A stretch of DNA of 64,000 bases from Paraflavitalea pollutisoli (GTDB taxonomy: Bacteria > Bacteroidota > Bacteroidia > Chitinophagales > Chitinophagaceae), in the NCBI RefSeq assembly GCF_029360705.1, contig NZ_JARKMX010000014.1:868001-932000 (forward strand), read 5' to 3'. Below, one piece after another: positions 1 through 64,000 of this stretch. The notes below the pieces were generated by a model that saw nothing but the letters and a program-made list of their open reading frames with translations, had not been told where the DNA came from and made no database searches. Every line of letters begins with the position of its first letter. The first letter of the stretch is position 1. A program made the translations under genes and the position numbers.

Positions 1-1
1 G

Positions 2-844
2 AAGATCAGCAAAGGTGCTGTGCTGGCTACCCTGGAAGATCAGCAGTACATTCAGTTGCAGGAAGACTACCTGACGGCCAAAAGTAAACTGGGCTTTGCC
101 GAGGCCGATTTTTCCCGTCAGCAAGGCCTGAATGCCACCAAAGCCGTAAGCGATAAAGTGTTCCAGCAGGTGCGTAGTGAATATGAAAGCCAGAAGATCC
201 TGGTGCGTTCACTCGCCGAAAAACTGCGGCTGATCGGCATCAACCCTGCATCGCTCAATGAAAATACAATCTCACGCAGCATTCACCTGTATGCGCCCAT
301 CAGTGGTTATGTGAGTAAAGTAAATGTCAATATCGGCAAGTATGTAAGTCCTACAGATGTGTTATTCGAACTGATCAGCCCGAATGACCTGCACCTCAGC
401 CTGACAGTATTTGAGAACCATGCGGCCAATCTGCGGAAGGGTCAGCCTGTGGTCTGCTACTCCAATAGCAACCCCGGTGTCAAATACCAGGCAACAGTTG
501 AACTGATCACGCCTGCTGTTAACGAAGAACGTTCAGCCGAGGTACACTGTCATTTCTTACAGGGATCCAAAGACCTCATGCCCGGTATGTTCATGAATGC
601 GGAGATCGAGTTCAACAATGCACAAGTATTGTCGGTACCCGAGGATGCAGTGGTGAAATGGAGCAACGCGTATTATGTTTTCGTGGAAGAAGCACCCAAT
701 ACCTTCAAATTGCTGCCTGTGGAGACCGGCGTATCCCATGGAGGCTATACCGAGCTCAAAACAGCCCTGGCCGAGGATAAAAAATTGGTTACCAAGAACG
801 CGTATACACTACTGATGAAGATGAAGAACAGTGCGGAAGAATAA
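2..844 (+). CDS. Efflux RND transporter periplasmic adaptor (HlyD/CzcB type), 5'-truncated
   Basis: This is the C-terminal part of a membrane-fusion protein that links an inner-membrane RND pump to an outer-membrane channel in the periplasm. The reading frame is open from the window edge, so the true start is off the window and the GTG at 20 is not the start. Visible parts are an alpha-helical hairpin region (about residues 20-75), then a lipoyl/barrel-sandwich half with the typical 'APISGYV' and 'VNIGKYVSP' turns, a beta-barrel region, and a membrane-proximal domain containing 'VPEDAVV'. The pump and outer-membrane genes would lie to the left. Substrate cannot be told; CzcB/CusB-type heavy-metal adaptors are the nearest style. 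The gene is closed by a strong hairpin terminator. Confidence 0.9.
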   Translation, partial: KISKGAVLATLEDQQYIQLQEDYLTAKSKLGFAEADFSRQQGLNATKAVSDKVFQQVRSEYESQKILVRSLAEKLRLIGINPASLNENTISRSIHLYAPISGYVSKVNVNIGKYVSPTDVLFELISPNDLHLSLTVFENHAANLRKGQPVVCYSNSNPGVKYQATVELITPAVNEERSAEVHCHFLQGSKDLMPGMFMNAEIEFNNAQVLSVPEDAVVKWSNAYYVFVEEAPNTFKLLPVETGVSHGGYTELKTALAEDKKLVTKNAYTLLMKMKNSAEE

Positions 845-890
845 AGCAACTTATTGACCTTGAGAGACCAGTATCCGTTCCCTATCATAC

Positions 891-920
891 AGCCTGATGG
901 TTCGCCATCAGGCTTTTGTC
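891..920 (+). terminator. Rho-independent terminator of the efflux adaptor gene
   Basis: A perfect 10-bp stem (891-900 with 905-914) closed by a TTCG tetraloop is followed by a T-rich run (914-920). It lies 47 bp after the adaptor stop codon. The next gene is convergent, so it may serve both strands. Confidence 0.85.
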
Positions 921-924
921 TTTC

Positions 925-1377
925 TTACAACGACCTGATCCACTGTTCTGCCAGTAAAGGGTCGGTAAAATAATGTTCCCGATCGTGGCTGTAGCTGGAT
1001 TCATACAGCTGGATTTTGGTTTCATCCTGGTGTGCATGTGCCGCAGCCGTGCAACGAATGCCACGTGTTACAACCAATGGTAGGTTCGCCGCTTCCTCAA
1101 ACAGATCGAGGTAGCCGACCCGCCAACCGTAAGCAGCCAGGCTTAAAGGAACAATACTCCGGAATCTTTTGTGCACCTCAAAATCTACGGCTTTGAAGCC
1201 GTACAGGTTGACGAAGATCTTAAAACTGCTTTCGTCAGGCAATTGACTGAACGCAGTTTGAAGCGATCGCTCCCATCGCTCAATATCATTGCTGTTTACC
1301 TGACCGCTGAGGCTAGTAATGATCATACCCGCATCAGGATTCCAGGTAGTGTCGGCTATGACAGTATTGTTCATCAT
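925..1377 (-). CDS. Small STAS/SpoIIAA-like hypothetical protein
   Basis: A 150-residue soluble protein with no signal peptide or membrane segment. The pattern of a short strand with 'GQVNSNDIERWERSL', then 'FKIFVNLYGFKAVDF' and a later helix-strand repeat resembles SpoIIAA/STAS-like (SEC14-like) single-domain proteins, in which the strand ending in a conserved aspartate is central. That family assignment is inferred from fold-like pattern only. It stands alone, convergent to the efflux gene, and ends just beyond that gene's terminator. The tandem MM at the start leaves the exact start uncertain by one codon. Confidence 0.55.
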   Translation of the reverse strand: MMNNTVIADTTWNPDAGMIITSLSGQVNSNDIERWERSLQTAFSQLPDESSFKIFVNLYGFKAVDFEVHKRFRSIVPLSLAAYGWRVGYLDLFEEAANLPLVVTRGIRCTAAAHAHQDETKIQLYESSYSHDREHYFTDPLLAEQWIRSL

Positions 1378-1493
1378 GGAAAGCTACTATTGATAGCTGT
1401 TCAAACGAAGTGCAGTAGCATCAATCAGCCACTAAAACGTCCGAAATGCCCAAACTGAATTCCGAATGATGTAGCGGGACCGGTTTGGTATTC

Positions 1494-2111
1494 CTACCGT
1501 TTTCGTGCGTGCCGATACACCAGCCAGGTAACCCAACTCATCCAGATCATGACCAGCAGGAAAGTAGCCTTTTGCAGTACCGGCAGCGCATACAAACCAT
1601 AACCCGTATAGTACACATAATTGTTGACACCAATCATGCCGAGACAACCTGCACCCAAAATGACCAGCCGGTAACGGCGGTCTTTATAGAATGCCAGGAA
1701 GGTCGTCATCAGCGCATCAATGCCAGGAATACTGGCTAGCGTGATCACGAGATCATGGTGCCTGGATGACAAGAAAGGAGTGATCGCCATCGAGATTACA
1801 CCAGCACCTCTGATACAGATCTTGTGCGCCAGGCAACTGCCAAACAGGATAGGTACCTGCCACCAGAAGACAGCCAGTGAAAGACACAATAGGATCATGG
1901 CAGTCATCGCTACCCGCCAACCCGGATTTGCGGCTCCATTGGCCGCCTGAGGGCTCAGTAGTTCGCACCAATAATTGTGCAGGACGCTGAATCCCCCGGA
2001 TTGCGGATCGGCGTCCGAACCGCCGGGGTAAAGGGCGGCAGCGATGATATACAATAAAACAAAACTGCAAAAACCAAGGATCGGAGTAAGCAGGTAGATT
2101 CTATTGCGCAT
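1494..2111 (-). CDS. Integral membrane protein, DUF998-like
   Basis: A 205-residue protein with about six hydrophobic helices, an N-terminal 'PILGFCSFVLLYIIAAALYPGG'-like segment and a Trp/Tyr-rich C-terminal helix pair. This layout, with the short 'YPGGS' loop after helix 1, fits DUF998-type membrane proteins of unknown role; the family call is tentative. The ATG at 2111 is preferred over an upstream TTG because it directly precedes the basic 'RNRIYLL' leader. It is divergent from the M48 protease gene, with an imperfect inverted repeat between them. Confidence 0.55.
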   Translation of the reverse strand: MRNRIYLLTPILGFCSFVLLYIIAAALYPGGSDADPQSGGFSVLHNYWCELLSPQAANGAANPGWRVAMTAMILLCLSLAVFWWQVPILFGSCLAHKICIRGAGVISMAITPFLSSRHHDLVITLASIPGIDALMTTFLAFYKDRRYRLVILGAGCLGMIGVNNYVYYTGYGLYALPVLQKATFLLVMIWMSWVTWLVYRHARKR

Positions 2112-2120
2112 AGGCTTACT

Positions 2121-2139
2121 GTATGTATACAATACATGC
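2121..2139. promoter_or_regulatory. Imperfect inverted repeat in a divergent intergenic region
   Basis: An 8-3-8 inverted repeat (GTATGTAT - ACA - ATACATGC, seven of eight positions matching) lies immediately upstream of the minus-strand membrane-protein start, in the gap shared with the M48 protease gene. It could be a dimeric regulator site, but nothing identifies the regulator. Confidence 0.25.
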
Positions 2140-2202
2140 AGCTTCCGCGAATAGTTTTTAATAATTGTGAAAATAGGCTATATTAACCCATATTTTCACC
2201 CC

Positions 2203-4269
2203 ATGAACCCTCTATACCCTCCCAAACCCTTAAACGCAGATGCTGTCAGCATTACCCCGTCGGTCCAGTTCAAAAAAGAAGTCGTTGGTGTGGTCTATAC
2301 CATCGTACTGTTTTTTGCCGTCTACCTGCTATTGGTCATCGGTGCTGTATTGCTATCCATTGCCTGCTTTTACCTGGGCTATTCGCTGATCGTTGCCATG
2401 CCCAAATTCCTGACCCTGGTGATTGGCCTGGGGCTGATGGCGGTTGGTTTGTCACTAGTATACTTTCTCCTCAAGTTTATCTTTGCCAAACGAACCACCG
2501 ATAATTCACAGCGCGTTGAACTGAAAGAATCGGAGCAGCCGAGGCTTTTTGCGTTCATCCGCACATTGACAAAAGAAACTCAAACACCCTTCCCCAAGAA
2601 GATCTACCTCTCGGCTCAGGTCAATGCCTGTGTGTTCTATAATTCTTCCTTCTGGAGTATGTTCATTCCGGTTCGTAAAAACCTGGAGATTGGCCTTGGG
2701 CTGGTCAACGCTATCAACATGGGTGAATTCAAGGCCGTTATGGCGCATGAATTCGGGCACTTCAGCCAACGCAGCATGAAGCTGGGCAGTTTTACCTACA
2801 ACGTGAACCAGGTGATCTACAACATGCTGTATGAAAACAACAGCTACACCAATTTCCTCAATGCCTGGGGCAGCCTCGATGGTATTCTGGCCATATTCGC
2901 GTCCATCACGGTGGGTATTGCCCGTGGCATTCAATGGATACTCAAGCAGGTATACATGGTAATGAACAAGCGTTACATGAGCCTCAGCCGTGAAATGGAG
3001 TTTCATGCCGATGCGGTGGCCGCTTCTGTATCCGGAGGCAATAACCTGGTTACCGCTTTTCATCGTATCGAACTGGCCAGTGCCTCTTACAACCATGTAC
3101 TGGCAAAAGTCAATGAAGCCATCGAACGCAAGCAGGCTTCACAGAATGTATTTGCCGATCAGCTCGTTGTCATGCAACAAACCTCGCTCAGGCATGGTTT
3201 GTCTCTTCAACAGGGATTACCAGTGGTCACCCCGGCCTTTCTCACCAGCCGTTTCCCATCTCGTATCAATTACAAAGACCAGTGGGCCAGTCACCCTACT
3301 AATCAAGACCGTACAGAACGGTTACAACAACTGGGACTGGATGCGGCAGTAACCGATACGCCTGCCTGGGCCATCTTTGACCAGCCGGAAGCCCTGCAAT
3401 TGCGACTGACCAACCATATTTACAATACCGCACAGGTCGCGGTAGATGGCTTTCAATTGTATGCTGCCGATGAGTTCAAGCAGCGTTATGAAGACAACGA
3501 AGCAGCCTGGTCACTCCCCCCAGTCTACAAAGATTTCTTTGAGGGATACTATCCCTATCTGGCTCAACTACCAGCCGCCAATGCCACCACGGCTATTGCA
3601 TGGTCGACAATCGATACTACTGCCAACCGGCACCTGAAAGACCAACTGGCACGTACAACAGCCGACCTGCAGATCGTTGAAGCGATTGCTAAAGGCGATA
3701 CTGGCATCAAGTATTTTGATTTCGACGGCACCAAGCGTTCCGCCGGGGATGCCGCTGAAGTAGCCACTCTATTACGTACCGAAACTGCCAGCTTACAACA
3801 ACGCCGCCAGGAACTGGATCAGGAGCTACTCACCTGGTTGATGCAGGAAAACCGTGAAGGTTTACCACTGTACCGTAAATGGTTGCTGCTCGACCAACAA
3901 CTTGCCAATCCTGCCACGGCGATCATGAATACGGTGCAGCTATTTTCTGACCCGAATTTAACGATCGGCCGCTTACAAGGACAGATCGATGAGATCACTG
4001 AAATTCGTGAGCCTGCTTTGCGTACCCTCTGGCAACATTTGCTGGATGAACAGGTACTGCAGGCGGCAGATCCCCTCCATACCGAAATCACGGCATTTAT
4101 GGCCACCCGCTATGTGTACCTTACCGGTTCCGATTTCAACAATGAGGCATTCAATCACTTGCTGCGTACAGTAAGCAATACGGAGCATTGGATCGCAAAG
4201 CAGAAAATAGCCGCTTTCAGGGCCTGGTTGCAACCTACCGTTCCTACACAGCCTACTCTTCCTGCGTAA
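2203..4269 (+). CDS. M48-family membrane zinc metalloprotease (HtpX/Ste24-like)
   Basis: A 688-residue protein with two strong N-terminal membrane helices, then a peptidase M48 domain carrying HEFGH at about 182-186 and the downstream 'EFHADA' with the third zinc ligand Glu near 266. Another hydrophobic stretch lies between these motifs, as in HtpX. The long C-terminal half (about 330-688) is soluble, alpha-helical and Gln/Leu-rich. M48 proteases of this kind degrade misfolded membrane proteins, but the large extra domain makes the role here unclear. The ATG at 2203 is chosen over an in-frame GTG at 2167 because proteins of this type start with a Tyr-Pro-Pro-rich leader as here. A shared terminator with the AlkC-like gene follows. 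Confidence 0.85.
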   Translation: MNPLYPPKPLNADAVSITPSVQFKKEVVGVVYTIVLFFAVYLLLVIGAVLLSIACFYLGYSLIVAMPKFLTLVIGLGLMAVGLSLVYFLLKFIFAKRTTDNSQRVELKESEQPRLFAFIRTLTKETQTPFPKKIYLSAQVNACVFYNSSFWSMFIPVRKNLEIGLGLVNAINMGEFKAVMAHEFGHFSQRSMKLGSFTYNVNQVIYNMLYENNSYTNFLNAWGSLDGILAIFASITVGIARGIQWILKQVYMVMNKRYMSLSREMEFHADAVAASVSGGNNLVTAFHRIELASASYNHVLAKVNEAIERKQASQNVFADQLVVMQQTSLRHGLSLQQGLPVVTPAFLTSRFPSRINYKDQWASHPTNQDRTERLQQLGLDAAVTDTPAWAIFDQPEALQLRLTNHIYNTAQVAVDGFQLYAADEFKQRYEDNEAAWSLPPVYKDFFEGYYPYLAQLPAANATTAIAWSTIDTTANRHLKDQLARTTADLQIVEAIAKGDTGIKYFDFDGTKRSAGDAAEVATLLRTETASLQQRRQELDQELLTWLMQENREGLPLYRKWLLLDQQLANPATAIMNTVQLFSDPNLTIGRLQGQIDEITEIREPALRTLWQHLLDEQVLQAADPLHTEITAFMATRYVYLTGSDFNNEAFNHLLRTVSNTEHWIAKQKIAAFRAWLQPTVPTQPTLPA

Positions 4270-4280
4270 ACGCTGAAAAG

Positions 4281-4323
4281 AATAAATGCCGGGCCAGTCA
4301 ACCTGGTCCGGCATTTATTTTAC
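4281..4323. terminator. Bidirectional terminator between convergent genes
   Basis: A 17-bp stem with one G-U position (4281-4297 with 4303-4319) and a 5-base loop, flanked by A-rich and T-rich sequence. It separates the plus-strand M48 gene from the minus-strand AlkC-like gene and can act in both directions. Confidence 0.85.
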
Positions 4324-4340
4324 GTGTAATTCGTCGGGCC

Positions 4341-5441
4341 TTATTTGCTGACCGTAAATTTCTTGCTCGCCAACTCTACCCCGTTAATAACAATGGCTAG
4401 GGTATGCTGACCCGCATAGTGCTTGCGGGTGGTAAGGTCTCTGAAGGACTGGGCACGTTTAAATACAACCGGCTTACCGGGTTGGTAGGTATTTTCTGTG
4501 ATCTTAAATAATTTCCGGCTTCCCTTGCCACCCGACTTGACATAGTCGATACCATATTCTACCCTCAGCTTGATGGGTTGATCTCCCTTATTGATCAGCT
4601 CAAAGGTGAAATGCAGGGAATCTCCTATTCCGATGCTCTTATCGGTGATCCTGAGTTTATCAACGACTACTTTGTCGGATACTGCCAGGCCAAACAGCTT
4701 CATGGCTTGCGGATTGGCTTTACGCAACAAGGTCCGGCTACCATGTTTGATGATCCAATCGGTGCGGGGTGAGTATCCCTGCCACCGTCGTACAATAGCC
4801 AGTACGATATCAGGATTATCCTTAACGATATCATTCAGGTTATTAGCAACACTCTTGCGTACAAACTCTGCAGGATCGTCCTTTAGGTTCTCCAGGATGG
4901 GTAGTATGGGCGTCGGATCTTTTTTCAAGGCCGGCAGGGCCATGGCCCAGGGCAGACGCGGCCTGCATCCTTCACTTGAAAGCCGGCGCACGTGCAAACT
5001 CTCGTGCTTGGACCACTTAAGCAGCTGTTTCATGGCTTTCGCAGGATAGCGCACAATGAAGGGGCGGACAGCGAATTCACAACTGATGAACTGTGTGATG
5101 AATTCGATCGCTTTCATGGAGATGTCGTAATGCTCGATGCCGTACTTTTCTACATATTCCGTCAGGAACATATGTTCCAATCCACCGCGACCGCCCTCTT
5201 TGAGAACAGCCTCAATAAATGCATATAGCTGCTTTACTGCCTGCTCATAGGTTGGCGGCATGAACTGGTGTAACGTTTCGGCTATATGCTTCATACGCGC
5301 TTTCAATTCGCGCGCTTCCCATTCGTCGTCATGTATCTTTTTAAGAAATTGTTTCTTATCGAAGCCTTTGAGGGTTTTGCCAAGTATGCTGGTCAGCTTG
5401 TTGAAAAAGGTATCGTTGTAGAGGTTCTTGAATGGTTCCAC
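4341..5441 (-). CDS. DNA alkylation repair protein, AlkC-like (HEAT-repeat DNA glycosylase)
   Basis: A 366-residue soluble protein. Residues about 40-260 are helical repeats of the AlkC/AlkD type, with 'DPAEFVRKSVANNLND' and the family signature region 'WIIKHGSRTLLRKANPQA'. Residues about 268-366 form a beta-rich, Ig-like C-terminal domain, which is the feature separating AlkC from AlkD. The family excises cationic alkylated bases such as 3-methyladenine from DNA without base flipping. The start is a GTG at 5441; no closer ATG fits. It is monocistronic, 59 bp from the downstream end of the phosphotriesterase-family gene. Confidence 0.82.
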   Translation of the reverse strand: MEPFKNLYNDTFFNKLTSILGKTLKGFDKKQFLKKIHDDEWEARELKARMKHIAETLHQFMPPTYEQAVKQLYAFIEAVLKEGGRGGLEHMFLTEYVEKYGIEHYDISMKAIEFITQFISCEFAVRPFIVRYPAKAMKQLLKWSKHESLHVRRLSSEGCRPRLPWAMALPALKKDPTPILPILENLKDDPAEFVRKSVANNLNDIVKDNPDIVLAIVRRWQGYSPRTDWIIKHGSRTLLRKANPQAMKLFGLAVSDKVVVDKLRITDKSIGIGDSLHFTFELINKGDQPIKLRVEYGIDYVKSGGKGSRKLFKITENTYQPGKPVVFKRAQSFRDLTTRKHYAGQHTLAIVINGVELASKKFTVSK

Positions 5442-5500
5442 CTGCGCCTGATTTAGGCTGCAATATAGGAATTTGGAGCAAGGAGCAGTTGCTCATTGGT

Positions 5501-6535
5501 CTATGCGCGGCGAATGCCGGTTGTAAATGCCTGTACTGGGTTGTGCACAATGAGTTGATCGATGTCTGCCTGTGAAAACCCTTGTTCCCTGAGTAGGGGC
5601 AGCAACTTTGTGAATAGCGCCGTATAACCGACAAACGGCCCTCCATCGGGTTTTTCCGGATCGTACCAGCCCGCGTCATGCGCGACCAATACCCGTTGCA
5701 ACAATTGCTGTCCTTTAAGCTGGAGCAATGGTTTAACATAGTCGGCCGGATCTCCCCATCCAATTGCATCAAGACTTACCCAGGCTCCTGCCCGGGCCGC
5801 CTTTGCCTGTAAATGCAGGTCCGCTTCTTCCTGCGCATGCACCCACACAAAAGCAGCAGATTGTACGCCGGCGGCTTGTAATAGCTCGATTTGTTCGAAA
5901 GCGGCAGGCGCTCTGCCGGTATGGGAACAAATCGTAAGGCCGGTAGCCAGGTGTGTGATGGCGGCTGCCCGGACCAGTTTTTGGTGTACAGGTGTCAACT
6001 TACCTTCATCCACACTGATCTTGATAAAGCCAGGCCGAACCCCAGAATCCCCAATACCGTCTTTTGCTTCTTTGATCCATCGCGCCGCCAGTTGTTCTGC
6101 AGTTTCCGTATGTACCCAGGCTGGCAGGTATTTGTTGTTAAAGGCTCCGTAATAGCCCGTATTGGTTACGATATGCAACCCGCTTTTCTGTGCGACCATT
6201 TTCAGCAATAGTGGATCACGCCCTACAAAGGCCGGTGTGCAATCAAAGAAGGTTTTGACACCAGCAGCTTTTACCGCTTCGATAAAAGGCCAAGCTTTGT
6301 GAATGACAGCCTCCCGTTCCCAGCGATTTTCATTGATCTTTTCGGCCCCGATAAAATCAACCAGAATATGTTCGTGGATAAGCGTAGTGCCCATTTGGGC
6401 TGCTTTAACCGGGCCCAATACCGTCATGAGCGTCCCTTGCGCCTCCGGCCCTTCCCAACGCGTGTTGGCTATAGCACTGGTGGAGAGCAGACCTCCAACT
6501 GTTGATGTCAGGAATTGTCGACGGGATAATGGCAT
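5501..6535 (-). CDS. Secreted phosphotriesterase-family metal-dependent hydrolase (Tat substrate)
   Basis: A 344-residue protein beginning with a twin-arginine leader (SRRQFLT at 4-10, then a hydrophobic stretch), so it is probably exported folded. The amidohydrolase-type binuclear metal set is complete: H54 and H56 in 'IHEHI', the carboxylatable Lys172 in 'FIKISV', His205 in 'SHTGR', His233 in 'VHAQE' and Asp287 in 'AHDAG'. Family members are phosphotriesterases or, more often, lactonases; the natural substrate here is unknown. The start at 6535 is used rather than an upstream GTG-type extension, because it places the Tat motif at the N-terminus and leaves a 47-bp gap to the GH106-like gene, with which it is probably cotranscribed at the end of PUL1. 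Confidence 0.85.
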   Translation of the reverse strand: MPLSRRQFLTSTVGGLLSTSAIANTRWEGPEAQGTLMTVLGPVKAAQMGTTLIHEHILVDFIGAEKINENRWEREAVIHKAWPFIEAVKAAGVKTFFDCTPAFVGRDPLLLKMVAQKSGLHIVTNTGYYGAFNNKYLPAWVHTETAEQLAARWIKEAKDGIGDSGVRPGFIKISVDEGKLTPVHQKLVRAAAITHLATGLTICSHTGRAPAAFEQIELLQAAGVQSAAFVWVHAQEEADLHLQAKAARAGAWVSLDAIGWGDPADYVKPLLQLKGQQLLQRVLVAHDAGWYDPEKPDGGPFVGYTALFTKLLPLLREQGFSQADIDQLIVHNPVQAFTTGIRRA

Positions 6536-6582
6536 GGAGTGAAGATATGTATAATTGCAGGGATCCTGCCGAAGCTTTGCCC

Positions 6583-9500
6583 CTACTCCTTCATCGACCA
6601 AAAAGTAACCGGCCCAACCAGGCCCGAGGGCTGCAGGGGACTATCGGGTTTATAAGGATAGTAAGGCATCCAGCTTTTACGCTGATCAACGGGCTGCCGG
6701 CTATCGCCAATAAGCCGGTTCACATAGGTACTGACCACGGTTATTTCGAGTTTGTTCTCACCAGCCTTCAGTGCTGGCGTGATGTCGATTTGCCAGGGAG
6801 CCGTCCACAGGGTGCCTAATTCTTTTCCATTCAGCTTCACCTGTGCCAGGTTATATACTACTCCCAGGTTCATCCATGCTTTTTCTCCCTTGGTCAATGT
6901 ATAACCGGTGAAACTGGTTTTGTAGACTGCCGGACCTGAATAGTATTTAATGTTATCTGCTGATTGCTGGCTCCAATCTTCCAGTTTGTTTAGCACCATA
7001 GCCTTTGCCGGCCCACGCATAGCCGTATCAAACTGCACTGTCCATTGCCTGCTGTGCGATTGCAGTGGCTTTAGCTTCGGAAAATTCACTCCAGGGATCT
7101 TTCCTATTGCCGGCCGTCTGAATACGATAAAAGCGCTTTGCAATGGCTCCAGTTTCAGGGGAACTACGGTATGCCTTCCCTCGATCCGATATTCAGGTAG
7201 CGAACGCATGTCGCCCGTTGTGGCATCCCACCATTCGGGCTGTAAACCCGTCACCCGAAAAGCAGGCTCAAAACCCAATGTCGTTTCGGTTTGGTTCGTG
7301 ATAAAATAAATCTCCGCCCCGGGAAGCGCCCGATGCGTGTACAGTATCTGGCTGCCGGTATTGCTGATGAAATCAGGGGGTGTCTGCACCAAAGCCAATG
7401 CCAGTTTCATCGTCATGTCCCTCAACACCATTCCTTTTCCCAGGGTCGCTTGTTTTGTCTGAATGCCATCTACCCCCTGCCACATTTCGGCAGCGGTGCG
7501 CTGCACCTGCATATCGGAAGCAGGATAGTGTTGCAATCCTGGGGCTCTCTTGGGTGGTGCGCCCAATATGGCAGCACCCGCCTGTACCAGTTCTTTGATC
7601 TTTACCAATACACCTGGCCGCATCGTTTCAGCAGGCGGAAGTACCAGCAACCGGTACGACATGCCATCCGGCAATACCATACGTCCGTCTTTAACCGTCA
7701 GTTTGGCGATAGCTTCCGCATTTATATAGTCGAACTGATAACCAGCCGGCAACTCCGGTTCACGAATGCCCGTCATCTTGGGTGCATCATCTCCGATATA
7801 ATAAGCGACATCATTCACTGGTTTGCCTTGTTGCAACAGAAAATTGCAGCGTCTGATATAATCGATAAATGCTTTGCTGTAATTGAACCAGGTATTGTGC
7901 CGGTTGAATTCTGTACCAAACCAGGCATTCACGCCCGGCTTTTTATCTTCATAAGGCTGGTGAATATAAACGTGTAACAAGGTGTTGTTGATGCCCTCGG
8001 TGAAAGACCAGTCGCCCCGTTTTTTCAACATGGCGGGATAACGCCCGAATGAATTTCCTGCGGCAGTAAAGGACTCTGCCGACACTTTTGTTTTGCCGTA
8101 AATATGTGCTGCGGAGGAAGCCGCCCTGTTTTCAATACTGCCCAACTCTCCTTCACTCCAAAATTCTCCCGACACTTCATCTGCCTGTCCGCCATATTGC
8201 AGGAACTCGGCAGGGAATCCCCAATGGCCATAGTTTTCCAGCCACAACTTCATACCATGCTGATTGGCCTCTGTACGCAGTCCACCTACGTAGTGCGTGG
8301 CCACCCTGTCGGCAATAAAGCGCCGCAGGTCCCATAGAAATCGATTGGACAATTCAACACTATTTACTACCCGGCCAGACAACACGGGCAGCCAACGCAA
8401 GGGATCGTACCCCATGGCCGTGTGGAAATCTGCCGCCATATCGTCTGTCCAGTTCTGTGACCCCGTTTCGTAACTATCGGCAACCAGCCACTTTAATGCA
8501 GCCCGGTGCTCTGGCGCGATACGTTGTTGTATGGTGCCTGCAAAGGCACTAAAATGCTTTGGCAGCATGGCACGGTTCATTTTATCGACTTCCAGCCCCT
8601 TGCCTGCCGGGCTGGCAGGCGCATTGGTAACACCGGTAGGTACCATCCCATACCGCACAATGATCCAATCGCCTTTCGGTACATTCCAATGCAAAGTGCC
8701 ATTGGGGGAAAGTTGCCGTGTAAGATCCATGACTTTATTGGCATCGATCACCAGGTCTTTCGATTCCGGTTCCGGTTGATTGCTCCATTGGTATTCCCTC
8801 CAGGCCGGTAAAGGAGACTGATACATCTTAGCCAACTGCTTCTCCATATAGTGATCGATCACGGGGGAGGCAGCCAGCTTAATCTCCGCCAGGCCGGCCT
8901 TTCCTTTGATGGCACTGATCACCAGTCTGAAGACTTTTGCCGTAGTAGTAGGAAATGAAATTGCTACGGGGGCATAGGGCAGGAACCCTACATTGAGTTG
9001 GGGATTGGAACGGTCCAGTTCCAGTTCATCGACCGTGGTAAACGAACTTCCGTCTCCCGCTTGCAATTGCACGTGTGCGCGGAAAGGGGTAGCCGCGGGA
9101 TACAATACCATACTGCGGGCAGTAAAGGCTTTTGTTACCGTAAGGTTTATGGTTATTTCCTGTGTGTTGGCGGGAAACAAGACTTCTGAAGCTGGATCTC
9201 TATCAGTCAGATTGATAGTGTTGCTCAACACAATCGAGCTAGCAACTACGGGATTGTACAGCGCGATCTCTTCCTGGTCCATGGCGGGGGCCGGATAGGC
9301 CATCACTGCCACTGGCTGAAAATCTGGCCGCTCCACCTGTAGAGGCAAGGAAATCCGCTTGGGACCCTTAACCCGCCATTCAACAGCAGTAAGGTACCGC
9401 ATGCTTTGTGCAGGCTTGATCCAGGGCCCGCCAGACTGGCTCCATCCCGGGCCATTGAACAGGCCAATTTCTATACCGTGTTGCGAAGCGGAACGTACGG

Positions 9501-9828
9501 CGGCATCCGTAGCAGCCCACCAGGTATCGGAAAATAAGGGAGCATCGCCATAAGGCAGTTCTTCCGGTGGGTTTCCAATATTGCCGATAAATGCACGACC
9601 AATGCCCACGTGCTGCATCGCTTCGATATCTTTCACCACACCTTCGGGAGATACATGATCGTTCATCCAATACCAATACACACCGGGTTTTACGGAGTCC
9701 GGAGGTACGCTGAATCCACTTTCCAGCGGACTGAGCGGTTTTTTGGCCAACGGTATTTTTTGCGCCTTCAAGAGCGCGGGGCAAATGATCAGCAAAGCGC
9801 TGAATGCATAGGGCTTTAATGATAACAT
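6583..9828 (-). CDS. Glycoside hydrolase, GH106 alpha-L-rhamnosidase-like
   Basis: A 1081-residue secreted enzyme with an N-terminal signal peptide ending near 'LLKAQ'. The start of the catalytic part has the layout of GH106 and related PUL hydrolases: 'GVYWYWMNDHVSPEGV' then 'GIGRAFIGNIG' and 'GLFNGPGWSQSGGPWI'. A central TIM-barrel-like region carries 'ADSYETGSQNWTD' and 'YGGQADEVSGEFW'. The C-terminal ~150 residues form a beta-sandwich with 'VKLNGKELGTLWTAPWQIDI', a GH2-like sugar-binding module. GH106 enzymes remove terminal alpha-L-rhamnose from pectic glycans. Length is typical. It is immediately downstream of the LacI gene, in the same direction. GH106 is the best match, but related unnumbered families cannot be excluded. 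Confidence 0.8.
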   Translation of the reverse strand: MLSLKPYAFSALLIICPALLKAQKIPLAKKPLSPLESGFSVPPDSVKPGVYWYWMNDHVSPEGVVKDIEAMQHVGIGRAFIGNIGNPPEELPYGDAPLFSDTWWAATDAAVRSASQHGIEIGLFNGPGWSQSGGPWIKPAQSMRYLTAVEWRVKGPKRISLPLQVERPDFQPVAVMAYPAPAMDQEEIALYNPVVASSIVLSNTINLTDRDPASEVLFPANTQEITINLTVTKAFTARSMVLYPAATPFRAHVQLQAGDGSSFTTVDELELDRSNPQLNVGFLPYAPVAISFPTTTAKVFRLVISAIKGKAGLAEIKLAASPVIDHYMEKQLAKMYQSPLPAWREYQWSNQPEPESKDLVIDANKVMDLTRQLSPNGTLHWNVPKGDWIIVRYGMVPTGVTNAPASPAGKGLEVDKMNRAMLPKHFSAFAGTIQQRIAPEHRAALKWLVADSYETGSQNWTDDMAADFHTAMGYDPLRWLPVLSGRVVNSVELSNRFLWDLRRFIADRVATHYVGGLRTEANQHGMKLWLENYGHWGFPAEFLQYGGQADEVSGEFWSEGELGSIENRAASSAAHIYGKTKVSAESFTAAGNSFGRYPAMLKKRGDWSFTEGINNTLLHVYIHQPYEDKKPGVNAWFGTEFNRHNTWFNYSKAFIDYIRRCNFLLQQGKPVNDVAYYIGDDAPKMTGIREPELPAGYQFDYINAEAIAKLTVKDGRMVLPDGMSYRLLVLPPAETMRPGVLVKIKELVQAGAAILGAPPKRAPGLQHYPASDMQVQRTAAEMWQGVDGIQTKQATLGKGMVLRDMTMKLALALVQTPPDFISNTGSQILYTHRALPGAEIYFITNQTETTLGFEPAFRVTGLQPEWWDATTGDMRSLPEYRIEGRHTVVPLKLEPLQSAFIVFRRPAIGKIPGVNFPKLKPLQSHSRQWTVQFDTAMRGPAKAMVLNKLEDWSQQSADNIKYYSGPAVYKTSFTGYTLTKGEKAWMNLGVVYNLAQVKLNGKELGTLWTAPWQIDITPALKAGENKLEITVVSTYVNRLIGDSRQPVDQRKSWMPYYPYKPDSPLQPSGLVGPVTFWSMKE

Positions 9829-9930
9829 GACCCCCGTAAGATACTGCGAATTTGTGAGCCGGTAAATCCGGATCGGGAATTAGCCATTGCTTTGGCGGCA
9901 AACGTCCTACAGTCCTGAAAAGAAAACAAC

Positions 9931-10971
9931 TCAGCTTCGTATCAGCCCTTGTAGGTTGGAAGATTGACGTACGATGATGGCCGGCTCCAGTACGAGTTTG
10001 CGGGGCGGCGCTTTGAGTGATACTTTTTTATGCAGCAGATCGAAAAACAACGCTGCTGCTTCCTCCCCCATCCGTTCGGTATGCTGGTTGACGGTTGAAA
10101 GCGACGGTGTCAGGTATTCACTAAACATTTCGTTGGCAAAACCAATGATTGCGATCTGCTGTGGGATCTGCAGGCCAGCTTCTTTGATGGCTTGCATTGC
10201 CCCCAGGGCGGTAAAATCTTCCACTGCAAAGACAGCATCCGGCAGCAAGGGCAACAACTTATTCATACATTCCCTCCCCGACTCGATGCTCACTTTGCCA
10301 TATACGATCAGGTCATCGTCGACCGCAATATTGTGCACATTCAGCGCATCGATATACCCCCGTAAGCGCTGATTGAAATTCGCCACGTGTTGTTGTCCGC
10401 CGATATGTGCGATACGACGGCAGCCCTGTTGTATAAGGTGCGTAGTAGCATCGAAGGCCCCCTGGTAGTCGTTCACCACCACGGCAGGTACCTGCAGGGA
10501 TTCATGCGCCCGATCAAACAGCACCAGCGGAATGCCTTTGGCTTTCAGGTCGGCGTAATGCTTGAGGTTGATCGATTCTTTCGAAATGGAAGCCAGCACC
10601 CCATCGACGCGCGAATTAACAAAGGTTTGTACAGCCTTCTTTTCCAGCTCGTACAATTCATTGCTTTGGTACAGCAACACGTTGTAATCATTCCTGCTGG
10701 CCACTTTCTCGATACCATGAATCACCGATCCAAAGAAATTGATCTCGGCACTGGGAATGATCACCCCAATGATCTTTGACCGGCCCGACCGCAAAGAAGA
10801 GGCTATTTTATTGGGCTGGTAATTCATTCGCCTGGCGGCTGCCTTCACGGCTTCCCGCGTAGCATCGCTGATCGCCGGATGATCATTCAATGCCCGAGAT
10901 ACGGTGGCTGCCGCCACATTTAGCTCGCGAGCGATATCAAGTATGGTTATTCTTACTGTAGGTTCACTCAT
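9931..10971 (-). CDS. LacI-family transcriptional regulator
   Basis: A 346-residue DNA-binding sensor. Residues 8-60 are a LacI helix-turn-helix plus hinge ('ILDIARELNVAAATVSRALN', then 'NYQPNKIASSLRSGRSKIIG'), and the rest is a periplasmic-binding-protein-like effector domain with 'NDYQGAFDATTHLIQQG' and 'IIGFANE'. It lies inside PUL1, 51 bp after the small secreted-protein gene and 102 bp before the GH106-like gene, so it likely represses PUL genes until a sugar is bound. A palindrome centred on AAACGTTT just upstream of susC (25219-25232) is a candidate operator. The effector sugar is unknown. Confidence 0.9.
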   Translation of the reverse strand: MSEPTVRITILDIARELNVAAATVSRALNDHPAISDATREAVKAAARRMNYQPNKIASSLRSGRSKIIGVIIPSAEINFFGSVIHGIEKVASRNDYNVLLYQSNELYELEKKAVQTFVNSRVDGVLASISKESINLKHYADLKAKGIPLVLFDRAHESLQVPAVVVNDYQGAFDATTHLIQQGCRRIAHIGGQQHVANFNQRLRGYIDALNVHNIAVDDDLIVYGKVSIESGRECMNKLLPLLPDAVFAVEDFTALGAMQAIKEAGLQIPQQIAIIGFANEMFSEYLTPSLSTVNQHTERMGEEAAALFFDLLHKKVSLKAPPRKLVLEPAIIVRQSSNLQGLIRS

Positions 10972-11022
10972 GCCGGTAAGTTGATCAATATTGGATGGTT
11001 TACGCAGGGCGGAAACCCGGCG

Positions 11023-11682
11023 TTACTGAGCTTCCAGTGCCTTGATCAGCCGGATCACCTCTTCCCGTTGATTGAAATCGACTGGATTGGCCTTCAGGTA
11101 TTCGCCCAGCCATTTCTTTTTATCCGGCACCAGCTTGCCCAATTGCTGCGGGTTGGAGAGTTTGGTGTAAGTATTGTCCTTTCGGAGCAAATAAACGGTT
11201 TTAGTAGTCACTTTGTATTCTTCAGGCAGTTGAAGCGCGTATACCGTACCTGCACCATGCAGGCTTTTCATGACGTTGGAGGAAGAAGTCGCCGTGGTAG
11301 ATCCGTACCCGGAAGAAACGCCTTGTTCTTCCACGGAACCAATATAGTCTGCATAGACAGGGTAGGTAGTGCCGGCAACCCATTCATAAAACTTTTTGTT
11401 GACGGGAATAAATTTGCGCCCCTGAATGATGACCGAGTCGATCGATTGTGGATTCGCAATAGCCAATGGCTGGCCGTTGTTGTCGAAGATCATTTCATAG
11501 GTAAGGGTATTGTAGTTGAGCTTTCGATCGGACACTTCGCCGGAATGAAGGTAAACCTTGCCTGGAGCAAACTGATCGAATACATAATGTGAAAGACGGG
11601 AGCCCAGTACCTGGTTGGCAGATTGGGCCTGCGTCGACAATTGCGTCAACGCGAGCAATAGCAGATAGCAGATCTTTTTCAT
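11023..11682 (-). CDS. Secreted protein of unknown function
   Basis: I do not recognise a named domain. The 219-residue product has a clear signal peptide ending at 'TQAQS' and a mature part that starts with 'HYVFDQFAPGKVYLHSG' and mentions 'LNYNTLTYEMIF', a pattern seen in small Bacteroidota exported proteins often adjacent to other secreted proteins. A Ser/Thr-rich stretch is in the middle and a charged helix at the C-terminus. ATG at 11682 is preferred to a TTG two codons upstream. It lies between a hairpin terminator and the LacI gene, inside PUL1. Confidence 0.6.
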   Translation of the reverse strand: MKKICYLLLLALTQLSTQAQSANQVLGSRLSHYVFDQFAPGKVYLHSGEVSDRKLNYNTLTYEMIFDNNGQPLAIANPQSIDSVIIQGRKFIPVNKKFYEWVAGTTYPVYADYIGSVEEQGVSSGYGSTTATSSSNVMKSLHGAGTVYALQLPEEYKVTTKTVYLLRKDNTYTKLSNPQQLGKLVPDKKKWLGEYLKANPVDFNQREEVIRLIKALEAQ

Positions 11683-11741
11683 AGACAAGAATCGTTTTGG
11701 CTTGCCCGGACATTCAGATCCGGTCGTATGGTTAAGAATAA

Positions 11742-11778
11742 TGATCCTCGTGCGAGACTAAGCCCCACACGAGGATCA
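11742..11778 (-). terminator. Hairpin after the glutaminase-A-like gene
   Basis: An 11-bp perfect inverted repeat (11742-11752 with 11768-11778) with a 15-base loop lies just past the stop of the glutaminase-like gene, followed on the minus strand by a moderately T-rich stretch. It probably ends or attenuates the upstream PUL1 transcript before the small secreted-protein and LacI genes. Confidence 0.5.
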
Positions 11779-11783
11779 CCGGT

Positions 11784-14231
11784 TTATTTATCCAACAGTT
11801 TGATAAAATAGCCCCCTACCACACTACGGGCCTGAAACCCGACTTGTTTTCCATTGGTCGTCTCGTGCCAATCACACAGCGGTACCCGGGTAGTTGTTTC
11901 AGCAGCATATTTATATAGGGGCTCTACCAGGGCATTCCAATCTGCCCGGTTATTGGTCAGCGCAGCTGTCCACATGATCCAGTCTGACTTCGTGTAGGTC
12001 TTTCGGCTGTCGAGCGGCAATCCATAAGTTTGTTGCTTGGTGAGATAGTATTTAATTTCTTTCTCATATACTTCTTTTGGGAATACATTCAAATGAAGTA
12101 GCTTATCCCACACCAGGTTATACTTTTGACTCCAGCTACCCGGACGGCCAAATGCGAGGGTGTAGTGATCACCATCACCGGCCAGCTGCATCCAGCGTTT
12201 TGCCATTGCCACTGCCGTGTCATGGTATCTTTGTTCTGTAGCCTTATCACCAAGCTGGCCAGCCAGCATTGCATATCCCGCAATACCCATGATCGCTTTT
12301 ACCGACAGGTTGGCGTTGCGCGCCAGGTGACCGGCAAAATCATCCGTACATAATTGATTGGCAGGATCAAATCCATCCTTTACCAGGTATCCCACCCAGG
12401 TGCTCAGGGTATTCCAGTGTTGCTTCGCATAGTTGGCATTTCCTTCCGCTTTCGCGATGGCTGCAGTCAGGATGATCATATTACCTGCTTCTTCCACGGG
12501 CATGTCTTCACCATACAATTGTCCATTGGCCAACGGATAGGTGCCCAGATCATGTGCCGGAAAGGGCTTTGTCCATTTACCGCTTTCACTGTAATAGAAA
12601 ATACCGTTGAGCATGCCTTTCAGCAGATCGGGATTATAGGCCAGGTATAAAGGAGCCGAAGGATAGGTTACATCAACTGTATTGATGCAGCCATTGCTAT
12701 AGTTCTCCTTGGAAAGGAAAAGGATATCGCCTTTAGTATCTTTCAACACTTTATGGGCCGATACACTTTGACGATAGGCGAGCTCACACAGCTGCGCATA
12801 TTGCTCACCACCGGCGCGCAGGGTTTCGTCATAGAGTTTCTTGTTAAATTGGTTGCATTTTTCAAGAACCATTGTTTGCTCTTTGGCTGCTTTACCTAAC
12901 TCCTGCTCGATGGTCGAGCCATTCTGTGCCCACCAGGCCTTCAGGTTCTGGCCAAAGTATTGAATGGCATACACGTCATCGTACCCGATCAGGAAGGTGC
13001 GTACCATCTCGTTGCCCCTGGCGGCAGTTCCGCTGAGTACCGTATTTACATAGAGTTGTTTTCCTTCCAGCTTGGTAGCGCGCTTGACCATCGCCGGGCT
13101 GAACGCGCTCATAGCACCGGAGAAGGTTGATACCCATTGCTTAGGCTGGTCTTTTTCTGCCGCTGCCACATAGAGATATCCCCAATCGATGCGTAGGTCA
13201 TCACCCTTTTTCTTTAAGATCGGTTGTTCGAGGGTTCCTACTTTCAGGATACCCAAACCCTGTGCATTGTATTGTTCCGCCACAACCGGCTGCGCGGGTG
13301 TATTGGTGGCCAAGGCAGAAGAAGCGCCCAGGTAGACCTGTACCGTGTGCTTAGCGCCATCAGCGGAACTGACAGCCGTTTGTACATAGGTAACCGGCCT
13401 CGACAGCAGGTCAATATTATCTGGCAGTAAGGGAGAAGTAAAAGTGAGCTTGAGTTTCGTACCACCTGCTGTAAACTGGTAAATGGTTTGCGTAGCGTTG
13501 ACCGTTACGCTCTCCTGCTTTGCCAGCTGCATGTTACCACCAGGTTGCTCTTTGGGCTCGCTGACGATACCAGCATCGAGCCAGGCCCCGCCTGCCGTGT
13601 TAGCGACATGAATGGCCAGTACATTCTTTCCCTTCACCAGTTTACTGGCAGCTGCTTCGGGAATAGCGAAATACTGGAACTTATTGAGCCAGCCTACATG
13701 GCTGTAAATTTTCTCTCCATTAAGGTATACCTCTGTATTGTCGTCGTGGTTGAGTTTCAACAACAGTTTCCGCAGATCGGCTGTGCTTTCCAATTCAAAC
13801 GTACGGCGCACCCAGATGTTCCTGCTTCTCCACAACGTGCCGCCAGCCTCGCGGTTATCTGTAAAGGGAGCGGCGCCTTTTTTCCAACTACCTTCATCAA
13901 AGGAAGTAGTCATCCAACCTGTCGGCGGTTCACTTTCTGTGTAGGCAAAGTCATAAGCCTGCTCATCGGAGGCTGGCAATACGGATTGGTAAACTTTTTC
14001 CGGCGCACCCATAAAGCGATACACCTTGCCATCTACATTGATCAGGCCAATCAATGATTGATCAGCGCCCGTCCAATGTTTCGTAGGCATTGCATTCAAT
14101 TCATTCGTGGTCGACCATACGCTGAAATAGGGATCGTGCGTGATCAGGGGGTAAGCAGGCGCACGCATCTCCTGTGCGTTTATGCTGCCGAGTTGCATCA
14201 TCAAACATCCTATGGCCAGTGCTTTTTTCAT
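11784..14231 (-). CDS. Secreted glutaminase-A-like protein (DUF4964/DUF5127/DUF4965/DUF1793)
   Basis: An 815-residue exported protein with a signal peptide ending near 'SINAQE'. The N-terminus 'APAYPLITHDPYFSVWS' is the DUF4964 start. A GH2-type beta-sandwich (about residues 100-215, 'NIWVRRTFEL', 'DNTEVYLNGEKIYSHVG') is inserted early. Then come a DUF5127-like region, DUF4965 ('ELAYRQSVSAHKVL', 'CINTVDVTYPSAPLYL'), and an alpha/alpha-barrel DUF1793-like C-terminus. Fungal glutaminase A shares this architecture, but in Bacteroidota PULs the family sits with glycosidases and its activity is not settled; a glycosidase role is an inference from context. It is 38 bp downstream of the GH43 gene. 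Confidence 0.8.
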   Translation of the reverse strand: MKKALAIGCLMMQLGSINAQEMRAPAYPLITHDPYFSVWSTTNELNAMPTKHWTGADQSLIGLINVDGKVYRFMGAPEKVYQSVLPASDEQAYDFAYTESEPPTGWMTTSFDEGSWKKGAAPFTDNREAGGTLWRSRNIWVRRTFELESTADLRKLLLKLNHDDNTEVYLNGEKIYSHVGWLNKFQYFAIPEAAASKLVKGKNVLAIHVANTAGGAWLDAGIVSEPKEQPGGNMQLAKQESVTVNATQTIYQFTAGGTKLKLTFTSPLLPDNIDLLSRPVTYVQTAVSSADGAKHTVQVYLGASSALATNTPAQPVVAEQYNAQGLGILKVGTLEQPILKKKGDDLRIDWGYLYVAAAEKDQPKQWVSTFSGAMSAFSPAMVKRATKLEGKQLYVNTVLSGTAARGNEMVRTFLIGYDDVYAIQYFGQNLKAWWAQNGSTIEQELGKAAKEQTMVLEKCNQFNKKLYDETLRAGGEQYAQLCELAYRQSVSAHKVLKDTKGDILFLSKENYSNGCINTVDVTYPSAPLYLAYNPDLLKGMLNGIFYYSESGKWTKPFPAHDLGTYPLANGQLYGEDMPVEEAGNMIILTAAIAKAEGNANYAKQHWNTLSTWVGYLVKDGFDPANQLCTDDFAGHLARNANLSVKAIMGIAGYAMLAGQLGDKATEQRYHDTAVAMAKRWMQLAGDGDHYTLAFGRPGSWSQKYNLVWDKLLHLNVFPKEVYEKEIKYYLTKQQTYGLPLDSRKTYTKSDWIMWTAALTNNRADWNALVEPLYKYAAETTTRVPLCDWHETTNGKQVGFQARSVVGGYFIKLLDK

Positions 14232-14269
14232 TTGTAAGCTTTCTATTTTGTAGTAATTTCTTTTCGTGA

Positions 14270-15310
14270 TCAGGGTTGTGCAGGCACCGGGACGGGTATG
14301 CCTTCTTTAACAGGCTCTCCAAACTGTGGCATACCCGCTGCGTCCCAGGTAAATGGCTGAGCCCGCGGAGAGCGAAACCCGCCACATCCCTGCCCCGGTG
14401 CACTATTGGCGTGGTAAAGGATCCAATCCTGCTTACCATCCGGTGATTTGAAAAAGGAGTTATGTCCGGGTGCATATACGTCGTTCTCCTTCGATTGCCT
14501 GAACAATGTAATAGGGTGTTTCTTCCAACTGGTAACCTCCAGCAGGTTGTCCTTGCCGGTGAAGCTCAGCAAACCGAGAGCGTAGAAATCTGTCCAGCAA
14601 CCACTGGCCGAAAACACAATGAAAAGCCGTTCCCCATGTATGAGCGCCTGCGGCCCCTCGTTTACATTGACATGTGGTGGATTGCCGCCCAGGTCTCCAT
14701 GTTTTTCCCACTCGAACTGAGGGGCACTGATGCGCACCCGCTGTCCTTCGATGGTCCAGGGATTGCTCATCTTGGCAATATAAATATCCTGCTGGCCGTT
14801 CGTGTCTCCTTCCCAGCCCGACCAGATCATATACAGCTGGTTCTTCCAGGTAAATACATCTCCATCGATGGCCCATTTATCGGCAGGATCGGCCACTTTC
14901 GCTTTAAAGACCCATTCACCTTCCATCGGATCGGCAGACGCATTCTCCAATGCATACATGCGGTGATTATCGTTGCGACCGTCATCGGCCGCGAAATAAG
15001 CATACCACTTGCCTTGCAGGAAATGAATCTCAGGCGCCCACAATTCTTTTGAATACATCGTGTTGGCGGGCGGCCGGTAGATCGTTTTGCGCTGTGCCGT
15101 CTTGAGGTCGGCCAGGCTTTTTGTCTTCCACAGGTCTATCCGGTTACCAGTCGTATGCGTATAATAATAGTAGCCATCCTTGTAGAACGAAAAAGGGTCG
15201 GCTCCGGAGGTTAACAAAGGATTGGTAAAAGTAGCGCCGGGGGTTTGGGCCAGCGCACCTTTACCTGCGACGTAAACTAAACATAAAACTAAAAGCCATC
15301 TACGGTTCAT
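14270..15310 (-). CDS. Glycoside hydrolase family 43 (arabinofuranosidase/xylosidase-like)
   Basis: A 346-residue secreted five-bladed beta-propeller enzyme with a signal peptide cleaved near 'GALAQ'. The three GH43 acidic residues are visible: Asp38 in 'GADPF' (base), Asp149 in 'AIDGD' (pKa modulator) and Glu218 in 'NEGPQ' (acid). 'KELWAPEIHF' is also typical. The family is inverting and most often removes alpha-L-arabinofuranose or xylose; subfamily cannot be fixed by eye. It is 15 bp downstream of the GH127-like gene, so the two are cotranscribed. Confidence 0.9.
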   Translation of the reverse strand: MNRRWLLVLCLVYVAGKGALAQTPGATFTNPLLTSGADPFSFYKDGYYYYTHTTGNRIDLWKTKSLADLKTAQRKTIYRPPANTMYSKELWAPEIHFLQGKWYAYFAADDGRNDNHRMYALENASADPMEGEWVFKAKVADPADKWAIDGDVFTWKNQLYMIWSGWEGDTNGQQDIYIAKMSNPWTIEGQRVRISAPQFEWEKHGDLGGNPPHVNVNEGPQALIHGERLFIVFSASGCWTDFYALGLLSFTGKDNLLEVTSWKKHPITLFRQSKENDVYAPGHNSFFKSPDGKQDWILYHANSAPGQGCGGFRSPRAQPFTWDAAGMPQFGEPVKEGIPVPVPAQP

Positions 15311-15325
15311 GTCCTTGTATTTATC

Positions 15326-17407
15326 TTACCGTACCACCGGAAAGGAAGCTATCCGCAAGCGGGCTGCCCCCATAGGTACAAGTGTCAATGCTGTAACTGG
15401 TGCAGTAGTCGCCACCGGGCTCTGGGGTAACAAGCCACACAAACCATATTGATCGATGGTCCAGGCAGGTATCTGTTTGCCCTTTGCTTTCAATACGATC
15501 GGTACATTGGTCTGCGTAAAGGGATTGTTGTCCTTTGGCCAGTTTTTCCGTACCACTGTAAACTGCTTGTCCAGGGACTGTTCGTTGAGCAACAACCCAT
15601 AGTTCCAGTCGTTGTCAGGAAAGATCTCGAATGATGGCCATTTGGCCGGATCTGCCTGTTCCTGCCATTTAGAATCTCCGATGGCGGTTTCCTTACTGTC
15701 CTTCTTTTCGTATCGCTCGTTGATCAGCAGTGAATAAGTAATAGGCCCGCGGTTGATGCTTACACTGTTCTTGTTTTTTTCCCAGGTGCGTAGCTTTAGC
15801 TGCATTGGCAGTTCAAGGGTTACCTGGTCGTTGTTCTTCCACTCGTTGTTTAGCTTAACATAACCGCCGGGCATCGGTTGAAAGGTAACCTGCTTGCCGT
15901 TTACCTTCACCACGGGTTGCTGGCACCATTCGGGTAGCCGGAGGTACAACGGGAAGGTGTTAGCCTTGGCGGTTTTCACCGTCAAATTCACCGCCTCTTC
16001 AAACGGATAACGTGTGTTTTCTACGATTGTCACGGTAGCTCCCGCTCCAACTTTTGCTGTTACCTGTCCATCGACATATAACTGTGCAGCCAATCCGTTA
16101 TCGGGTGTAGCCATCCAGCTGTTCTCTGCGTAGTATACCCAGCCAGCCGCATGATTGTGCTGGCAGCAACGACTACTGAATGGATTCATCATCAGGAAGG
16201 GACCATTGTTGTCTATACCCGGTGCATGGTTCTTGCTATCGCTCACCACCATATTGGGGGCTGTGAGATAACGGAGCGAACGATAGTCCGGCATAAATGC
16301 TGCAGGAAAGGTATTGAAGGCAACATCCTCACAATTCTCCGCCCATTTTGTATCCCCGGTATACCAGAGCAACATCTGATCCGAGGTCATTTGCTCCACC
16401 ATACCACAGGTCTCCACCAGTTGACGCGGATCGTCGTATCCCTTGCGGGCATTTTCGTCGGCGCCAAACATACCGCCAGGAACCTGTCCGTAGATATCGC
16501 GTATCAACCTGAAATTATCGTACGAAGCCTTCAGGTCGGTTTCATTGCGGCTGAGCATAGCATATTGTGCCGGCTCGCGGAAACACTGCGCCACGTTTAC
16601 ATTGTGCCAGTTGGGCAGGTTGGTGGTCTGGCGCCAGTTGGCAGTATTGTTGTGCAGCTTGGTGACCAGATCCATCAACCAGCTTTCTCCGGTTCGGTTG
16701 TACAGCCAGTATACACTGTAAATATTGTCACCACCGCGGCTGTTTTCCCAGTAATCTTCCAGCAACTGATCATCGGCCAGCGACAACTGCCATTTGAAGT
16801 ATTTACTCATCAGTTGCAATACCCGATCATCGTTGGAATATTCGTAGTAGGATTGCAGGCACCAAAGCATAGGCATATTGGTCCACAGGTCGCGTTTTCC
16901 ATGGCGGGTAACCAGCGGGCCAAAATCACCATCTGCCCGTTGGTTGTCGATGGCCGCATCAAGCCAGAACTTTGCCTCCCTGATCATCTTCACATCCTGC
17001 AACATGTATCCGATATTGGCATATCCTTTCAGCCAGTAGGGCAATTCTTCCCAGCCATATTTTCCTTTGCCGTCTTTGTGCAGCCAGGCATTGTCCTGCC
17101 GAGACAACCAGATACTGATCTCTCCCAGTTGCCCGGTAAGGCCATCTCTTTGCAACTCCATTACCTTGCGCAGCCAACCGCCAGGTTTCACTGCTGTAAC
17201 GGGCAGCTTTACAAAGTATTGTTGTTGCAGGGGCGCTTTATTACTGGCATAATACTGATTTCGTACAGCGTTATCGGGCTTGCGTACAACCTCCGCCTTC
17301 AGGGCTGTTTGCGCGTGCAGGGAGGCAGTCAGGGAAAAGCATAAACAAGCCGTTGCAACGATATGCTTTTTGTTCTTGTTCCACATAGTATCGGGCATAT
17401 CTTTCAT
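15326..17407 (-). CDS. GH127-like beta-L-arabinofuranosidase (DUF1680 family), PUL1 copy
   Basis: A 693-residue exported protein (signal region 'CFSLTASLHAQ') with an alpha/alpha-barrel and C-terminal beta-sandwiches. The zinc/cysteine site of GH127-type enzymes is present as Glu332-x-Cys334 in 'VETCG' and the adjacent pair Cys414-Cys415 in 'SRCCQ'; in the characterised bifidobacterial HypBA1 the first cysteine of the pair is the nucleophile. It differs from the second copy in this window (57241-59652) in sequence and motif context ('NPFSSRCCQHNHA' rather than 'WFGCACCISN'), so it may be a neighbouring family such as GH146 or an unnumbered DUF1680 branch. Its start codon overlaps the GH2 stop by one base, which implies coupled translation. 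Confidence 0.8.
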   Translation of the reverse strand: MKDMPDTMWNKNKKHIVATACLCFSLTASLHAQTALKAEVVRKPDNAVRNQYYASNKAPLQQQYFVKLPVTAVKPGGWLRKVMELQRDGLTGQLGEISIWLSRQDNAWLHKDGKGKYGWEELPYWLKGYANIGYMLQDVKMIREAKFWLDAAIDNQRADGDFGPLVTRHGKRDLWTNMPMLWCLQSYYEYSNDDRVLQLMSKYFKWQLSLADDQLLEDYWENSRGGDNIYSVYWLYNRTGESWLMDLVTKLHNNTANWRQTTNLPNWHNVNVAQCFREPAQYAMLSRNETDLKASYDNFRLIRDIYGQVPGGMFGADENARKGYDDPRQLVETCGMVEQMTSDQMLLWYTGDTKWAENCEDVAFNTFPAAFMPDYRSLRYLTAPNMVVSDSKNHAPGIDNNGPFLMMNPFSSRCCQHNHAAGWVYYAENSWMATPDNGLAAQLYVDGQVTAKVGAGATVTIVENTRYPFEEAVNLTVKTAKANTFPLYLRLPEWCQQPVVKVNGKQVTFQPMPGGYVKLNNEWKNNDQVTLELPMQLKLRTWEKNKNSVSINRGPITYSLLINERYEKKDSKETAIGDSKWQEQADPAKWPSFEIFPDNDWNYGLLLNEQSLDKQFTVVRKNWPKDNNPFTQTNVPIVLKAKGKQIPAWTIDQYGLCGLLPQSPVATTAPVTALTLVPMGAARLRIASFPVVR

Positions 17408-19254
17408 TATTTCATGGTCACGAGGTTGATATCGTATAACTTCTTATGCACTTCTTTCAGGCGTTGCACAGGTATTTTGAACACCTTGCGGTCGTAGGTG
17501 AGCAAACCATTGGTTTCAACCTCCACGTCTGTCGTTTGCGTATACACAGCAGCCGACAGTCCCTTTTTGATCAGTGCGGGAAATTTGTCGATGAGCTGTG
17601 CATAATTGGTTGCCAGTTCATCCTGGCTCTTGAAACTGCGGTATCCCCAGTTGTTCTTATCCTGCCAGGTATGGCCTTCGAGTGGTAAGCCAAGGCCACC
17701 AAACTCACCCAATACGATCACATACTTATTTCCGTATATATCGGCACTGGGCATAGCAGGCTGCGGATAATTGTGCAGATCGATGATATGTCCCGCAGCA
17801 TGGAAATTACCACCACTGGCTGTGTTGACCAGGCGAGAAGGATCAAGTTTGCTGGTCCAGTCAACGATTTCTTTGGTTTTGAACTGTCCCCAGGCTTCGT
17901 TAAATGGTACCCACACGATGATGCTGGGGAAATTGTGCAGTGATTCCATGATCGCCTGCCATTCGGTACGGTAGATCTTCTCAGAAGCTGCACTGCGCTC
18001 CATATCATATCCGATACCTTCTATAGCCGGGCGAGGTTCCCAGCGGGCACCCAGATCACCGCTTGGCATATCCTGCCATACCAGCATACCCAGCTGATCG
18101 CAATGGTAATACCAGCGGGCAGGCTCCACCTTCACGTGTTTGCGGATCATGTTGAAGCCCATTTCCTTTGTTTGCACGATATCGAATTTCAAGGCTTCAT
18201 CAGTCGGCGCAGTATAAAGACCATCGGGCCACCAACCCTGATCGAGGGGGCCGTATTGGAATACAAATCGATTGTTGAGCAACATGCGCTGGATGCCGTT
18301 GGCATCAGCAGCCATGGATATTTTACGCATGGCGAAATAACTGTCTGCCTCATCTACCACTTTCCCACTGCGCAGCACCTGCACTTTCAGACCATAGAGG
18401 AAGGGAGACTCGGGCGTCCACAGTTTGGGATTATCGATGACCGCTTTTACCGGCTGTCCGGCAGCGGTACTGTATTCGTTCAATTTAGCAGCTCCATCGA
18501 GGATAGTCACTTTTACCAGGTCGCCGCTTTGTGCATTGGCTACATTCGTCTCTACGGAAATGGTTTTGTTGTCAATGTCCGGTGTCTGGCGGGTCGTTAC
18601 AATATGTGTTTTAGCCACCGTTTCGAGCCACACCGTTTGCCAGATACCGGTTACCGGGGTGTACCAGATACCGTTTGGCTTTTTTACTTGTTTGCCGCGG
18701 GGCTGAGGGCCTTCATCCGAAGGATCCCATACGGAAACAGCAAATTCCTGTTCTTTACTTTTCTTCAGAAAAGGAGTAATATCGACCGAGAATGGATCAA
18801 AGCCACCTTCGTGGGTGGCAGCCTGCTGGCCATTCACATAGATGGTACAGCGCCAATCAACAGCACCGAAATGAAGTAATATTTGCTGATCCTTTTTAGC
18901 AGCAGGAATAGCGATCAGTCGTTTATACCACAGTACACTGTCTTTTCCCACTGTTTTACCAACTCCCGACAAGGCCGACTCAACTGCATAAGGTACCAGG
19001 ATGTTTCCAGCGAAGGAAGCAGGCAAGGTGGATTCCTGTGCTTTGGGCAGAATGGCGTACTGCCACAGGCCGTTGAGGTTTTGCCAGTTTTTGCGTACCA
19101 GCTGCGGCCGGGGATATTCGGGCAGCGGAGCAGCAGGATTTACATTTGCCGACCATTGGGTCGTAATATGACCTGGCACAACTTGCCAGCTTTGTTGGGA
19201 ATAGAGGCTACCGGTCAGTAATAACAGCAGTAAGAAGACGGGTACACGTTGCAT
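17407..19254 (-). CDS. Glycoside hydrolase family 2
   Basis: A 615-residue secreted enzyme with a signal peptide ending near 'GSLYSQ'. The order is a sugar-binding domain (about 40-190, with 'VDWRCTIYVNGQQAATHEGGF'), an immunoglobulin-like domain, and a TIM barrel. Catalytic acid/base Glu453 is in 'PFNEAWGQ' and the nucleophile Glu517 in 'LGEFGG'. GH2 includes beta-galactosidases, beta-mannosidases and beta-glucuronidases, and arabinosidases; I cannot choose between them. At 615 residues it is shorter than LacZ-type enzymes, consistent with the compact PUL GH2 type. A hairpin terminator separates it from the susCD transcript, and a near-consensus -7 motif (TACATTTA, near 19261) directly upstream suggests its own promoter. 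Confidence 0.88.
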   Translation of the reverse strand: MQRVPVFLLLLLLTGSLYSQQSWQVVPGHITTQWSANVNPAAPLPEYPRPQLVRKNWQNLNGLWQYAILPKAQESTLPASFAGNILVPYAVESALSGVGKTVGKDSVLWYKRLIAIPAAKKDQQILLHFGAVDWRCTIYVNGQQAATHEGGFDPFSVDITPFLKKSKEQEFAVSVWDPSDEGPQPRGKQVKKPNGIWYTPVTGIWQTVWLETVAKTHIVTTRQTPDIDNKTISVETNVANAQSGDLVKVTILDGAAKLNEYSTAAGQPVKAVIDNPKLWTPESPFLYGLKVQVLRSGKVVDEADSYFAMRKISMAADANGIQRMLLNNRFVFQYGPLDQGWWPDGLYTAPTDEALKFDIVQTKEMGFNMIRKHVKVEPARWYYHCDQLGMLVWQDMPSGDLGARWEPRPAIEGIGYDMERSAASEKIYRTEWQAIMESLHNFPSIIVWVPFNEAWGQFKTKEIVDWTSKLDPSRLVNTASGGNFHAAGHIIDLHNYPQPAMPSADIYGNKYVIVLGEFGGLGLPLEGHTWQDKNNWGYRSFKSQDELATNYAQLIDKFPALIKKGLSAAVYTQTTDVEVETNGLLTYDRKVFKIPVQRLKEVHKKLYDINLVTMK

Positions 19255-19316
19255 GATAAATGTAATTGATTTGAACCTTAAATCTATTGAATAAATGGGA
19301 ATTAAATAGGTTTAAA

Positions 19317-19349
19317 AGCCATCAGGCAGCTCGGGTCCACCTGATGGCT
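19317..19349 (-). terminator. Hairpin between the susCD-DUF3823 genes and the hydrolase genes of PUL1
   Basis: A perfect 10-bp stem (19317-19326 with 19340-19349) with a 13-base loop, followed on the minus strand by TTTTAAA. It lies 8 bp past the DUF3823 stop. It would end, or partly attenuate, the susC-susD-DUF3823 transcript and lower expression of the enzymes relative to the transporter. Confidence 0.7.
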
Positions 19350-19357
19350 AAATGGTT

Positions 19358-20062
19358 TTAGAATGTGATTTTCTGGATTGGACTATACAGACGATCTTCC
19401 ACTCCGGCGATCTTCACACCTACACGCGCAAAAACATAATTCTGTGCCGGGGTCATGGATGGGATAGCTACACTTAATTGCAGGTTGTTGAGGTCGGTAG
19501 CCCCATTCACCGTAGAATCTTTTCGCTGTACCTGCATATTCCCGTTCGAGCCGACAATAGTGGTTTTGTTGATATACAAGGATACCGATTCAATATTGCG
19601 TGCATTGGCATCCGTAATGATCTTTTCGATCTTCACGGTGGCACTTACCCGCCCATTGGCCTGGGAGAATTGTGCATTGCGTACCATGTAGTAAGGCACT
19701 ACTTCGATGTCGAGGATCTGGTTACCTTTCAGATCGACCAGGAGCGTATCCTTGGCAGCACCTGCTTCTTTCAGCATCCACGGACCCTCATTTTTAGGGA
19801 TCACCAATTTGTAGTTGGCATTGAACAACACAGCGGAGAAATTCCCTTCCTGGGTGATCTGCACATCGATCGGAGCATACAATCCCCAGCCGGATTCCCA
19901 GAGCTGAAAGCGCACCTGGTTCTGTTCTACCATGATTGGTTGTCCCTGGTAGGTGATCCGGCCTTTGAAAGTAGTACCGGGCGGATCGAAATTGTCTTTC
20001 TTGCAAGCGGAGAATACCACCAGCAAGGCAGGTATAGCGAGATAATTGATGATTCGTTTCAT
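19358..20062 (-). CDS. DUF3823 surface lipoprotein (SusE/F-position glycan-binding candidate)
   Basis: A 234-residue lipoprotein: the signal ends in a lipobox with Cys20 ('VVFSAC', followed by KKD). The mature part starts with a carboxypeptidase-regulatory-like repeat ('TTFKGRITYQGQPIMVEQNQVRFQLWESG') and a second beta-sandwich ('SVSLYINKTTIVG'). This is the DUF3823 layout, usually found right after SusD, where SusE/SusF glycan-binding lipoproteins sit in other loci. A glycan-binding role is inferred from that position. It is 40 bp downstream of susD. Confidence 0.82.
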   Translation of the reverse strand: MKRIINYLAIPALLVVFSACKKDNFDPPGTTFKGRITYQGQPIMVEQNQVRFQLWESGWGLYAPIDVQITQEGNFSAVLFNANYKLVIPKNEGPWMLKEAGAAKDTLLVDLKGNQILDIEVVPYYMVRNAQFSQANGRVSATVKIEKIITDANARNIESVSLYINKTTIVGSNGNMQVQRKDSTVNGATDLNNLQLSVAIPSMTPAQNYVFARVGVKIAGVEDRLYSPIQKITF

Positions 20063-20102
20063 GAAATATCGTTTAATAGCTTCTAGTATTGGGTTGGCTA
20101 TC

Positions 20103-21986
20103 CTATTGATTGGGATTACGTACGATCTTCGGATTGCGGTTGATCACGTTATCCCCAATAAAGGAATAATAATTTCCAAGTCTGAAACGGTCGGAAGCCG
20201 TCACGCGATTGGGTAATACTTCTTTGAAAATATACTTCGCATGGTTGGGTCCACCGGGATCATGGATCTTGTAAGGCCATAGTCCCCAGGGCTGCGTATT
20301 GCGTTTGGTAGCCACACCCAGGTTGGCCGTAAGATCCGACGCGGAAATCGCATTCCCATCCCATACAATATGTGCCAGTCGCCAACGCTTCATATCGAAC
20401 AGGTACTGTCCCTCAAAAGCCAGCTCTACCCTACGCTCATGAACGATGCGATCGAACGTGACATCTCCTGCAACAAGCGGCATGGTAAGGCCTGCTCTTG
20501 CGCGCACCGTATTCAGGTAACCAGCTGCTGCCGCTTTATCATTCAATTCAAAGGCAGCCTCTGCAGCGATCAGGTAGATCTCTCCAAGACGGTAACGAAC
20601 AAACCAAACTTCGCTGTTTACGCCACGCTGGCCAGATCCCACAGAAGGGTCCATATATTTACGGACATAGAAACCGGTTTGGGCGCTGAATTGATAACCA
20701 TTGATAGGACCATCATAACCAACTGCCTGTACATCTACATTGTTTACCTTTTGGGTTCCACCGGGCAGGTCCGATGTTACGACTGTACCATTTGCCAGTT
20801 GCAATCCAGCCCAGATGTCTACCCCTTTTCCTTTAAAAGTAGTGCCAGGCAGTATCACAGTGCCAGCAAGGCGCGCATCACGTCCCGCAAAGATCTCAGT
20901 CGGCGTCGTGTAGTAGATATAGTTGCTCCCGCTTTTTGTGGGCAGCGGCGCAAACGTGTTGTCCAACTTCTCGAATTGCTGTACCAGGTTGAGTGAAGGG
21001 TTGAGGCGGCCGCCTTCCTGCTCTTCCGCTGTATAGCGTGGCTGGTTGACAAGCGTGAACCCGTGCACTTTACCGCTCTGCAACTTGTAGTCTTCCACGA
21101 AGATCACTTCGTTGTTGTTCGACTTATCATAGAACAGGGCTGCAAAATTCTCAGACAGGTCTGGCTTTTTATTATACAAGGCATAGGCGCCTGCTTTGCC
21201 TTCCAGCAGGTCTTTGGCTGCCTGCAACGCTTTCTGATAGTAACCATTGGCTTTTTCACCAGGAATGCTTACTTCCAGCCCAGGCAGGGCCACCTGCGGT
21301 GTGGTAGCGCCGTACTTCGCTATGGATCCGGCATACAAAGCCGCTCTTGCCTGCATGGCCAACACGGCACCTTTTGTAGCTCTTGATTTTTCGCCGATAT
21401 TGGTAGGCACCAGATCCTTGATGGCCTCCGCCTCGCTGATCACGAAATCATAGATCTCATGTTCTTTGGCACGAGGGTGTTGGAGGTAGGAAGGATCCCC
21501 GCTGAAGTCATATTGCTCAGGTTCCAGGATCAACGGTACCCCGCCCATTCGTTTCGCCATTTCAAAATAGTAAGAGGCACGCAGAAAGCGGGCTTCTGCG
21601 CCGAGGCGGTTACGATCAGCCTCATTGATCTTGGTAGCCGCTGCACATTTCTTAATAAACAGGTTCATGTCACGTACATAACCATAGTCCCAGGTACCCC
21701 AATCACCGTAACCCCATTCTGAATTGGTGACACGTCCATACTGACCGTTATCAGAAGGAAAAGCATCGTTAAGATTAACCATGCTGGCCCAATCCTCAAC
21801 TGACTCCATATCCCAATAGCGATTGTACAAGTTACCCAACAGCGAAAGTGCCAATGATGGATCACTCCACATTTGTTCTTCACTGAACAGGTTGGTAGGT
21901 TGTTTATTGAGGAAAGCGTCGTCTTTCAGACAACCGGTCATAGAAGTTGCCAGTGCTATATAAGTGATCGTTATTAACTTTTTCAT
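20103..21986 (-). CDS. SusD/RagB-family outer-membrane glycan-binding lipoprotein (PUL1)
   Basis: A 627-residue surface lipoprotein that caps the SusC channel and captures oligosaccharides. The signal peptide ends in a lipobox with Cys19 ('TSMTGC'). The N-terminal SusD-like helical part ('FLNKQPTNLFSEEQMW', 'RFLRASYYFEMAKRMGGVPLI') and C-terminal RagB part ('RLGEIYLIAAEAAFELND', 'RRVELAFEGQYLFDMKRW') are intact. ATG at 21986 is preferred to an upstream TTG because it starts the lipoprotein signal. It is 17 bp after susC, in the same operon. Confidence 0.95.
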   Translation of the reverse strand: MKKLITITYIALATSMTGCLKDDAFLNKQPTNLFSEEQMWSDPSLALSLLGNLYNRYWDMESVEDWASMVNLNDAFPSDNGQYGRVTNSEWGYGDWGTWDYGYVRDMNLFIKKCAAATKINEADRNRLGAEARFLRASYYFEMAKRMGGVPLILEPEQYDFSGDPSYLQHPRAKEHEIYDFVISEAEAIKDLVPTNIGEKSRATKGAVLAMQARAALYAGSIAKYGATTPQVALPGLEVSIPGEKANGYYQKALQAAKDLLEGKAGAYALYNKKPDLSENFAALFYDKSNNNEVIFVEDYKLQSGKVHGFTLVNQPRYTAEEQEGGRLNPSLNLVQQFEKLDNTFAPLPTKSGSNYIYYTTPTEIFAGRDARLAGTVILPGTTFKGKGVDIWAGLQLANGTVVTSDLPGGTQKVNNVDVQAVGYDGPINGYQFSAQTGFYVRKYMDPSVGSGQRGVNSEVWFVRYRLGEIYLIAAEAAFELNDKAAAAGYLNTVRARAGLTMPLVAGDVTFDRIVHERRVELAFEGQYLFDMKRWRLAHIVWDGNAISASDLTANLGVATKRNTQPWGLWPYKIHDPGGPNHAKYIFKEVLPNRVTASDRFRLGNYYSFIGDNVINRNPKIVRNPNQ

Positions 21987-22003
21987 TGAGCGCAAGTGTT
22001 AGA

Positions 22004-25000
22004 TTATAAGGAAAGGTTTACGCCTACATTCACCACACGGCTCTGCGGATACTGCAGACCATTGTCATCGATTACCTCAGGATCGATACCGTATTTATTC
22101 AGGTTATCGATCGAGAACAGGTTGTATACATTCACGTAGAATCTTGCTCTTTGTACCTTAACCCTGTTCAGAAGATTCTTTGGAATAGCATAACCTACTT
22201 CAATAGTACGCGCACGGATATAAGTTACATTGTGCAACCAATAGGTACTGTTGCGATAGTTGCTATGACCACCATTGTTGTATCGGAAGGCCGGGTATTT
22301 TCCGGGAATCCATTTACTGTTGAGGTCAAAAGGATTTTCATGGCGCCAGCGATCGGTCAGCATCAGGTTAAGCGCACCCTCATTTTGGAAAGGCCACCTT
22401 TGCTCCCAGTTCTGGTTCCAGGCGTACATACCACCACCAGAGAAGTCAGCAGTGAAGTCTACTCCCTTGTACTGCAAACCGATGCTGAAACCGAAGGTGA
22501 TGTTGGGCTGTCCGCCAGTGGTATAACCGATCGGCCTTTCGTCGTATCCAGTAATGCGTCCATCACCATTAATATCTTCATAGATGATATCGCCGGGCAA
22601 CAAGGTCTTATTGCCTTGCCCGTCCTGATCTACCGGGTGGTTATTGATTTGCTCCTGTGTCTGGAATTGACCCTGAGAAACATATCCCCAGAATATATCG
22701 CGGTAACGGTCAGGGCTTGTATTGCCAGAATTGCGGAAGTGATCCCAGGAATTGTTCCAGCGTGGCTTGTACGATTTCACGAATTTGCCACGGGAGATCA
22801 TACCGTTGCCACTTACCGTGTAATTCAGGTTCCCCATTTTGCCTGTGTAAGCCAATGAAGCTTCGAAACCGGTTTGCGATTCATCACGTACGTTTTCATC
22901 AGGTAATCCATATCCAAGCTCTTCAGGCAACAGGATATCGTATTTCTGACCACGAAGACCAGACCGGAGACGATAGAAATAGTCCACCGAACCGCGCAGA
23001 GCGTTGTTGAACAGGGCGAAATCGGCTCCGATATCAGTGATCTTACTCTTATACCAGGTGATGTTCTTGATTGGCTCACCACGGTTCACAGAGGTGATCA
23101 GCGCTGACCCACTAAGGATGGCGATACCTGCATTGTAGTTATACCCAGACAGGTAGTCAAATGGACCGATACCTACGTCATCATCCCCTGTGATACCCCA
23201 GGAGGCCCTTATTTTGAAGTCGGAGATCACAGAATTGCTACCGGCTACCTTGTTGAAGAAATTCTCTTCAGACAATCTCCAGGCGCCCGATACATAGGGG
23301 AAGTAACCTACCCTTCTGTCCGGTGCAAATTTCCAGGATGCGTCGCGACGTACCGAAGCCTCAAAAATGTATTTGTTGGAGTAGCTATAGTTGACCCGGC
23401 CTATGTAACCGATACGGGCCTCGCGGTCGTCTCTGTCATCATAGCGATCCATCGTAGAGAAATAGATCAACGGTAAGGCGTTAGTTTTGGGCACTGCATG
23501 CAGGTAATAATCGAGGTTGCGGATATCCTGTTTTTCCGCGACGGCTGTAGCACCTATAGTATGTTCACCAAAAGTCCGGTTATAGCTCAATTGCCATTGC
23601 CAGATATTACGCATTACCTTGCTGGTACCACGTTCGCGCCAGGGATTGGTTACTGACGCAGTTACTTTATAGGTATCTGTTGTCGGATCGTAGTTGTAGG
23701 CGTCGTAGGTATACTCGTGGCCGTTCATGACCTTATCGGCCAGGTAGTAAGAGAACTGCGCCCGGGCGGAAAGTCCTTTTACATAAGGAACCTGGTACTC
23801 GGCATTGAAGTTGGTTTGCAATACGCGCCAGTCTTCACGCCAATAACCCGACCTGGCTTTGTTGAGCAGGCCCCAGTTGGTTTCATTGTGGCGGATATCC
23901 TGCAGGTATAGTGGATTGTCGTTGGCATAGGGACGGTCCATGGGTGTATTGCGCAGCAGTGCAAAGCGCGGGGCCCAATAGTCATCCTGACCAGGAACAC
24001 CGGGCTGATCGCGTGTTTCGATGCGACCATTGATCTGCACACCTACTTTCAATCCATCGGCAATCTTCGCCTCTACGTTACTTTGAATATTGGTACGCCC
24101 GAACGTGAATTCCCGGCCCAATACGGCTGTCTGATCAAAGCGGGTAACGGAGAAATAGTAGTTGATGCGGTCCGATCCACCAGTTGCGCTCGCATTGATA
24201 GAAGACATGGGCGCATTCTTTTGGATAATATAGTCATACCAGTCAAAGCTCTTGTAGCCATACTCGGTGCCCTGTTTGAATTTCTCCAACTGATCCTGGG
24301 TAATGGACGTGCTACCAAATTGGTTCATCTCGGCCTCTGCTTTACCCAACATCCAGTCGTAGGAGTTGTTGACGGCGCGAGGGAAACGGGTCCATGTTTG
24401 CCACGCAGTATAGGCATCTACATTTACCGTATTGCGCGTTCCTGTACGCCCGCGTTTGGTAGTCACCACGACAACACCGTTGGCAGCACGTACGCCGTAG
24501 ATGGCCGCCGAGGCGTCTTTCAACACAGTGATGGTCTCAATGTCATTAGGTGCCAGGTTATTGAACTGTCCGGCGTCCTGCTGTATACCATCGATCACAA
24601 ACAACGGATTGCCCATGTTGCGGATCTGGATATTCGCACTCGCGCCAGGTCGTCCATCGGCCATCCGGAAGCTCACGCCGGGGATTTTTCCCGCGAGCCC
24701 CGAGCTGACGGTAGCACCACCATGAACTTTCTCGATATCCTTGGAAGTGATCGTAGAAATGGCCCCGGTAAGGGATTCCTTCTTCCGGGAGCCATAACCG
24801 ATAACGACTACTTCACCAAGGTCTTTATTGGCGCTTTCCAGCGCCACAATTATTTGTTTCTGCGATCCTACACGCACCTCTTTGGCAGTAAATCCAATGG
24901 AGGTAAATACTAGCACGGCTTTATCATTAGCCACTGTCATGGAGAATGCTCCATCAGCACCGCTAACGACGACGTTGGTAGTACCTTTTTCTGTAATGGT

Positions 25001-25192
25001 AATGTTCGGCGCTCCTACGCCCACTGTGTCTTTGACGATACCTGTGATCGGGATTCTGGCCCCGTCCTGGGCCTTTGAGAGATTACAAAATACTGAGAGG
25101 AGAAGTAGAAGGAAAAGATGTTTTCCTTTTTGCGGCCAGGGAATGCGGCAGCCTGTCATTCCCGGCAGGGAATAGCTAATCGTACACTTCAT
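22004..25192 (-). CDS. SusC/RagA-family TonB-linked outer-membrane transporter (PUL1)
   Basis: A 1062-residue TonB-dependent transporter that imports oligosaccharides. It has a long basic leader and signal helix (about residues 25-43), a carboxypeptidase-regulatory-like domain (about 48-120, 'IPITGIVKDTVGVGAPNITI'), a plug starting near 'GEVVVIGYGSRKKESLTGAI', and a 22-strand barrel ending in 'NVGVNLSL'. The long leader could be shortened by using Met12. The operon susC-susD-DUF3823 reads away from the divergent sensor-kinase gene, and a LacI-type palindrome lies 27-40 bp upstream of the start. Confidence 0.96.
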   Translation of the reverse strand: MKCTISYSLPGMTGCRIPWPQKGKHLFLLLLLSVFCNLSKAQDGARIPITGIVKDTVGVGAPNITITEKGTTNVVVSGADGAFSMTVANDKAVLVFTSIGFTAKEVRVGSQKQIIVALESANKDLGEVVVIGYGSRKKESLTGAISTITSKDIEKVHGGATVSSGLAGKIPGVSFRMADGRPGASANIQIRNMGNPLFVIDGIQQDAGQFNNLAPNDIETITVLKDASAAIYGVRAANGVVVVTTKRGRTGTRNTVNVDAYTAWQTWTRFPRAVNNSYDWMLGKAEAEMNQFGSTSITQDQLEKFKQGTEYGYKSFDWYDYIIQKNAPMSSINASATGGSDRINYYFSVTRFDQTAVLGREFTFGRTNIQSNVEAKIADGLKVGVQINGRIETRDQPGVPGQDDYWAPRFALLRNTPMDRPYANDNPLYLQDIRHNETNWGLLNKARSGYWREDWRVLQTNFNAEYQVPYVKGLSARAQFSYYLADKVMNGHEYTYDAYNYDPTTDTYKVTASVTNPWRERGTSKVMRNIWQWQLSYNRTFGEHTIGATAVAEKQDIRNLDYYLHAVPKTNALPLIYFSTMDRYDDRDDREARIGYIGRVNYSYSNKYIFEASVRRDASWKFAPDRRVGYFPYVSGAWRLSEENFFNKVAGSNSVISDFKIRASWGITGDDDVGIGPFDYLSGYNYNAGIAILSGSALITSVNRGEPIKNITWYKSKITDIGADFALFNNALRGSVDYFYRLRSGLRGQKYDILLPEELGYGLPDENVRDESQTGFEASLAYTGKMGNLNYTVSGNGMISRGKFVKSYKPRWNNSWDHFRNSGNTSPDRYRDIFWGYVSQGQFQTQEQINNHPVDQDGQGNKTLLPGDIIYEDINGDGRITGYDERPIGYTTGGQPNITFGFSIGLQYKGVDFTADFSGGGMYAWNQNWEQRWPFQNEGALNLMLTDRWRHENPFDLNSKWIPGKYPAFRYNNGGHSNYRNSTYWLHNVTYIRARTIEVGYAIPKNLLNRVKVQRARFYVNVYNLFSIDNLNKYGIDPEVIDDNGLQYPQSRVVNVGVNLSL

Positions 25193-25218
25193 ACGGCAGT
25201 TAATTGTTAGTGAATCAA

Positions 25219-25232
25219 TGGAAACGTTTGCA
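25219..25232. promoter_or_regulatory. Candidate LacI-family operator upstream of susC
   Basis: The site TGGAAACGTTTGCA has a perfect AAACGTTT core and a central CG, as expected for LacI/CcpA-type operators (compare the cre form TGnAAnCGnTnnCA). It lies 27-40 bp upstream of the susC start, within the 315-bp divergent region 25193-25507. The only LacI regulator in the window is encoded in the same PUL (9931-10971). Binding is inferred. Confidence 0.55.
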
Positions 25233-25479
25233 TGGAATGGCGCAATCGCTACTGTTCAAAATATGTTCACCATTCGTCAGTAAATTTTGCATTAATCCAT
25301 TTCATAAGCGACTTTATTCGTCTCATAGTTTCGGCAAAATGTCTCAATCAATAACTCCTAAAGCCTGAAACCCCAGTACTAATACGAATTAGCAGGTTCG
25401 CAACCTGCACAGCATAAAGGAGTTGCGACAGCTTGGAATCTATATGCCGGAGTAGTGCCGGGTGGGTCCGATACTTTAT

Positions 25480-25487
25480 TATATTTG
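25480..25487 (+). promoter_or_regulatory. -7 element of the sensor-kinase promoter (TATATTTG)
   Basis: Exact match to the Bacteroidota -7 consensus TAnnTTTG. It predicts a transcript start near 25494, 14 bases before the TTG at 25508, and so argues against the longer reading frame that would begin at 25433. No convincing -33 TTTG is seen at the usual distance. Confidence 0.65.
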
Positions 25488-25507
25488 TGCAAACCGAACT
25501 TATTGCT

Positions 25508-28500
25508 TTGAAATTTGCTGTCATTTGCATAACGATTGCCTTCTTTGCTGGTTGCCCGTCTGTTGTAGGACAGGGTTATTATTTCCGGCATTACCAGGTG
25601 GAGAATGGTCTTTCGAACAATACCGTCTTCTGCAGCGTTCAGGACCGCAAAGGGTTCATGTGGTTTGGCACCAAAGACGGTGTCAACCGGTTCGATGGTA
25701 TTACCTTTAAGGTATTTCGTCCCGATCCCAACGACCCGCAAAGTCTTGGTAATAATTTCGTCTACAGCATCCACGAAGACTCACGGGGCGTTATTTGGGC
25801 CGGCACCCGGGAAGGTCTTTATCGCTACAATGCCTCTACAGAGCGTTTTAGTTATATCCCTAACAGCCGGTTTTCCGATACACGCGACATTACTTCTGAC
25901 AAAAATGGCAACCTATGGTTTATTGTAGGCCTGAAGCTCTTCAGGTACAATGAAGCAAAAGATAGTATACCGGAACTCATCAATAAGGGCAATACCCAGA
26001 TATCTGCCATCTGCGTTACCCCGGAAGGACAATTATGGGCCGCCACCGACCACGGGCAGTTACAATCATATGATGCCCGGCAGCAGGTGGATGGACAGTA
26101 TGATCTGTTTGACCATTCACGCCCCACTTCCTCCCATTGGATAGAAGACATTTTCGATACGGGCCAGGGATATATCCTGGTAGGCACCTCTAATCAGGGC
26201 ATCAAATGTTTCGACATCAGCCTGCACACCTATAAGGACATCCTGACCTACAATGCCGACAAAACGGAAGTATATGGGCGGGATTTCGCCCACTACGAAG
26301 GCGATGAATACTGGATGGCTACCGAATCGGGGGTATATATTTACAACCTGCGAACAGGCGCTTATAGCAACCTGCGCAAAAAATTCAATGATCCCTACTC
26401 CATTTCCGACAATGCCGTGTATTCGCTTTGCCGCGACCGCGAAGGAGGTATCTGGGCAGGCACTTATTTTGGCGGCGTCAACTACTATCCCCACCAATAT
26501 TCCTCCTTTCAGAAGTACTATCCCGACAATACGGCCAACAGCATCAGTGGCAATGCCGTGCGCGAAGTTTGCGCTGACCAGCTCGGTAATCTCTGGATCG
26601 GTACGGAAGACGGTGGCCTCAACAAGCTACAGCAGTCAACCGGTAAGGTCACACACTACCTGCCCGATGGTACACACCAGGGAATATCGTACAGCAATAT
26701 TCATGGTATACTACCAGTTGGCAACGAATTATGGATCGGAACTTTCGAGCATGGACTGGACGTGATGGATATCCAGACAGGCAAAGTCATCCGGCATTAT
26801 GCCGGCGGCGGCGGCGCCAGTAGTCTCCGAGGAAATTTCATCCTGACCCTGCAGCAGCTACGATCGGGCGAGATCCTCGCAGGCACCCCCTTAGGCCTGT
26901 TTCGATATGTGAGAGCGGGAGATCATTTCACCACTGTACCGGAAGCGCCTGGCTACAATTTTGTCTACAGCATTGTAGAAGACCACAATGGCATGATCTG
27001 GCTGGCGACTATTGGTAATGGCGTTCTTTATTACCATCCGAAGACTGGTGTGCGGGGCCAGTTGTTGCATGATTCGACCAACAACAACAGCCTACCCTCC
27101 GATATCGTCAACAATGTATTCGAAGACAGCCGGCAGTTGCTTTGGTTTGCTACTGAAGGCGGTGGCCTCTGCCGCTACGACCAGGTCAACAAGCAGTTTC
27201 GCCGCTATACGACACATGACGGTTTACCCAGCGATTTCGTATTTAAGACACTGGAAGACGGGAAAGGTCATCTATGGGTAAGCACTTCGCGGGGGCTTAC
27301 CAGTCTCGATCCTCTGACAGGCAGTATGAAAGTCTACACCCGTGCCAATGGCCTGTTGAGCGATCAGTTCAATTACAGTTCGGGGTTCAAGGACAAGGAT
27401 GGTCGTATGTATTTCGGCAGCGTTCGCGGCCTGATCAGCTTCAATCCTGATGAATTTACGACCAACAACTATGTACCGCCGGTTTACATCACTGGCTTCC
27501 AGGTCAATCACAAAGAGTTACCTATTGGACAAACAGGCGATCTGCTGGAACAATCCATCATACAAACCCGGCAGATTACGCTGCCCTACGATGTTTCCAC
27601 CTTCAGCATCGACTTCGCAGCACTCAGTTATACAGCCCCGGAGATGACGGAATACGCTTATAAGATGGAAGGACTTGATAGGGACTGGACCTACCTCACC
27701 GCCAACCGTAAGGTCTATTTTACCGGATTGGCCCCAGGCAATTATGCGTTCACGGTCAGAGCAGCCAACAGTTCCGGAGCATGGAACAGCGCTTTGACGC
27801 AGATACAGATCAAGATACTCCCCCCCTGGTGGTTGAGTCATTGGGCCTACCTGGCCTATGCGGTAATCATCACCTGCATCATCCTGAACCTGGTCCGCAA
27901 CTATCACCGGCGTATCCAGGAAAAGAATGAACGCCGGATGGAATTGATGGAACATGAAAAAGAGAAAGAGTTGTACCAATCCAAGATTGAATTCTTTACC
28001 AATGTAGCACACGAAATACGCACGCCGCTAACGCTGATCAAAGGGCCATTGGAAAAAGTGATCCGAAAAGCAGGGGACGTACCAGACCTGCACAATAGCC
28101 TGCGCATAATGGAGCGCAATACAGATCGCCTGGTGGACCTGACCAATCAACTGCTTGACTTTCGGCAAACGGAGACAAGCGGTTTCAGCCTGAGCTTTAC
28201 GCCCGTCAATATCTCTGATCTGCTGGAAGAAACCTACTCGAATTTCAAACCGTTGGCCGAACAACACAACCTGCAATTCACGTTGTACATGCCAGCCCAG
28301 CCTTTGCATAGCCTGGCTGATGCCGATGCATTGAATAAGATCTTTAGCAACTTATTCAGCAATGCCGTTAAATACGCCGCTCATCAAGTACACGTGAAGT
28401 TGTTACCACAAGCTTCGAAGAATTATTTTATAATCGAGGTCCACAATGACGGAAGTCTGATACCTGATGACATGAAAGAGAAAATATTTGAACCATTCGT

Positions 28501-28708
28501 GCGCCTGAAAAGAGCCGAGAAAACCAAAGGAACCGGTATCGGTCTGGCTTTGGCCCGGTCTTTGGCACAATTACACCAGGGAGAACTGTACCTTTCTGAA
28601 CCCTTAAACAGTATGAACATCTTTGTATTAAAACTTCCACTGCTACCGTCAGACAACTCAGCCGTCGCTATATCGACAGATACTACTAAACAACCTGTAA
28701 AACCATAA
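25508..28708 (+). CDS. PUL sensor histidine kinase with periplasmic two-component propeller
   Basis: About 1066 residues. The TTG at 25508 is taken as start because it directly begins a good signal/anchor segment (KFAVICITIAFFAG) and lies just downstream of a consensus promoter. The periplasmic part has 14 propeller repeats of the form W-x-G/A-T-x-x-G ('MWFGTKDGVNRFDG', 'LWIGTEDGGLNKL'), then a Y_Y_Y domain and one membrane helix (near 'LAYAVIITCIILNL'). The cytoplasmic part has a HisKA domain with phospho-acceptor His in 'VAHEIRTPLTLIKG' and an HATPase domain ('NLFSNAVKYA', 'GTGIGLALA'). This is the sensor half of a hybrid two-component system of PULs, but it stops after the kinase: receiver and AraC domains are in the next gene. 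The likely signal is an oligosaccharide in the periplasm. Confidence 0.93.
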   Translation: MKFAVICITIAFFAGCPSVVGQGYYFRHYQVENGLSNNTVFCSVQDRKGFMWFGTKDGVNRFDGITFKVFRPDPNDPQSLGNNFVYSIHEDSRGVIWAGTREGLYRYNASTERFSYIPNSRFSDTRDITSDKNGNLWFIVGLKLFRYNEAKDSIPELINKGNTQISAICVTPEGQLWAATDHGQLQSYDARQQVDGQYDLFDHSRPTSSHWIEDIFDTGQGYILVGTSNQGIKCFDISLHTYKDILTYNADKTEVYGRDFAHYEGDEYWMATESGVYIYNLRTGAYSNLRKKFNDPYSISDNAVYSLCRDREGGIWAGTYFGGVNYYPHQYSSFQKYYPDNTANSISGNAVREVCADQLGNLWIGTEDGGLNKLQQSTGKVTHYLPDGTHQGISYSNIHGILPVGNELWIGTFEHGLDVMDIQTGKVIRHYAGGGGASSLRGNFILTLQQLRSGEILAGTPLGLFRYVRAGDHFTTVPEAPGYNFVYSIVEDHNGMIWLATIGNGVLYYHPKTGVRGQLLHDSTNNNSLPSDIVNNVFEDSRQLLWFATEGGGLCRYDQVNKQFRRYTTHDGLPSDFVFKTLEDGKGHLWVSTSRGLTSLDPLTGSMKVYTRANGLLSDQFNYSSGFKDKDGRMYFGSVRGLISFNPDEFTTNNYVPPVYITGFQVNHKELPIGQTGDLLEQSIIQTRQITLPYDVSTFSIDFAALSYTAPEMTEYAYKMEGLDRDWTYLTANRKVYFTGLAPGNYAFTVRAANSSGAWNSALTQIQIKILPPWWLSHWAYLAYAVIITCIILNLVRNYHRRIQEKNERRMELMEHEKEKELYQSKIEFFTNVAHEIRTPLTLIKGPLEKVIRKAGDVPDLHNSLRIMERNTDRLVDLTNQLLDFRQTETSGFSLSFTPVNISDLLEETYSNFKPLAEQHNLQFTLYMPAQPLHSLADADALNKIFSNLFSNAVKYAAHQVHVKLLPQASKNYFIIEVHNDGSLIPDDMKEKIFEPFVRLKRAEKTKGTGIGLALARSLAQLHQGELYLSEPLNSMNIFVLKLPLLPSDNSAVAISTDTTKQPVKP

Positions 28709-28718
28709 CCTTACTGCT

Positions 28719-29489
28719 ATGACACCAACTATCCTTCTGGTAGACGACAATGATGAGATCCTCGAATTCCTCGCCGGAGAGCTGGGAGATCAGTACCATG
28801 TATTAAAAGCCACCAATGGCCAGGAAGCATTGACCATCATCGCACAGGAGGCCGTACAGCTCATCGTGAGTGATGTAATGATGCCAGAAATAGATGGCTT
28901 CGAGCTTTGCCGACTCATCAAGACCAATTTCGACTACAGTCATATCCCCGTGATCCTGCTGACGGCACGTAATACACTTCAATCGAAAATCGAAGGGCTG
29001 AAGCTGGGTGCCGATGCCTATATCGAAAAACCGTTTTCACCCGAGCACCTGCAGGCGCAGATCGCAAACCTGATCAGCAACCGCGTAAAGATCAGAGAAT
29101 ACTTTGCCAACTCCCCATTGGTACATATTAAGAGCATGGCCTACTCTTCGGCGGATGAACAATTCCTCGAATCGCTCAATGAAACGATCCGTCAGCATTT
29201 AGATGATACGGAGCTAGACGTAGAGAAGCTGGCAAGGTTTATGAATATGAGCCGCCCTACCCTTTACCGGAAGATCAAAGCGATCTCCAACCTGACACCC
29301 AATGAACTCATCAACATTACCCGCCTTAAGAAGGCAGCGGAAATGCTAGCCAGCGGGCAACACAAAGTGTATGAGGTGGCCGATATGGTAGGCTACAATT
29401 CCCAGAACAATTTTGGACGAAACTTCCTCAAGCAATTTGGTATTACACCTACAGAATACATGAGTATAAAAAAAGGGGAAGCTGGATAA
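28719..29489 (+). CDS. Response regulator, receiver plus AraC-type DNA-binding domain
   Basis: A 256-residue regulator. The receiver domain (about 1-120) has the acidic pair in 'LLVDDND', the phospho-acceptor Asp in 'VSDVMMPEIDG', Thr in 'LLTAR' and Lys in 'YIEKPF'. The C-terminal ~100 residues are an AraC double helix-turn-helix ('MSRPTLYRKIKAISNLTPNELIN', 'VADMVGYNSQNNFGRNFLKQFG'). It starts 10 bp after the sensor-kinase stop in another frame, with its own ATG directly before the receiver, so it is a natural partner gene. Its targets are presumably susC and other PUL1 genes. Confidence 0.93.
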   Translation: MTPTILLVDDNDEILEFLAGELGDQYHVLKATNGQEALTIIAQEAVQLIVSDVMMPEIDGFELCRLIKTNFDYSHIPVILLTARNTLQSKIEGLKLGADAYIEKPFSPEHLQAQIANLISNRVKIREYFANSPLVHIKSMAYSSADEQFLESLNETIRQHLDDTELDVEKLARFMNMSRPTLYRKIKAISNLTPNELINITRLKKAAEMLASGQHKVYEVADMVGYNSQNNFGRNFLKQFGITPTEYMSIKKGEAG

Positions 29490-29511
29490 ATAAAACTACC
29501 ATACATCTTAT

Positions 29512-29550
29512 AAATCACGAACGCGCCTTTACAGGGCGCGTTCGTGATTT
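29512..29550. terminator. Bidirectional terminator between convergent genes
   Basis: A perfect 16-bp stem (29512-29527 with 29535-29550) with a 7-base loop and A/T-rich ends. It lies between the response-regulator gene and the convergent T9SS propeller gene. Confidence 0.88.
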
Positions 29551-29566
29551 ATGACGCGTAAGATTG

Positions 29567-32314
29567 TTACTCTTTCACAATCCGGATGGATTGCCCACCC
29601 TTCAGGCGCAAAGTATATACGCCTTTATTGTATTTATCCATATAGATCGTGGTTACACTTTGCGTGACCAGGATTCGCTGCAACGCTCTGCCGGTACCAT
29701 CATAAAGAATGGCCGTAGTACCGATCAGCTCCTTATCAGTCACATTGAGTGTAGCGGTAATTCTGACGGGGTTGGGATAAAAGCTTACCAATCCACGTCG
29801 ATCACTTTGAAGGTGAATCACTTTGCTGTAGGTGCTGCGGCCATCGATATCAGTCTGTTTGACCCGATAAGAAGCCTTACCTACCAATGCAATGGACTCT
29901 TCCCATTCATAGCTATGTTCTCCATCCCCCTGCGATACCAGGCTTCCTATGACCGAATATTGGACACCATCGATCGACCGTTCTACGCTATAATTGGCAA
30001 CTTGTTGTTCCTGCACTTTCCAGCTGATGGTAGCCTTGCCCGCATCATTCAATACTCCGTTTAACGACAACCAGGTCACTGGCAGGGCAAACAGGGAGGT
30101 TTGCAGGAAGAACCCACTGAATCCAACCACATTGAAACTGATCTCCCAACGGCTAGCCGTGGCATTCCAAACAACGTCTGCATCGGCGGGATCGATCACT
30201 GAGGTGCCTGCTTGCGGATAGCTGCTCGGAGCGCCCGTATTATTGTTACTGGTACCTGTGAATTTGGTAAAGCGAACATTCGCCTTACGGGCTGCGTCTG
30301 CTGGCCCTGTAGGCAATAGAGCGATTAAGCCAGGGTAGGCATTGAAGGTATTAAACTCTGCCTGGGTAAAGTAAAGGGTAACCCGCCCTGTTGCTGTGGC
30401 CGCATTGGTCGCTGGCGTGATTTCGTAGTGCCTTTGCACATAGGGATAAGTGTAGGTTTGTACCGATGCGTCAATCCAAACTTTCGCAGATACGCTACCA
30501 GACACTGGATTGGCTCCGTTGGGAACCAACTTTGTAATCAGGTTGCAGGATGCGTCGTAGATGTTTGTATTATTGCCGGATACAATAAAGGTTAAATTGG
30601 AGGTTGCACCGGAAGCCAGTTGCGTGGGAGGTAATCCGATCACCACCGGTTTGTTCACGATTGTACCGGCATTATCGGTGATGGTGACTGTATAATTGCC
30701 GACACATAGGTTCGACGCCGTCGCCCCGGTGCCGCCGGAAGGACTCCACGAATAAAAATAAGGCGCAACTCCGCCTGTAGCCAGCACGGTAGCAGAACCA
30801 TCGCACCCATTGGCACAGGTAGCATTTACAACGGATACAGAAGCGGCCAGCGGAGCACCAAATTGGGCGAATAACAAATCACTGGAAGTACCTGCTGCCG
30901 TCAGGGTAAAAGGTCCGAAGATGGCCGTGCCTCCAAATTGGCCTGCTAGTGCAAATCGCAGCAATGGTCCACCTGTAGAGATACCCCGACCGATATCATC
31001 TACTGTTGTGCTGCCACCACCAGCAGCACCTGCCCATAACCAGGTACCGTCTGTTGATGAGAGACCAGCCACAAAAAGGTCGGCAAAGGCACCACTGCTG
31101 TTGATTGTAGTAGTACCAAAAGTAGCTGCCCCTCTGAATTGACCAGTCAGCCCAAGTAATCCAACACCGTTGCTCGTAATTGCATTACCGCGGTCCACAT
31201 CCGATCCTCCACTGGGTTTTACCGCCCATGCAAAATCGTTGGCATCGAGATTATACCGTGCTACATAGATTTCATCATCACTGCCCCCTGTCAGTGTGAT
31301 GCTTCCAAAAGTGATCTCGGAATTATCATAAAAGCCCGTAAAGACCACATCCTGTGTGTACACATCGTAGGTTATGCTCAATCCCGCTTCCTCTCCTGCT
31401 GTACTCACATTGACAGCGCTTAGAAAAGCGCCGGTACTGGCGTTCATCTCCAGCACAATGATGTCATTTAATCCGGAGTTACCGATCGCTCCCAGGCTAC
31501 CATAGGTCGCAGCGGTGGCATTATAGCTACCGGTTACTACAATTTCGTTGTAGGGTGCAGGCACATAACATATCCCCCCACCGTTACCATTGTCACCGCT
31601 GGCAGTTGACCCACCGCCACTAAGCCACAATGGCGTACCATCGGCTGTAGCAAACTTTGCCACAAACAGATCGGAGCTACTACCACCAGTAGGCGAAATC
31701 GTAGTACTGCCCAATGTCATAGATCCGTTGTATGCACCCAGGATATATGGATTACCGCTACCATCGATACAGATTGCGTTTGCAGCATCACCGACAGTTG
31801 ACCCTACCGGCTTAGCCCACAGCCAGGTGCCGGAGGAGGCACTCAGTTTAGCCACCACAATATCCGTACCACCAGTGGTACTGATCGTAATACTGCCGAA
31901 TGTAGCTGATGTGCCTGTAATGGTACCTATGATATAAACATTTGTGCCGTCCGTTGCAATCCCAACACCGTTATCTCCTGTAGATCCACCGCCTTTGACG
32001 GCCCATTGAAAAGCCCCATTGGCATTATATTTTGCAACTACAATGTCGGAATTGACCGCTGTAAGTTGTCCCGCGGGCGTACCTGCCGGGTCAAAGTTGA
32101 GCGTACCTCCAAATTGGCCAACATAGTAGGTATTACCGCTGGCATCTGTAGCGACCCCCCGGGTAGACTCGCCAGGCGCAGACCCTACCCCAAAAGCACT
32201 TGTCCAGGTCTGCGCATGCACGGCACCACCCATTAAGAGACCTATCAAAATCATGAATAACCTGCCACAACTGGCAGCATATGACCACGCAGGCAGTAAG
32301 TAAATCTTTTTCAT
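29567..32314 (-). CDS. Large secreted beta-propeller protein with SprB-like repeat and T9SS sorting domain
   Basis: A 915-residue exported protein with a signal peptide ending near 'GGAVHAQ'. Residues about 35-500 are a repeated propeller of the beta-propeller-repeat (SBBP-like) type: each unit has 'GVATDASGNTYYVGQF', then a Ser/Thr-rich strand and 'DIVVAKYNANGAFQWA'. A single SprB-like repeat follows ('NATCANGCDGSATVLATGG'). The last ~85 residues are a T9SS type A sorting domain ('VSFYPNPV', 'GVYTLRLKGG', ending KE). It should cross the outer membrane through T9SS and stay on the surface or be released. Function is unknown; adhesion is an inference. It lies 41 bp downstream of the formyltransferase-like gene. 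Confidence 0.85.
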   Translation of the reverse strand: MKKIYLLPAWSYAASCGRLFMILIGLLMGGAVHAQTWTSAFGVGSAPGESTRGVATDASGNTYYVGQFGGTLNFDPAGTPAGQLTAVNSDIVVAKYNANGAFQWAVKGGGSTGDNGVGIATDGTNVYIIGTITGTSATFGSITISTTGGTDIVVAKLSASSGTWLWAKPVGSTVGDAANAICIDGSGNPYILGAYNGSMTLGSTTISPTGGSSSDLFVAKFATADGTPLWLSGGGSTASGDNGNGGGICYVPAPYNEIVVTGSYNATAATYGSLGAIGNSGLNDIIVLEMNASTGAFLSAVNVSTAGEEAGLSITYDVYTQDVVFTGFYDNSEITFGSITLTGGSDDEIYVARYNLDANDFAWAVKPSGGSDVDRGNAITSNGVGLLGLTGQFRGAATFGTTTINSSGAFADLFVAGLSSTDGTWLWAGAAGGGSTTVDDIGRGISTGGPLLRFALAGQFGGTAIFGPFTLTAAGTSSDLLFAQFGAPLAASVSVVNATCANGCDGSATVLATGGVAPYFYSWSPSGGTGATASNLCVGNYTVTITDNAGTIVNKPVVIGLPPTQLASGATSNLTFIVSGNNTNIYDASCNLITKLVPNGANPVSGSVSAKVWIDASVQTYTYPYVQRHYEITPATNAATATGRVTLYFTQAEFNTFNAYPGLIALLPTGPADAARKANVRFTKFTGTSNNNTGAPSSYPQAGTSVIDPADADVVWNATASRWEISFNVVGFSGFFLQTSLFALPVTWLSLNGVLNDAGKATISWKVQEQQVANYSVERSIDGVQYSVIGSLVSQGDGEHSYEWEESIALVGKASYRVKQTDIDGRSTYSKVIHLQSDRRGLVSFYPNPVRITATLNVTDKELIGTTAILYDGTGRALQRILVTQSVTTIYMDKYNKGVYTLRLKGGQSIRIVKE

Positions 32315-32354
32315 AGCAAAGTTTGATGTTATAATTCTTTAACGGTTTTCTGAA

Positions 32355-33332
32355 TCAAGCGATAGCGGGTTCCTGTCCCGCGTCAACTGTTGTCCTGGCA
32401 ACAGGCAATACACCTAGCCTCGTCAACTTTTGCAAGCCAAACAAAGCCAGTTGATGGCCCATAAAAAATCCTTCTTCGCAATACACGATCTCCGCCTTCA
32501 GCAATAGGTTATCAACACAGGTGACCAACAGTCCTTTTTCTTCCGAGATTTCGACGATGGTTCCTGGTATTGCCTCGTTTACTGCTTCCGCAGGATGGAT
32601 GCTAGCTTCAGTAATGCCAAAGCTCCAGCCATTCCAGGAAGTAACGGCACCTTTGTTCCACGGGTTACAGGCCTTTACCAGGGCTTTGATGCTGGAGGCG
32701 GTCATCGTATGCCAATCGATTACCAGGTCGGAGGCCTGTGGTTTCCGGTACCAATTCGACGGTCCTGTTTGCGCAAAGGAGGAGACTTGTCCGGAATCCA
32801 GCAAAGGCAGCAAATGCTGCGTTAAATGCTGTCCGGCAAATGCCAGCTGCGTATTTAGCATACCAAAACTTATATCCGGAGAAATAGGGATGGGAGCTTG
32901 CATGATCAGCGGTCCGGTATCAAATGATCCATCCATCTGGTGAACGCTGATTCCCCCTTGCGGCACCTGTTGGCGGATTATCCAGAATAATGGGTTCGGC
33001 CCTCTCCAACCTGGTAAGGGCGCATAGTGAAAATTGATAAAACCCATCGGTGGAATTGCAAGAACAGCCGCAGGAATCTTCCACGGAAACGTCTTGACCA
33101 GTACAACGGCCGGTGAATGAATGTGAAGCCATTCCAACAGTCCTGCTTCCAGGCCTTTTTTAGCAAAAAAGGTGCAGGGTACACGTGCATTACGACAGAG
33201 CTGCTCTACGACAGGCCGGATATCTGTGGCAATATCGGCCATACCGACAGCCACCACCCTGCCTGCCTGCAGCAGCGCTGCCAGGGCAGGCAGGGCAAGC
33301 CTGTCATTGCACAAAACGCCTATTCTCGTCAT
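32355..33332 (-). CDS. Formyltransferase-family protein (Fmt-like fold)
   Basis: A 325-residue cytoplasmic protein with the N-terminal formyltransferase Rossmann-like fold. The catalytic triad is kept as Asn100 and His102 in 'INFHYAPLPGWRGPNP' and Asp138 in 'GSFDTGPLI'. The family moves a formyl group from 10-formyltetrahydrofolate to an amine, for example Met-tRNA or an amino-sugar nucleotide. The loop after His102 (APLPGWRG) differs from the SLLP-x-(Y/W)RG of true Fmt, and the genetic context is not that of fmt/def, so another acceptor is likely. Its ATG overlaps the stop of the binding-protein gene (ATGA), so the two are translationally coupled. Confidence 0.75.
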   Translation of the reverse strand: MTRIGVLCNDRLALPALAALLQAGRVVAVGMADIATDIRPVVEQLCRNARVPCTFFAKKGLEAGLLEWLHIHSPAVVLVKTFPWKIPAAVLAIPPMGFINFHYAPLPGWRGPNPLFWIIRQQVPQGGISVHQMDGSFDTGPLIMQAPIPISPDISFGMLNTQLAFAGQHLTQHLLPLLDSGQVSSFAQTGPSNWYRKPQASDLVIDWHTMTASSIKALVKACNPWNKGAVTSWNGWSFGITEASIHPAEAVNEAIPGTIVEISEEKGLLVTCVDNLLLKAEIVYCEEGFFMGHQLALFGLQKLTRLGVLPVARTTVDAGQEPAIA

Positions 33333-34462
33333 ATACAGAAATAGTTATTGCGCCATCCTGAGACTACCATCTCATTCTCATAGCCCTGATAATAAGTATG
33401 GTCTGAGGCTTCCACGGCTTGTTGTTCAACTACCCGAAATGCGCATTTGCCATTTTCGCCAGCAACGATGTTACCGTAATAAAGCGGCGCATAAGTATGG
33501 TGTGTGTTCTGGTGAACCGTGACGCCACCTCTCGGGCTGTTGTAATGCCATCCCTTGAGCGCAGGCGCCCCGGCCTCTAAGCCATAACTCCCCATAATGG
33601 CGGCCTCCCAACCAAAAAGCTGAAAGAGGTTGGGCTGTTTGTTACGAGCGTGCATAGCGCTGGTAAACACTCGCTGTTGGTCATTGTCCAGCGTAGAAGC
33701 CCAGGGAACAAAGGCATGGAAAGTACCCCCGGGAAAATCGCATTTCGCGAGCAATTGCTCTTCTGCCATATAGGGTGCACAATAAAATGGCAGACTGACT
33801 GCCTTAGCTCCTTCTTTTTTTAGTGACTGGAAGAATAATTCCGCGAGATAGGTACTGAAACAGGCAGCCACGCAATCGGCACCCGCTTTATCGAGCATGT
33901 CGAGGTAGTCGTTGATGCTGAACTCAGCCACCTTGTATCCGCTGACATAATTGCCACAGACTGCGCCCCCTGATGCAGCTACACTGACATGATAACTCCA
34001 CGGACCTCTGTATCCGCCATCGTAGAAAGAAGTTGCCATCAGCACCTTTTGCGACTGGCTGGCCAACTGACGACCAGACAGGTAACAGGCATGAGCCCCC
34101 TGGAAAGAAATATGATAACAATAATCATTAATGGCTGTCTCGGGTAGTTGCATGCCAGCATCCAGGAAGATGAACGGACGTCGCACAGAAGCCGCCAGTT
34201 GGTAAAGTGGTGCGGCATTGGCAGCATTACAATAAGCCACCATTACCTGAACGTCTTCCTGCAGCAGCAGCCTTTCTGCTTTTGCATAATTCGCACTTTC
34301 ATCCTCTCCAAATCCAATGTTCTCCGTAACCACCTGTGTATCAGGAAGGCCCACCTGCTGTAAGCCGGCCCGCAATCCTTCCAGCATATCGAACCCCATG
34401 GCAGGATAATCAGTAGATCGTGGCAGCAGCAATCCAAACTTTAGAGGCATAGTTCTTTGCAT
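33329..34462 (-). CDS. Type I periplasmic-binding-protein homologue lacking a signal peptide
   Basis: A 377-residue protein with the two-lobed Leu/Ile/Val- or amide-binding fold: 'GLLLPRSTDYPAMGFDMLEGL', then 'LLLQEDVQVMVAYC' and 'RRPFIFLDAG'. Unlike transport receptors it has no signal peptide or lipobox, and no ABC permease or ATPase is nearby. It may therefore be a cytoplasmic ligand sensor, as AmiC is. The C-terminal region contains a His-rich loop ('TVHQNTHHTYAPLYYG'). It starts 12 bp after the third collar gene and overlaps the formyltransferase gene by 4 bp. Confidence 0.75.
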   Translation of the reverse strand: MQRTMPLKFGLLLPRSTDYPAMGFDMLEGLRAGLQQVGLPDTQVVTENIGFGEDESANYAKAERLLLQEDVQVMVAYCNAANAAPLYQLAASVRRPFIFLDAGMQLPETAINDYCYHISFQGAHACYLSGRQLASQSQKVLMATSFYDGGYRGPWSYHVSVAASGGAVCGNYVSGYKVAEFSINDYLDMLDKAGADCVAACFSTYLAELFFQSLKKEGAKAVSLPFYCAPYMAEEQLLAKCDFPGGTFHAFVPWASTLDNDQQRVFTSAMHARNKQPNLFQLFGWEAAIMGSYGLEAGAPALKGWHYNSPRGGVTVHQNTHHTYAPLYYGNIVAGENGKCAFRVVEQQAVEASDHTYYQGYENEMVVSGWRNNYFCI

Positions 34463-34474
34463 TATGGGTAACGG

Positions 34475-35017
34475 TTAATTTCTGGCCGGAAATACGCCCG
34501 CCATACAAATGATGTAATTGAGTGCTAAAAATGGGGGGTGGTTATCAAAAGGTTGCGTCTGCCCGGTAATCCCTGAATTCAGCGGTACATTGTAGGGTTT
34601 CATATGCCCGTCGGCTGTGGACGCGAATGCCAGCCCGCCACCTGCTTCTGGTGCATAAATACAGTTATTGGGATTATTGGTTGTTGCGTTGGTGGCAGAT
34701 GCAGGGGTAATATTCACAGTCATTGCATGCACATGCTGTGGCATTTGACCTGTTGTAAGCGTATTGGTTTCCGTGCCAGCCGACTGGCCAATCACGTAAT
34801 CGGAGAGGCCAGGCCCCTGTCCTACGCCTATAACCATACGTCCACGGAGGTCGGGCAACGCAAAAGTGGTCGTTCCATTACCTCCGTAATAGGTGCCAAT
34901 GAGTGAGAACAATGCCGTATTCTGGCTGATCGGAACGATCTGACCGGCACATAATGCCCAGTTTCTGGGAGCGAAATTGCCGGCAAACAAAGTTACATAA
35001 GCAAGTACACCGTCCAT
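34475..35017 (-). CDS. Tail-collar (MdpB/microcystin-dependent-protein-like) protein 3
   Basis: A 180-residue phage tail-collar-domain protein. It has the family pattern 'LFAGNFAPRNWALCAGQ', 'ISQNTALFSLIGTYYGGNG', 'FALPDLRGRM', 'GQMPQHVHAM', and the end 'ALNYIICMAGVFPARN'. These proteins form trimeric beta structures in phage fibres, but many bacteria carry stand-alone copies whose role is unknown. ATG at 35017 is chosen over the longer frame from 35077 because it matches the N-terminus of the two paralogues. It is last of three tandem copies and lies 12 bp before the binding-protein gene. Confidence 0.85.
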   Translation of the reverse strand: MDGVLAYVTLFAGNFAPRNWALCAGQIVPISQNTALFSLIGTYYGGNGTTTFALPDLRGRMVIGVGQGPGLSDYVIGQSAGTETNTLTTGQMPQHVHAMTVNITPASATNATTNNPNNCIYAPEAGGGLAFASTADGHMKPYNVPLNSGITGQTQPFDNHPPFLALNYIICMAGVFPARN

Positions 35018-35054
35018 ATATAGAATGTTTGAAAAGGTAAGTGTTGAAGGATGA

Positions 35055-35588
35055 TTAATTGCGTGAAGGGAAGACACCTTCGACTGCGATGATGTAATTC
35101 ATGGCCAGATAAGGCGGCAGTAAACTTACTGGTTGGCTACCGCCTGCAATCGGTGTGTTCATGGCAAGATCGGCCGGAGCCATGCCAAAACCGTCGGCAG
35201 AAGCGCCATACACATTACTGGCGGGTTGCCCCGGTACTGCATTGGCACACGTGTTGGAACCTGAACTGGTTGCGGCCGGAATAGGTGCTGTAAAGGAGAT
35301 CACCGTATGAGTATGAACAGGTAATTGTCCCGAGGTAAGGGTTACACTCTCCGTTCCGGCAACTTGCCCCAATACCACTGAACTGCCCGGATGAACAGCA
35401 ACCCGGCTGCTGAGGTTAGGAAGTGCGAAGGTCGTCTGCCCGTCGCCACCATAAATGGTGCCTATCAGCGCAAAAAGTGCCGAATTCTCGGCAATCGAAA
35501 GCAATTGTCCGCGGCAGTACATCCAGCCGCGAGGAGCAAAATTGCCCGCGAAAATGGTCACATTCGCTAAGTATGGTTGCACAAACAT
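35055..35588 (-). CDS. Tail-collar (MdpB-like) protein 2
   Basis: A 177-residue paralogue of the flanking collar proteins: 'IFAGNFAPRGWMYCRGQ', 'IAENSALFALIGTIYGGDG', 'FALPNLSSRV', 'GQLPVHTHTV' and the end 'AMNYIIAVEGVFPSRN'. No signal peptide. The internal, variable part (about 100-150) differs most between copies and would be the surface or binding region. It lies 52 bp after copy 1 and 37 bp before copy 3. Confidence 0.85.
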   Translation of the reverse strand: MFVQPYLANVTIFAGNFAPRGWMYCRGQLLSIAENSALFALIGTIYGGDGQTTFALPNLSSRVAVHPGSSVVLGQVAGTESVTLTSGQLPVHTHTVISFTAPIPAATSSGSNTCANAVPGQPASNVYGASADGFGMAPADLAMNTPIAGGSQPVSLLPPYLAMNYIIAVEGVFPSRN

Positions 35589-35640
35589 ATTCAGATGTTT
35601 AGTAGTTGTTCAATTGATAGTTATTGAATCCGTAATCGGA

Positions 35641-36183
35641 TTAGTTTCTGGAAGGAAAAATACCTTGCAGGCAAATGATATAATTCATGCCCAAATAGGG
35701 CGGCATTTTGGAGAACGGCTGCCCACCACCTGCATTTTGTATCGTGGTTGTATAAGCTGGCGCAGCCATGTTGATGGATGCTGTAGCCGCTGCTGCATAT
35801 CCCTGCGTAAAACCGGCGGGCACCATACCGTCAGGAGACGCTTCTGTGCCTGCGGCGTTATTACACGGGAGCGATACCGGAAGATTTCCGTTGTGGTTGT
35901 GTTGAGGCATGTTAGCGATGGTCAACGTGGTGGTCGCACTACCCCCTGCCTGCCCCAACGTATAATTGCCGAGGCCTGGTCCTTGTCCGGTGCCTACGGG
36001 AGCACGGTTTTGTAGATTAGGAAGCATAAAAGAGGTAGTGCCGTTGCCTCCGAAAGTGGTGCCCAGGAGCGCAAACAAGGCCTGGTTCTGCGCAATGGCC
36101 AGCGTCTGCCCATTGCAAAAAGCCCAGGCTTTAGGAGCAAAATCACCGGCAAAGCAAGTAATAACTGCCATAGTTCCTTCCAT
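35641..36183 (-). CDS. Tail-collar (MdpB-like) protein 1
   Basis: A 180-residue paralogue and first gene of the five-gene minus-strand operon: 'CFAGDFAPKAWAFCNGQ', 'IAQNQALFALLGTTFGGNG', 'FMLPNLQNRA', 'ANMPQHNHNG' and the end 'GMNYIICLQGIFPSRN'. No signal peptide and no phage structural gene nearby. Its promoter should lie in the AT-rich region to the right, though I see no exact TAnnTTTG just upstream. Confidence 0.85.
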   Translation of the reverse strand: MEGTMAVITCFAGDFAPKAWAFCNGQTLAIAQNQALFALLGTTFGGNGTTSFMLPNLQNRAPVGTGQGPGLGNYTLGQAGGSATTTLTIANMPQHNHNGNLPVSLPCNNAAGTEASPDGMVPAGFTQGYAAAATASINMAAPAYTTTIQNAGGGQPFSKMPPYLGMNYIICLQGIFPSRN

Positions 36184-37030
36184 AGTGGGATGTTTTGGTT
36201 TTTAAGTGAAGACAATAAATATTCAGGCTAAAAAAGAGAACACTTTTTTAACTGCACAGTGATACACAAACAGAATCTTTAACCAGGTATGGTGCGGACA
36301 AGGCTATGTGGGTACAATGCTGTATAGCCAACAGCAAAGGTCAGTGGGTTAGCGGGTTATCGCTTCTTTCAGAAGTCCTCAATGTGTCGGTAGGATTAGC
36401 TGATACAGGTGTATTGTCAGTAGTCGGTTATAAAAATAGGTAAATTTGATTATATAGTGCAAAAGGAACATAAAACTAGATCTGTTTAACAAAACATACA
36501 ACCTTCACCGTAAGACTTTATTTGTCAAGCTGTTCAATACTGTTAAGGCTCAAGAGCAGACGGGAAGCCCAGTTCCTTCAACAAAGATTAGGTAGTACTA
36601 CGTTGAACGCTTGCGAACTTCCCACTAAGTACATGCCCAAAAACAAGCAAGACAAATGGCCGCATACAAGCAAGTCAATTACTACAACCTGCATCATAAT
36701 GATTTGTGCACCTTATAAAACAAATACGCTATAGCACAAACGATAAGCAGTTTAAGATACCTCCCACAATACAGATGAAAAAGTCCCACAAAATTATTCG
36801 TCTCATCAATGCCTGCTATATATATAGCCGGTTAGCTTATTCTTTTAACAGAACACCATTTTATACTGTCCAATACCAATAATTGCTTACCCGCTTTTAC
36901 AGGCTTTCGTGATCATCCTGCCAGTGCCTACCTGTTCGTTTTGTGCAGTCCTGATTGGCCGCTACTTGTTGCATCTCCCTATCAGATTGGAAACCATTGA
37001 TTTTGCAAAATGATGCGCTCCTTTTTTAAT
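36184..37030. other. AT-rich intergenic region without a convincing gene
   Basis: About 850 bases, clearly more AT-rich than the flanks. It holds one short reading frame (36522-36734, non-ATG start, no recognisable domain), a 14-base palindrome (36815-36828, GCTATATATATAGC), and an orphan -7 motif at 36441-36448. It could contain a small RNA, a decayed gene or the regulatory zone of the collar operon; nothing in it is decisive. Confidence 0.5.
36441..36448 (+). promoter_or_regulatory. Orphan -7 promoter motif (TAAATTTG)
   Basis: Exact TAnnTTTG match on the plus strand with a TTG 24 bases upstream, slightly farther than usual for a -33 element. No protein gene follows for about 600 bases, so it may drive a small RNA or be fortuitous in AT-rich DNA. 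Confidence 0.3.
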
Positions 37031-37038
37031 TAACTTTG
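37031..37038 (+). promoter_or_regulatory. -7 element of the DUF2130 gene promoter (TAACTTTG)
   Basis: Exact TAnnTTTG match, followed after about 6 bases by the predicted transcript start and by a purine-rich AGGGA just before the ATG at 37057. It shows that an in-frame TTG within the motif itself is not the start codon. Confidence 0.65.
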
Positions 37039-37056
37039 CACCCAAATCATCAGGGA

Positions 37057-38370
37057 ATGGCTACGGATATAAAATGCCCCAAATGTGGACATCAGTTTGA
37101 TATAGAGGATGCTGTATCGGAAGAATACAAGAAGGAGCTGCGCGAGCAGATGGTACAATATAAAAAGCAGCAGGAAGAAGCTTTCGCCCGTAAGGAGAAA
37201 GAAACGGCGGAGCAATTTGCTCGGAAGGAAAAGGAACAGACCGAACAGTTTGCCCGCCGCGAAAGAGACTTACAACAGCAGGCCCAGGCCGCTGCTACCG
37301 AATACAACCGGAAATTTCAGGAGGAAAAGGTCAAATTGCAGCAATCGCTGGAAGAAAACCTCCGTAAGAGCATCGGTGCCGATTACGAGAATCAGCTCTC
37401 CCTGCTGACCCAAAATAACAAGGACAACGAAGAGAAATTACGGACTGCCAGGTTGAAAGAGCTGGAATTCCTGAAAAAAGAACAGGAGCTGAAAACCAAA
37501 GAACAGGAGCTGGAATTGTCCGTGCAACGGAAACTGCAGGAAGAAAGGACCCGTTTATCGGAAGAGATCCGGAAAATGGAAGAAGAGAAGAATGCCAACC
37601 GGGAGATCGAACACCAGCTCAAACAAAAGGAACTCGAAAAGCAGTTGGAAGATCAGAAAAGGTTGATCGAAGAAATGAAGCGCAAAGCCGAACAGGGGTC
37701 CATGCAATTGCAGGGAGAGATCCAGGAACTGGCCTTGGAAGAAATGCTGAAAGCTGCCTTCCCCTTCGACATGATCAACGAAGTGGGCAAAGGTATCCGC
37801 GGGGCAGACTGTATCCTGACCATACGCAACCAGTTTGGCCAGGAATGCGGCCGCATTATTTATGAGAGTAAGCGGACAAAACACTTTGACAAAAGCTGGA
37901 TCGAGAAACTCAAAGCCGATATGCGCAGCACAACGGCCGATGTAGCGGTGATCGTGAGCCAGGCCATGCCAGAACAGTTGAATAAGTTTGGCCAGGTGGA
38001 AGGTATCTGGATCTGCACATTCGGCGAAGCGATCGCCCTCTCACAGGTACTGCGCGATGGCATCATCAAGATCTACAACGTCTCCAAATCGCAGGAGAAC
38101 CGCGGTGATAAGATGCACTTATTGTATGATTATTTAACCAGTAATGAATTTGGCGAGCAGTGGAAAGCCATCCGCGAAGGATTTCAATCGATGAAAATGT
38201 CGATTCAGAAAGAACGCGACGCCATGGAAAAATTGTGGAAGGCCCGGGAAAAGCAACTGGAAAAAGTGCTGCTGAATGCAGCGCACATCAAGGGCTCCAT
38301 CGAAGGCATTGCCGGCAGTGAGAATATACAGTTGAATTTGATCGACGAAACTGATTTATTGGAAGATTAA
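37057..38370 (+). CDS. DUF2130 coiled-coil protein with possible nuclease-like C-terminal domain
   Basis: A 437-residue cytoplasmic protein. It begins with a zinc-ribbon-like pair of cysteines ('KCPKCGHQF'), followed by a long charged coiled coil (about residues 20-225, rich in Glu, Lys, Gln and Arg) and the DUF2130 domain (about 230-390). The domain has a Glu-rich helix ('EEMLKAAFPFD'), 'GIRGADCIL', and after a strand 'IIYESKRTKHFDKSW'. This Asp followed by Glu-x-Lys is the PD-(D/E)xK nuclease pattern, so a DNA-end or DNA-structure role is possible but unproven. A second short coil ends the protein. Start chosen by the promoter position. Confidence 0.8.
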   Translation: MATDIKCPKCGHQFDIEDAVSEEYKKELREQMVQYKKQQEEAFARKEKETAEQFARKEKEQTEQFARRERDLQQQAQAAATEYNRKFQEEKVKLQQSLEENLRKSIGADYENQLSLLTQNNKDNEEKLRTARLKELEFLKKEQELKTKEQELELSVQRKLQEERTRLSEEIRKMEEEKNANREIEHQLKQKELEKQLEDQKRLIEEMKRKAEQGSMQLQGEIQELALEEMLKAAFPFDMINEVGKGIRGADCILTIRNQFGQECGRIIYESKRTKHFDKSWIEKLKADMRSTTADVAVIVSQAMPEQLNKFGQVEGIWICTFGEAIALSQVLRDGIIKIYNVSKSQENRGDKMHLLYDYLTSNEFGEQWKAIREGFQSMKMSIQKERDAMEKLWKAREKQLEKVLLNAAHIKGSIEGIAGSENIQLNLIDETDLLED

Positions 38371-38403
38371 CCGTAAACTTGCGCCCCTATAAGTGCTATT
38401 CTT

Positions 38404-39078
38404 ATGAAATATTTCCTCGTCCTTTTATTGTCCGTACAAAGCCTGCTGACCATTGCCCAAACCTATCGCAACCCTCCCCGCAGCGAAGTGAGCAAAGACA
38501 GCTCCTTGCGGAAATTTACCGATACACTCAAAGCCATTGTTGCCCGCAAAGATGCCCAGGCACTGGTCAGGCTGCTCAACCCTGCCGTAAAAGTAGCCTC
38601 CAACGGCGCGGCCAACGGAGTCAAGGGGTTCAAAGAGATATATGCGCCCCAACATGCCGCTTCTCCTATCTGGAAAAACCTGGAGGAAATGTTGACGCTC
38701 GGTGGCGTATTCACCGGCAAGGTCAACCAGGAGTTTATTTTCCCCTATGCAGCACACCGCGATATCAAGGATAAGAGCTGTCTGAATTGCGGCCAATGCG
38801 TCACCATCATTGCTCCTGACGCGCATGTACGCAAAAAAGCCGACCGTACTGCTCCTTCCGTGGGCGTGTTGAACTACGATATCGTAAAAGTGGTAACCGA
38901 ACCGGTCAGTAAGGTAAAGGGAGGCAATGAAGAGAATTGGGTCTATATTCAATCTTTCGATGGTAAGATCACTGGCTGGGTACGCAACGATCTCACCTGG
39001 GATATCTGTGACTATCGTCTGTTGCTCGACAAGCAAAAAGGACAGTGGCAGATCAAATCACTGATTGCCGGAGAGTAG
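38404..39078 (+). CDS. Secreted protein with SH3-like domain
   Basis: A 224-residue exported protein with a signal peptide ending near 'LLTIAQT'. The C-terminal half has an SH3b-like pattern: 'VTIIAPDAHVRKKADRTAPSVGVL', 'VVTEPVSK' and 'WVYIQSFDGKITGWVRNDL'. A CxxC pair ('CLNCGQC') precedes it. The N-terminal half ('KFTDTLKAIVARKDAQALVRLL') is helical and unrecognised. SH3b domains of this kind usually bind peptidoglycan or act as spacers. It follows the DUF2130 gene by 33 bp and could be cotranscribed, although TAAACTTG (38374-38381) is a near-consensus promoter. Confidence 0.7.
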   Translation: MKYFLVLLLSVQSLLTIAQTYRNPPRSEVSKDSSLRKFTDTLKAIVARKDAQALVRLLNPAVKVASNGAANGVKGFKEIYAPQHAASPIWKNLEEMLTLGGVFTGKVNQEFIFPYAAHRDIKDKSCLNCGQCVTIIAPDAHVRKKADRTAPSVGVLNYDIVKVVTEPVSKVKGGNEENWVYIQSFDGKITGWVRNDLTWDICDYRLLLDKQKGQWQIKSLIAGE

Positions 39079-39091
39079 CCGGGACTCGCTA

Positions 39092-39730
39092 CTAGGTCAC
39101 CACCCAGGCCAACCCCAACTGATCGAATAACCTGGCCGTGAGGGTCATGGGAACTACATCACCTTTGCGGAACTCGAAAGGCATCGTAATCCACTCATTG
39201 ACGCCGGATACAATTTCACCCGACAGGCGCATATGGTCCTTAAAATCGACCAGGCCCAGTCCGTACCATTTGTAGATCGCTTCCTTGGCACTCCACAACA
39301 ACGTGGTAAGCTCCAGGTGCATTTGCGGAAGGTCTTCCCAAACGCGCAGAAAGGCGGCCTCCTCGCTATGCAGGAACTTCTCCGATATCCGACGTAGTCG
39401 GGGCGTAACAAATTCTACATCCACCCCTACCCGATAGCGATCGCTGACAATCGCTGCCGCAAAATTTCCACAATGAGATATAGAGAAGTGATATTGCTCG
39501 CTTTCGAGAAAAGGTTTGCGCGTATCGGCCACCAGGATCTCCGACAGGGGAAAGTCTTCATACAACGCAGGTAGCAAATACCGCCCCGCCAGGTGCTGTA
39601 AGCGTTTGTAGGGGTGCGACACATCTTTCTTAAGTGGTACACGCTCCAGAAAAAACGCCTCAGGCTCTTCGATACGCCAAATCCCCAGCCTGGTGTGCTC
39701 GTTGATATTATGTTGATAAAACAGTGCCAA
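39092..39730 (-). CDS. 4'-phosphopantetheinyl transferase (Sfp/AcpT superfamily)
   Basis: A 212-residue enzyme that moves the phosphopantetheine arm of CoA to a carrier-protein serine. The signatures are present: 'FSISHCGNF' (84-90), the magnesium-binding Asp104 and Glu106 in 'GVDVEF', and Glu150 with Lys154 in 'WSAKEAIYKWYG'. The only suitable start is a TTG at 39730, which begins the family-typical N-terminus. It is convergent with the SH3-like gene (13-bp gap). No carrier-protein or polyketide genes are in the window, so it may serve fatty-acid or distant secondary-metabolite synthases. Confidence 0.88.
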   Translation of the reverse strand: MALFYQHNINEHTRLGIWRIEEPEAFFLERVPLKKDVSHPYKRLQHLAGRYLLPALYEDFPLSEILVADTRKPFLESEQYHFSISHCGNFAAAIVSDRYRVGVDVEFVTPRLRRISEKFLHSEEAAFLRVWEDLPQMHLELTTLLWSAKEAIYKWYGLGLVDFKDHMRLSGEIVSGVNEWITMPFEFRKGDVVPMTLTARLFDQLGLAWVVT

Positions 39731-39801
39731 TGTATAATTTTAGCGATTACTTTCGTTATGGGAGCCCTAATTTCGCCTCAAATATAAAATAAGCATACCA
39801 C

Positions 39802-40338
39802 ATGATCTTGTCGGACAAGCGCATATTGGAAGAAATGGAGAAAGGAACGATTAAAATCGAGCCCTACAAGAGAGAATGCCTTGGCAGCAATTCGTACGAT
39901 GTGCACCTGGGTAAAGTGCTGGCAACCTATCGCGAGCATATACTGGATGCCAAAAAACACAATACCATCGAGTCTTTCGAGATCCCGGATGACGGCTTCG
40001 TCCTCTATCCCCATGTCTTCTACCTGGGGGTAACCATGGAATACACCGAAACACATGCCCATGTACCTTTTCTGGAAGGCAAATCCTCCACTGGTCGACT
40101 GGGTATCGATATCCATGCCACGGCCGGCAAAGGAGATGTGGGTTTTTGCGGTAACTGGACCCTGGAGATATCGGTAAAACAGCCGGTCCGGATCTATGCC
40201 GGCATGCCGATCGGCCAGTTGATCTATTTCCCCGTAGAAGGAGAGATCGAAGTAAAATACAACCAGAAACAGAATGCGAAATACAGTGGCCAGCCCAACA
40301 GGCCTGTAGAAAGTATGATGTGGAAGAACAAGTTCTAA
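39802..40338 (+). CDS. dcd: dCTP deaminase
   Basis: A 178-residue enzyme converting dCTP to dUTP for thymidylate synthesis, a homotrimer in the cytosol. Motifs match the family: 'LGSNSYDVHLG' (28-37), the nucleotide-binding 'EGKSSTGRLGIDIHATAGKG' (92-111), with Ser95, Ser96 and Arg99, and catalytic Glu122 in 'NWTLEIS'. Length is within the usual range. Its stop overlaps the stop of the convergent DUF3810 gene by four bases. Confidence 0.95.
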   Translation: MILSDKRILEEMEKGTIKIEPYKRECLGSNSYDVHLGKVLATYREHILDAKKHNTIESFEIPDDGFVLYPHVFYLGVTMEYTETHAHVPFLEGKSSTGRLGIDIHATAGKGDVGFCGNWTLEISVKQPVRIYAGMPIGQLIYFPVEGEIEVKYNQKQNAKYSGQPNRPVESMMWKNKF

Positions 40339-41414
40339 ACCGCACCAGCACCATACTTTCTGTAATAAGCAATGAGCCACGCAATCACCTCGTTATAACT
40401 CAATTTACCTGAAGGCTGTTGATTAGCCTTCAGGTATTGACCATACAGTTTATCGATCACTGCCTCTACCGGATTGCGGTGCCGCAAATAGAACTCCTTC
40501 AGCTCCGCATAGTCTTTCTTCGCTCCCTGTGGCAAATGTTCTCTGAATTGCTTGGCCAGCATCGAATCCTGCCGGTACAGATAATACCAACTGTAAGAAT
40601 ACATATCGAAATACACCGAATACCGGAAACGCGCGTCGCTGGAAGATTTGGCGGCCAGGTAACCGGAAAAATTAGCCTCACTCTCTTTGGCATACCCCAG
40701 TTGATGCCCTATTTCATGACAGGTGGTAAATGGCTGCAGAAATACCGGTACAGTCGTGTTGACCTGCGCTTCTCCGGTAAACGGGTTGTAGTAGCCGGTA
40801 TACCCCAGGTAATTGCCCAGGTAGCTATACAGGGAAGGTTTTACGGAAGAATGCCGGTAACTGATAGCTGGATGCCGGGGAGTCAGGCTATCATAGGCCA
40901 CCTCGGCCCCGTCAAACAAGTAACGCTTTTTGTGCAGAGCTTCGCGGTCAATCCGTCCCGTGCTATCCAGATCCTGTAATCTGCTGACCAATACCTCCAT
41001 CACCTGTACCAATTCTTCTTTGGTATACTTATCGACCTGCAGGCCCAGGTCGGCAGCAATGCCCGCCCGGTTATAATTCAGCCCCCAGAAAAGATTGAAA
41101 GAGACATAAACACACAATATGACATGCAGCAACAGCCGCCCTCCACTAAGCCAATAGGTGCGATCCGCTTTTCGCCGGATCAGGCGCTTCACGAGGTCGA
41201 ACAATTTATACAACAGAAAGATGATTGCAGCTCCATACAGCAGATCACCGATACTGAAGGGTATCCATCCCAACAAAATCCGTTGTACGGCCGCCATAAG
41301 GGGATAGAAGCCATGCGCATAATACCTGTCGACGGCTTCAGGAAACATAGAAAAGACTTTCAACAATAACGCCACCCCAATTAACAGGAACAGCCATTTG
41401 TTTTTCTTCCACAT
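40335..41414 (-). CDS. DUF3810 membrane protein with HExxH metallopeptidase motif
   Basis: A 359-residue protein with about three N-terminal membrane helices and a soluble domain that carries 'TTCHEIGHQLGYAKESEAN', an HExxH zinc site with a downstream Glu as third ligand (gluzincin-like pattern). That layout is DUF3810. It probably acts outside the inner membrane; substrate unknown. ATG at 41414 is preferred over an upstream TTG because it starts the basic 'WKKNK' leader. It overlaps the dcd stop region at the 3' end. Confidence 0.8.
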   Translation of the reverse strand: MWKKNKWLFLLIGVALLLKVFSMFPEAVDRYYAHGFYPLMAAVQRILLGWIPFSIGDLLYGAAIIFLLYKLFDLVKRLIRRKADRTYWLSGGRLLLHVILCVYVSFNLFWGLNYNRAGIAADLGLQVDKYTKEELVQVMEVLVSRLQDLDSTGRIDREALHKKRYLFDGAEVAYDSLTPRHPAISYRHSSVKPSLYSYLGNYLGYTGYYNPFTGEAQVNTTVPVFLQPFTTCHEIGHQLGYAKESEANFSGYLAAKSSSDARFRYSVYFDMYSYSWYYLYRQDSMLAKQFREHLPQGAKKDYAELKEFYLRHRNPVEAVIDKLYGQYLKANQQPSGKLSYNEVIAWLIAYYRKYGAGAV

Positions 41415-41601
41415 ACCCACTAAAAATAGTAAAATCTTTACAGTCAATGGAATAGTCCTTGTGTTAACTCCCTCCCCCCGGCATCAACCTTGCGTAAGCA
41501 GGTGTGTGCCGTTTGCCTGAAAGTCTTATTTTGTGGTACTTACCGGCCAGGGCATCAGTGTACCCACCTGAAACTGCCCCGGCCATTAAAACGCTTGTAC
41601 T

Positions 41602-43233
41602 ATGAACCTGGAATTTAACAAGAACGAAGATGCGATCAAGTTAGCGTTGAGCCAATTGCGCCAGCGGCTCGACCTGGTAGGCCTGGGCGGTGGAAAAAAG
41701 GCTATTGAAAAACAACACGAAAAGAACAAACTCACAGCCCGCGAAAGGATCGATTACCTACGCGACGACCATACTCCTTTTATTGAACTGGGCGCCCTCG
41801 CAGGTTGGGAAATGTATGCCGAGCAAGGCGGCTGCCCTGCTGGTGGTACGGTGGCGGGTGTAGGATATGTCAGCGGACGTCAGTGTATGATCGTAGCCAA
41901 TGACCAAACAGTAAAGGCAGGTGCCTGGTTTCCGATCACCGGCAAAAAGAACCTGCGTATGCAGGAGATTGCCATGGAAAACCACTTGCCGGTCATCTAC
42001 CTGGTGGACAGCGCGGGCGTTTTTCTGCCCATGCAGGATGAAATATTCCCCGATAAAGAACATTTCGGTCGCATCTTCCGCAACAATGCCCGCATGAGCG
42101 CCATGGGGATCACCCAGATCGCTGCTGTGTTGGGCAGCTGCGTGGCCGGAGGAGCCTACCTCCCGATCATGAGCGATGAAACCCTCATGGTGGAAGGCAA
42201 TGGCTCTATCTTCCTCGCAGGCCCCTACCTGGTAAAAGCAGCTATTGGTGAAGACATCGACAGCGAAACACTCGGTGGTGCAGAAACACACAATGCCATC
42301 AGCGGTATCGCCGATTACAAGTTCGCTACCGAACAGGAGTGCCTGGACCAGGTGAAACGCATTGTGTCACGTATTGGCGGCAACGCCAGCATAGCAGGTC
42401 TCGATCGCGTTAAACCGGTCGCTCCGGCCAAATCACCCGCGGAGATCTATGGCATCATCCCTGCCGACCCCACCAAGGCCTACGATATGCTTGACGTGAT
42501 CGAACGGCTGGTAGACAATTCCGAGTTCGACCAATTTAAAAAAGAATACGGAAAAACGATCCTCTGCGGCTATGCCCGCATCGACGGCTGGGCCGTAGGT
42601 ATCGTGGCTAACCAGCGCAAGATGGTGAAAAGCAAGAAAGGGGAAATGCAAATGGGTGGTGTGATCTACAATGACAGCGCTGACAAAGCAGCCCGCTTTA
42701 TCATGAACTGTAACCAGAAAAAGATCCCGCTGGTATTTCTGCAAGACGTTACCGGATTCATGGTGGGCTCCCGCAGCGAACAGGCAGGCATCATCAAAGA
42801 TGGCGCCAAGCTGGTCAACGCAGTGGCCAATTCTGTGGTCCCCAAGATCACCATCGTGGTAGGCAACTCGTATGGCGCCGGTAATTATGCCATGTGTGGC
42901 AAGGCCTACGATCCGCGATTCATTTACGCCTGGCCTGGTGCCCGCATTGCCGTCATGGGTGGAGACCAGGCTGCCAAAACCTTGCTGCAGATCCAGGTTG
43001 CCGGCATGAAGGCCAAAGGCAAAACCGTATCACCCGAGGAGGAGGAGAAACTGTTGCAGGACATCAAAGGCCGTTACGAGCAACAAACAAGTCCCTACTA
43101 TGCCGCGGCACGGTTGTGGGTAGACGGTATCATCGATCCGCTGACTACCCGGGAAGTTATCTCGGAAGGACTCGCAGCAGCCAACCACCAACCCTATATG
43201 GCGCCCTTCAATCCCGGCGTGATACAGGTGTAG
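41602..43233 (+). CDS. Acyl-CoA carboxylase carboxyltransferase (beta) subunit, methylcrotonoyl-CoA carboxylase type
   Basis: A 543-residue protein with the two crotonase-fold halves of biotin-dependent carboxyltransferases. The N-half has 'KLTARERIDYL', 'MIVANDQTVKAGAW', 'VYLVDSAG'-like and 'GSCVAGGAYLPIMSDE'; the C-half has 'LFLQDVTGFMVG', 'GNSYGAGNYAMCG' and 'AVMGGDQAAKTL'. The succession of these motifs is closest to methylcrotonoyl-CoA carboxylase beta (leucine breakdown), though propionyl-CoA or related acyl-CoA specificity cannot be excluded. The biotin-carrying alpha subunit is not in the window. Confidence 0.9.
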   Translation: MNLEFNKNEDAIKLALSQLRQRLDLVGLGGGKKAIEKQHEKNKLTARERIDYLRDDHTPFIELGALAGWEMYAEQGGCPAGGTVAGVGYVSGRQCMIVANDQTVKAGAWFPITGKKNLRMQEIAMENHLPVIYLVDSAGVFLPMQDEIFPDKEHFGRIFRNNARMSAMGITQIAAVLGSCVAGGAYLPIMSDETLMVEGNGSIFLAGPYLVKAAIGEDIDSETLGGAETHNAISGIADYKFATEQECLDQVKRIVSRIGGNASIAGLDRVKPVAPAKSPAEIYGIIPADPTKAYDMLDVIERLVDNSEFDQFKKEYGKTILCGYARIDGWAVGIVANQRKMVKSKKGEMQMGGVIYNDSADKAARFIMNCNQKKIPLVFLQDVTGFMVGSRSEQAGIIKDGAKLVNAVANSVVPKITIVVGNSYGAGNYAMCGKAYDPRFIYAWPGARIAVMGGDQAAKTLLQIQVAGMKAKGKTVSPEEEEKLLQDIKGRYEQQTSPYYAAARLWVDGIIDPLTTREVISEGLAAANHQPYMAPFNPGVIQV

Positions 43234-43317
43234 ATTTTTTTAATTGTCCGTTTTTGACGAACATTGCCGCCTTAATACCGTCACCTTAAACGAACAACCT
43301 TTTAATTTTTACTTGAT

Positions 43318-43791
43318 TTGGCAAGCAATACAGAACTCGTGGTATACACTGATGGCTCCTCCCGCGGCAACCCAGGTCCCGGAGGCTATGGCGCGATCCT
43401 GATGTATGGAGGAAAAACCAAAGAATTATCTGGTGGATACCGCCGCACGACCAATAACCGCATGGAATTGCTGGCCGTGATTGCCGCACTGGAAGCACTG
43501 AACCGTGAGGGATTGAACATTACGGTTTATTCCGACAGCCAGTACGTAGTAAAAGCGGTCAAGGAAGGCTGGTTGAAGAAATGGATCGCTACCGGATTTG
43601 CCGGTGGTAAAAAGAATCCCGATCTCTGGACCCGCTATTATAAGCTCTCACAAAAACACAATATCAAATTCGTGTGGGTAAAGGGCCATGCCGATAACGT
43701 TTACAACAACCGGTGCGACACCCTCGCCACCACAGCGGCCGATGGTAAACACCTGCTGGTTGACGAAGGCTACGAGGCCGGCCAGGGATAG
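43318..43791 (+). CDS. rnhA: Ribonuclease HI
   Basis: A 157-residue endonuclease that cuts RNA in RNA:DNA hybrids, for example at replication primers and R-loops. All active-site residues are visible: Asp12 in 'YTDGSSRGNPG', Glu50 in 'NRMELLAV', Asp73 in 'YSDSQYV', His124 in 'KGHADN' and Asp134 in 'NRCDTLA'. The start is a TTG, with no ATG before the first strand. A terminator of the convergent DUF6580 gene follows directly. Confidence 0.95.
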   Translation: MASNTELVVYTDGSSRGNPGPGGYGAILMYGGKTKELSGGYRRTTNNRMELLAVIAALEALNREGLNITVYSDSQYVVKAVKEGWLKKWIATGFAGGKKNPDLWTRYYKLSQKHNIKFVWVKGHADNVYNNRCDTLATTAADGKHLLVDEGYEAGQG

Positions 43792-43794
43792 CAT

Positions 43795-43828
43795 AAAAAA
43801 AGCCCGGCCAATATGTATTGGCCAGGCT
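43795..43828 (-). terminator. Rho-independent terminator of the DUF6580 gene
   Basis: A 12-bp stem with one mismatch (43801-43812 with 43817-43828) and an ATGT loop is followed, on the minus strand, by a run of T (complement of the A run 43795-43801). It also closes the plus-strand rnhA gene, 3 bp away. Confidence 0.85.
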
Positions 43829-43851
43829 CCGATCTTGTGGTGCGAAAAGAC

Positions 43852-44433
43852 TTATGCGGCAGCAGGCACTTCAGCTACACGCTGCGTGCTCTTGCTCTTG
43901 TTGGTAAAATAGTAAACCCCGAAGAAGATGGCGCTGAAGAATATAGTGCCCAGCAATGATCCCTTAAAGAAAGGAACCGCTTGCGTGAAGCAATCAACCA
44001 ATCCAGCCCAGGTCTTGGGATACATATTGTAAGGAATACCCATCCAGACAACAAGGTTCGAAATCAGGAAGAAATACACCGGTGCCACCAGCGAACCAGC
44101 AATGACATTCAGCACATTTACCTTTTTAAACAGGAACCCAACCAGTACTACAGATCCCATGATGATGTAGTTGATGATCTGACCTTCGTAGAAACCACGA
44201 ATGGTACTGAGCCCCTGTGTATACAGTATTTCGTACATCACATCTGAAATAAAGAGGGAAAACAAAGGCAGACCGAAAGCCAGCGTTTTGTTATTACGGA
44301 TGGCCATACCGCCAAAAAGGGCCATGGCAATTTGTGGGGCAAAACCCAGCATCCGGTTATCGACAACGCGATACACAGAAGCGGCAGCAATCAATACAAA
44401 CAGGTAGATGATATTGGCTCTATTCAGTTTCAT
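43852..44433 (-). CDS. DUF6580 integral membrane protein (putative transporter component)
   Basis: A 193-residue membrane protein with five or six helices. 'LGFAPQIAMALFGGMAIRN' near the N-terminus and 'PLFSLFISDVMYEILY' are characteristic of DUF6580, small Bacteroidota proteins reminiscent of ECF-type vitamin or lipid transport S components. Function unproven. It is monocistronic, with a consensus promoter upstream and its own terminator. Confidence 0.75.
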   Translation of the reverse strand: MKLNRANIIYLFVLIAAASVYRVVDNRMLGFAPQIAMALFGGMAIRNNKTLAFGLPLFSLFISDVMYEILYTQGLSTIRGFYEGQIINYIIMGSVVLVGFLFKKVNVLNVIAGSLVAPVYFFLISNLVVWMGIPYNMYPKTWAGLVDCFTQAVPFFKGSLLGTIFFSAIFFGVYYFTNKSKSTQRVAEVPAAA

Positions 44434-44449
44434 ACGGGATAAATATCGG

Positions 44450-44457
44450 CAAATTTA
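44450..44457 (-). promoter_or_regulatory. -7 element of the DUF6580 gene promoter (TAAATTTG, minus strand)
   Basis: Exact TAnnTTTG on the minus strand, predicting a transcript start near 44444, about 11 bases upstream of the ATG at 44433. The spacing is typical for this promoter class. Confidence 0.65.
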
Positions 44458-44502
44458 CGATAATTTATTGCTTTCAGCCTTAGAAATAGCACGAACGGGC
44501 TC

Positions 44503-45720
44503 TCAGGCGGGCACGGTAGCCACAAATACTTCCGTTCCTTTTACAGTATTGATTGTCAACGCTGTACCAGCTACTGCCAGTAAAGCTTCTCCTTGTTGCA
44601 GGCGCACGGTTTCAGCACCTGCGCTGGCGTCTACATCACCGGCATATACGAAGAAGATATCGACAGTAGTGGATGTTATGGTGGTAGTACCACCGGCCTT
44701 CAGCGTAATACGGTGCAATTCAAAATCTTTGGCTGGAGTAGGGAAGATCTCTTCGCCTGCCGAAGAACCAGGTACGCCGGTGATGACCGTCGGCACGATC
44801 GGCTCGAAACGCACATGCTTCATCAATTCCTGCACGTCGACATGTTTATTGGTCAATCCACCCCGCAGTACGTTGTCGGAATTGGCCATGATCTCCATAT
44901 TCTGCCCTTCCAGATAGGCATGCAGGATGCCCGCGTCCTGGAAGATCGCTTCCCCGGGATGCAGGTTGACGACATTAAAGAAATAAATAGAGAAGATCCC
45001 CCGATCGATGCGACCAGGTTCACAAAAGGTATTGAAGGCACGGGCGGCCCAAAAATCTTCTTGTGCTCTTTTCAACGCACCCTTTTCATACAAAGGCAGG
45101 ATTCGGTCGACCAGGGGCTGTAAATGCTCGTTTACGGCCTGCTGATCCATTTCCATGGCCGTTTTGTATAGTGCTGCGTAGTTTCCTTCGCCAAATACCG
45201 GCAGCAGAAAGCGCAATTCGGGCGTCGCTTCCAGTACCTGCTTCAATTGATCAGCTGTTTTGAAACCATGCAGCAGCCAAAACTCACTGAGGGCGTACAT
45301 CAATTCAGGCTTATGGTTATCATCCTTATAATTACGATGGGGAGCGTTGAGCGCCACTCCCTTGGCGTTTTCAGCCGCAAAATCGGCTATTGCCGCTTGC
45401 TTTTCCGGATGCACCTGGATCGACAACATGTCTTTTACATCGAGCACCTTGAACAGGTAGGGCAGTTTACCAAACTCACCCTGTACTTTTTTACCCAACA
45501 ACGCGGGATGCGCTGCCAGCAGGGCATTCAAAGGTTGTTGCTGACCATCGGTACCGGTCACTACAGCGGGAGCATTGTCGTGGGCTCCCATCCAGTATTC
45601 TGCAAAAGGTTTATTGTCGGGATTCTGCTGTTGTAACAAGGCAGGGATAAATTGGGATCCACCCCAAGTATATGGTTGAACCTTTCCCTCAAGCTTACTT
45701 ATTTTTGTGCTGTTATCCAT
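44503..45720 (-). CDS. manA: Mannose-6-phosphate isomerase, class I
   Basis: A 405-residue cupin enzyme that interconverts mannose 6-phosphate and fructose 6-phosphate. The zinc site is present: Gln and His in 'SIQVHPEK', Glu in 'HKPELMYAL' and His in 'ILHAYLEG'. The active-site 'MEIMANSDNVLRGGLTNKH' is intact. The ATG at 45720 is used rather than a longer frame, because it directly precedes 'KISKLEGKVQPYTWGG', the family N-terminus. It is divergent from yraN with only 37 bp between start codons. Confidence 0.93.
   Translation of the reverse strand: MDNSTKISKLEGKVQPYTWGGSQFIPALLQQQNPDNKPFAEYWMGAHDNAPAVVTGTDGQQQPLNALLAAHPALLGKKVQGEFGKLPYLFKVLDVKDMLSIQVHPEKQAAIADFAAENAKGVALNAPHRNYKDDNHKPELMYALSEFWLLHGFKTADQLKQVLEATPELRFLLPVFGEGNYAALYKTAMEMDQQAVNEHLQPLVDRILPLYEKGALKRAQEDFWAARAFNTFCEPGRIDRGIFSIYFFNVVNLHPGEAIFQDAGILHAYLEGQNMEIMANSDNVLRGGLTNKHVDVQELMKHVRFEPIVPTVITGVPGSSAGEEIFPTPAKDFELHRITLKAGGTTTITSTTVDIFFVYAGDVDASAGAETVRLQQGEALLAVAGTALTINTVKGTEVFVATVPA
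45700..45707 (+). promoter_or_regulatory. -7 element of the yraN promoter (TATTTTTG), inside the manA coding start
   Basis: Exact TAnnTTTG match on the plus strand, about 50 bases before the yraN ATG. It lies within the first codons of the divergent manA gene, so the two promoters overlap. Confidence 0.5.
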
Positions 45721-45757
45721 ATTCCTGTTTAAGGGCGCAAAATACAAAAAGCTTGTC

Positions 45758-46114
45758 ATGGCCCAACACATAGAAACCGGCAAAAAAGGCGAACAACTCG
45801 CTGCCAATTGGCTGCAACAACACGGTTATACCATTTTGCACAGCAACTGGCGTTACCAACATTATGAACTGGATATCGTTGCCACCCGCGACGACCTGCT
45901 GCATTTCATTGAAGTCAAAACCAGGACTTCGCTCGACTTCGGGATGCCGGAAGAGGGTGTCACCCGGCTCAAGATCCGCCACCTGATCAAAGCGGGGGCA
46001 GCTTACCAGTACCAGTATCCCGGCTGGAAACGTGTGCAGTACAATATCCTGTCCATCCTGCTAGTGGATCAGCAGCCACCGGAATACTTCTTTATCGAAG
46101 ATATTTATGTATAG
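45758..46114 (+). CDS. YraN/UPF0102-family nuclease-like protein
   Basis: A 118-residue soluble protein: 'GKKGEQLAANWLQQHGYTILHSNWRY', then 'ELDIVATRDDLLHFIEVKTR'. The Asp in 'ELDIVA' and Glu-x-Lys in 'IEVKTR' form the PD-(D/E)xK fold of YraN, a Holliday-junction-resolvase-like family of uncertain role. ATG at 45758 is preferred to a frame starting 51 bases earlier, inside the promoter. A hairpin terminator follows. Confidence 0.88.
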   Translation: MAQHIETGKKGEQLAANWLQQHGYTILHSNWRYQHYELDIVATRDDLLHFIEVKTRTSLDFGMPEEGVTRLKIRHLIKAGAAYQYQYPGWKRVQYNILSILLVDQQPPEYFFIEDIYV

Positions 46115-46188
46115 AAGTGTCCGACCCTGCCCGCTCCCTTATCCGCGCTGTCGCGTACCTGCTATCGTGGATACAATGTTCAAAAGAG

Positions 46189-46222
46189 ATGGCGCCAGCA
46201 ACGGGTTTCAGCGCCATTTTTG
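46189..46222 (+). terminator. Terminator of the yraN gene
   Basis: A 7-bp GC-rich stem (46189-46195 with 46211-46217) with a 15-base loop followed by five T. A near-consensus promoter (TAATATTG, 46235-46242) for the next gene lies just beyond it. Confidence 0.65.
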
Positions 46223-46276
46223 TAGACATTTGGATAATATTGCAGTAAATTCATACATCTAACCCAGTAAGACCAG

Positions 46277-46777
46277 ATGGCATTCAATCTTCGTGCATAC
46301 AAAAAGACCATGTTGCTCAACCGCAGTTCTTTCCGGCGCTTTCTTACCAAACTGGAAAAGACCCCACCCCGGCGGCTGGATCAACTCGCTGTAGAAACCG
46401 ATGTGGAAGTATGGAAGGAAACGGATTGCCTGGCCTGCGCCAATTGCTGCAAGACCATGAGCCCTACCTTCACTCCCGCCGATATGAAACGTATCGCCAA
46501 CCACCTGGAGATGGGTGTTGAGGACTTTAAAAAGAAATGGCTGTACAAAGACCGTAATGGAGATTGGGTCAACAAGAACCAACCCTGTCAGTTCCTCAAT
46601 CTCAAGGACAACAAATGTTCCATCTATGAAGTGCGGCCGGCCGACTGCTCCGGTTTTCCGCACCATACCAAGCGTCGCATGGTCGACTATATCCACGTGT
46701 TTAAGCAAAATGTTGAATACTGCCCTGCTACCTACAAGCTGGTAGAGAAGATGATCGAAAAGGTGAAGACCAAGTAA
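46277..46777 (+). CDS. YkgJ-family cysteine-cluster (zinc/iron-chelating) protein
   Basis: A 166-residue protein with the YkgJ cysteine pattern: 'DCLACANCCK' near 50-60, later 'CQFLNLKDNKCSIYEVRPADCSGFPHH', and a last Cys in 'EYCPATYK'. The cluster is thought to bind zinc or an iron-sulphur centre; biological role unknown. It lies 3 bp before xerD and is very probably in one transcript with it. Confidence 0.85.
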   Translation: MAFNLRAYKKTMLLNRSSFRRFLTKLEKTPPRRLDQLAVETDVEVWKETDCLACANCCKTMSPTFTPADMKRIANHLEMGVEDFKKKWLYKDRNGDWVNKNQPCQFLNLKDNKCSIYEVRPADCSGFPHHTKRRMVDYIHVFKQNVEYCPATYKLVEKMIEKVKTK

Positions 46778-46780
46778 TCT

Positions 46781-47683
46781 ATGTGGGAACCTTATAAGAA
46801 GGGCTTCCGGGCCTTTCTGCAACTCGAAAAATCACTATCCGATAATTCAGTCGAGGCCTATGGCCGCGACATCGAAAAACTAACGCAATACCTGCAGCAG
46901 AAGGGTATTGAAAAAAATCCTGCCGCCATCGAACTGGCCGATCTGCAGCAGTTCGTACATTGGGTGGCAGAACTGGGCATGACACCTACCTCGCAAGCCC
47001 GCATCATTTCAGGTATACGCGCCTTTTTCCAGTTCTGTTCGATCGAACAGATCGTCACCAACGACCCGACTGTTTTATTGGAAGCTCCCAAATTGAAGCG
47101 GGCGCTGCCCGATGTCCTCACTTTTGGAGAGATCGAGACCATCATCCAGCAACTCGACCTCAGCAAACCAGAGGGAGTCCGCAACAAAGCTATTCTGGAA
47201 ACCATGTACAGTTGCGGATTGCGCGTAAGTGAGGTGATCAACCTCAAAATATCCCAGTTATACTTCAAGCAGGGCTATATCCGTGTACTGGGTAAAGGTG
47301 ATAAAGAAAGACTGGTACCTATTGGGAAGAGCGCCATCAAACACATCCGGATCTACCAGGATGATATCAGGGTACATGTACCTATCCAAAAAGGACAGGA
47401 TGACATTTTGTTCCTCAACCGCCGCGGTAGTAAGCTAACGCGCGTCATGATCTTCCTCCTATTAAAAGACCTCGTACAAAAAGCTGGGATCAACAAGAAC
47501 ATCAGCCCCCATACCTTCCGTCATTCTTTCGCGACCCACCTGGTAGAGGGTGGGGCCGACCTGCGGGCCGTACAGGAAATGCTGGGCCATGAAAGTATCA
47601 CCACCACGGAGATCTATACGCACCTCGACCGCGACTTCCTGCGTGATACGTTGCAAACCTTCCACCCGGCCTTCAAACAATAA
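46781..47683 (+). CDS. xerD: Site-specific tyrosine recombinase XerD
   Basis: A 300-residue recombinase that resolves chromosome dimers at dif with XerC. The N-terminal SAM-like core-binding domain (about 5-90) and catalytic domain are complete. Catalytic residues are Arg148 in 'CGLRVSE', Lys172 in 'GKGDKERLVP', His244 and Arg247 in 'HTFRHSF', His270 in 'LGHESI' and the nucleophile Tyr279 in 'EIYTH'. Length and domain layout are those of housekeeping XerD, not of a phage or transposon integrase, and no attachment sites or cargo flank it. Confidence 0.93.
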   Translation: MWEPYKKGFRAFLQLEKSLSDNSVEAYGRDIEKLTQYLQQKGIEKNPAAIELADLQQFVHWVAELGMTPTSQARIISGIRAFFQFCSIEQIVTNDPTVLLEAPKLKRALPDVLTFGEIETIIQQLDLSKPEGVRNKAILETMYSCGLRVSEVINLKISQLYFKQGYIRVLGKGDKERLVPIGKSAIKHIRIYQDDIRVHVPIQKGQDDILFLNRRGSKLTRVMIFLLLKDLVQKAGINKNISPHTFRHSFATHLVEGGADLRAVQEMLGHESITTTEIYTHLDRDFLRDTLQTFHPAFKQ

Positions 47684-47722
47684 AAAAACACCAGCCGTAG
47701 ATACGGACCGGTGTGTTTTTCC
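47684..47722 (+). terminator. Terminator of the ykgJ-like/xerD transcript
   Basis: An interrupted stem (outer ACACC with GGTGT, inner CCGT with ACGG around an AGAT loop) preceded by an A run and followed by a T run near 47716-47720. It starts directly after the xerD stop. Confidence 0.65.
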
Positions 47723-47794
47723 AGTGTGTAAAAAACCGATGGATCGTACAAGATCTTTGTGGGCACACAGGTAATTCTTGCAGCCCTAAGTCAT

Positions 47795-48847
47795 TTATTG
47801 AATAACCAGTTTGGACTGGTATACTTCTTTTTCGTGCTGACTGGTAATGCGCATCCAATACACCCCATGACTCCAAAATGATCGCGTCACCAATGTCAGC
47901 GCCTGCGGAGATTGCACCACCTGCAAGGCCTGCACATGTACCTGTCGACCGGCCGCATCCAGCAACTCCAGTTTGTATTGCCCCCTTTGCTTCAGCTTCA
48001 GGGATACCGTTACCGTTCCTCCGCCAGCTACCGGATTTGGATACAGGGTAATACTTTTATTTCCAGGTAACCAGCCCGATATTGTTTTCTTAGCCAGTTC
48101 CACTGGCGACTCTTCTACCACCACAGCAACCTCCCCCACCCAGCTGGCATCATCAACCAATACCGCTGCTGAATTATGCTCGCTGACCACTTCCTCCAAC
48201 TCAATGTCACGTACGATAAGTGAATCCGTGTTTATCGTACCGGCTGTATCAGTGACTAAAAATTGCCTGATAGTGTCTACCACTTCAAGAGCTGGCTTCC
48301 CTACAACACACGATTCAGGTATACCCTGGTACGCTACAATACTGATTCCCCCTGTTACCGCGTATTCAGTCATCACTACACCCGTTGTTCCGATCAACAC
48401 TTCGACAGGCGGTTGCTTGGCCGCGTACCTCAACGCCATTTCCTGTAAAGAAGGTTTATTGATCGCGTGTGAAATACTCCAGAACGGCTTATCCGCTTTG
48501 ATCGTAGTCGGCATAACTTCACCTAACATATAATCCCCAGATTGTGCAGAGGCTGGCTGGCCCGAAAGCAACAATGCGCCTGCAAGTACACTCCAGCCAT
48601 AAGCGAAAGCAAAAGATCGTTTCGGCTTTTCAGTACGATAACTTTTATTCAACTGGTGGTTATGAAATCGACCACATACCGACGAAGTCGCCTGCTGCAT
48701 ATAGGTCAGCACTTCCTGATCACTCATGTTGGTGAAATCGACTACGATCTTTTGACAGGAACTGCAGTGACGACCACGATCCTGGGGTACCATCTGCTGC
48801 CAGTTTTCATGACAGGGTGAAGGAATACTGAGATGTAGAGCAGGCAT
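47795..48847 (-). CDS. Four-cysteine domain / T9SS sorting domain protein, copy A
   Basis: A 350-residue protein with an unusual order. Residues 1-65 are a soluble domain with Cys12 in 'PCHENWQQM', Cys28 and Cys31 in 'GRHCSSCQK' followed by 'VVDFT', and Cys58 in 'VCGRF'. A hydrophobic segment with a signal-peptidase-like end ('VLAGALLLSGQPASAQS') follows at about 78-101. The middle is unrecognised, and the last ~85 residues are a T9SS type A sorting domain ('ITLYPNPVAGGG', 'LELLDAAGRQVHVQAL', 'GVYWMRI', ending KLVIQ). The ATG at 48847 is used; the upstream extension has no shared sequence with copies B and C. The N-terminal domain is widespread in Bacteroidota but has no function known to me. 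First gene of the trio from the xerD side. Confidence 0.8.
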   Translation of the reverse strand: MPALHLSIPSPCHENWQQMVPQDRGRHCSSCQKIVVDFTNMSDQEVLTYMQQATSSVCGRFHNHQLNKSYRTEKPKRSFAFAYGWSVLAGALLLSGQPASAQSGDYMLGEVMPTTIKADKPFWSISHAINKPSLQEMALRYAAKQPPVEVLIGTTGVVMTEYAVTGGISIVAYQGIPESCVVGKPALEVVDTIRQFLVTDTAGTINTDSLIVRDIELEEVVSEHNSAAVLVDDASWVGEVAVVVEESPVELAKKTISGWLPGNKSITLYPNPVAGGGTVTVSLKLKQRGQYKLELLDAAGRQVHVQALQVVQSPQALTLVTRSFWSHGVYWMRITSQHEKEVYQSKLVIQ

Positions 48848-48939
48848 AAGCGTTGGGTTTGATGATAAGATGCAACCGCCGCATAATTCCACACAACAAT
48901 CCTGCTTGATGTCATTACCGAACCAGGTAGCCGCTGTTT

Positions 48940-49956
48940 TTATTGCAGCACCAACTTGGCGTGGTATATTTTCTTGTCGGTCAGGCCCCTCACCCGCACC
49001 CAATAAATGCCTCTACTCCACGAAGATTGGGTGGGTACATTCATCACTTGTGCAGGTTGTGTCACCTGCAGGGCCTGTACATGTACCAGGCGTCCACCTG
49101 CATCCAGCAATTCCAGTTTATATTCACCGGTCGTTTTAATATTCAATGTCAGCTTTACGCCACTACCTACAGTTGCAGGATTGGGATACACCGTCACTGA
49201 CTTTTTCCCGGGCCATAGATCAATCACGGCACGCTCCACCTTATCCAGCATGGTGACGCTGTGCACGATCGATACGGCACCGCCTCTACCACATCCTCTC
49301 CTGTTTCCGTAAGCAATCACACTTACCGCTTCCATTTGCGAACTGGTAGGCGCCAATACAAACTCCGTCGGCAACTCTTCCCCTACTTTCAATATATATT
49401 CCCTTTTATCGTATCCCACGGCACTGATTTCCAGTAATGCCGATTCCTTGTTGGTGAGGTCTGCAATCCTAAATTCTCCCTTCTCGTTGGCAGCGGCAAC
49501 CGTTCCGACGCCAGCAATAGTTATGCTGGCATGGGCAATGGGCTGTTTTGTCCTGCTATCCAGTACAATGCCACTACAAGTACTTGCCGGTCCTTTACGT
49601 GCAGGTTTGCACAAGGGAGCTTCGATAAGCTGCGCCACTTTACCCGTTTGCGCTGTCAGGTCCTGGCTCATCAACAACAAGCCACTGACGAGCGCACTCC
49701 AGAAATATCGAAAAGAAAAGGAAGGCCGGGCAGTGCCTTCAATCATGTTCCTGTTCAGCTGATCATCATCCAAACGACCACAAACCGTGGTTGTCGCTTT
49801 GGACAAAAAGGCTAGAACTTGTTGGTCACTCATCAGCGAGAAATCTATGACCGTTTTCTGGCAGGCCCCGCAATAACGTCCCTGCTCTATTGGCGTCATC
49901 TGTTGCCAGTTTTCGTGACATGGTGTAGGAATGTCGATGTGTACAGATCTTTTCAT
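48940..49956 (-). CDS. Four-cysteine domain / carboxypeptidase-regulatory / T9SS protein, copy B
   Basis: A 338-residue paralogue of copies A and C. Cys13 is in 'PCHENWQQM', Cys29 and Cys32 in 'GRYCGACQK' followed by 'TVIDF', and Cys59 in 'VCGRL'. The export segment is about 75-98 ('LVSGLLLMSQDLTAQTG'). Unlike A and C, it has a carboxypeptidase-regulatory-like beta domain (about 115-205, 'CSGIVLDSRTKQPIAHASI') before the T9SS sorting domain ('VTVYPNPATVGSG' to 'AKLVLQ'). Start at 49956 matches the aligned N-termini. It reads toward copy A, 92 bp away. Confidence 0.8.
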   Translation of the reverse strand: MKRSVHIDIPTPCHENWQQMTPIEQGRYCGACQKTVIDFSLMSDQQVLAFLSKATTTVCGRLDDDQLNRNMIEGTARPSFSFRYFWSALVSGLLLMSQDLTAQTGKVAQLIEAPLCKPARKGPASTCSGIVLDSRTKQPIAHASITIAGVGTVAAANEKGEFRIADLTNKESALLEISAVGYDKREYILKVGEELPTEFVLAPTSSQMEAVSVIAYGNRRGCGRGGAVSIVHSVTMLDKVERAVIDLWPGKKSVTVYPNPATVGSGVKLTLNIKTTGEYKLELLDAGGRLVHVQALQVTQPAQVMNVPTQSSWSRGIYWVRVRGLTDKKIYHAKLVLQ

Positions 49957-50063
49957 ACGCAATTGCTTTCTTACTGGATGCAATGTCAGCAGCACTTACA
50001 CAATCGATATAAAATTTTGTACGATAAAACAACTACTACCGGTCGTCATTACCTGCACAGGAG

Positions 50064-50885
50064 CTATTGAATAATTAGTTTTGCTTCCTGAATCTTTTTA
50101 CCGGCGCTGGTTACCCTGGCCCAATACAACCCTTTGATCCAGGAACTCTGTACTGGCACCGAAAAGGTTTGCCCCGAGTAGGCAATTTGTAACCCCTGCA
50201 CATGCACAATACGACCGGCCACATCCATCAATTCCAGTTTATAGAAGCCTGGGTAAAACGCCTCCGTTTTCAAACTTACATAGCCACCCGCTTGCGCAGG
50301 ATTGGGATAAAAGCTTATATTCTTTTTAAAGGGCAACCAATCGCCAAGCGTATTGAAGGCACGGGAGACATGGTCAGCAGGTGAAGTCAACTCCCTCGAT
50401 ACTACAAAACCGAGGGTGACAGTTTCAATTCCTGAATTGCGGATAAGCGCCAAGTGGGTAAAATCGGCCATCGACTCAACATTAAGCGCTGGCAATTTTA
50501 TGTTTTGCTTGGATTTCTTTTTCCCGGGCGGCTTGCAGTCTGCAACGACTATTTCCCCCTGCTTCACGGTAGCCGTTTGCCCCGACACATCACTGGCTGT
50601 CATCAGCCACCCGCCCACCAATACACTCCAGGCGTAATTGAAATTAAACCGGCGTTTCGGCACCTGGTCCCGGTAGGTTTTATCGAGTTGGTCATTGCTG
50701 AATCGCCCGCACACTCCGGTAGTTGCCTCACGGAAATAGGCCAATATAGCCTGATCGCTCAGCTGGGTAAAATCGACCACCGTTTTCTGACAAGCCCTGC
50801 AATAACGGCCTTGCTCGTTGGGCGTCATGTGCAGCCAATTTTCGTGACAGGGTTCGTCGATGTTGATATGCAGGGGGTTGGGCAT
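50064..50885 (-). CDS. Four-cysteine domain / T9SS sorting domain protein, copy C
   Basis: A 273-residue paralogue, the shortest. Cys13 in 'PCHENWLHM', Cys29 and Cys32 in 'GRYCRACQK' then 'TVVDF', and Cys59 in 'VCGRF'. The export segment 'SVLVGGWLMTASDVSGQT' is at about 80-97, and the linker is short and Lys-rich ('KPPGKKKSKQN') before a T9SS sorting domain ('ISFYPNPAQAGG' to 'AKLIIQ'). ATG at 50885 is preferred to a TTG two codons upstream. It is divergent from the ECF sigma gene, with 114 bp between starts. Confidence 0.8.
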   Translation of the reverse strand: MPNPLHINIDEPCHENWLHMTPNEQGRYCRACQKTVVDFTQLSDQAILAYFREATTGVCGRFSNDQLDKTYRDQVPKRRFNFNYAWSVLVGGWLMTASDVSGQTATVKQGEIVVADCKPPGKKKSKQNIKLPALNVESMADFTHLALIRNSGIETVTLGFVVSRELTSPADHVSRAFNTLGDWLPFKKNISFYPNPAQAGGYVSLKTEAFYPGFYKLELMDVAGRIVHVQGLQIAYSGQTFSVPVQSSWIKGLYWARVTSAGKKIQEAKLIIQ

Positions 50886-50999
50886 AATCAATAGGTTTTG
50901 TAATTATCAGATGCTCCTATTGCCAAAATTGCATAAAGCCCTGCCCGGTAAGATTTTTACACAAGCCTTTAACCATTCTTTTGTTAATTTTAGCCACGC

Positions 51000-51599
51000 G
51001 TGGCCTTCCTTAAGAACATACAACAGAATGATTTACCAGATAAAGAGCTGGTAAAAATGTTCCAATCCTCCGGTAACCTGGAGGTGCTGGCCATCCTTTT
51101 TCAGCGCTATATGGACCTCCTGTATGGGGTTTGCCTCAAATACATGCCCGATTCGGAATCTGCCAAAGATGCTGTAATGCAGGTGTTTGAGGAGCTGGTA
51201 CAGAAGTTGCCCAAACATGAAGTGGAGAATTTCAAGAGCTGGCTGTATGCCCTGGCAAAGAATTACTGCCTGATGCAGCTCCGCACACCGAAAAATCTGA
51301 AAACCACCGAATTTAACCCCGACAGTGTGCAATCGGCAGAAGAAATGCATCTACAGGGTGTAAACCTGAAAGAGGAGAATCTCCAGAAAATGGAAAGATG
51401 CCTCGACACACTTTCCCGGGAGCAACGCGATACCGTGAAACTGTTTTACCTGCAAAACAAATGTTATAAAGAAATTGCAGATATAACAGGCCTGGATTGG
51501 AATAAAGTACGGAGTTATATACAGAACGGGCGGAGAAATCTGCGGATCTGTATGGAAAAGGTAGAAGAAGAAAGTAGCTTGCTTAAAATAAAAACTTAG
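51000..51599 (+). CDS. ECF-type RNA polymerase sigma factor
   Basis: A 199-residue sigma-70 family member with region 2 (about 22-90, 'LFQRYMDLLYGVCLKYM', 'DAVMQVFEEL', 'FKSWLYALAKNYCLMQLR') and region 4 (about 130-185, 'LDTLSREQRDTVKLFYLQNKCYKEIADITGLDWNKVRSYIQNGRRNL'). Such factors direct transcription of surface-function genes when released by an anti-sigma partner. The start is a GTG at 51000; TAATTTTA just upstream resembles a -7 element so closely that the transcript may be nearly leaderless. The next gene starts 7 bp after its stop and is the probable anti-sigma factor. Confidence 0.88.
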   Translation: MAFLKNIQQNDLPDKELVKMFQSSGNLEVLAILFQRYMDLLYGVCLKYMPDSESAKDAVMQVFEELVQKLPKHEVENFKSWLYALAKNYCLMQLRTPKNLKTTEFNPDSVQSAEEMHLQGVNLKEENLQKMERCLDTLSREQRDTVKLFYLQNKCYKEIADITGLDWNKVRSYIQNGRRNLRICMEKVEEESSLLKIKT

Positions 51600-51606
51600 T
51601 TTGTTC

Positions 51607-53343
51607 ATGTCCGCAACTGACCATACGAAACATTATTCAGCAGCTGATATCCAGCGGTATCTCGCCGGCGAATTGTCGCCTGCCGAAATGCATGCTCTGG
51701 AGCTGGCTGCCCTGGATGATCCTTTCCTGGCGGATGCCATCGAGGGCATGCAATTAACCATTGCGCAACAAAGCAAGGCCCCTATCGATACCCACCTCCA
51801 GGAACTGCACCAAAGGTTGCAGGAGCGGGTTGCTGGTGAAGACCGCCGCCAGGTGGCCCCCGTCATTGCCTTCCGCTGGTGGCAAGCCGCCGCAGCCGCT
51901 GCTGTGGTCATTATCGGCGGTATCTGGTATTTCAATAGCACCAGCGATAGCCGTACTCATTTACAGCCGGTAGCGGCAGTAGAGAAAACAAAAGATGTCA
52001 ACCCGGAAAGCGTGGCTCCCCAATCGTTCATGGCAGACTCTTCGGTAGCTACTAATCAGGTGTTGACCGACTCCTTGCTCCCCCCGGGTATGTTGGCGAA
52101 AGAAACAGAAAGTTCAGCGGGGATAACCAGCCAAAAGTCCGGGTATGCAATTTCTGAGAACGCGCTGGAGAACAACGCTTCCAAAAAGGCCATAACACCA
52201 CCTGCCATGGCTTATTCGCCACTCCCCAAGCCGTCCAAATCTCAAACCGAAGCAAAGATCCTTACACAAGAAAATCAGCTGGTAGCCGCCGAAAAATCGG
52301 AACAACCAGCCGCAATACTCAACAAGCAGACCTATCAGCCTACCATGGAAGATAGCATGCGCTTGGCTTTCGCGCCCAAAAAGGCCTTGTCCAGCCGCAA
52401 CCAGGCCAATTTATCGAATACCGCCATATCTTCCAATGCAACCCGGCCAGGTGATTTTGAACAGATAATCGTCGGCAAAACACCACGGGACACGTCCGCA
52501 GCGGGATTCCTGAGCAAGCCCCGCGAGCGTGAAATGAATTTATCGCGCAGAGAGCTCAGCGCCCGGCAGGCAAAGAAAAATCCCGATGCACTGCTGAGCG
52601 GTTTTGTCAGTGGCCGGGTGACCGATAATGCCACCAATAGCCCGATCTCCAATGCACTACTCCGCATCGATGGCAAAAGGGATTATTTTACCGATAACAA
52701 AGGTTGGTTCAAAATTCCGACCAATGATTCGGTGGTCAATGTAGCAGTGGGCACCTCCGGTTACTATACCCAGAACCTGCAACTCAATAACCATAGCAGC
52801 AATCTGATCAGCCTGAACCAACTGGGCGACAAAGCCCCCAATCCCCAACTCAATTTCAATGGCCTCCAAGGGAAGGTGGCTGGCGTTCAGGTGGAACGGG
52901 AATTTGCGGGTGATTCAGCAGCTGTCGCTTCTTTTAAAAACACGTTCCACAACGATTCAACGGGCGATTACCGGACCAAATTGGCATCCAGGAAAAAGGA
53001 AATGCAGATTGGATATGGCTACGCTTTTGATAAGCAGGCCGAATCAGCCGCACAACGGTCATCCAGCCTTAAAATGACCAACGCAGAGCCCGAATACGGC
53101 TGGCTCAAATACCAACAATACCTCGATCAAAACAAACGCCTGCCGGAAAACGGTACTGCCGGGGCCGGCAAAGTAGTAGTAGCCTTTGAAGTGGATAAAA
53201 AGGGCGTACCAGCCAATTTCCTGGCCATATCCTCCCCCGGCCAGGCTTACTCCGACGAAGCCGTTCGCCTTATCAAGGCAGGTCCCTCCTGGAAGCTGCT
53301 CAAGGGCCGTAAAGCAAAAGTTACCGTGGTCGTTACATTTTAA
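51607..53343 (+). CDS. Anti-sigma-like / carboxypeptidase-regulatory / TonB C-terminal fusion protein
   Basis: A 578-residue inner-membrane protein. Residues 1-55 form a cytoplasmic anti-sigma-like helix bundle ('DIQRYLAGELSPAEMHALEL', 'DDPFLADAIEGM'); one membrane helix is at about 92-110. A long low-complexity periplasmic linker follows, then a carboxypeptidase-regulatory-like domain (about 330-405, 'SGRVTDNATNSPISNALLRI') and 'LQGKVAGVQVERE', which copies the SusC plug motif. The last ~85 residues are a TonB C-terminal domain ('GKVVVAFEVDKKGVPANFLAI', 'SPGQAYSDEAVRLI'). It probably holds the ECF sigma factor and senses envelope or TonB-dependent transporter state. No HxxxCxxC zinc anti-sigma motif is seen. 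Confidence 0.8.
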   Translation: MSATDHTKHYSAADIQRYLAGELSPAEMHALELAALDDPFLADAIEGMQLTIAQQSKAPIDTHLQELHQRLQERVAGEDRRQVAPVIAFRWWQAAAAAAVVIIGGIWYFNSTSDSRTHLQPVAAVEKTKDVNPESVAPQSFMADSSVATNQVLTDSLLPPGMLAKETESSAGITSQKSGYAISENALENNASKKAITPPAMAYSPLPKPSKSQTEAKILTQENQLVAAEKSEQPAAILNKQTYQPTMEDSMRLAFAPKKALSSRNQANLSNTAISSNATRPGDFEQIIVGKTPRDTSAAGFLSKPREREMNLSRRELSARQAKKNPDALLSGFVSGRVTDNATNSPISNALLRIDGKRDYFTDNKGWFKIPTNDSVVNVAVGTSGYYTQNLQLNNHSSNLISLNQLGDKAPNPQLNFNGLQGKVAGVQVEREFAGDSAAVASFKNTFHNDSTGDYRTKLASRKKEMQIGYGYAFDKQAESAAQRSSSLKMTNAEPEYGWLKYQQYLDQNKRLPENGTAGAGKVVVAFEVDKKGVPANFLAISSPGQAYSDEAVRLIKAGPSWKLLKGRKAKVTVVVTF

Positions 53344-53384
53344 ACCTTTTATACAACTGTTCTTTTTGCAGGGCAATTATCGTT

Positions 53385-53392
53385 TACCTTTG
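53385..53392 (+). promoter_or_regulatory. -7 element of the DUF2911 gene promoter (TACCTTTG)
   Basis: Exact TAnnTTTG match with TTTTTG at 53363-53368 as a possible -33 element (16 bases between). The predicted transcript start is about 9 bases before the ATG at 53409. Confidence 0.65.
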
Positions 53393-53408
53393 CGAAAATT
53401 TAATTGCC

Positions 53409-54266
53409 ATGCGCAAAACCATCAACGTCTTTGCTTTCACTTTGCTGACAGCTTTTGCCGGCTATGCCCAGCCTCTTAAAACACCGGCTCCATCACCCAC
53501 ACAAACGATCAAGCAGGACTTTGGCCTGTCTTCGATCGAACTGTCTTATTCACGCCCACAAATGAAAGGTCGTAAGATCATGGGCGATCTGGTACCTTAT
53601 AAAAAAGTATGGCGCACGGGTGCCAACCAGGCCACTGTCCTCACCTTCGGTGACGATGTGATCATTGGCGGCACCAAGGTACCCGCCGGTAAATATGGCC
53701 TCGTAAGCATCCCCGACGCAACCAATTGGGTGCTGATCCTGACCAAACAACTCGACATCACCTCTCCCGCTGCTTACAAGCAAGAGAATGATGTGGTACG
53801 GGTGAATGCCAAACCACGCCTCGTGGCTACCGCTGCACAGTCTTTTACCTTCCAGTTTGCGAACGTACAATCTTCCAGCTGCGAACTGCAACTGCAATGG
53901 GATAAAACAGTCGTAACGCTGCCCATCAAAACCGACATCGACAGTAAGATCATGGCACAGATCGAAACCAGCATCAATGGTGATGGTGACGAAGCCAAGA
54001 AGCCTTATTTCAATGCGGCGATGTATTTCCTCGACAATGGTAAGGACCTGAACAAAGCCCTCGAGTGGTTTAATAAAGCAGAAGCACAAAACCCGAAAGC
54101 ATTCTGGGTACTGCACAACAAAGCCAATTGCCTCGCCAAACTGGGCAAAAAAGCAGATGCCATCGCTACAGCCAACAAATCGATCGAACTGGCCAAAGAA
54201 GCCAAAAACGATGATTACGTGTCGCTCAACCAAAAGTTGATCGCCAGGTTGAATGCCAAGGGATAA
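53409..54266 (+). CDS. Secreted DUF2911 protein with TPR-like C-terminus
   Basis: A 285-residue exported protein with a signal peptide ending at 'GYAQP'. Residues about 28-170 are DUF2911 ('IKQDFGLSSIELSYSRPQMKG', 'WRTGANQATVLTFGDDV', 'AGKYGLVSIP'). The C-terminal ~90 residues carry tetratricopeptide-like helices ('LNKALEWFNKAEAQNPKAFWVL', 'KADAIATANKSIELAKEA'). DUF2911 is common in Bacteroidota and its role is unknown. It is monocistronic, with its own promoter and terminator. Confidence 0.87.
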   Translation: MRKTINVFAFTLLTAFAGYAQPLKTPAPSPTQTIKQDFGLSSIELSYSRPQMKGRKIMGDLVPYKKVWRTGANQATVLTFGDDVIIGGTKVPAGKYGLVSIPDATNWVLILTKQLDITSPAAYKQENDVVRVNAKPRLVATAAQSFTFQFANVQSSSCELQLQWDKTVVTLPIKTDIDSKIMAQIETSINGDGDEAKKPYFNAAMYFLDNGKDLNKALEWFNKAEAQNPKAFWVLHNKANCLAKLGKKADAIATANKSIELAKEAKNDDYVSLNQKLIARLNAKG

Positions 54267-54305
54267 AATGACCTACCTATAAAAAGAACCTTAACACTTC
54301 CTTCG

Positions 54306-54332
54306 AATGGTCGCCAACAGGCGGCCATTTTT
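54306..54332 (+). terminator. Rho-independent terminator of the DUF2911 gene
   Basis: A 10-bp stem with one G-U position (54306-54315 with 54320-54329) and an AACA loop, followed by a T run. The remaining bases up to the GH51 stop at 54556 hold nothing I can identify. Confidence 0.8.
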
Positions 54333-54555
54333 CTTTGTTACCCGCTCCCATCGGATATAAGTAACAAAATTATGACCACACCTGAACGGGCTGACAATCG
54401 CGGAAATCCATGATTTATGGTGGCGAACGATCCCCTGAAAGAGGGATTGACAAAAGGAAGCTGTTCCGGGGAGAGAGGTCGCATCGGAAGGGATTGGTCA
54501 GCAGGTAAGGCTACCATGCCGACCAATCTTATCCATGCGTTGGGTACTGAGATTA

Positions 54556-57138
54556 CTAGCGTTGAGCTGTTTTCTTCCAGCCAATATCTTTTACACGTAA
54601 AATGGCGATCGTGTAAGGTTTAAGCGTCACTTCAAACGAAGGTTTCACATTGGTGAGCTTCGTAACGACAGGAACGTATTGCGTTGGTTTTTCCAGGGAG
54701 TTCTCTGCTTGCGGAGAATCAGCCTGCAACGTGGTCAGCTCACCGGTAGCGCCCACGGCCAACACACCCTCCAGGTTAATTGCGGCTGCATAGGGAGCAT
54801 CCGATCCATTGACCATCTTCACAATGATATCACCGGTCTGCTGGTCCCGGCCGGCAATACTAAAGAAAGTATTGGGCTGTTTGAAAGAGAAAAGCTGTTT
54901 GCCATCGAGGTAGCAATCAATTTTATCCACCCCTACTTCAATGGTAATATCATACCATTTGCCGGTTTCAATCGGGGCAGGTAACCTGCGCTGTGGCATC
55001 ATATCGGCGATAGAGAAGCTATCCGCCACCAGTTCCACCACATAATTGATATTGACATAAGAGCCGATATGCACCCGCATATGGCTGGCTGCATCTTTCA
55101 CGGCAAAAGGAATGATGAACGCATTGGTGCCGCCTGTTTTGCGGGCCTTGAGTTTCAGCGTATAGGTATCGAACGATTTACCGGCGAGCAGGTTGAGGCG
55201 TTGGGCGCCCTGCGCAGTTTGCGCCAGCGCACTGTCTTTCACGCTCCACCGGCCACGAATGGCCTGCCATTCCTGCGGACGGTTGATGAAATCACTTTTA
55301 TAAACGGTTTTTCCATCTTTTACGACTTCAATATCCCGGTATTCAGTTTGCGTATCCCAGGTAGCCAGGCCAATGCCTCCGGCAAATTGCGGCAGCGGGT
55401 TGGCCGCCGGCGGCAACGTCACCGTTGTTTGCAGATTTTGATCGGCCCGGTGATCCGACATCATTTTGATGGCATAATACGAGATACGGCCAAAGCTTTT
55501 GCCGGCATCGAAGTTGATAAGGTTAACAGGCCAATGGCGTGTATTGACATTTTCGAACAGTGGTGCATAGCTCGACATTTTAACGAGGTCACCATTGCGT
55601 TCCATACCCATGATGTACACCGCATCATTCAGCGCAGCCATCATATTACCACTGCCTACGCCGGCATTGGTCGCATACTCTCCTACGTACACATCCCAAT
55701 CACCGCGCTTGTATTTATCAAAGTGATCGTAGTTGTTAAAGGCCCAGTAAGCAGCTTTGTAAGCATGCTCATCGGCCACATCTACTACCTTCATGCTGTC
55801 GAGCGTACGCTTGTTGATATCACCAATACCCATGCTGGCCATCAGGATCAGCTGCGGATACTTCTTTTTGATGGCTTCATAGAATATATTGTATCTTTTT
55901 GCATACCGCGGGCCATGTTGTTCGTTACCAATTTCCACGTACTTGAGCGAAAAAGGCTTGGGGTGTCCATTGGCGGCCCTTACCTTGCCCCATTTCGAAG
56001 TAGCGGGCCCGATAGCATATTCGATGGCATCGAGCACATCATCTACTACTGGTTGCAGGGAGTCGTCGGGAATGAAAGTGCCGCTGCGGTATTCACACGA
56101 AACGCCTGCATTGAACACATAGAGCGCTTCCGCTTTCAGGTCCTCGCAGAACTGCAGGTACTCATGGTAACCAAAACCATCGCTGCTCCAATAGCCCCAT
56201 ACACTATAAGTGCCAGGTCTTTTTTCCTGGGGTCCGATGGTACGTTTCCAGTTGGCGGCATTTTCTATATTGATGCCCTCCACAAAACAACCACCTGGCC
56301 AGCGTACGAAGGCAGGTTTGAGATCTGCCAGGTATTGTGCCAGGTCTTTCCGCATCCCATTGGGCCGGTTCTTGAATGTTTGCTGCGGGAAAAGAGATAC
56401 GAAATCCAGCCATACCGTGCCCGTGCTGCCGAATGTAAATACAAATTTGGCCTTAAGGTCGGTGGCGGTGGGTTTCAGTGTACAGGTATATTTTTTCCAG
56501 GTACCGCCTTTAACATTGCTGAGTACTTGTTGCGCCAATACTTTTCCATCCTTCGATTGCAGGGATACGGTCAACGCTCCCTTGTACCGGTCATCGGTAC
56601 GTACGTAAAAGGAGAGGTTGTACAACTCGCCTGCATTGGCCTTGATACCCCAGAAGCCTTCGTTGACCAGGTTGTTCTTTCCGCCCGCATCCAATGCCTG
56701 TATGTCTACCTGCATGGAGTTGGGAGTGGCGTCGGTCAATGGCTTTTCCTGCGTCAGCTGGATCTTGATATTGTCCGCACTGGCGGTTTCCAGCGACCAG
56801 GCAGGCCACTGGCTTCTTAATGGCCAGCGCATCCGCCAATCGCTCACGCGTGGTTGCAGCATGTAGTGGGGCGTGCCCGAGGTGGGTATCAGCCAGCCGT
56901 TCTCAATTTTGGTACCTGCCGGCACCCGGCTTTCTTCGAAACCGCGGTTCTGGATCAACTCTCCATACAGGCCGCCTTCTCCCCCATGACTGATCTCTTC
57001 GAAGAAGATACCATGCAGGGTAGAAGCCACAGCAGCTCCCGGTTTGTTGGCGTCGATGGTAATGGTAGCCTGACGCTGGCTATGTGCTGCGGCGTTGACG
57101 AGCAGGGCTGCAGCAAGGGTGATAAATGGTTTGCGCAT
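54556..57138 (-). CDS. Glycoside hydrolase family 51 alpha-L-arabinofuranosidase
   Basis: An 860-residue secreted enzyme with a signal peptide ending near 'NAAAHSQ'. It begins with the family entry 'GIFFEEISHGGEGGLYGELIQNRGFE', followed by an inserted CBM4/9-like beta-sandwich (about 110-250), then a TIM barrel with acid/base Glu406 in 'EIGNEQHG' and nucleophile Glu487 in 'VGEYATN'. A concanavalin/laminin-G-like domain ('WQAIRGRWSVKDSALAQTAQG') is present near 595-740, then the GH51 C-terminal sandwich. It releases alpha-1,2/1,3/1,5-linked arabinofuranose. ATG at 57138 begins the signal peptide. A consensus promoter upstream suggests its own transcription at the end of PUL2. Confidence 0.92.
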   Translation of the reverse strand: MRKPFITLAAALLVNAAAHSQRQATITIDANKPGAAVASTLHGIFFEEISHGGEGGLYGELIQNRGFEESRVPAGTKIENGWLIPTSGTPHYMLQPRVSDWRMRWPLRSQWPAWSLETASADNIKIQLTQEKPLTDATPNSMQVDIQALDAGGKNNLVNEGFWGIKANAGELYNLSFYVRTDDRYKGALTVSLQSKDGKVLAQQVLSNVKGGTWKKYTCTLKPTATDLKAKFVFTFGSTGTVWLDFVSLFPQQTFKNRPNGMRKDLAQYLADLKPAFVRWPGGCFVEGINIENAANWKRTIGPQEKRPGTYSVWGYWSSDGFGYHEYLQFCEDLKAEALYVFNAGVSCEYRSGTFIPDDSLQPVVDDVLDAIEYAIGPATSKWGKVRAANGHPKPFSLKYVEIGNEQHGPRYAKRYNIFYEAIKKKYPQLILMASMGIGDINKRTLDSMKVVDVADEHAYKAAYWAFNNYDHFDKYKRGDWDVYVGEYATNAGVGSGNMMAALNDAVYIMGMERNGDLVKMSSYAPLFENVNTRHWPVNLINFDAGKSFGRISYYAIKMMSDHRADQNLQTTVTLPPAANPLPQFAGGIGLATWDTQTEYRDIEVVKDGKTVYKSDFINRPQEWQAIRGRWSVKDSALAQTAQGAQRLNLLAGKSFDTYTLKLKARKTGGTNAFIIPFAVKDAASHMRVHIGSYVNINYVVELVADSFSIADMMPQRRLPAPIETGKWYDITIEVGVDKIDCYLDGKQLFSFKQPNTFFSIAGRDQQTGDIIVKMVNGSDAPYAAAINLEGVLAVGATGELTTLQADSPQAENSLEKPTQYVPVVTKLTNVKPSFEVTLKPYTIAILRVKDIGWKKTAQR

Positions 57139-57177
57139 CTGGTAAGGTTCAGTGCATCCCCGGTAACGGGGGCAGTT

Positions 57178-57185
57178 CAAATTTA
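57178..57185 (-). promoter_or_regulatory. -7 element of the GH51 gene promoter (TAAATTTG, minus strand)
   Basis: Exact TAnnTTTG on the minus strand, giving a leader of about 33 bases before the ATG at 57138. It lies just past the hairpin that ends the GH127 transcript. Confidence 0.6.
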
Positions 57186-57200
57186 CAATTCAATAAATAA

Positions 57201-57230
57201 CAGTCGCTGCCCCCGTAGGGGCAACGACTG
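57201..57230 (-). terminator. Hairpin after the GH127 gene
   Basis: A 13-bp stem with one mismatch (57201-57213 with 57218-57230) and a 4-base loop. On the minus strand it is followed by a T-rich stretch (TTATTTATT). It lies 11 bp past the GH127 stop and separates it from the GH51 gene. Confidence 0.65.
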
Positions 57231-57240
57231 AACAACAAAA

Positions 57241-59652
57241 CTATCTTACGATCCACTCATGGATGCCGGTTGCATGGTTGGCAGGCAACTGTACTTCCAT
57301 TTTAAGGGCAGTGGTTTTTATAGGTTCAAATTTAACGGTATTGTATTTGTCTTTCGAAAGCTCGTAGTCACCGGTGGTTTGCACAGGCACCCACTCGGTT
57401 CCTTTCTTGTAATACAACTTCCAGGAAGCTGGGATACGACAACCACCAAATGGACCGTCGTCGAACCAGTATACTTTGGATTCAGACACCGTATATTCCT
57501 GATCAAATTCATACTGCACCCATTCCAGGGTGTTTTTCTTGGGCCACCAATGCAGGTAAGGGGCATTGTTGTCCTGTGCACTTTCGGGATCGTACTGATC
57601 ACTCAGCGCTTTCCACATACGTTGGTTGTTGAGCGAGGCCGTGGCCTTGCTTTTCGCAGCAATGGTGAGGGCTGGTTTGGGTTTGGCAGCAGACGCTTCA
57701 TAAGGGATCCATACCACCATTTCACCAGGGCCGCGGTTGGCCCAGCTATAATACGGAATAGCAGTTACTGTTTGTGAAGACTTGACGAGTTCATCGCTAT
57801 TGAGCTGCCTCTTGGTAGAAGAGCCCTGCATTTCCAGCACGGTAACGCCGTTCAGCAAATTGGACTTGACCACGGGCTTTACGTCTACCGCTTTGTCTAC
57901 TACGATGTTTTGTACCGCACTGTCTTTGTTGTCGGGACCTTCCAGGCAATACAGCAACGGACCACGCTGTAAAGCGAAACGGCTTTTATCATCTTTGACA
58001 TCTTCTTTGGCAAATAGCTTCTGTACTTCCATGGGCAGTTCGAAGGCAATGGCGTCACCCTTTTTCCATTTGCGGTTGATCACTGCATACCCTTTCACCA
58101 TATCATATTTTATGGGTTTGCCATTGAGGGTGATCACGAGGGGCTGCGCTTTTTTATCAGCGGCAAAATAGAGATCGCCGGGTACCACTTCTTTTTTAGA
58201 CCATCCGGGCACACGTACCTGAAGGGCAAAGCTGGTTGTCTTCTCAGGGCTTACCACGATCTTCACTTTTCCTTCCCAGGGATATGCTGTTTGTTGCTCC
58301 AGCTTGATGTTACCAGCGGGCAACTTGATATCCGCCGTACCACCAGCAAAGAGATTTACATACAGGTCGTTTTTGTTCTGGGCATACATGTATCCCGGCA
58401 TCGACGGCAGGAAGCGCGTCATGTTGGAAATACAACAAGCGCAACCAAACCACGCACTGCGTTGGTGCTGCCCCATAGAGGCCAATGGGTTGGGATAAAA
58501 GAAACGGTCACCACTGAGGGATACACCCGATAGCAGGCCGTTGTACAATACGCGCTCCAGTACATCGATGTATTTGGCATCGCCGTGCAACAGGAACATA
58601 CGGTTGTTCCAGTACACATTCGCAATGGCCGCACAGGTCTCTGCATATGCCGACATATTGGGCAGCTGGAACGGAGCACCAAAGGCTTCGCCCGCGCCGG
58701 TAGCGCCTATACCGCCCGTAATGTAGAGTTTTCTTTCCACCACATCATGCCAGATGGCATCGATGGCTTTGAGGTAAGCTTCATTGCCGGTCAGGGCCGC
58801 AATATCCGCCATACCGGTGTACATATAGGTGGCGCGTACGGCATGTCCTACTGCTTCATCCTGCTCCACTACTTTTTTATGTGCCTGGCTATACTGACCT
58901 TTTTTAGGTCCACGTACATCGAGAAAGAACTTGGCGAGATCGAGGTATTCCTTTTTACCAGTTACCCGGTACATCTTGGCCAATCCGATTTCCACTACCT
59001 GGTGACCGGGTGCTTTTTCTTCTTTGCCGTAGCCGAAGTCCTTTACGAGCAGGTCGGCATTTTTGATGGCGATATTCAGCAGGTTCTTCTTGCCGGTCGC
59101 CTGGTAATGCGCTACTGCCGCTTCAAACAGGTGGCCAGAGTTATACAGCTCATGGCTCAGGTCTTCTTCTTTTTGCCAGCGTTTGGTACCTACCCAGTCG
59201 TGCACTTTTGCCGGTTTCATAGTACGGAACGTATAGAGGTAGCCATCGGGCTCCTGTGCATCGGCAATGATCTGGATGAGCGAATCCATGTATGACTCCA
59301 GCTTCGGATTCTTTTGCACCTGCAGGCCATAGGAAGCCCCTTCCAGCACTTTATAGATATCGGTATCATCAAAAGTGTACTCGGTGTATTTGTCGGCGGG
59401 CATTTTGCCGGCGGCCTTCAGAAAGTTGTCGATCCGTCCGGTTCGCCTGCACTGCTCCAGCGTATAGGGGATCGTTACATCCGCATTCACCTGAATTTTA
59501 GGAGCCCAGAAATGGTCGGTAAGGTGAACATGGGTAAAATCAACAGGCTGGATAGGATAATCCGAGTGTTGCGCACACACAGGCAGCGTTGCCGCAAACA
59601 GGGCCGCATACATCGCTGCTTTTCTTTTGGATGATGTTGACAAAAAACTCAT
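57241..59652 (-). CDS. GH127 beta-L-arabinofuranosidase, PUL2 copy
   Basis: An 803-residue secreted enzyme with a signal peptide ending near 'LPVCAQ'. The alpha/alpha-barrel carries the zinc-thiolate site: Glu338-x-Cys340 in 'AETCAAIANVYW' and the pair Cys406-Cys407 in 'WFGCACCISNMTR'. In characterised GH127 enzymes the first Cys of the pair is the nucleophile and the metal is bound by Glu and the other cysteines. A C-terminal beta-sandwich with a discoidin-like part ('VQYEFDQEYTVSESKVYWFDD') is added. The product acts on beta-linked L-arabinofuranose, as in extensin-type or pectic glycans. It is 94 bp after the DUF5007-like lipoprotein gene. Confidence 0.92.
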   Translation of the reverse strand: MSFLSTSSKRKAAMYAALFAATLPVCAQHSDYPIQPVDFTHVHLTDHFWAPKIQVNADVTIPYTLEQCRRTGRIDNFLKAAGKMPADKYTEYTFDDTDIYKVLEGASYGLQVQKNPKLESYMDSLIQIIADAQEPDGYLYTFRTMKPAKVHDWVGTKRWQKEEDLSHELYNSGHLFEAAVAHYQATGKKNLLNIAIKNADLLVKDFGYGKEEKAPGHQVVEIGLAKMYRVTGKKEYLDLAKFFLDVRGPKKGQYSQAHKKVVEQDEAVGHAVRATYMYTGMADIAALTGNEAYLKAIDAIWHDVVERKLYITGGIGATGAGEAFGAPFQLPNMSAYAETCAAIANVYWNNRMFLLHGDAKYIDVLERVLYNGLLSGVSLSGDRFFYPNPLASMGQHQRSAWFGCACCISNMTRFLPSMPGYMYAQNKNDLYVNLFAGGTADIKLPAGNIKLEQQTAYPWEGKVKIVVSPEKTTSFALQVRVPGWSKKEVVPGDLYFAADKKAQPLVITLNGKPIKYDMVKGYAVINRKWKKGDAIAFELPMEVQKLFAKEDVKDDKSRFALQRGPLLYCLEGPDNKDSAVQNIVVDKAVDVKPVVKSNLLNGVTVLEMQGSSTKRQLNSDELVKSSQTVTAIPYYSWANRGPGEMVVWIPYEASAAKPKPALTIAAKSKATASLNNQRMWKALSDQYDPESAQDNNAPYLHWWPKKNTLEWVQYEFDQEYTVSESKVYWFDDGPFGGCRIPASWKLYYKKGTEWVPVQTTGDYELSKDKYNTVKFEPIKTTALKMEVQLPANHATGIHEWIVR

Positions 59653-59746
59653 GGGTAACTTAATAAATGAGAAATTAATAAATAAGAAAGAACGAAGACA
59701 GCCATCTCTCAGACTGCCTTCATCGGTTGTTATAATTTGCTATCAA

Positions 59747-60724
59747 CTACTTTTTAGCCGCAAAGTTTACCCGGTTGGTGATGATCCAGGTTCCTTTCAC
59801 ATAAGGAATGCCCTGATCAGCCGGGTACAGCCTTACTGAGAACTCAGGATTGATGTTCTGGTTCAGGTCATTAAAAGCAGCTGGTATACGATAGGAACTG
59901 AGGTACGCATTGTTCAATACAAACAGCGGATAAGTAGGCGTTTTATCCGGATATTGATAAACCAATGCCGTATCAGTTATCTCTTCTGCATAATACGGAG
60001 CAAACTGCTTGAAAGAATACCGTAAGCCCGTAGTACCCGCGAGCGTAGCCCGGGGTATTACCTGTCCTGTCTTCGGATTGAAGGTGGCACCATTTTTATC
60101 CACAAACTTCACGATGATCTTATTGGGGCCGGCAGGCACCCTGTCTACGGTAACGGCAAAGTTAGCCTGCGTTACAAATGTCGCTTCCTGACCAGTTACA
60201 GAAGTGCTGGCAAATTGCCGCACCAATTGAAAGGGAACTGCAGGATTGATGCGCACCCGGGCAATGCTGTTCAGCACAATTGTACCCTTCACATTAGACG
60301 CCTGCACATCGAAATCATAGATACCGGTATCTACAAACATAGAAGCGGGCGTTACTTCAAGACGACCGCCCAGCTCATTTACATTAAAAGGCTTGTACAT
60401 AGCCGTGCCCAGCTTTTTAGACAACATATCGAGCGTGCTGTCGCTAAACAGTATTTCACCCTTGTAGATCGGAATTTCATACTCTTTAGAAAGCACATCG
60501 GTAACAGCACCTGTTTTGTCACGAACGGCGAGCAGTTTGACTGTCAAGGCCTGGGTAGAGCCATCGGTTTCCAGCGGAGCTGAAGTGGTTACACGGCCTT
60601 TGGCGGCAGTGAAAGGATTGGCCCGGTAGAACAACCTGTCACTTAAAAAGCCTACGTCGTCTTTATTACAGCCCCACAACGTGACAACGAGCGCTGTGGC
60701 AGCAGTGATATGTCTCAATTTCAT
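59747..60724 (-). CDS. DUF5007-like surface lipoprotein (PUL2)
   Basis: A 325-residue lipoprotein with lipobox Cys19 ('LVVTLWGC', followed by NKDD). Two beta-sandwich regions are visible. The start 'FLSDRLFYRANPFTAAKGRVTTSAPLETDGST' and the end 'VKGTWIITNRVNF' resemble DUF5007-type proteins encoded after a fasciclin gene in Chitinophaga-like PULs; the family name is from memory and moderately sure. It likely binds glycan or supports SusCD at the surface. The gene is 36 bp after the fasciclin gene. Confidence 0.65.
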   Translation of the reverse strand: MKLRHITAATALVVTLWGCNKDDVGFLSDRLFYRANPFTAAKGRVTTSAPLETDGSTQALTVKLLAVRDKTGAVTDVLSKEYEIPIYKGEILFSDSTLDMLSKKLGTAMYKPFNVNELGGRLEVTPASMFVDTGIYDFDVQASNVKGTIVLNSIARVRINPAVPFQLVRQFASTSVTGQEATFVTQANFAVTVDRVPAGPNKIIVKFVDKNGATFNPKTGQVIPRATLAGTTGLRYSFKQFAPYYAEEITDTALVYQYPDKTPTYPLFVLNNAYLSSYRIPAAFNDLNQNINPEFSVRLYPADQGIPYVKGTWIITNRVNFAAKK

Positions 60725-60760
60725 GATTGACCTGATTTTGTATGATTCAATAACAACTTC

Positions 60761-61435
60761 CTAAAACCTGCCAAACGTATGCAGGTTAGACAATACGTGC
60801 AACACACGGTTCCCGTTTTCGGGCAGAATACCAGTGGTTTGACAAAGTACCCGTATATCTGATTCATTCGCTGGCGGTACAACACCCGGCTCATCGATGG
60901 CGCCCCGCACTTTAACCAGGTACAGCAGGTACGTAGGTGCATTGGAACGTTCGAGGTAAAGGGTATTGGTTTGCAGCTCTTTCATTACGCCCAACTGAAG
61001 ACCGGCCACCACTTTTGATGGATACATCGTAGGTTTCAATTCCTGCGCGTCTGCCAGCGTGATCTTGTCCGCAAACATGTATTGCAGTACAGAATCTGCT
61101 TTCATGTCTTTGTACAAGCTATCTAGTGTATACGCTGCTGCAGGATTGGCAGCTTGCTTTTCCGTCAGGCGCAGGGTCATATAACGGCCAATGGAATAGT
61201 TGGTAGGTGCAAAGAACGTATTGGCTGCATTGACCTGCTCTTTAAGTCCGTAGTGATCGATTACTTTCACCAGGGTATCAAAAAGCTTCCAGGGGTGCTG
61301 GGCCAGGTAATCGTAGGTAGTAAGTGGTGTCCTGGGATCATGTACACCGCCATCCGTGAGGTAAGCTGCTTTTTTGCAGGAAGTAGCCCCGGCAAAGATG
61401 ATGATGAGAAGGATACCTATTGAATAACTTTTCAT
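60761..61435 (-). CDS. Fasciclin-domain surface lipoprotein (PUL2)
   Basis: A 224-residue lipoprotein with lipobox Cys20 ('FAGATSC', then KK). The mature part has a fasciclin fold: 'TTYDYLAQHPWKLFDTLVKVIDHYGL', 'NAANTFFAPTNYSI', 'SVLQYMFADKITL' and the final 'NRVLHVLSNLHTFGRF'. Fasciclin domains mediate adhesion or protein contacts; in PULs of this family they replace the SusE position. It starts 19 bp after the susD stop. Confidence 0.82.
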   Translation of the reverse strand: MKSYSIGILLIIIFAGATSCKKAAYLTDGGVHDPRTPLTTYDYLAQHPWKLFDTLVKVIDHYGLKEQVNAANTFFAPTNYSIGRYMTLRLTEKQAANPAAAYTLDSLYKDMKADSVLQYMFADKITLADAQELKPTMYPSKVVAGLQLGVMKELQTNTLYLERSNAPTYLLYLVKVRGAIDEPGVVPPANESDIRVLCQTTGILPENGNRVLHVLSNLHTFGRF

Positions 61436-61454
61436 AATTTCTAGTTTTAGCAGT

Positions 61455-62981
61455 TTACATTTTGTCTCTCCAGAAAGGCGTTTGCGTCAGTTTGGTGTTC
61501 AGCTGAATCAGGATCGGATCTACCGGCCAGTAATATTTGCCTTGCTGAAATTGCGTTCCGTCCATGCGCACAATCGCACCAGTGCCGTTGAACTTCAGGG
61601 TACCGGTTTTCCGGGCCAGCCTGATGAGGTCATAAAACCGGTGACCTTCCAGGAACAACTCGCGTGCCCTTTCCTCGATCACTGTTTCGAACAAGGTATT
61701 GTCGGGGCCTGTGTAGGCCGATACATTGTTGATCGAGCGGATCTCATTGAGCAGTGTACGGGCTTCACCAAACGTGGATTGTGCTGCCAGCGCTTCCGCT
61801 TTCAACAACTTAATATCCGCCAGCCGGAAAACGATGATGTTGTTGAGGTTGATGGGCGATGTATTGTTGGCCGCTGTGTAGATGATATTCGAGTATTTGA
61901 TATTGATCGGATCAACGGTACCCCAGTAAGCGAAACCGTTCTTACGGCGGTAGTCATTGCTATCAGCGGTGTTGGGGAACAGGTTGTTCAGCGTACCCAC
62001 ATCCAGGGTAAACTGTGAGTTACCCAGGTTGGTCGCCAGGTAGGGCGTTTTGAGTGTCCTGAAGGCAATATCACCGATTACCGGGTTGGTATGTCCCGAT
62101 CCTTCAGTATTCGAATTCTTGGCAATCTCAAAAATCCCTTCCGTCGTGTTGCCTTTAAAAATACTCAGGTAAGTCGTGCCATTGCTCCGGTTCACATACG
62201 TATAACCACCTTTCGAAATGACGGAATCTGCAGCGACGATCACTTTATCGTACTCCCCTTTCCAGGCATAGATATGTGCGAGCAGCGCATAAGCAGCCCC
62301 TTTACTGGCACGGATTGGCCTATTGGCGCTGGCGGCTGCCCAGGTCATTTTGGGCAGAGCAGCTTCCAGGTCTTTGATACACAGGTTCAATATTTCGGCC
62401 TGCGGTGTACGCTCCAGATTGGGCGCCAGTGCAGCGTCAGCTACTGATTCGGTCACCAGCGGCACATCACCCCAGATGCGGGCCATGTAGAAGTAGTTAA
62501 AGGCCCGGAGAAAATACGCTTCTGCCACCAGTGCATCTTTAGCAGCCTGCCTGTTGGCCGATGTGAATTGATCCACGGGTATGCCTGGGATGTTTTGCAG
62601 ACAACGGTTTGCCTGGTCGATCGCCCGGTAAAAATTATCCCAGCGACGCAACCGCAGCAGACCGCGGTGTAATTCGGTGGCAGGAATAAAAAATCCCCAG
62701 TTGATATTGCCGATATGGTTGATGTCTTCCCCGGGCAGGTTAGACATGAACTCGTCGGTGGCAAAATCGCCATAATAGTAGTGAGACATTCCCTGCTCCA
62801 TCAGCGAGGTGCGGGTGAGTGCATAAGTACCCGCCATGGCGTTGTTGGCTTCCGCCTCGTTGTTCCAGAAATTGCCGTCGGTGGCCGTGTTGATGGGCTT
62901 CCGCTCCAGGAACTTCTGGCAGGAAGTCAATGAGGTTGCCAGTAACAGGGCAACAGAAAGTTTATTGATAATTCGGTTCAT
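61455..62981 (-). CDS. SusD/RagB-family outer-membrane glycan-binding lipoprotein (PUL2)
   Basis: A 508-residue surface lipoprotein with lipobox Cys21 ('ATSLTSC', then QKFLERKP). SusD-like helical repeats ('NRQAAKDALVAEAYFLRAFNYFYMARIWGDVPLV') and the RagB C-terminal part ('RLADIKLLKAEALAAQSTFGEARTLLNEIRSINN', 'ERARELFLEGHRFYDLIRLAR') are intact. It partners the SusC encoded 11 bp upstream and captures the arabinose-containing substrate of PUL2. Confidence 0.95.
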   Translation of the reverse strand: MNRIINKLSVALLLATSLTSCQKFLERKPINTATDGNFWNNEAEANNAMAGTYALTRTSLMEQGMSHYYYGDFATDEFMSNLPGEDINHIGNINWGFFIPATELHRGLLRLRRWDNFYRAIDQANRCLQNIPGIPVDQFTSANRQAAKDALVAEAYFLRAFNYFYMARIWGDVPLVTESVADAALAPNLERTPQAEILNLCIKDLEAALPKMTWAAASANRPIRASKGAAYALLAHIYAWKGEYDKVIVAADSVISKGGYTYVNRSNGTTYLSIFKGNTTEGIFEIAKNSNTEGSGHTNPVIGDIAFRTLKTPYLATNLGNSQFTLDVGTLNNLFPNTADSNDYRRKNGFAYWGTVDPINIKYSNIIYTAANNTSPINLNNIIVFRLADIKLLKAEALAAQSTFGEARTLLNEIRSINNVSAYTGPDNTLFETVIEERARELFLEGHRFYDLIRLARKTGTLKFNGTGAIVRMDGTQFQQGKYYWPVDPILIQLNTKLTQTPFWRDKM

Positions 62982-62992
62982 GTTCGCAGTTT

Positions 62993-64000
62993 TTAGAAAT
63001 TAAGCTCAAGGCCAAATGTGAACTTTTTAGGAAGCGGATAATCGTTACCATTGGTATAGCCATCAGGGGAAACCAGTTCAGGATCGGGAACGGTCGCATT
63101 GTGCAATACGAACACGTTGTCGATAATGCTATAGAAACGGATGCTGCGAAGTCCTACCTTTTTGGCGAACTTTTGCGGCATGGAATAACCCAGGTTGATG
63201 TTCTTCAACCGGAAGAAGCTCGCATCTTCCGTGAAGATGGTTTGAGCGATATGCCATTTGTCGACCGCATTGTTGATCAGTGACGGGAAAAACGCTACGT
63301 CACCGGGCTGACGCCAGAAGTCAAGGCCGCCGAAATCAGAAGCCGGGCCAGAATAAGGTCCCCAGCGGTTTACTACATCATTGCCCGCAGAAGCCAGCTT
63401 ATCAGATAAATAACCATTCCACAGCGTTCTGCCTGAAATGAAGGTGGCCAATACCTGCAAGGTGAAATTCTTGTAAGAGAAGCTGTTGACGATACCGCCG
63501 TACAGTTTTGTCTGGGGGTTGCCTTTATAGATCTTATCGAGGTTATCGATGTTGTAGTCGCCATTGATATCTCTCTTGGCACCATCGCCAGCCCCGAAGA
63601 AGTTACCACCATACCAACGGATGCGCTGACCGGTGAGTGGATCTACAGGTACATCACCCTGTGTAGGATAAACACTGGGCACATCCCATACCAGGAAGCC
63701 GTACATGGGCTGTCCAATGGTAAGGGTACGTTGCAACCAGGGCTGGCCATAGACGAAATCACGATTACCATCGGGCAGTTTGGTGACCAGGTTATCATTG
63801 AAGGCAACGTTCAACGTGGTGCTCCATTTCAACGGAGAGTTCTTACCAAGGTTCTGTGTGGTCAGTGTGAATTCGTATCCCTTGTTGCGTACATCCACAT
63901 AGTTGTTGGAGGCGGTAGTATAACCGGTAGTAACCGGTACGGGAATGTTGAATACCAGCTCGCGGGAATCTTTGATATAATAGTCTGCTGTAAGGGTAAT
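62993..64000 (-). CDS. SusC/RagA-family TonB-linked outer-membrane transporter (PUL2), cut by window end
   Basis: The C-terminal ~335 residues of a SusC transporter; the frame stays open to base 64000, so an internal GTG at 63898 is not the start. Visible barrel strands include 'TTASNNYVDVRNKGYEFTL', 'DINGDYNIDNLDKIYKGNPQTKLYGGI' and the end 'LPKKFTFGLELNF', typical of the family. The signal peptide, plug and regulator genes lie outside the window. It is the first gene of the susC-susD-fasciclin-DUF5007 unit. Confidence 0.93.
   Translation of the reverse strand: MTLTADYYIKDSRELVFNIPVPVTTGYTTASNNYVDVRNKGYEFTLTTQNLGKNSPLKWSTTLNVAFNDNLVTKLPDGNRDFVYGQPWLQRTLTIGQPMYGFLVWDVPSVYPTQGDVPVDPLTGQRIRWYGGNFFGAGDGAKRDINGDYNIDNLDKIYKGNPQTKLYGGIVNSFSYKNFTLQVLATFISGRTLWNGYLSDKLASAGNDVVNRWGPYSGPASDFGGLDFWRQPGDVAFFPSLINNAVDKWHIAQTIFTEDASFFRLKNINLGYSMPQKFAKKVGLRSIRFYSIIDNVFVLHNATVPDPELVSPDGYTNGNDYPLPKKFTFGLELNF

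Follow-up and report, generated by a model that had tools for sequence, protein, structure and literature searches.

A tandem gene trio in Paraflavitalea pollutisoli carries a conserved four-cysteine domain ahead of a putative displaced signal peptide

Long, bipartite signal peptides are already known. Long viral signal peptides may carry a second domain with a role of its own, and the long signal peptides of eukaryotes are not known to contain a conserved globular fold. Ordinary T9SS cargo (TIGR04183 or PF18962) starts with its signal peptide. The NtraC model concerns vertebrate signal peptides at least 40 residues long, in which a second domain possibly has its own role (PMC2447879). The extended signal peptide region (ESPR), known from autotransporters and from proteins of two-partner secretion, is a stretch of about 25 residues with a conserved pattern, for which a role beyond targeting has been proposed (PMC2805444).

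The proteins described here resemble each of these systems in part. Like the ESPR, they have an additional N-terminal stretch ahead of what looks like a normal Sec signal peptide, but in our family this stretch is a predicted fold of about 70 residues with four near-invariant cysteines (hereafter the Cys4 domain), it precedes both types of signal peptidase site, and it is found in Bacteroidota. An autotransporter ESPR, a short conserved extension at the N-terminus of type V secreted proteins, was ruled out as the identity of the extension, which is a predicted fold of this size on T9SS, TonB_C and CarbopepD proteins. As in the NtraC model and in long viral signal peptides, the signal peptide appears to carry a second domain; unlike the NtraC signal peptides, the Cys4 family is bacterial and its domain also occurs alone. 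Ordinary T9SS cargo differs from the trio in lacking a domain ahead of the signal peptide. With membrane anti-sigma factors the family shares a predicted cytosolic head, a hydrophobic segment and an extracytoplasmic CarbopepD_reg or TonB_C part, whereas the family segment ends in a site of the signal peptidase type and the Cys4 head has no anti-sigma profile match. What is new is apparently an undescribed domain family beneath a signal peptide of this kind.

The three genes, C, B and A, lie in tandem on the minus strand of the window, by which we mean the whole 64,000-nucleotide stretch of DNA that was analysed, and each has an ATG start and a stop codon:

50064..50885, minus strand: copy C, 273 aa; Cys4 domain, linker, putative displaced signal peptide, low-confidence and probably disordered middle, T9SS tail
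50676..50885, minus strand: Cys4 domain of copy C, residues 1-70, Cys 13, 29, 32 and 59, modelled with AlphaFold2
50577..50660, minus strand: linker and putative displaced signal peptide of copy C, residues 76-103, ending ...DVSG/Q (candidate cleavage point), with helix 82-96 in AlphaFold2
50067..50309, minus strand: T9SS type A sorting tail of copy C, residues 193-273, TIGR04183 E 4.5e-8
48940..49956, minus strand: copy B, 338 aa; layout of copy C, its middle containing an additional CarbopepD_reg_2 domain
49747..49956, minus strand: Cys4 domain of copy B, Cys 13, 29, 32 and 59
49648..49731, minus strand: linker and putative displaced signal peptide of copy B, residues 76-103, ending ...DLTA/Q, a weaker site with Leu at -3
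49318..49575, minus strand: CarbopepD_reg_2 domain of copy B, PF13715 E 6.1e-13
48946..49191, minus strand: T9SS type A sorting tail of copy B, TIGR04183 E 2.8e-7
47795..48847, minus strand: copy A, 350 aa; layout of copy C with a longer middle
48641..48847, minus strand: Cys4 domain of copy A, Cys 12, 28, 31 and 58
48542..48625, minus strand: linker and putative displaced signal peptide of copy A, residues 75-102, ending ...PASA/Q
47798..48046, minus strand: T9SS type A sorting tail of copy A, TIGR04183 E 3.2e-8, PF18962 above cut-off

Copy C shares 55% identity with A and 51% with B over the approximately 103 N-terminal residues, and 57% with each of them over the first 75. The middles then diverge and the similarity returns in the final 80 residues or so. 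All three tails pass the 23-bit cut-off of TIGR04183 (NCBIfam); the 27-bit cut-off of PF18962 (Pfam) is passed by copy A, with B (26.1 bits) and C (26.7 bits) narrowly below. The modelled tail of copy C has a fold like the T9SS C-terminal domains 8qb1 and 8glk, and many Ig-like domains reach an equal Z. The genome encodes T9SS machinery, as seen from a match to SprA_N (PF14349, E 1.1e-152), and at least 109 T9SS tail matches, 108 of them over the cut-off; the tail of copy C was missing from that search output. The original prediction, of adjacent paralogues with a shared four-cysteine N-terminus, a hydrophobic segment some 80 residues in with a signal-peptidase-like end, variable middles and a T9SS sorting domain, thus describes the trio well, and the Pfam search placed a carboxypeptidase-regulatory domain in copy B alone, as had been proposed. 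Adjoining the trio, at 51601-53343, is a protein in which an N-terminal region is followed by CarbopepD_reg-like matches and, more weakly, by TonB_C; by our own reading of its sequence it may consist of a cytosolic head and a membrane segment of the anti-sigma factor type.

The N-terminal domain is strongly conserved. In an alignment of 213 unique sequences collected down to E 1e-5, with no filter on cysteine, the four cysteines were retained almost throughout (C13 in 210 of 211 rows, C29 and C32 in 213 of 213, and C59 in 211 of 212), and W17 (206/211), M20 (208/213), G26 (210/213), D38 (212/213) and Q66 (209/211) were also near-constant. Median dN/dS, from 45 usable of 82 close pairs that are not mutually independent, rises from 0.11 in the domain to 0.17 in the linker plus signal and 0.26 in the rest, with exceptions such as the pair L018/L023, in which another part evolves more slowly than the domain. 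AlphaFold2 modelled residues 1-75 of copy C alone with a mean pLDDT of 86, and in the full-length protein the block means were 94-96 over residues 11-70. The predicted architecture is a hairpin with the CxxC motif at the turn, a helix at residues 44-53 and a short strand opened by Cys59. The hydrophobic segment is not buried in this fold: the model places it in a separate 15-residue helix, at residues 82-96.

No known domain was recognised in this region. The N-terminal domain of the trio had no Pfam or NCBIfam match above cut-off, the best weak Pfam match being zf-Tbcl_FmdE (E 0.16), and for 131 relatives, which matched 32 families in Pfam and 36 in NCBIfam, no profile for it could be recognised among the 25 families with the most matches from each database; the matches listed for these relatives were mainly to downstream domains such as CarbopepD_reg_2 (85), Por_Secre_tail (36) and TonB_C (12), together with weak or single-member matches. 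Searches against PDB sequences gave no match at E below 0.026, and a Foldseek search of the 75-residue model against the PDB gave none at E <= 0.001, a comparison in which small domains are easily missed. Nor was a published description of the domain found in the literature searched, and the family is apparently undescribed so far.

The trio has no signal peptide at the very N-terminus. Instead, a hydrophobic core spans residues 85-97 in copies C and B and residues 82-94 in copy A, and is followed by SG-Q, TA-Q and SA-Q in C, B and A, respectively. The Q-rule pattern of signal peptidase I, with small residues at -3 and -1 and Gln at +1, fits A (S-A-S-A/Q) and C (D-V-S-G/Q); L-T-A/Q in copy B fails the search pattern, which does not allow Leu at -3, and for this reason copy B was scored as lacking a site. 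Similar segments characterize the relatives. Among 179 parsed proteins, which remained of 186 unique matches after removal of seven that were short, open-ended or without the cysteine pattern, the best 13-residue core starts within residues 75-95 in 178, a steadiness that is partly built in, because the core was searched solely 5-52 residues behind the fourth cysteine. Its hydropathy is 1.2 or more in 165 of the 179, and the linker carries more positive charge than the far side of the segment in 131 proteins, an equal charge in 15 and less in 33.

By our own loose patterns, the segment is followed by a site of the AxA-Q type in 99 of the 179 proteins, by a lipobox in 40 and by neither in 40, compared with frequencies of 5.8% (AxA-Q) and 1.7% (lipobox) when these patterns are applied to 4892 windows from other parts of the proteins. 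At a hydropathy of 1.5 or more, sites were seen after 117 of 148 family segments versus 127 of 223 N-terminal segments of other genes, the latter taken from crude gene calls. Of the 139 members without a lipobox, 99 (71%) carry Gln directly behind the site, and about 71% of the signal peptidase I substrates of Bacteroidota are reported to have Gln in this place (PMC10653852). The 40 members without a site include seven of the 37 with a T9SS tail, copy B among them, and two, L015 and L068, have no plausible cleavage site even by eye. Overall, these sequence features suggest that the segment behaves like a displaced, cleavable signal peptide.

A scan of the genomes of 84,980 species with two peptide patterns derived from the three copies, which would miss distant relatives, yielded 139 relatives; the best 80 of these, representing 79 loci, were kept, and all 79 loci are from organisms named as members of the Bacteroidota. 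In a sample of 395 Bacteroidota genomes, 54 (our own counted) encode relatives of the domain, a number on which profiles built from 3 and from 72 sequences agree, and therefore the arrangement in the trio is more than a chance pattern. The 54 positive genomes have one to five matches each, and in P. pollutisoli the trio alone matches the domain profile. Tandem arrays are common among the loci, with six copies in L019, the maximum, and five in L060. Plasmid records also hold relatives, among them one match annotated as a "carboxypeptidase-like regulatory domain-containing protein," one as an "energy transducer TonB" and one unannotated.

The pairing of the cysteine domain with a T9SS tail, which the original prediction had put first, holds for the trio but is not the essence of the family, since such tails were found in 37 of the 179 relatives. 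Of the remainder, some carry a TonB C-terminal domain preceded by a lipobox, some a carboxypeptidase-regulatory-like domain, and some neither of the two. The type of signal peptidase site follows the downstream part, and hence the destination. All 16 TonB_C members have a lipobox, whereas the T9SS members comprise 28 with AxA-Q, two with a lipobox and seven with neither, and the carboxypeptidase-regulatory-like members without a tail comprise 56, three and 30. Among 57 proteins from phylum-sample loci in 53 genomes, 26 had a lipobox, 24 an AxA-Q site and seven neither, and the lipobox was present in 15 of 15 TonB_C proteins; these genomes overlap with the first set. In a poorly resolved tree of the domain with 155 rows, the downstream class changed at least 24 times and the peptidase type at least nine times.

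We propose that each gene encodes a two-compartment precursor, with a cytosolic Cys4 part and an exported part separated by a signal peptidase cut, and we give this interpretation of the sequence data a probability of roughly 0.6. The first 70 or so residues would form a small cytosolic Cys4 fold, probably with one zinc, and the basic linker and a Sec signal peptide displaced to about residues 78-103 would insert with the N-terminus inside while the remaining chain is exported. Cleavage after the hydrophobic segment would be by signal peptidase I at AxA-Q type sites or, in other members, by signal peptidase II at the lipobox. The exported half would be T9SS cargo in the window trio and, in other members, a lipoprotein of the TonB_C type or a periplasmic protein of the carboxypeptidase-regulatory-like type. 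What remains in the cytosol would be the small Cys4 half, still attached through its used signal helix or released by later proteolysis. Its role there would most likely be regulatory: depending on a metal or on redox, it would report on or gate the synthesis and export of its own precursor.

The sequences support the conserved domain, the displaced signal peptide and downstream parts of an extracytoplasmic type; metal binding, cleavage and a role for the cytosolic half are what we infer from them. A folded domain of about 70 residues would not pass SecYEG and T9SS tails require a protein that is freed into the periplasm, so that cleavage is expected in the trio. Likewise, if the segment acts like a cleavable signal peptide, the domain should remain in the cytosol and one gene probably gives two products, as the original prediction had envisaged. 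Since no conserved partner gene was found, with no Pfam family matched by more than four of the 96 neighbor proteins scanned, we can only infer the regulatory role. An ECF sigma gene is located in the flank of 12 loci, as it is in the window, but these are all from the Chitinophagaceae or near relatives, judged by the organisms, and the association may reflect synteny only.

We also considered that the Cys4 domain is simply a part of the export signal, which on folding in the cytosol slows insertion or recruits a factor directing these precursors to a particular Sec/SRP route, a role of the kind proposed for long autotransporter signals, and is then degraded without any further role. The domain precedes the hydrophobic segment in all 179 parsed members, in line with this explanation, and long autotransporter signals with an additional N-terminal part are known (PMC2805444). 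It is a serious alternative, but we find it less likely than the two-compartment precursor, in part because closely related bodies do without the domain. In six genomes (L152, L155, L156, L159, L160 and L172), the directly adjoining gene encodes a paralogue that lacks the Cys4 domain, has TonB_C (6/6, each over 110 bits), resembles the family body from the hydrophobic core onward (E 2e-59 to 2e-43) and opens with an ordinary lipoprotein signal, although the start is unsure for L155. The sibling at L152 has retained the opening residues and picks up again in the linker, shortly before the same hydrophobic segment. A further domain-less protein, at L051 and on the signal peptidase I side, has an ordinary N-terminal signal ending in GWSQ; its body shares 81% identity with that of the family member L038:4265-4999, in which the domain itself is truncated. 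These cases indicate that the segment can act as a signal peptide by itself and that the domain is dispensable in such bodies.

Conversely, the domain occurs without the segment. A homologue of 107 residues on plasmid AP018211 of the cyanobacterium Calothrix brevissima (34224-34547, annotated "hypothetical protein"), reached via the divergent family member L193, scored 45.6 bits against the family profile, compared with 12.2 for the best of 2000 shuffles. All four cysteines are retained in it, whereas a hydrophobic segment is absent (13-mer maximum 0.92), and its domain, like that of the L193 protein, has no Pfam match above cut-off. The domain can thus exist as a soluble protein. The slower median evolution of the domain compared with the signal region, and the presence of one to five matches per positive genome, also argue against a role confined to export.

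According to another explanation, the segment is a permanent anchor and the cytosolic Cys4 domain signals for the extracytoplasmic domain in the style of an anti-sigma factor. The CarbopepD_reg-like and weak TonB_C matches of the protein next to the trio are consistent with such a receptor, and TonB_C domains are frequently found in anchored proteins. However, the T9SS tails require periplasmic release, the lipobox is present in every one of the TonB_C members, and the predicted helix is just 15 residues long. Moreover, at an equal hydropathy of 2.0 or more, a site follows 62 of 71 family segments versus 12 of 124 internal segments of other genes, again from crude gene calls. We therefore regard an uncleaved receptor as improbable. 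That translation truly begins just ahead of the hydrophobic segment, leaving the upstream frame unused, is hardly credible: an ATG is present in the 25 codons before the segment in 46 of the 179 genes, and an ATG, GTG or TTG in 118, but 133 have no ATG there, and median dN/dS is lowest in the upstream frame, which also encodes the near-invariant cysteines and yields a confidently predicted fold.

One tentative and somewhat doubtful extension of our preferred reading, of a precursor split between two compartments, is that the signal peptidases of many Bacteroidota act here in processing, by dividing a precursor with two functions. A conserved Cys4 metal domain would then be made in a strict 1:1 ratio with its exported partner, be that a surface protein, a periplasmic protein or a lipoprotein, and would stay at work in the cytosol, where the cell could sense or control export via the remnant of the signal peptide. 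The findings add a Cys4 domain family for which no existing profile was found. Signal peptides are usually treated as short N-terminal tags, whereas here a conserved, predicted folded domain fills the n-region, and genes whose signal is located near residue 80 may be misread by prediction programs that look for it at the very start. If it is true that the cytosolic half has a role of its own, bacteria would offer an example of a signal-peptide domain that functions after cleavage.

The Cys4 domain, the N-terminal domain with four near-invariant cysteines, has been naturally lost within the signal peptidase I class of the family, as seen at two loci from other genomes. At L038, the family member at 4265-4999 has a truncated Cys4 domain, and the ORF at L051 (about 4367-4999) has an ordinary signal peptide and no Cys4 domain, with a body that is 81% identical to that of the L038 protein. 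At L087/L145, in genome G387, the Cys4 domain is separated from the signal-peptide part by an in-frame stop codon, and the upstream ORF, 72 residues long, encodes the Cys4 domain alone; this may be a broken gene or a natural split.

In the class with a carboxypeptidase-regulatory-like domain, members that lack a T9SS tail, such as L043, L083, L049 and L056, can end in a short, basic-aromatic C-terminus (FFGRIFHxIGNIFR or FFQRLKEKLF, for example), which may form an amphipathic helix that serves at the membrane or in sorting.

Three genes near the tandem trio are of note:

46277-46777, plus strand, CxxCxxCC putative zinc/iron-chelating protein (PF03692 match)
51000-51599, plus strand, ECF sigma factor (Pfam matches), divergent from the trio
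51601-53343, plus strand, likely anti-sigma protein, the outer part of which has CarbopepD_reg-like and weak TonB_C matches (Pfam)

Relatives of the sigma factor gene flank the family at 12 loci, and relatives of the CxxCxxCC protein at 8. Immediately 5' of the family gene at L157, L158, L164 and L167 is a same-strand lipoprotein gene, the product of which is perhaps a glutamine cyclotransferase, an enzyme whose substrate is the glutamine exposed by signal peptidase I. A Pfam scan identified Glu_cyclase_2 in 3 of 96 neighbour proteins, at loci other than these four. The association of the lipoprotein or possible cyclotransferase gene with the family gene may be one of synteny.

The divergent member L193 (genome G254) carries an extra DGTMxxxDCP motif beyond the fourth cysteine and resembles the stand-alone Cys4 protein of Calothrix, which suggests a superfamily that is wider than the family and reaches outside the Bacteroidota.
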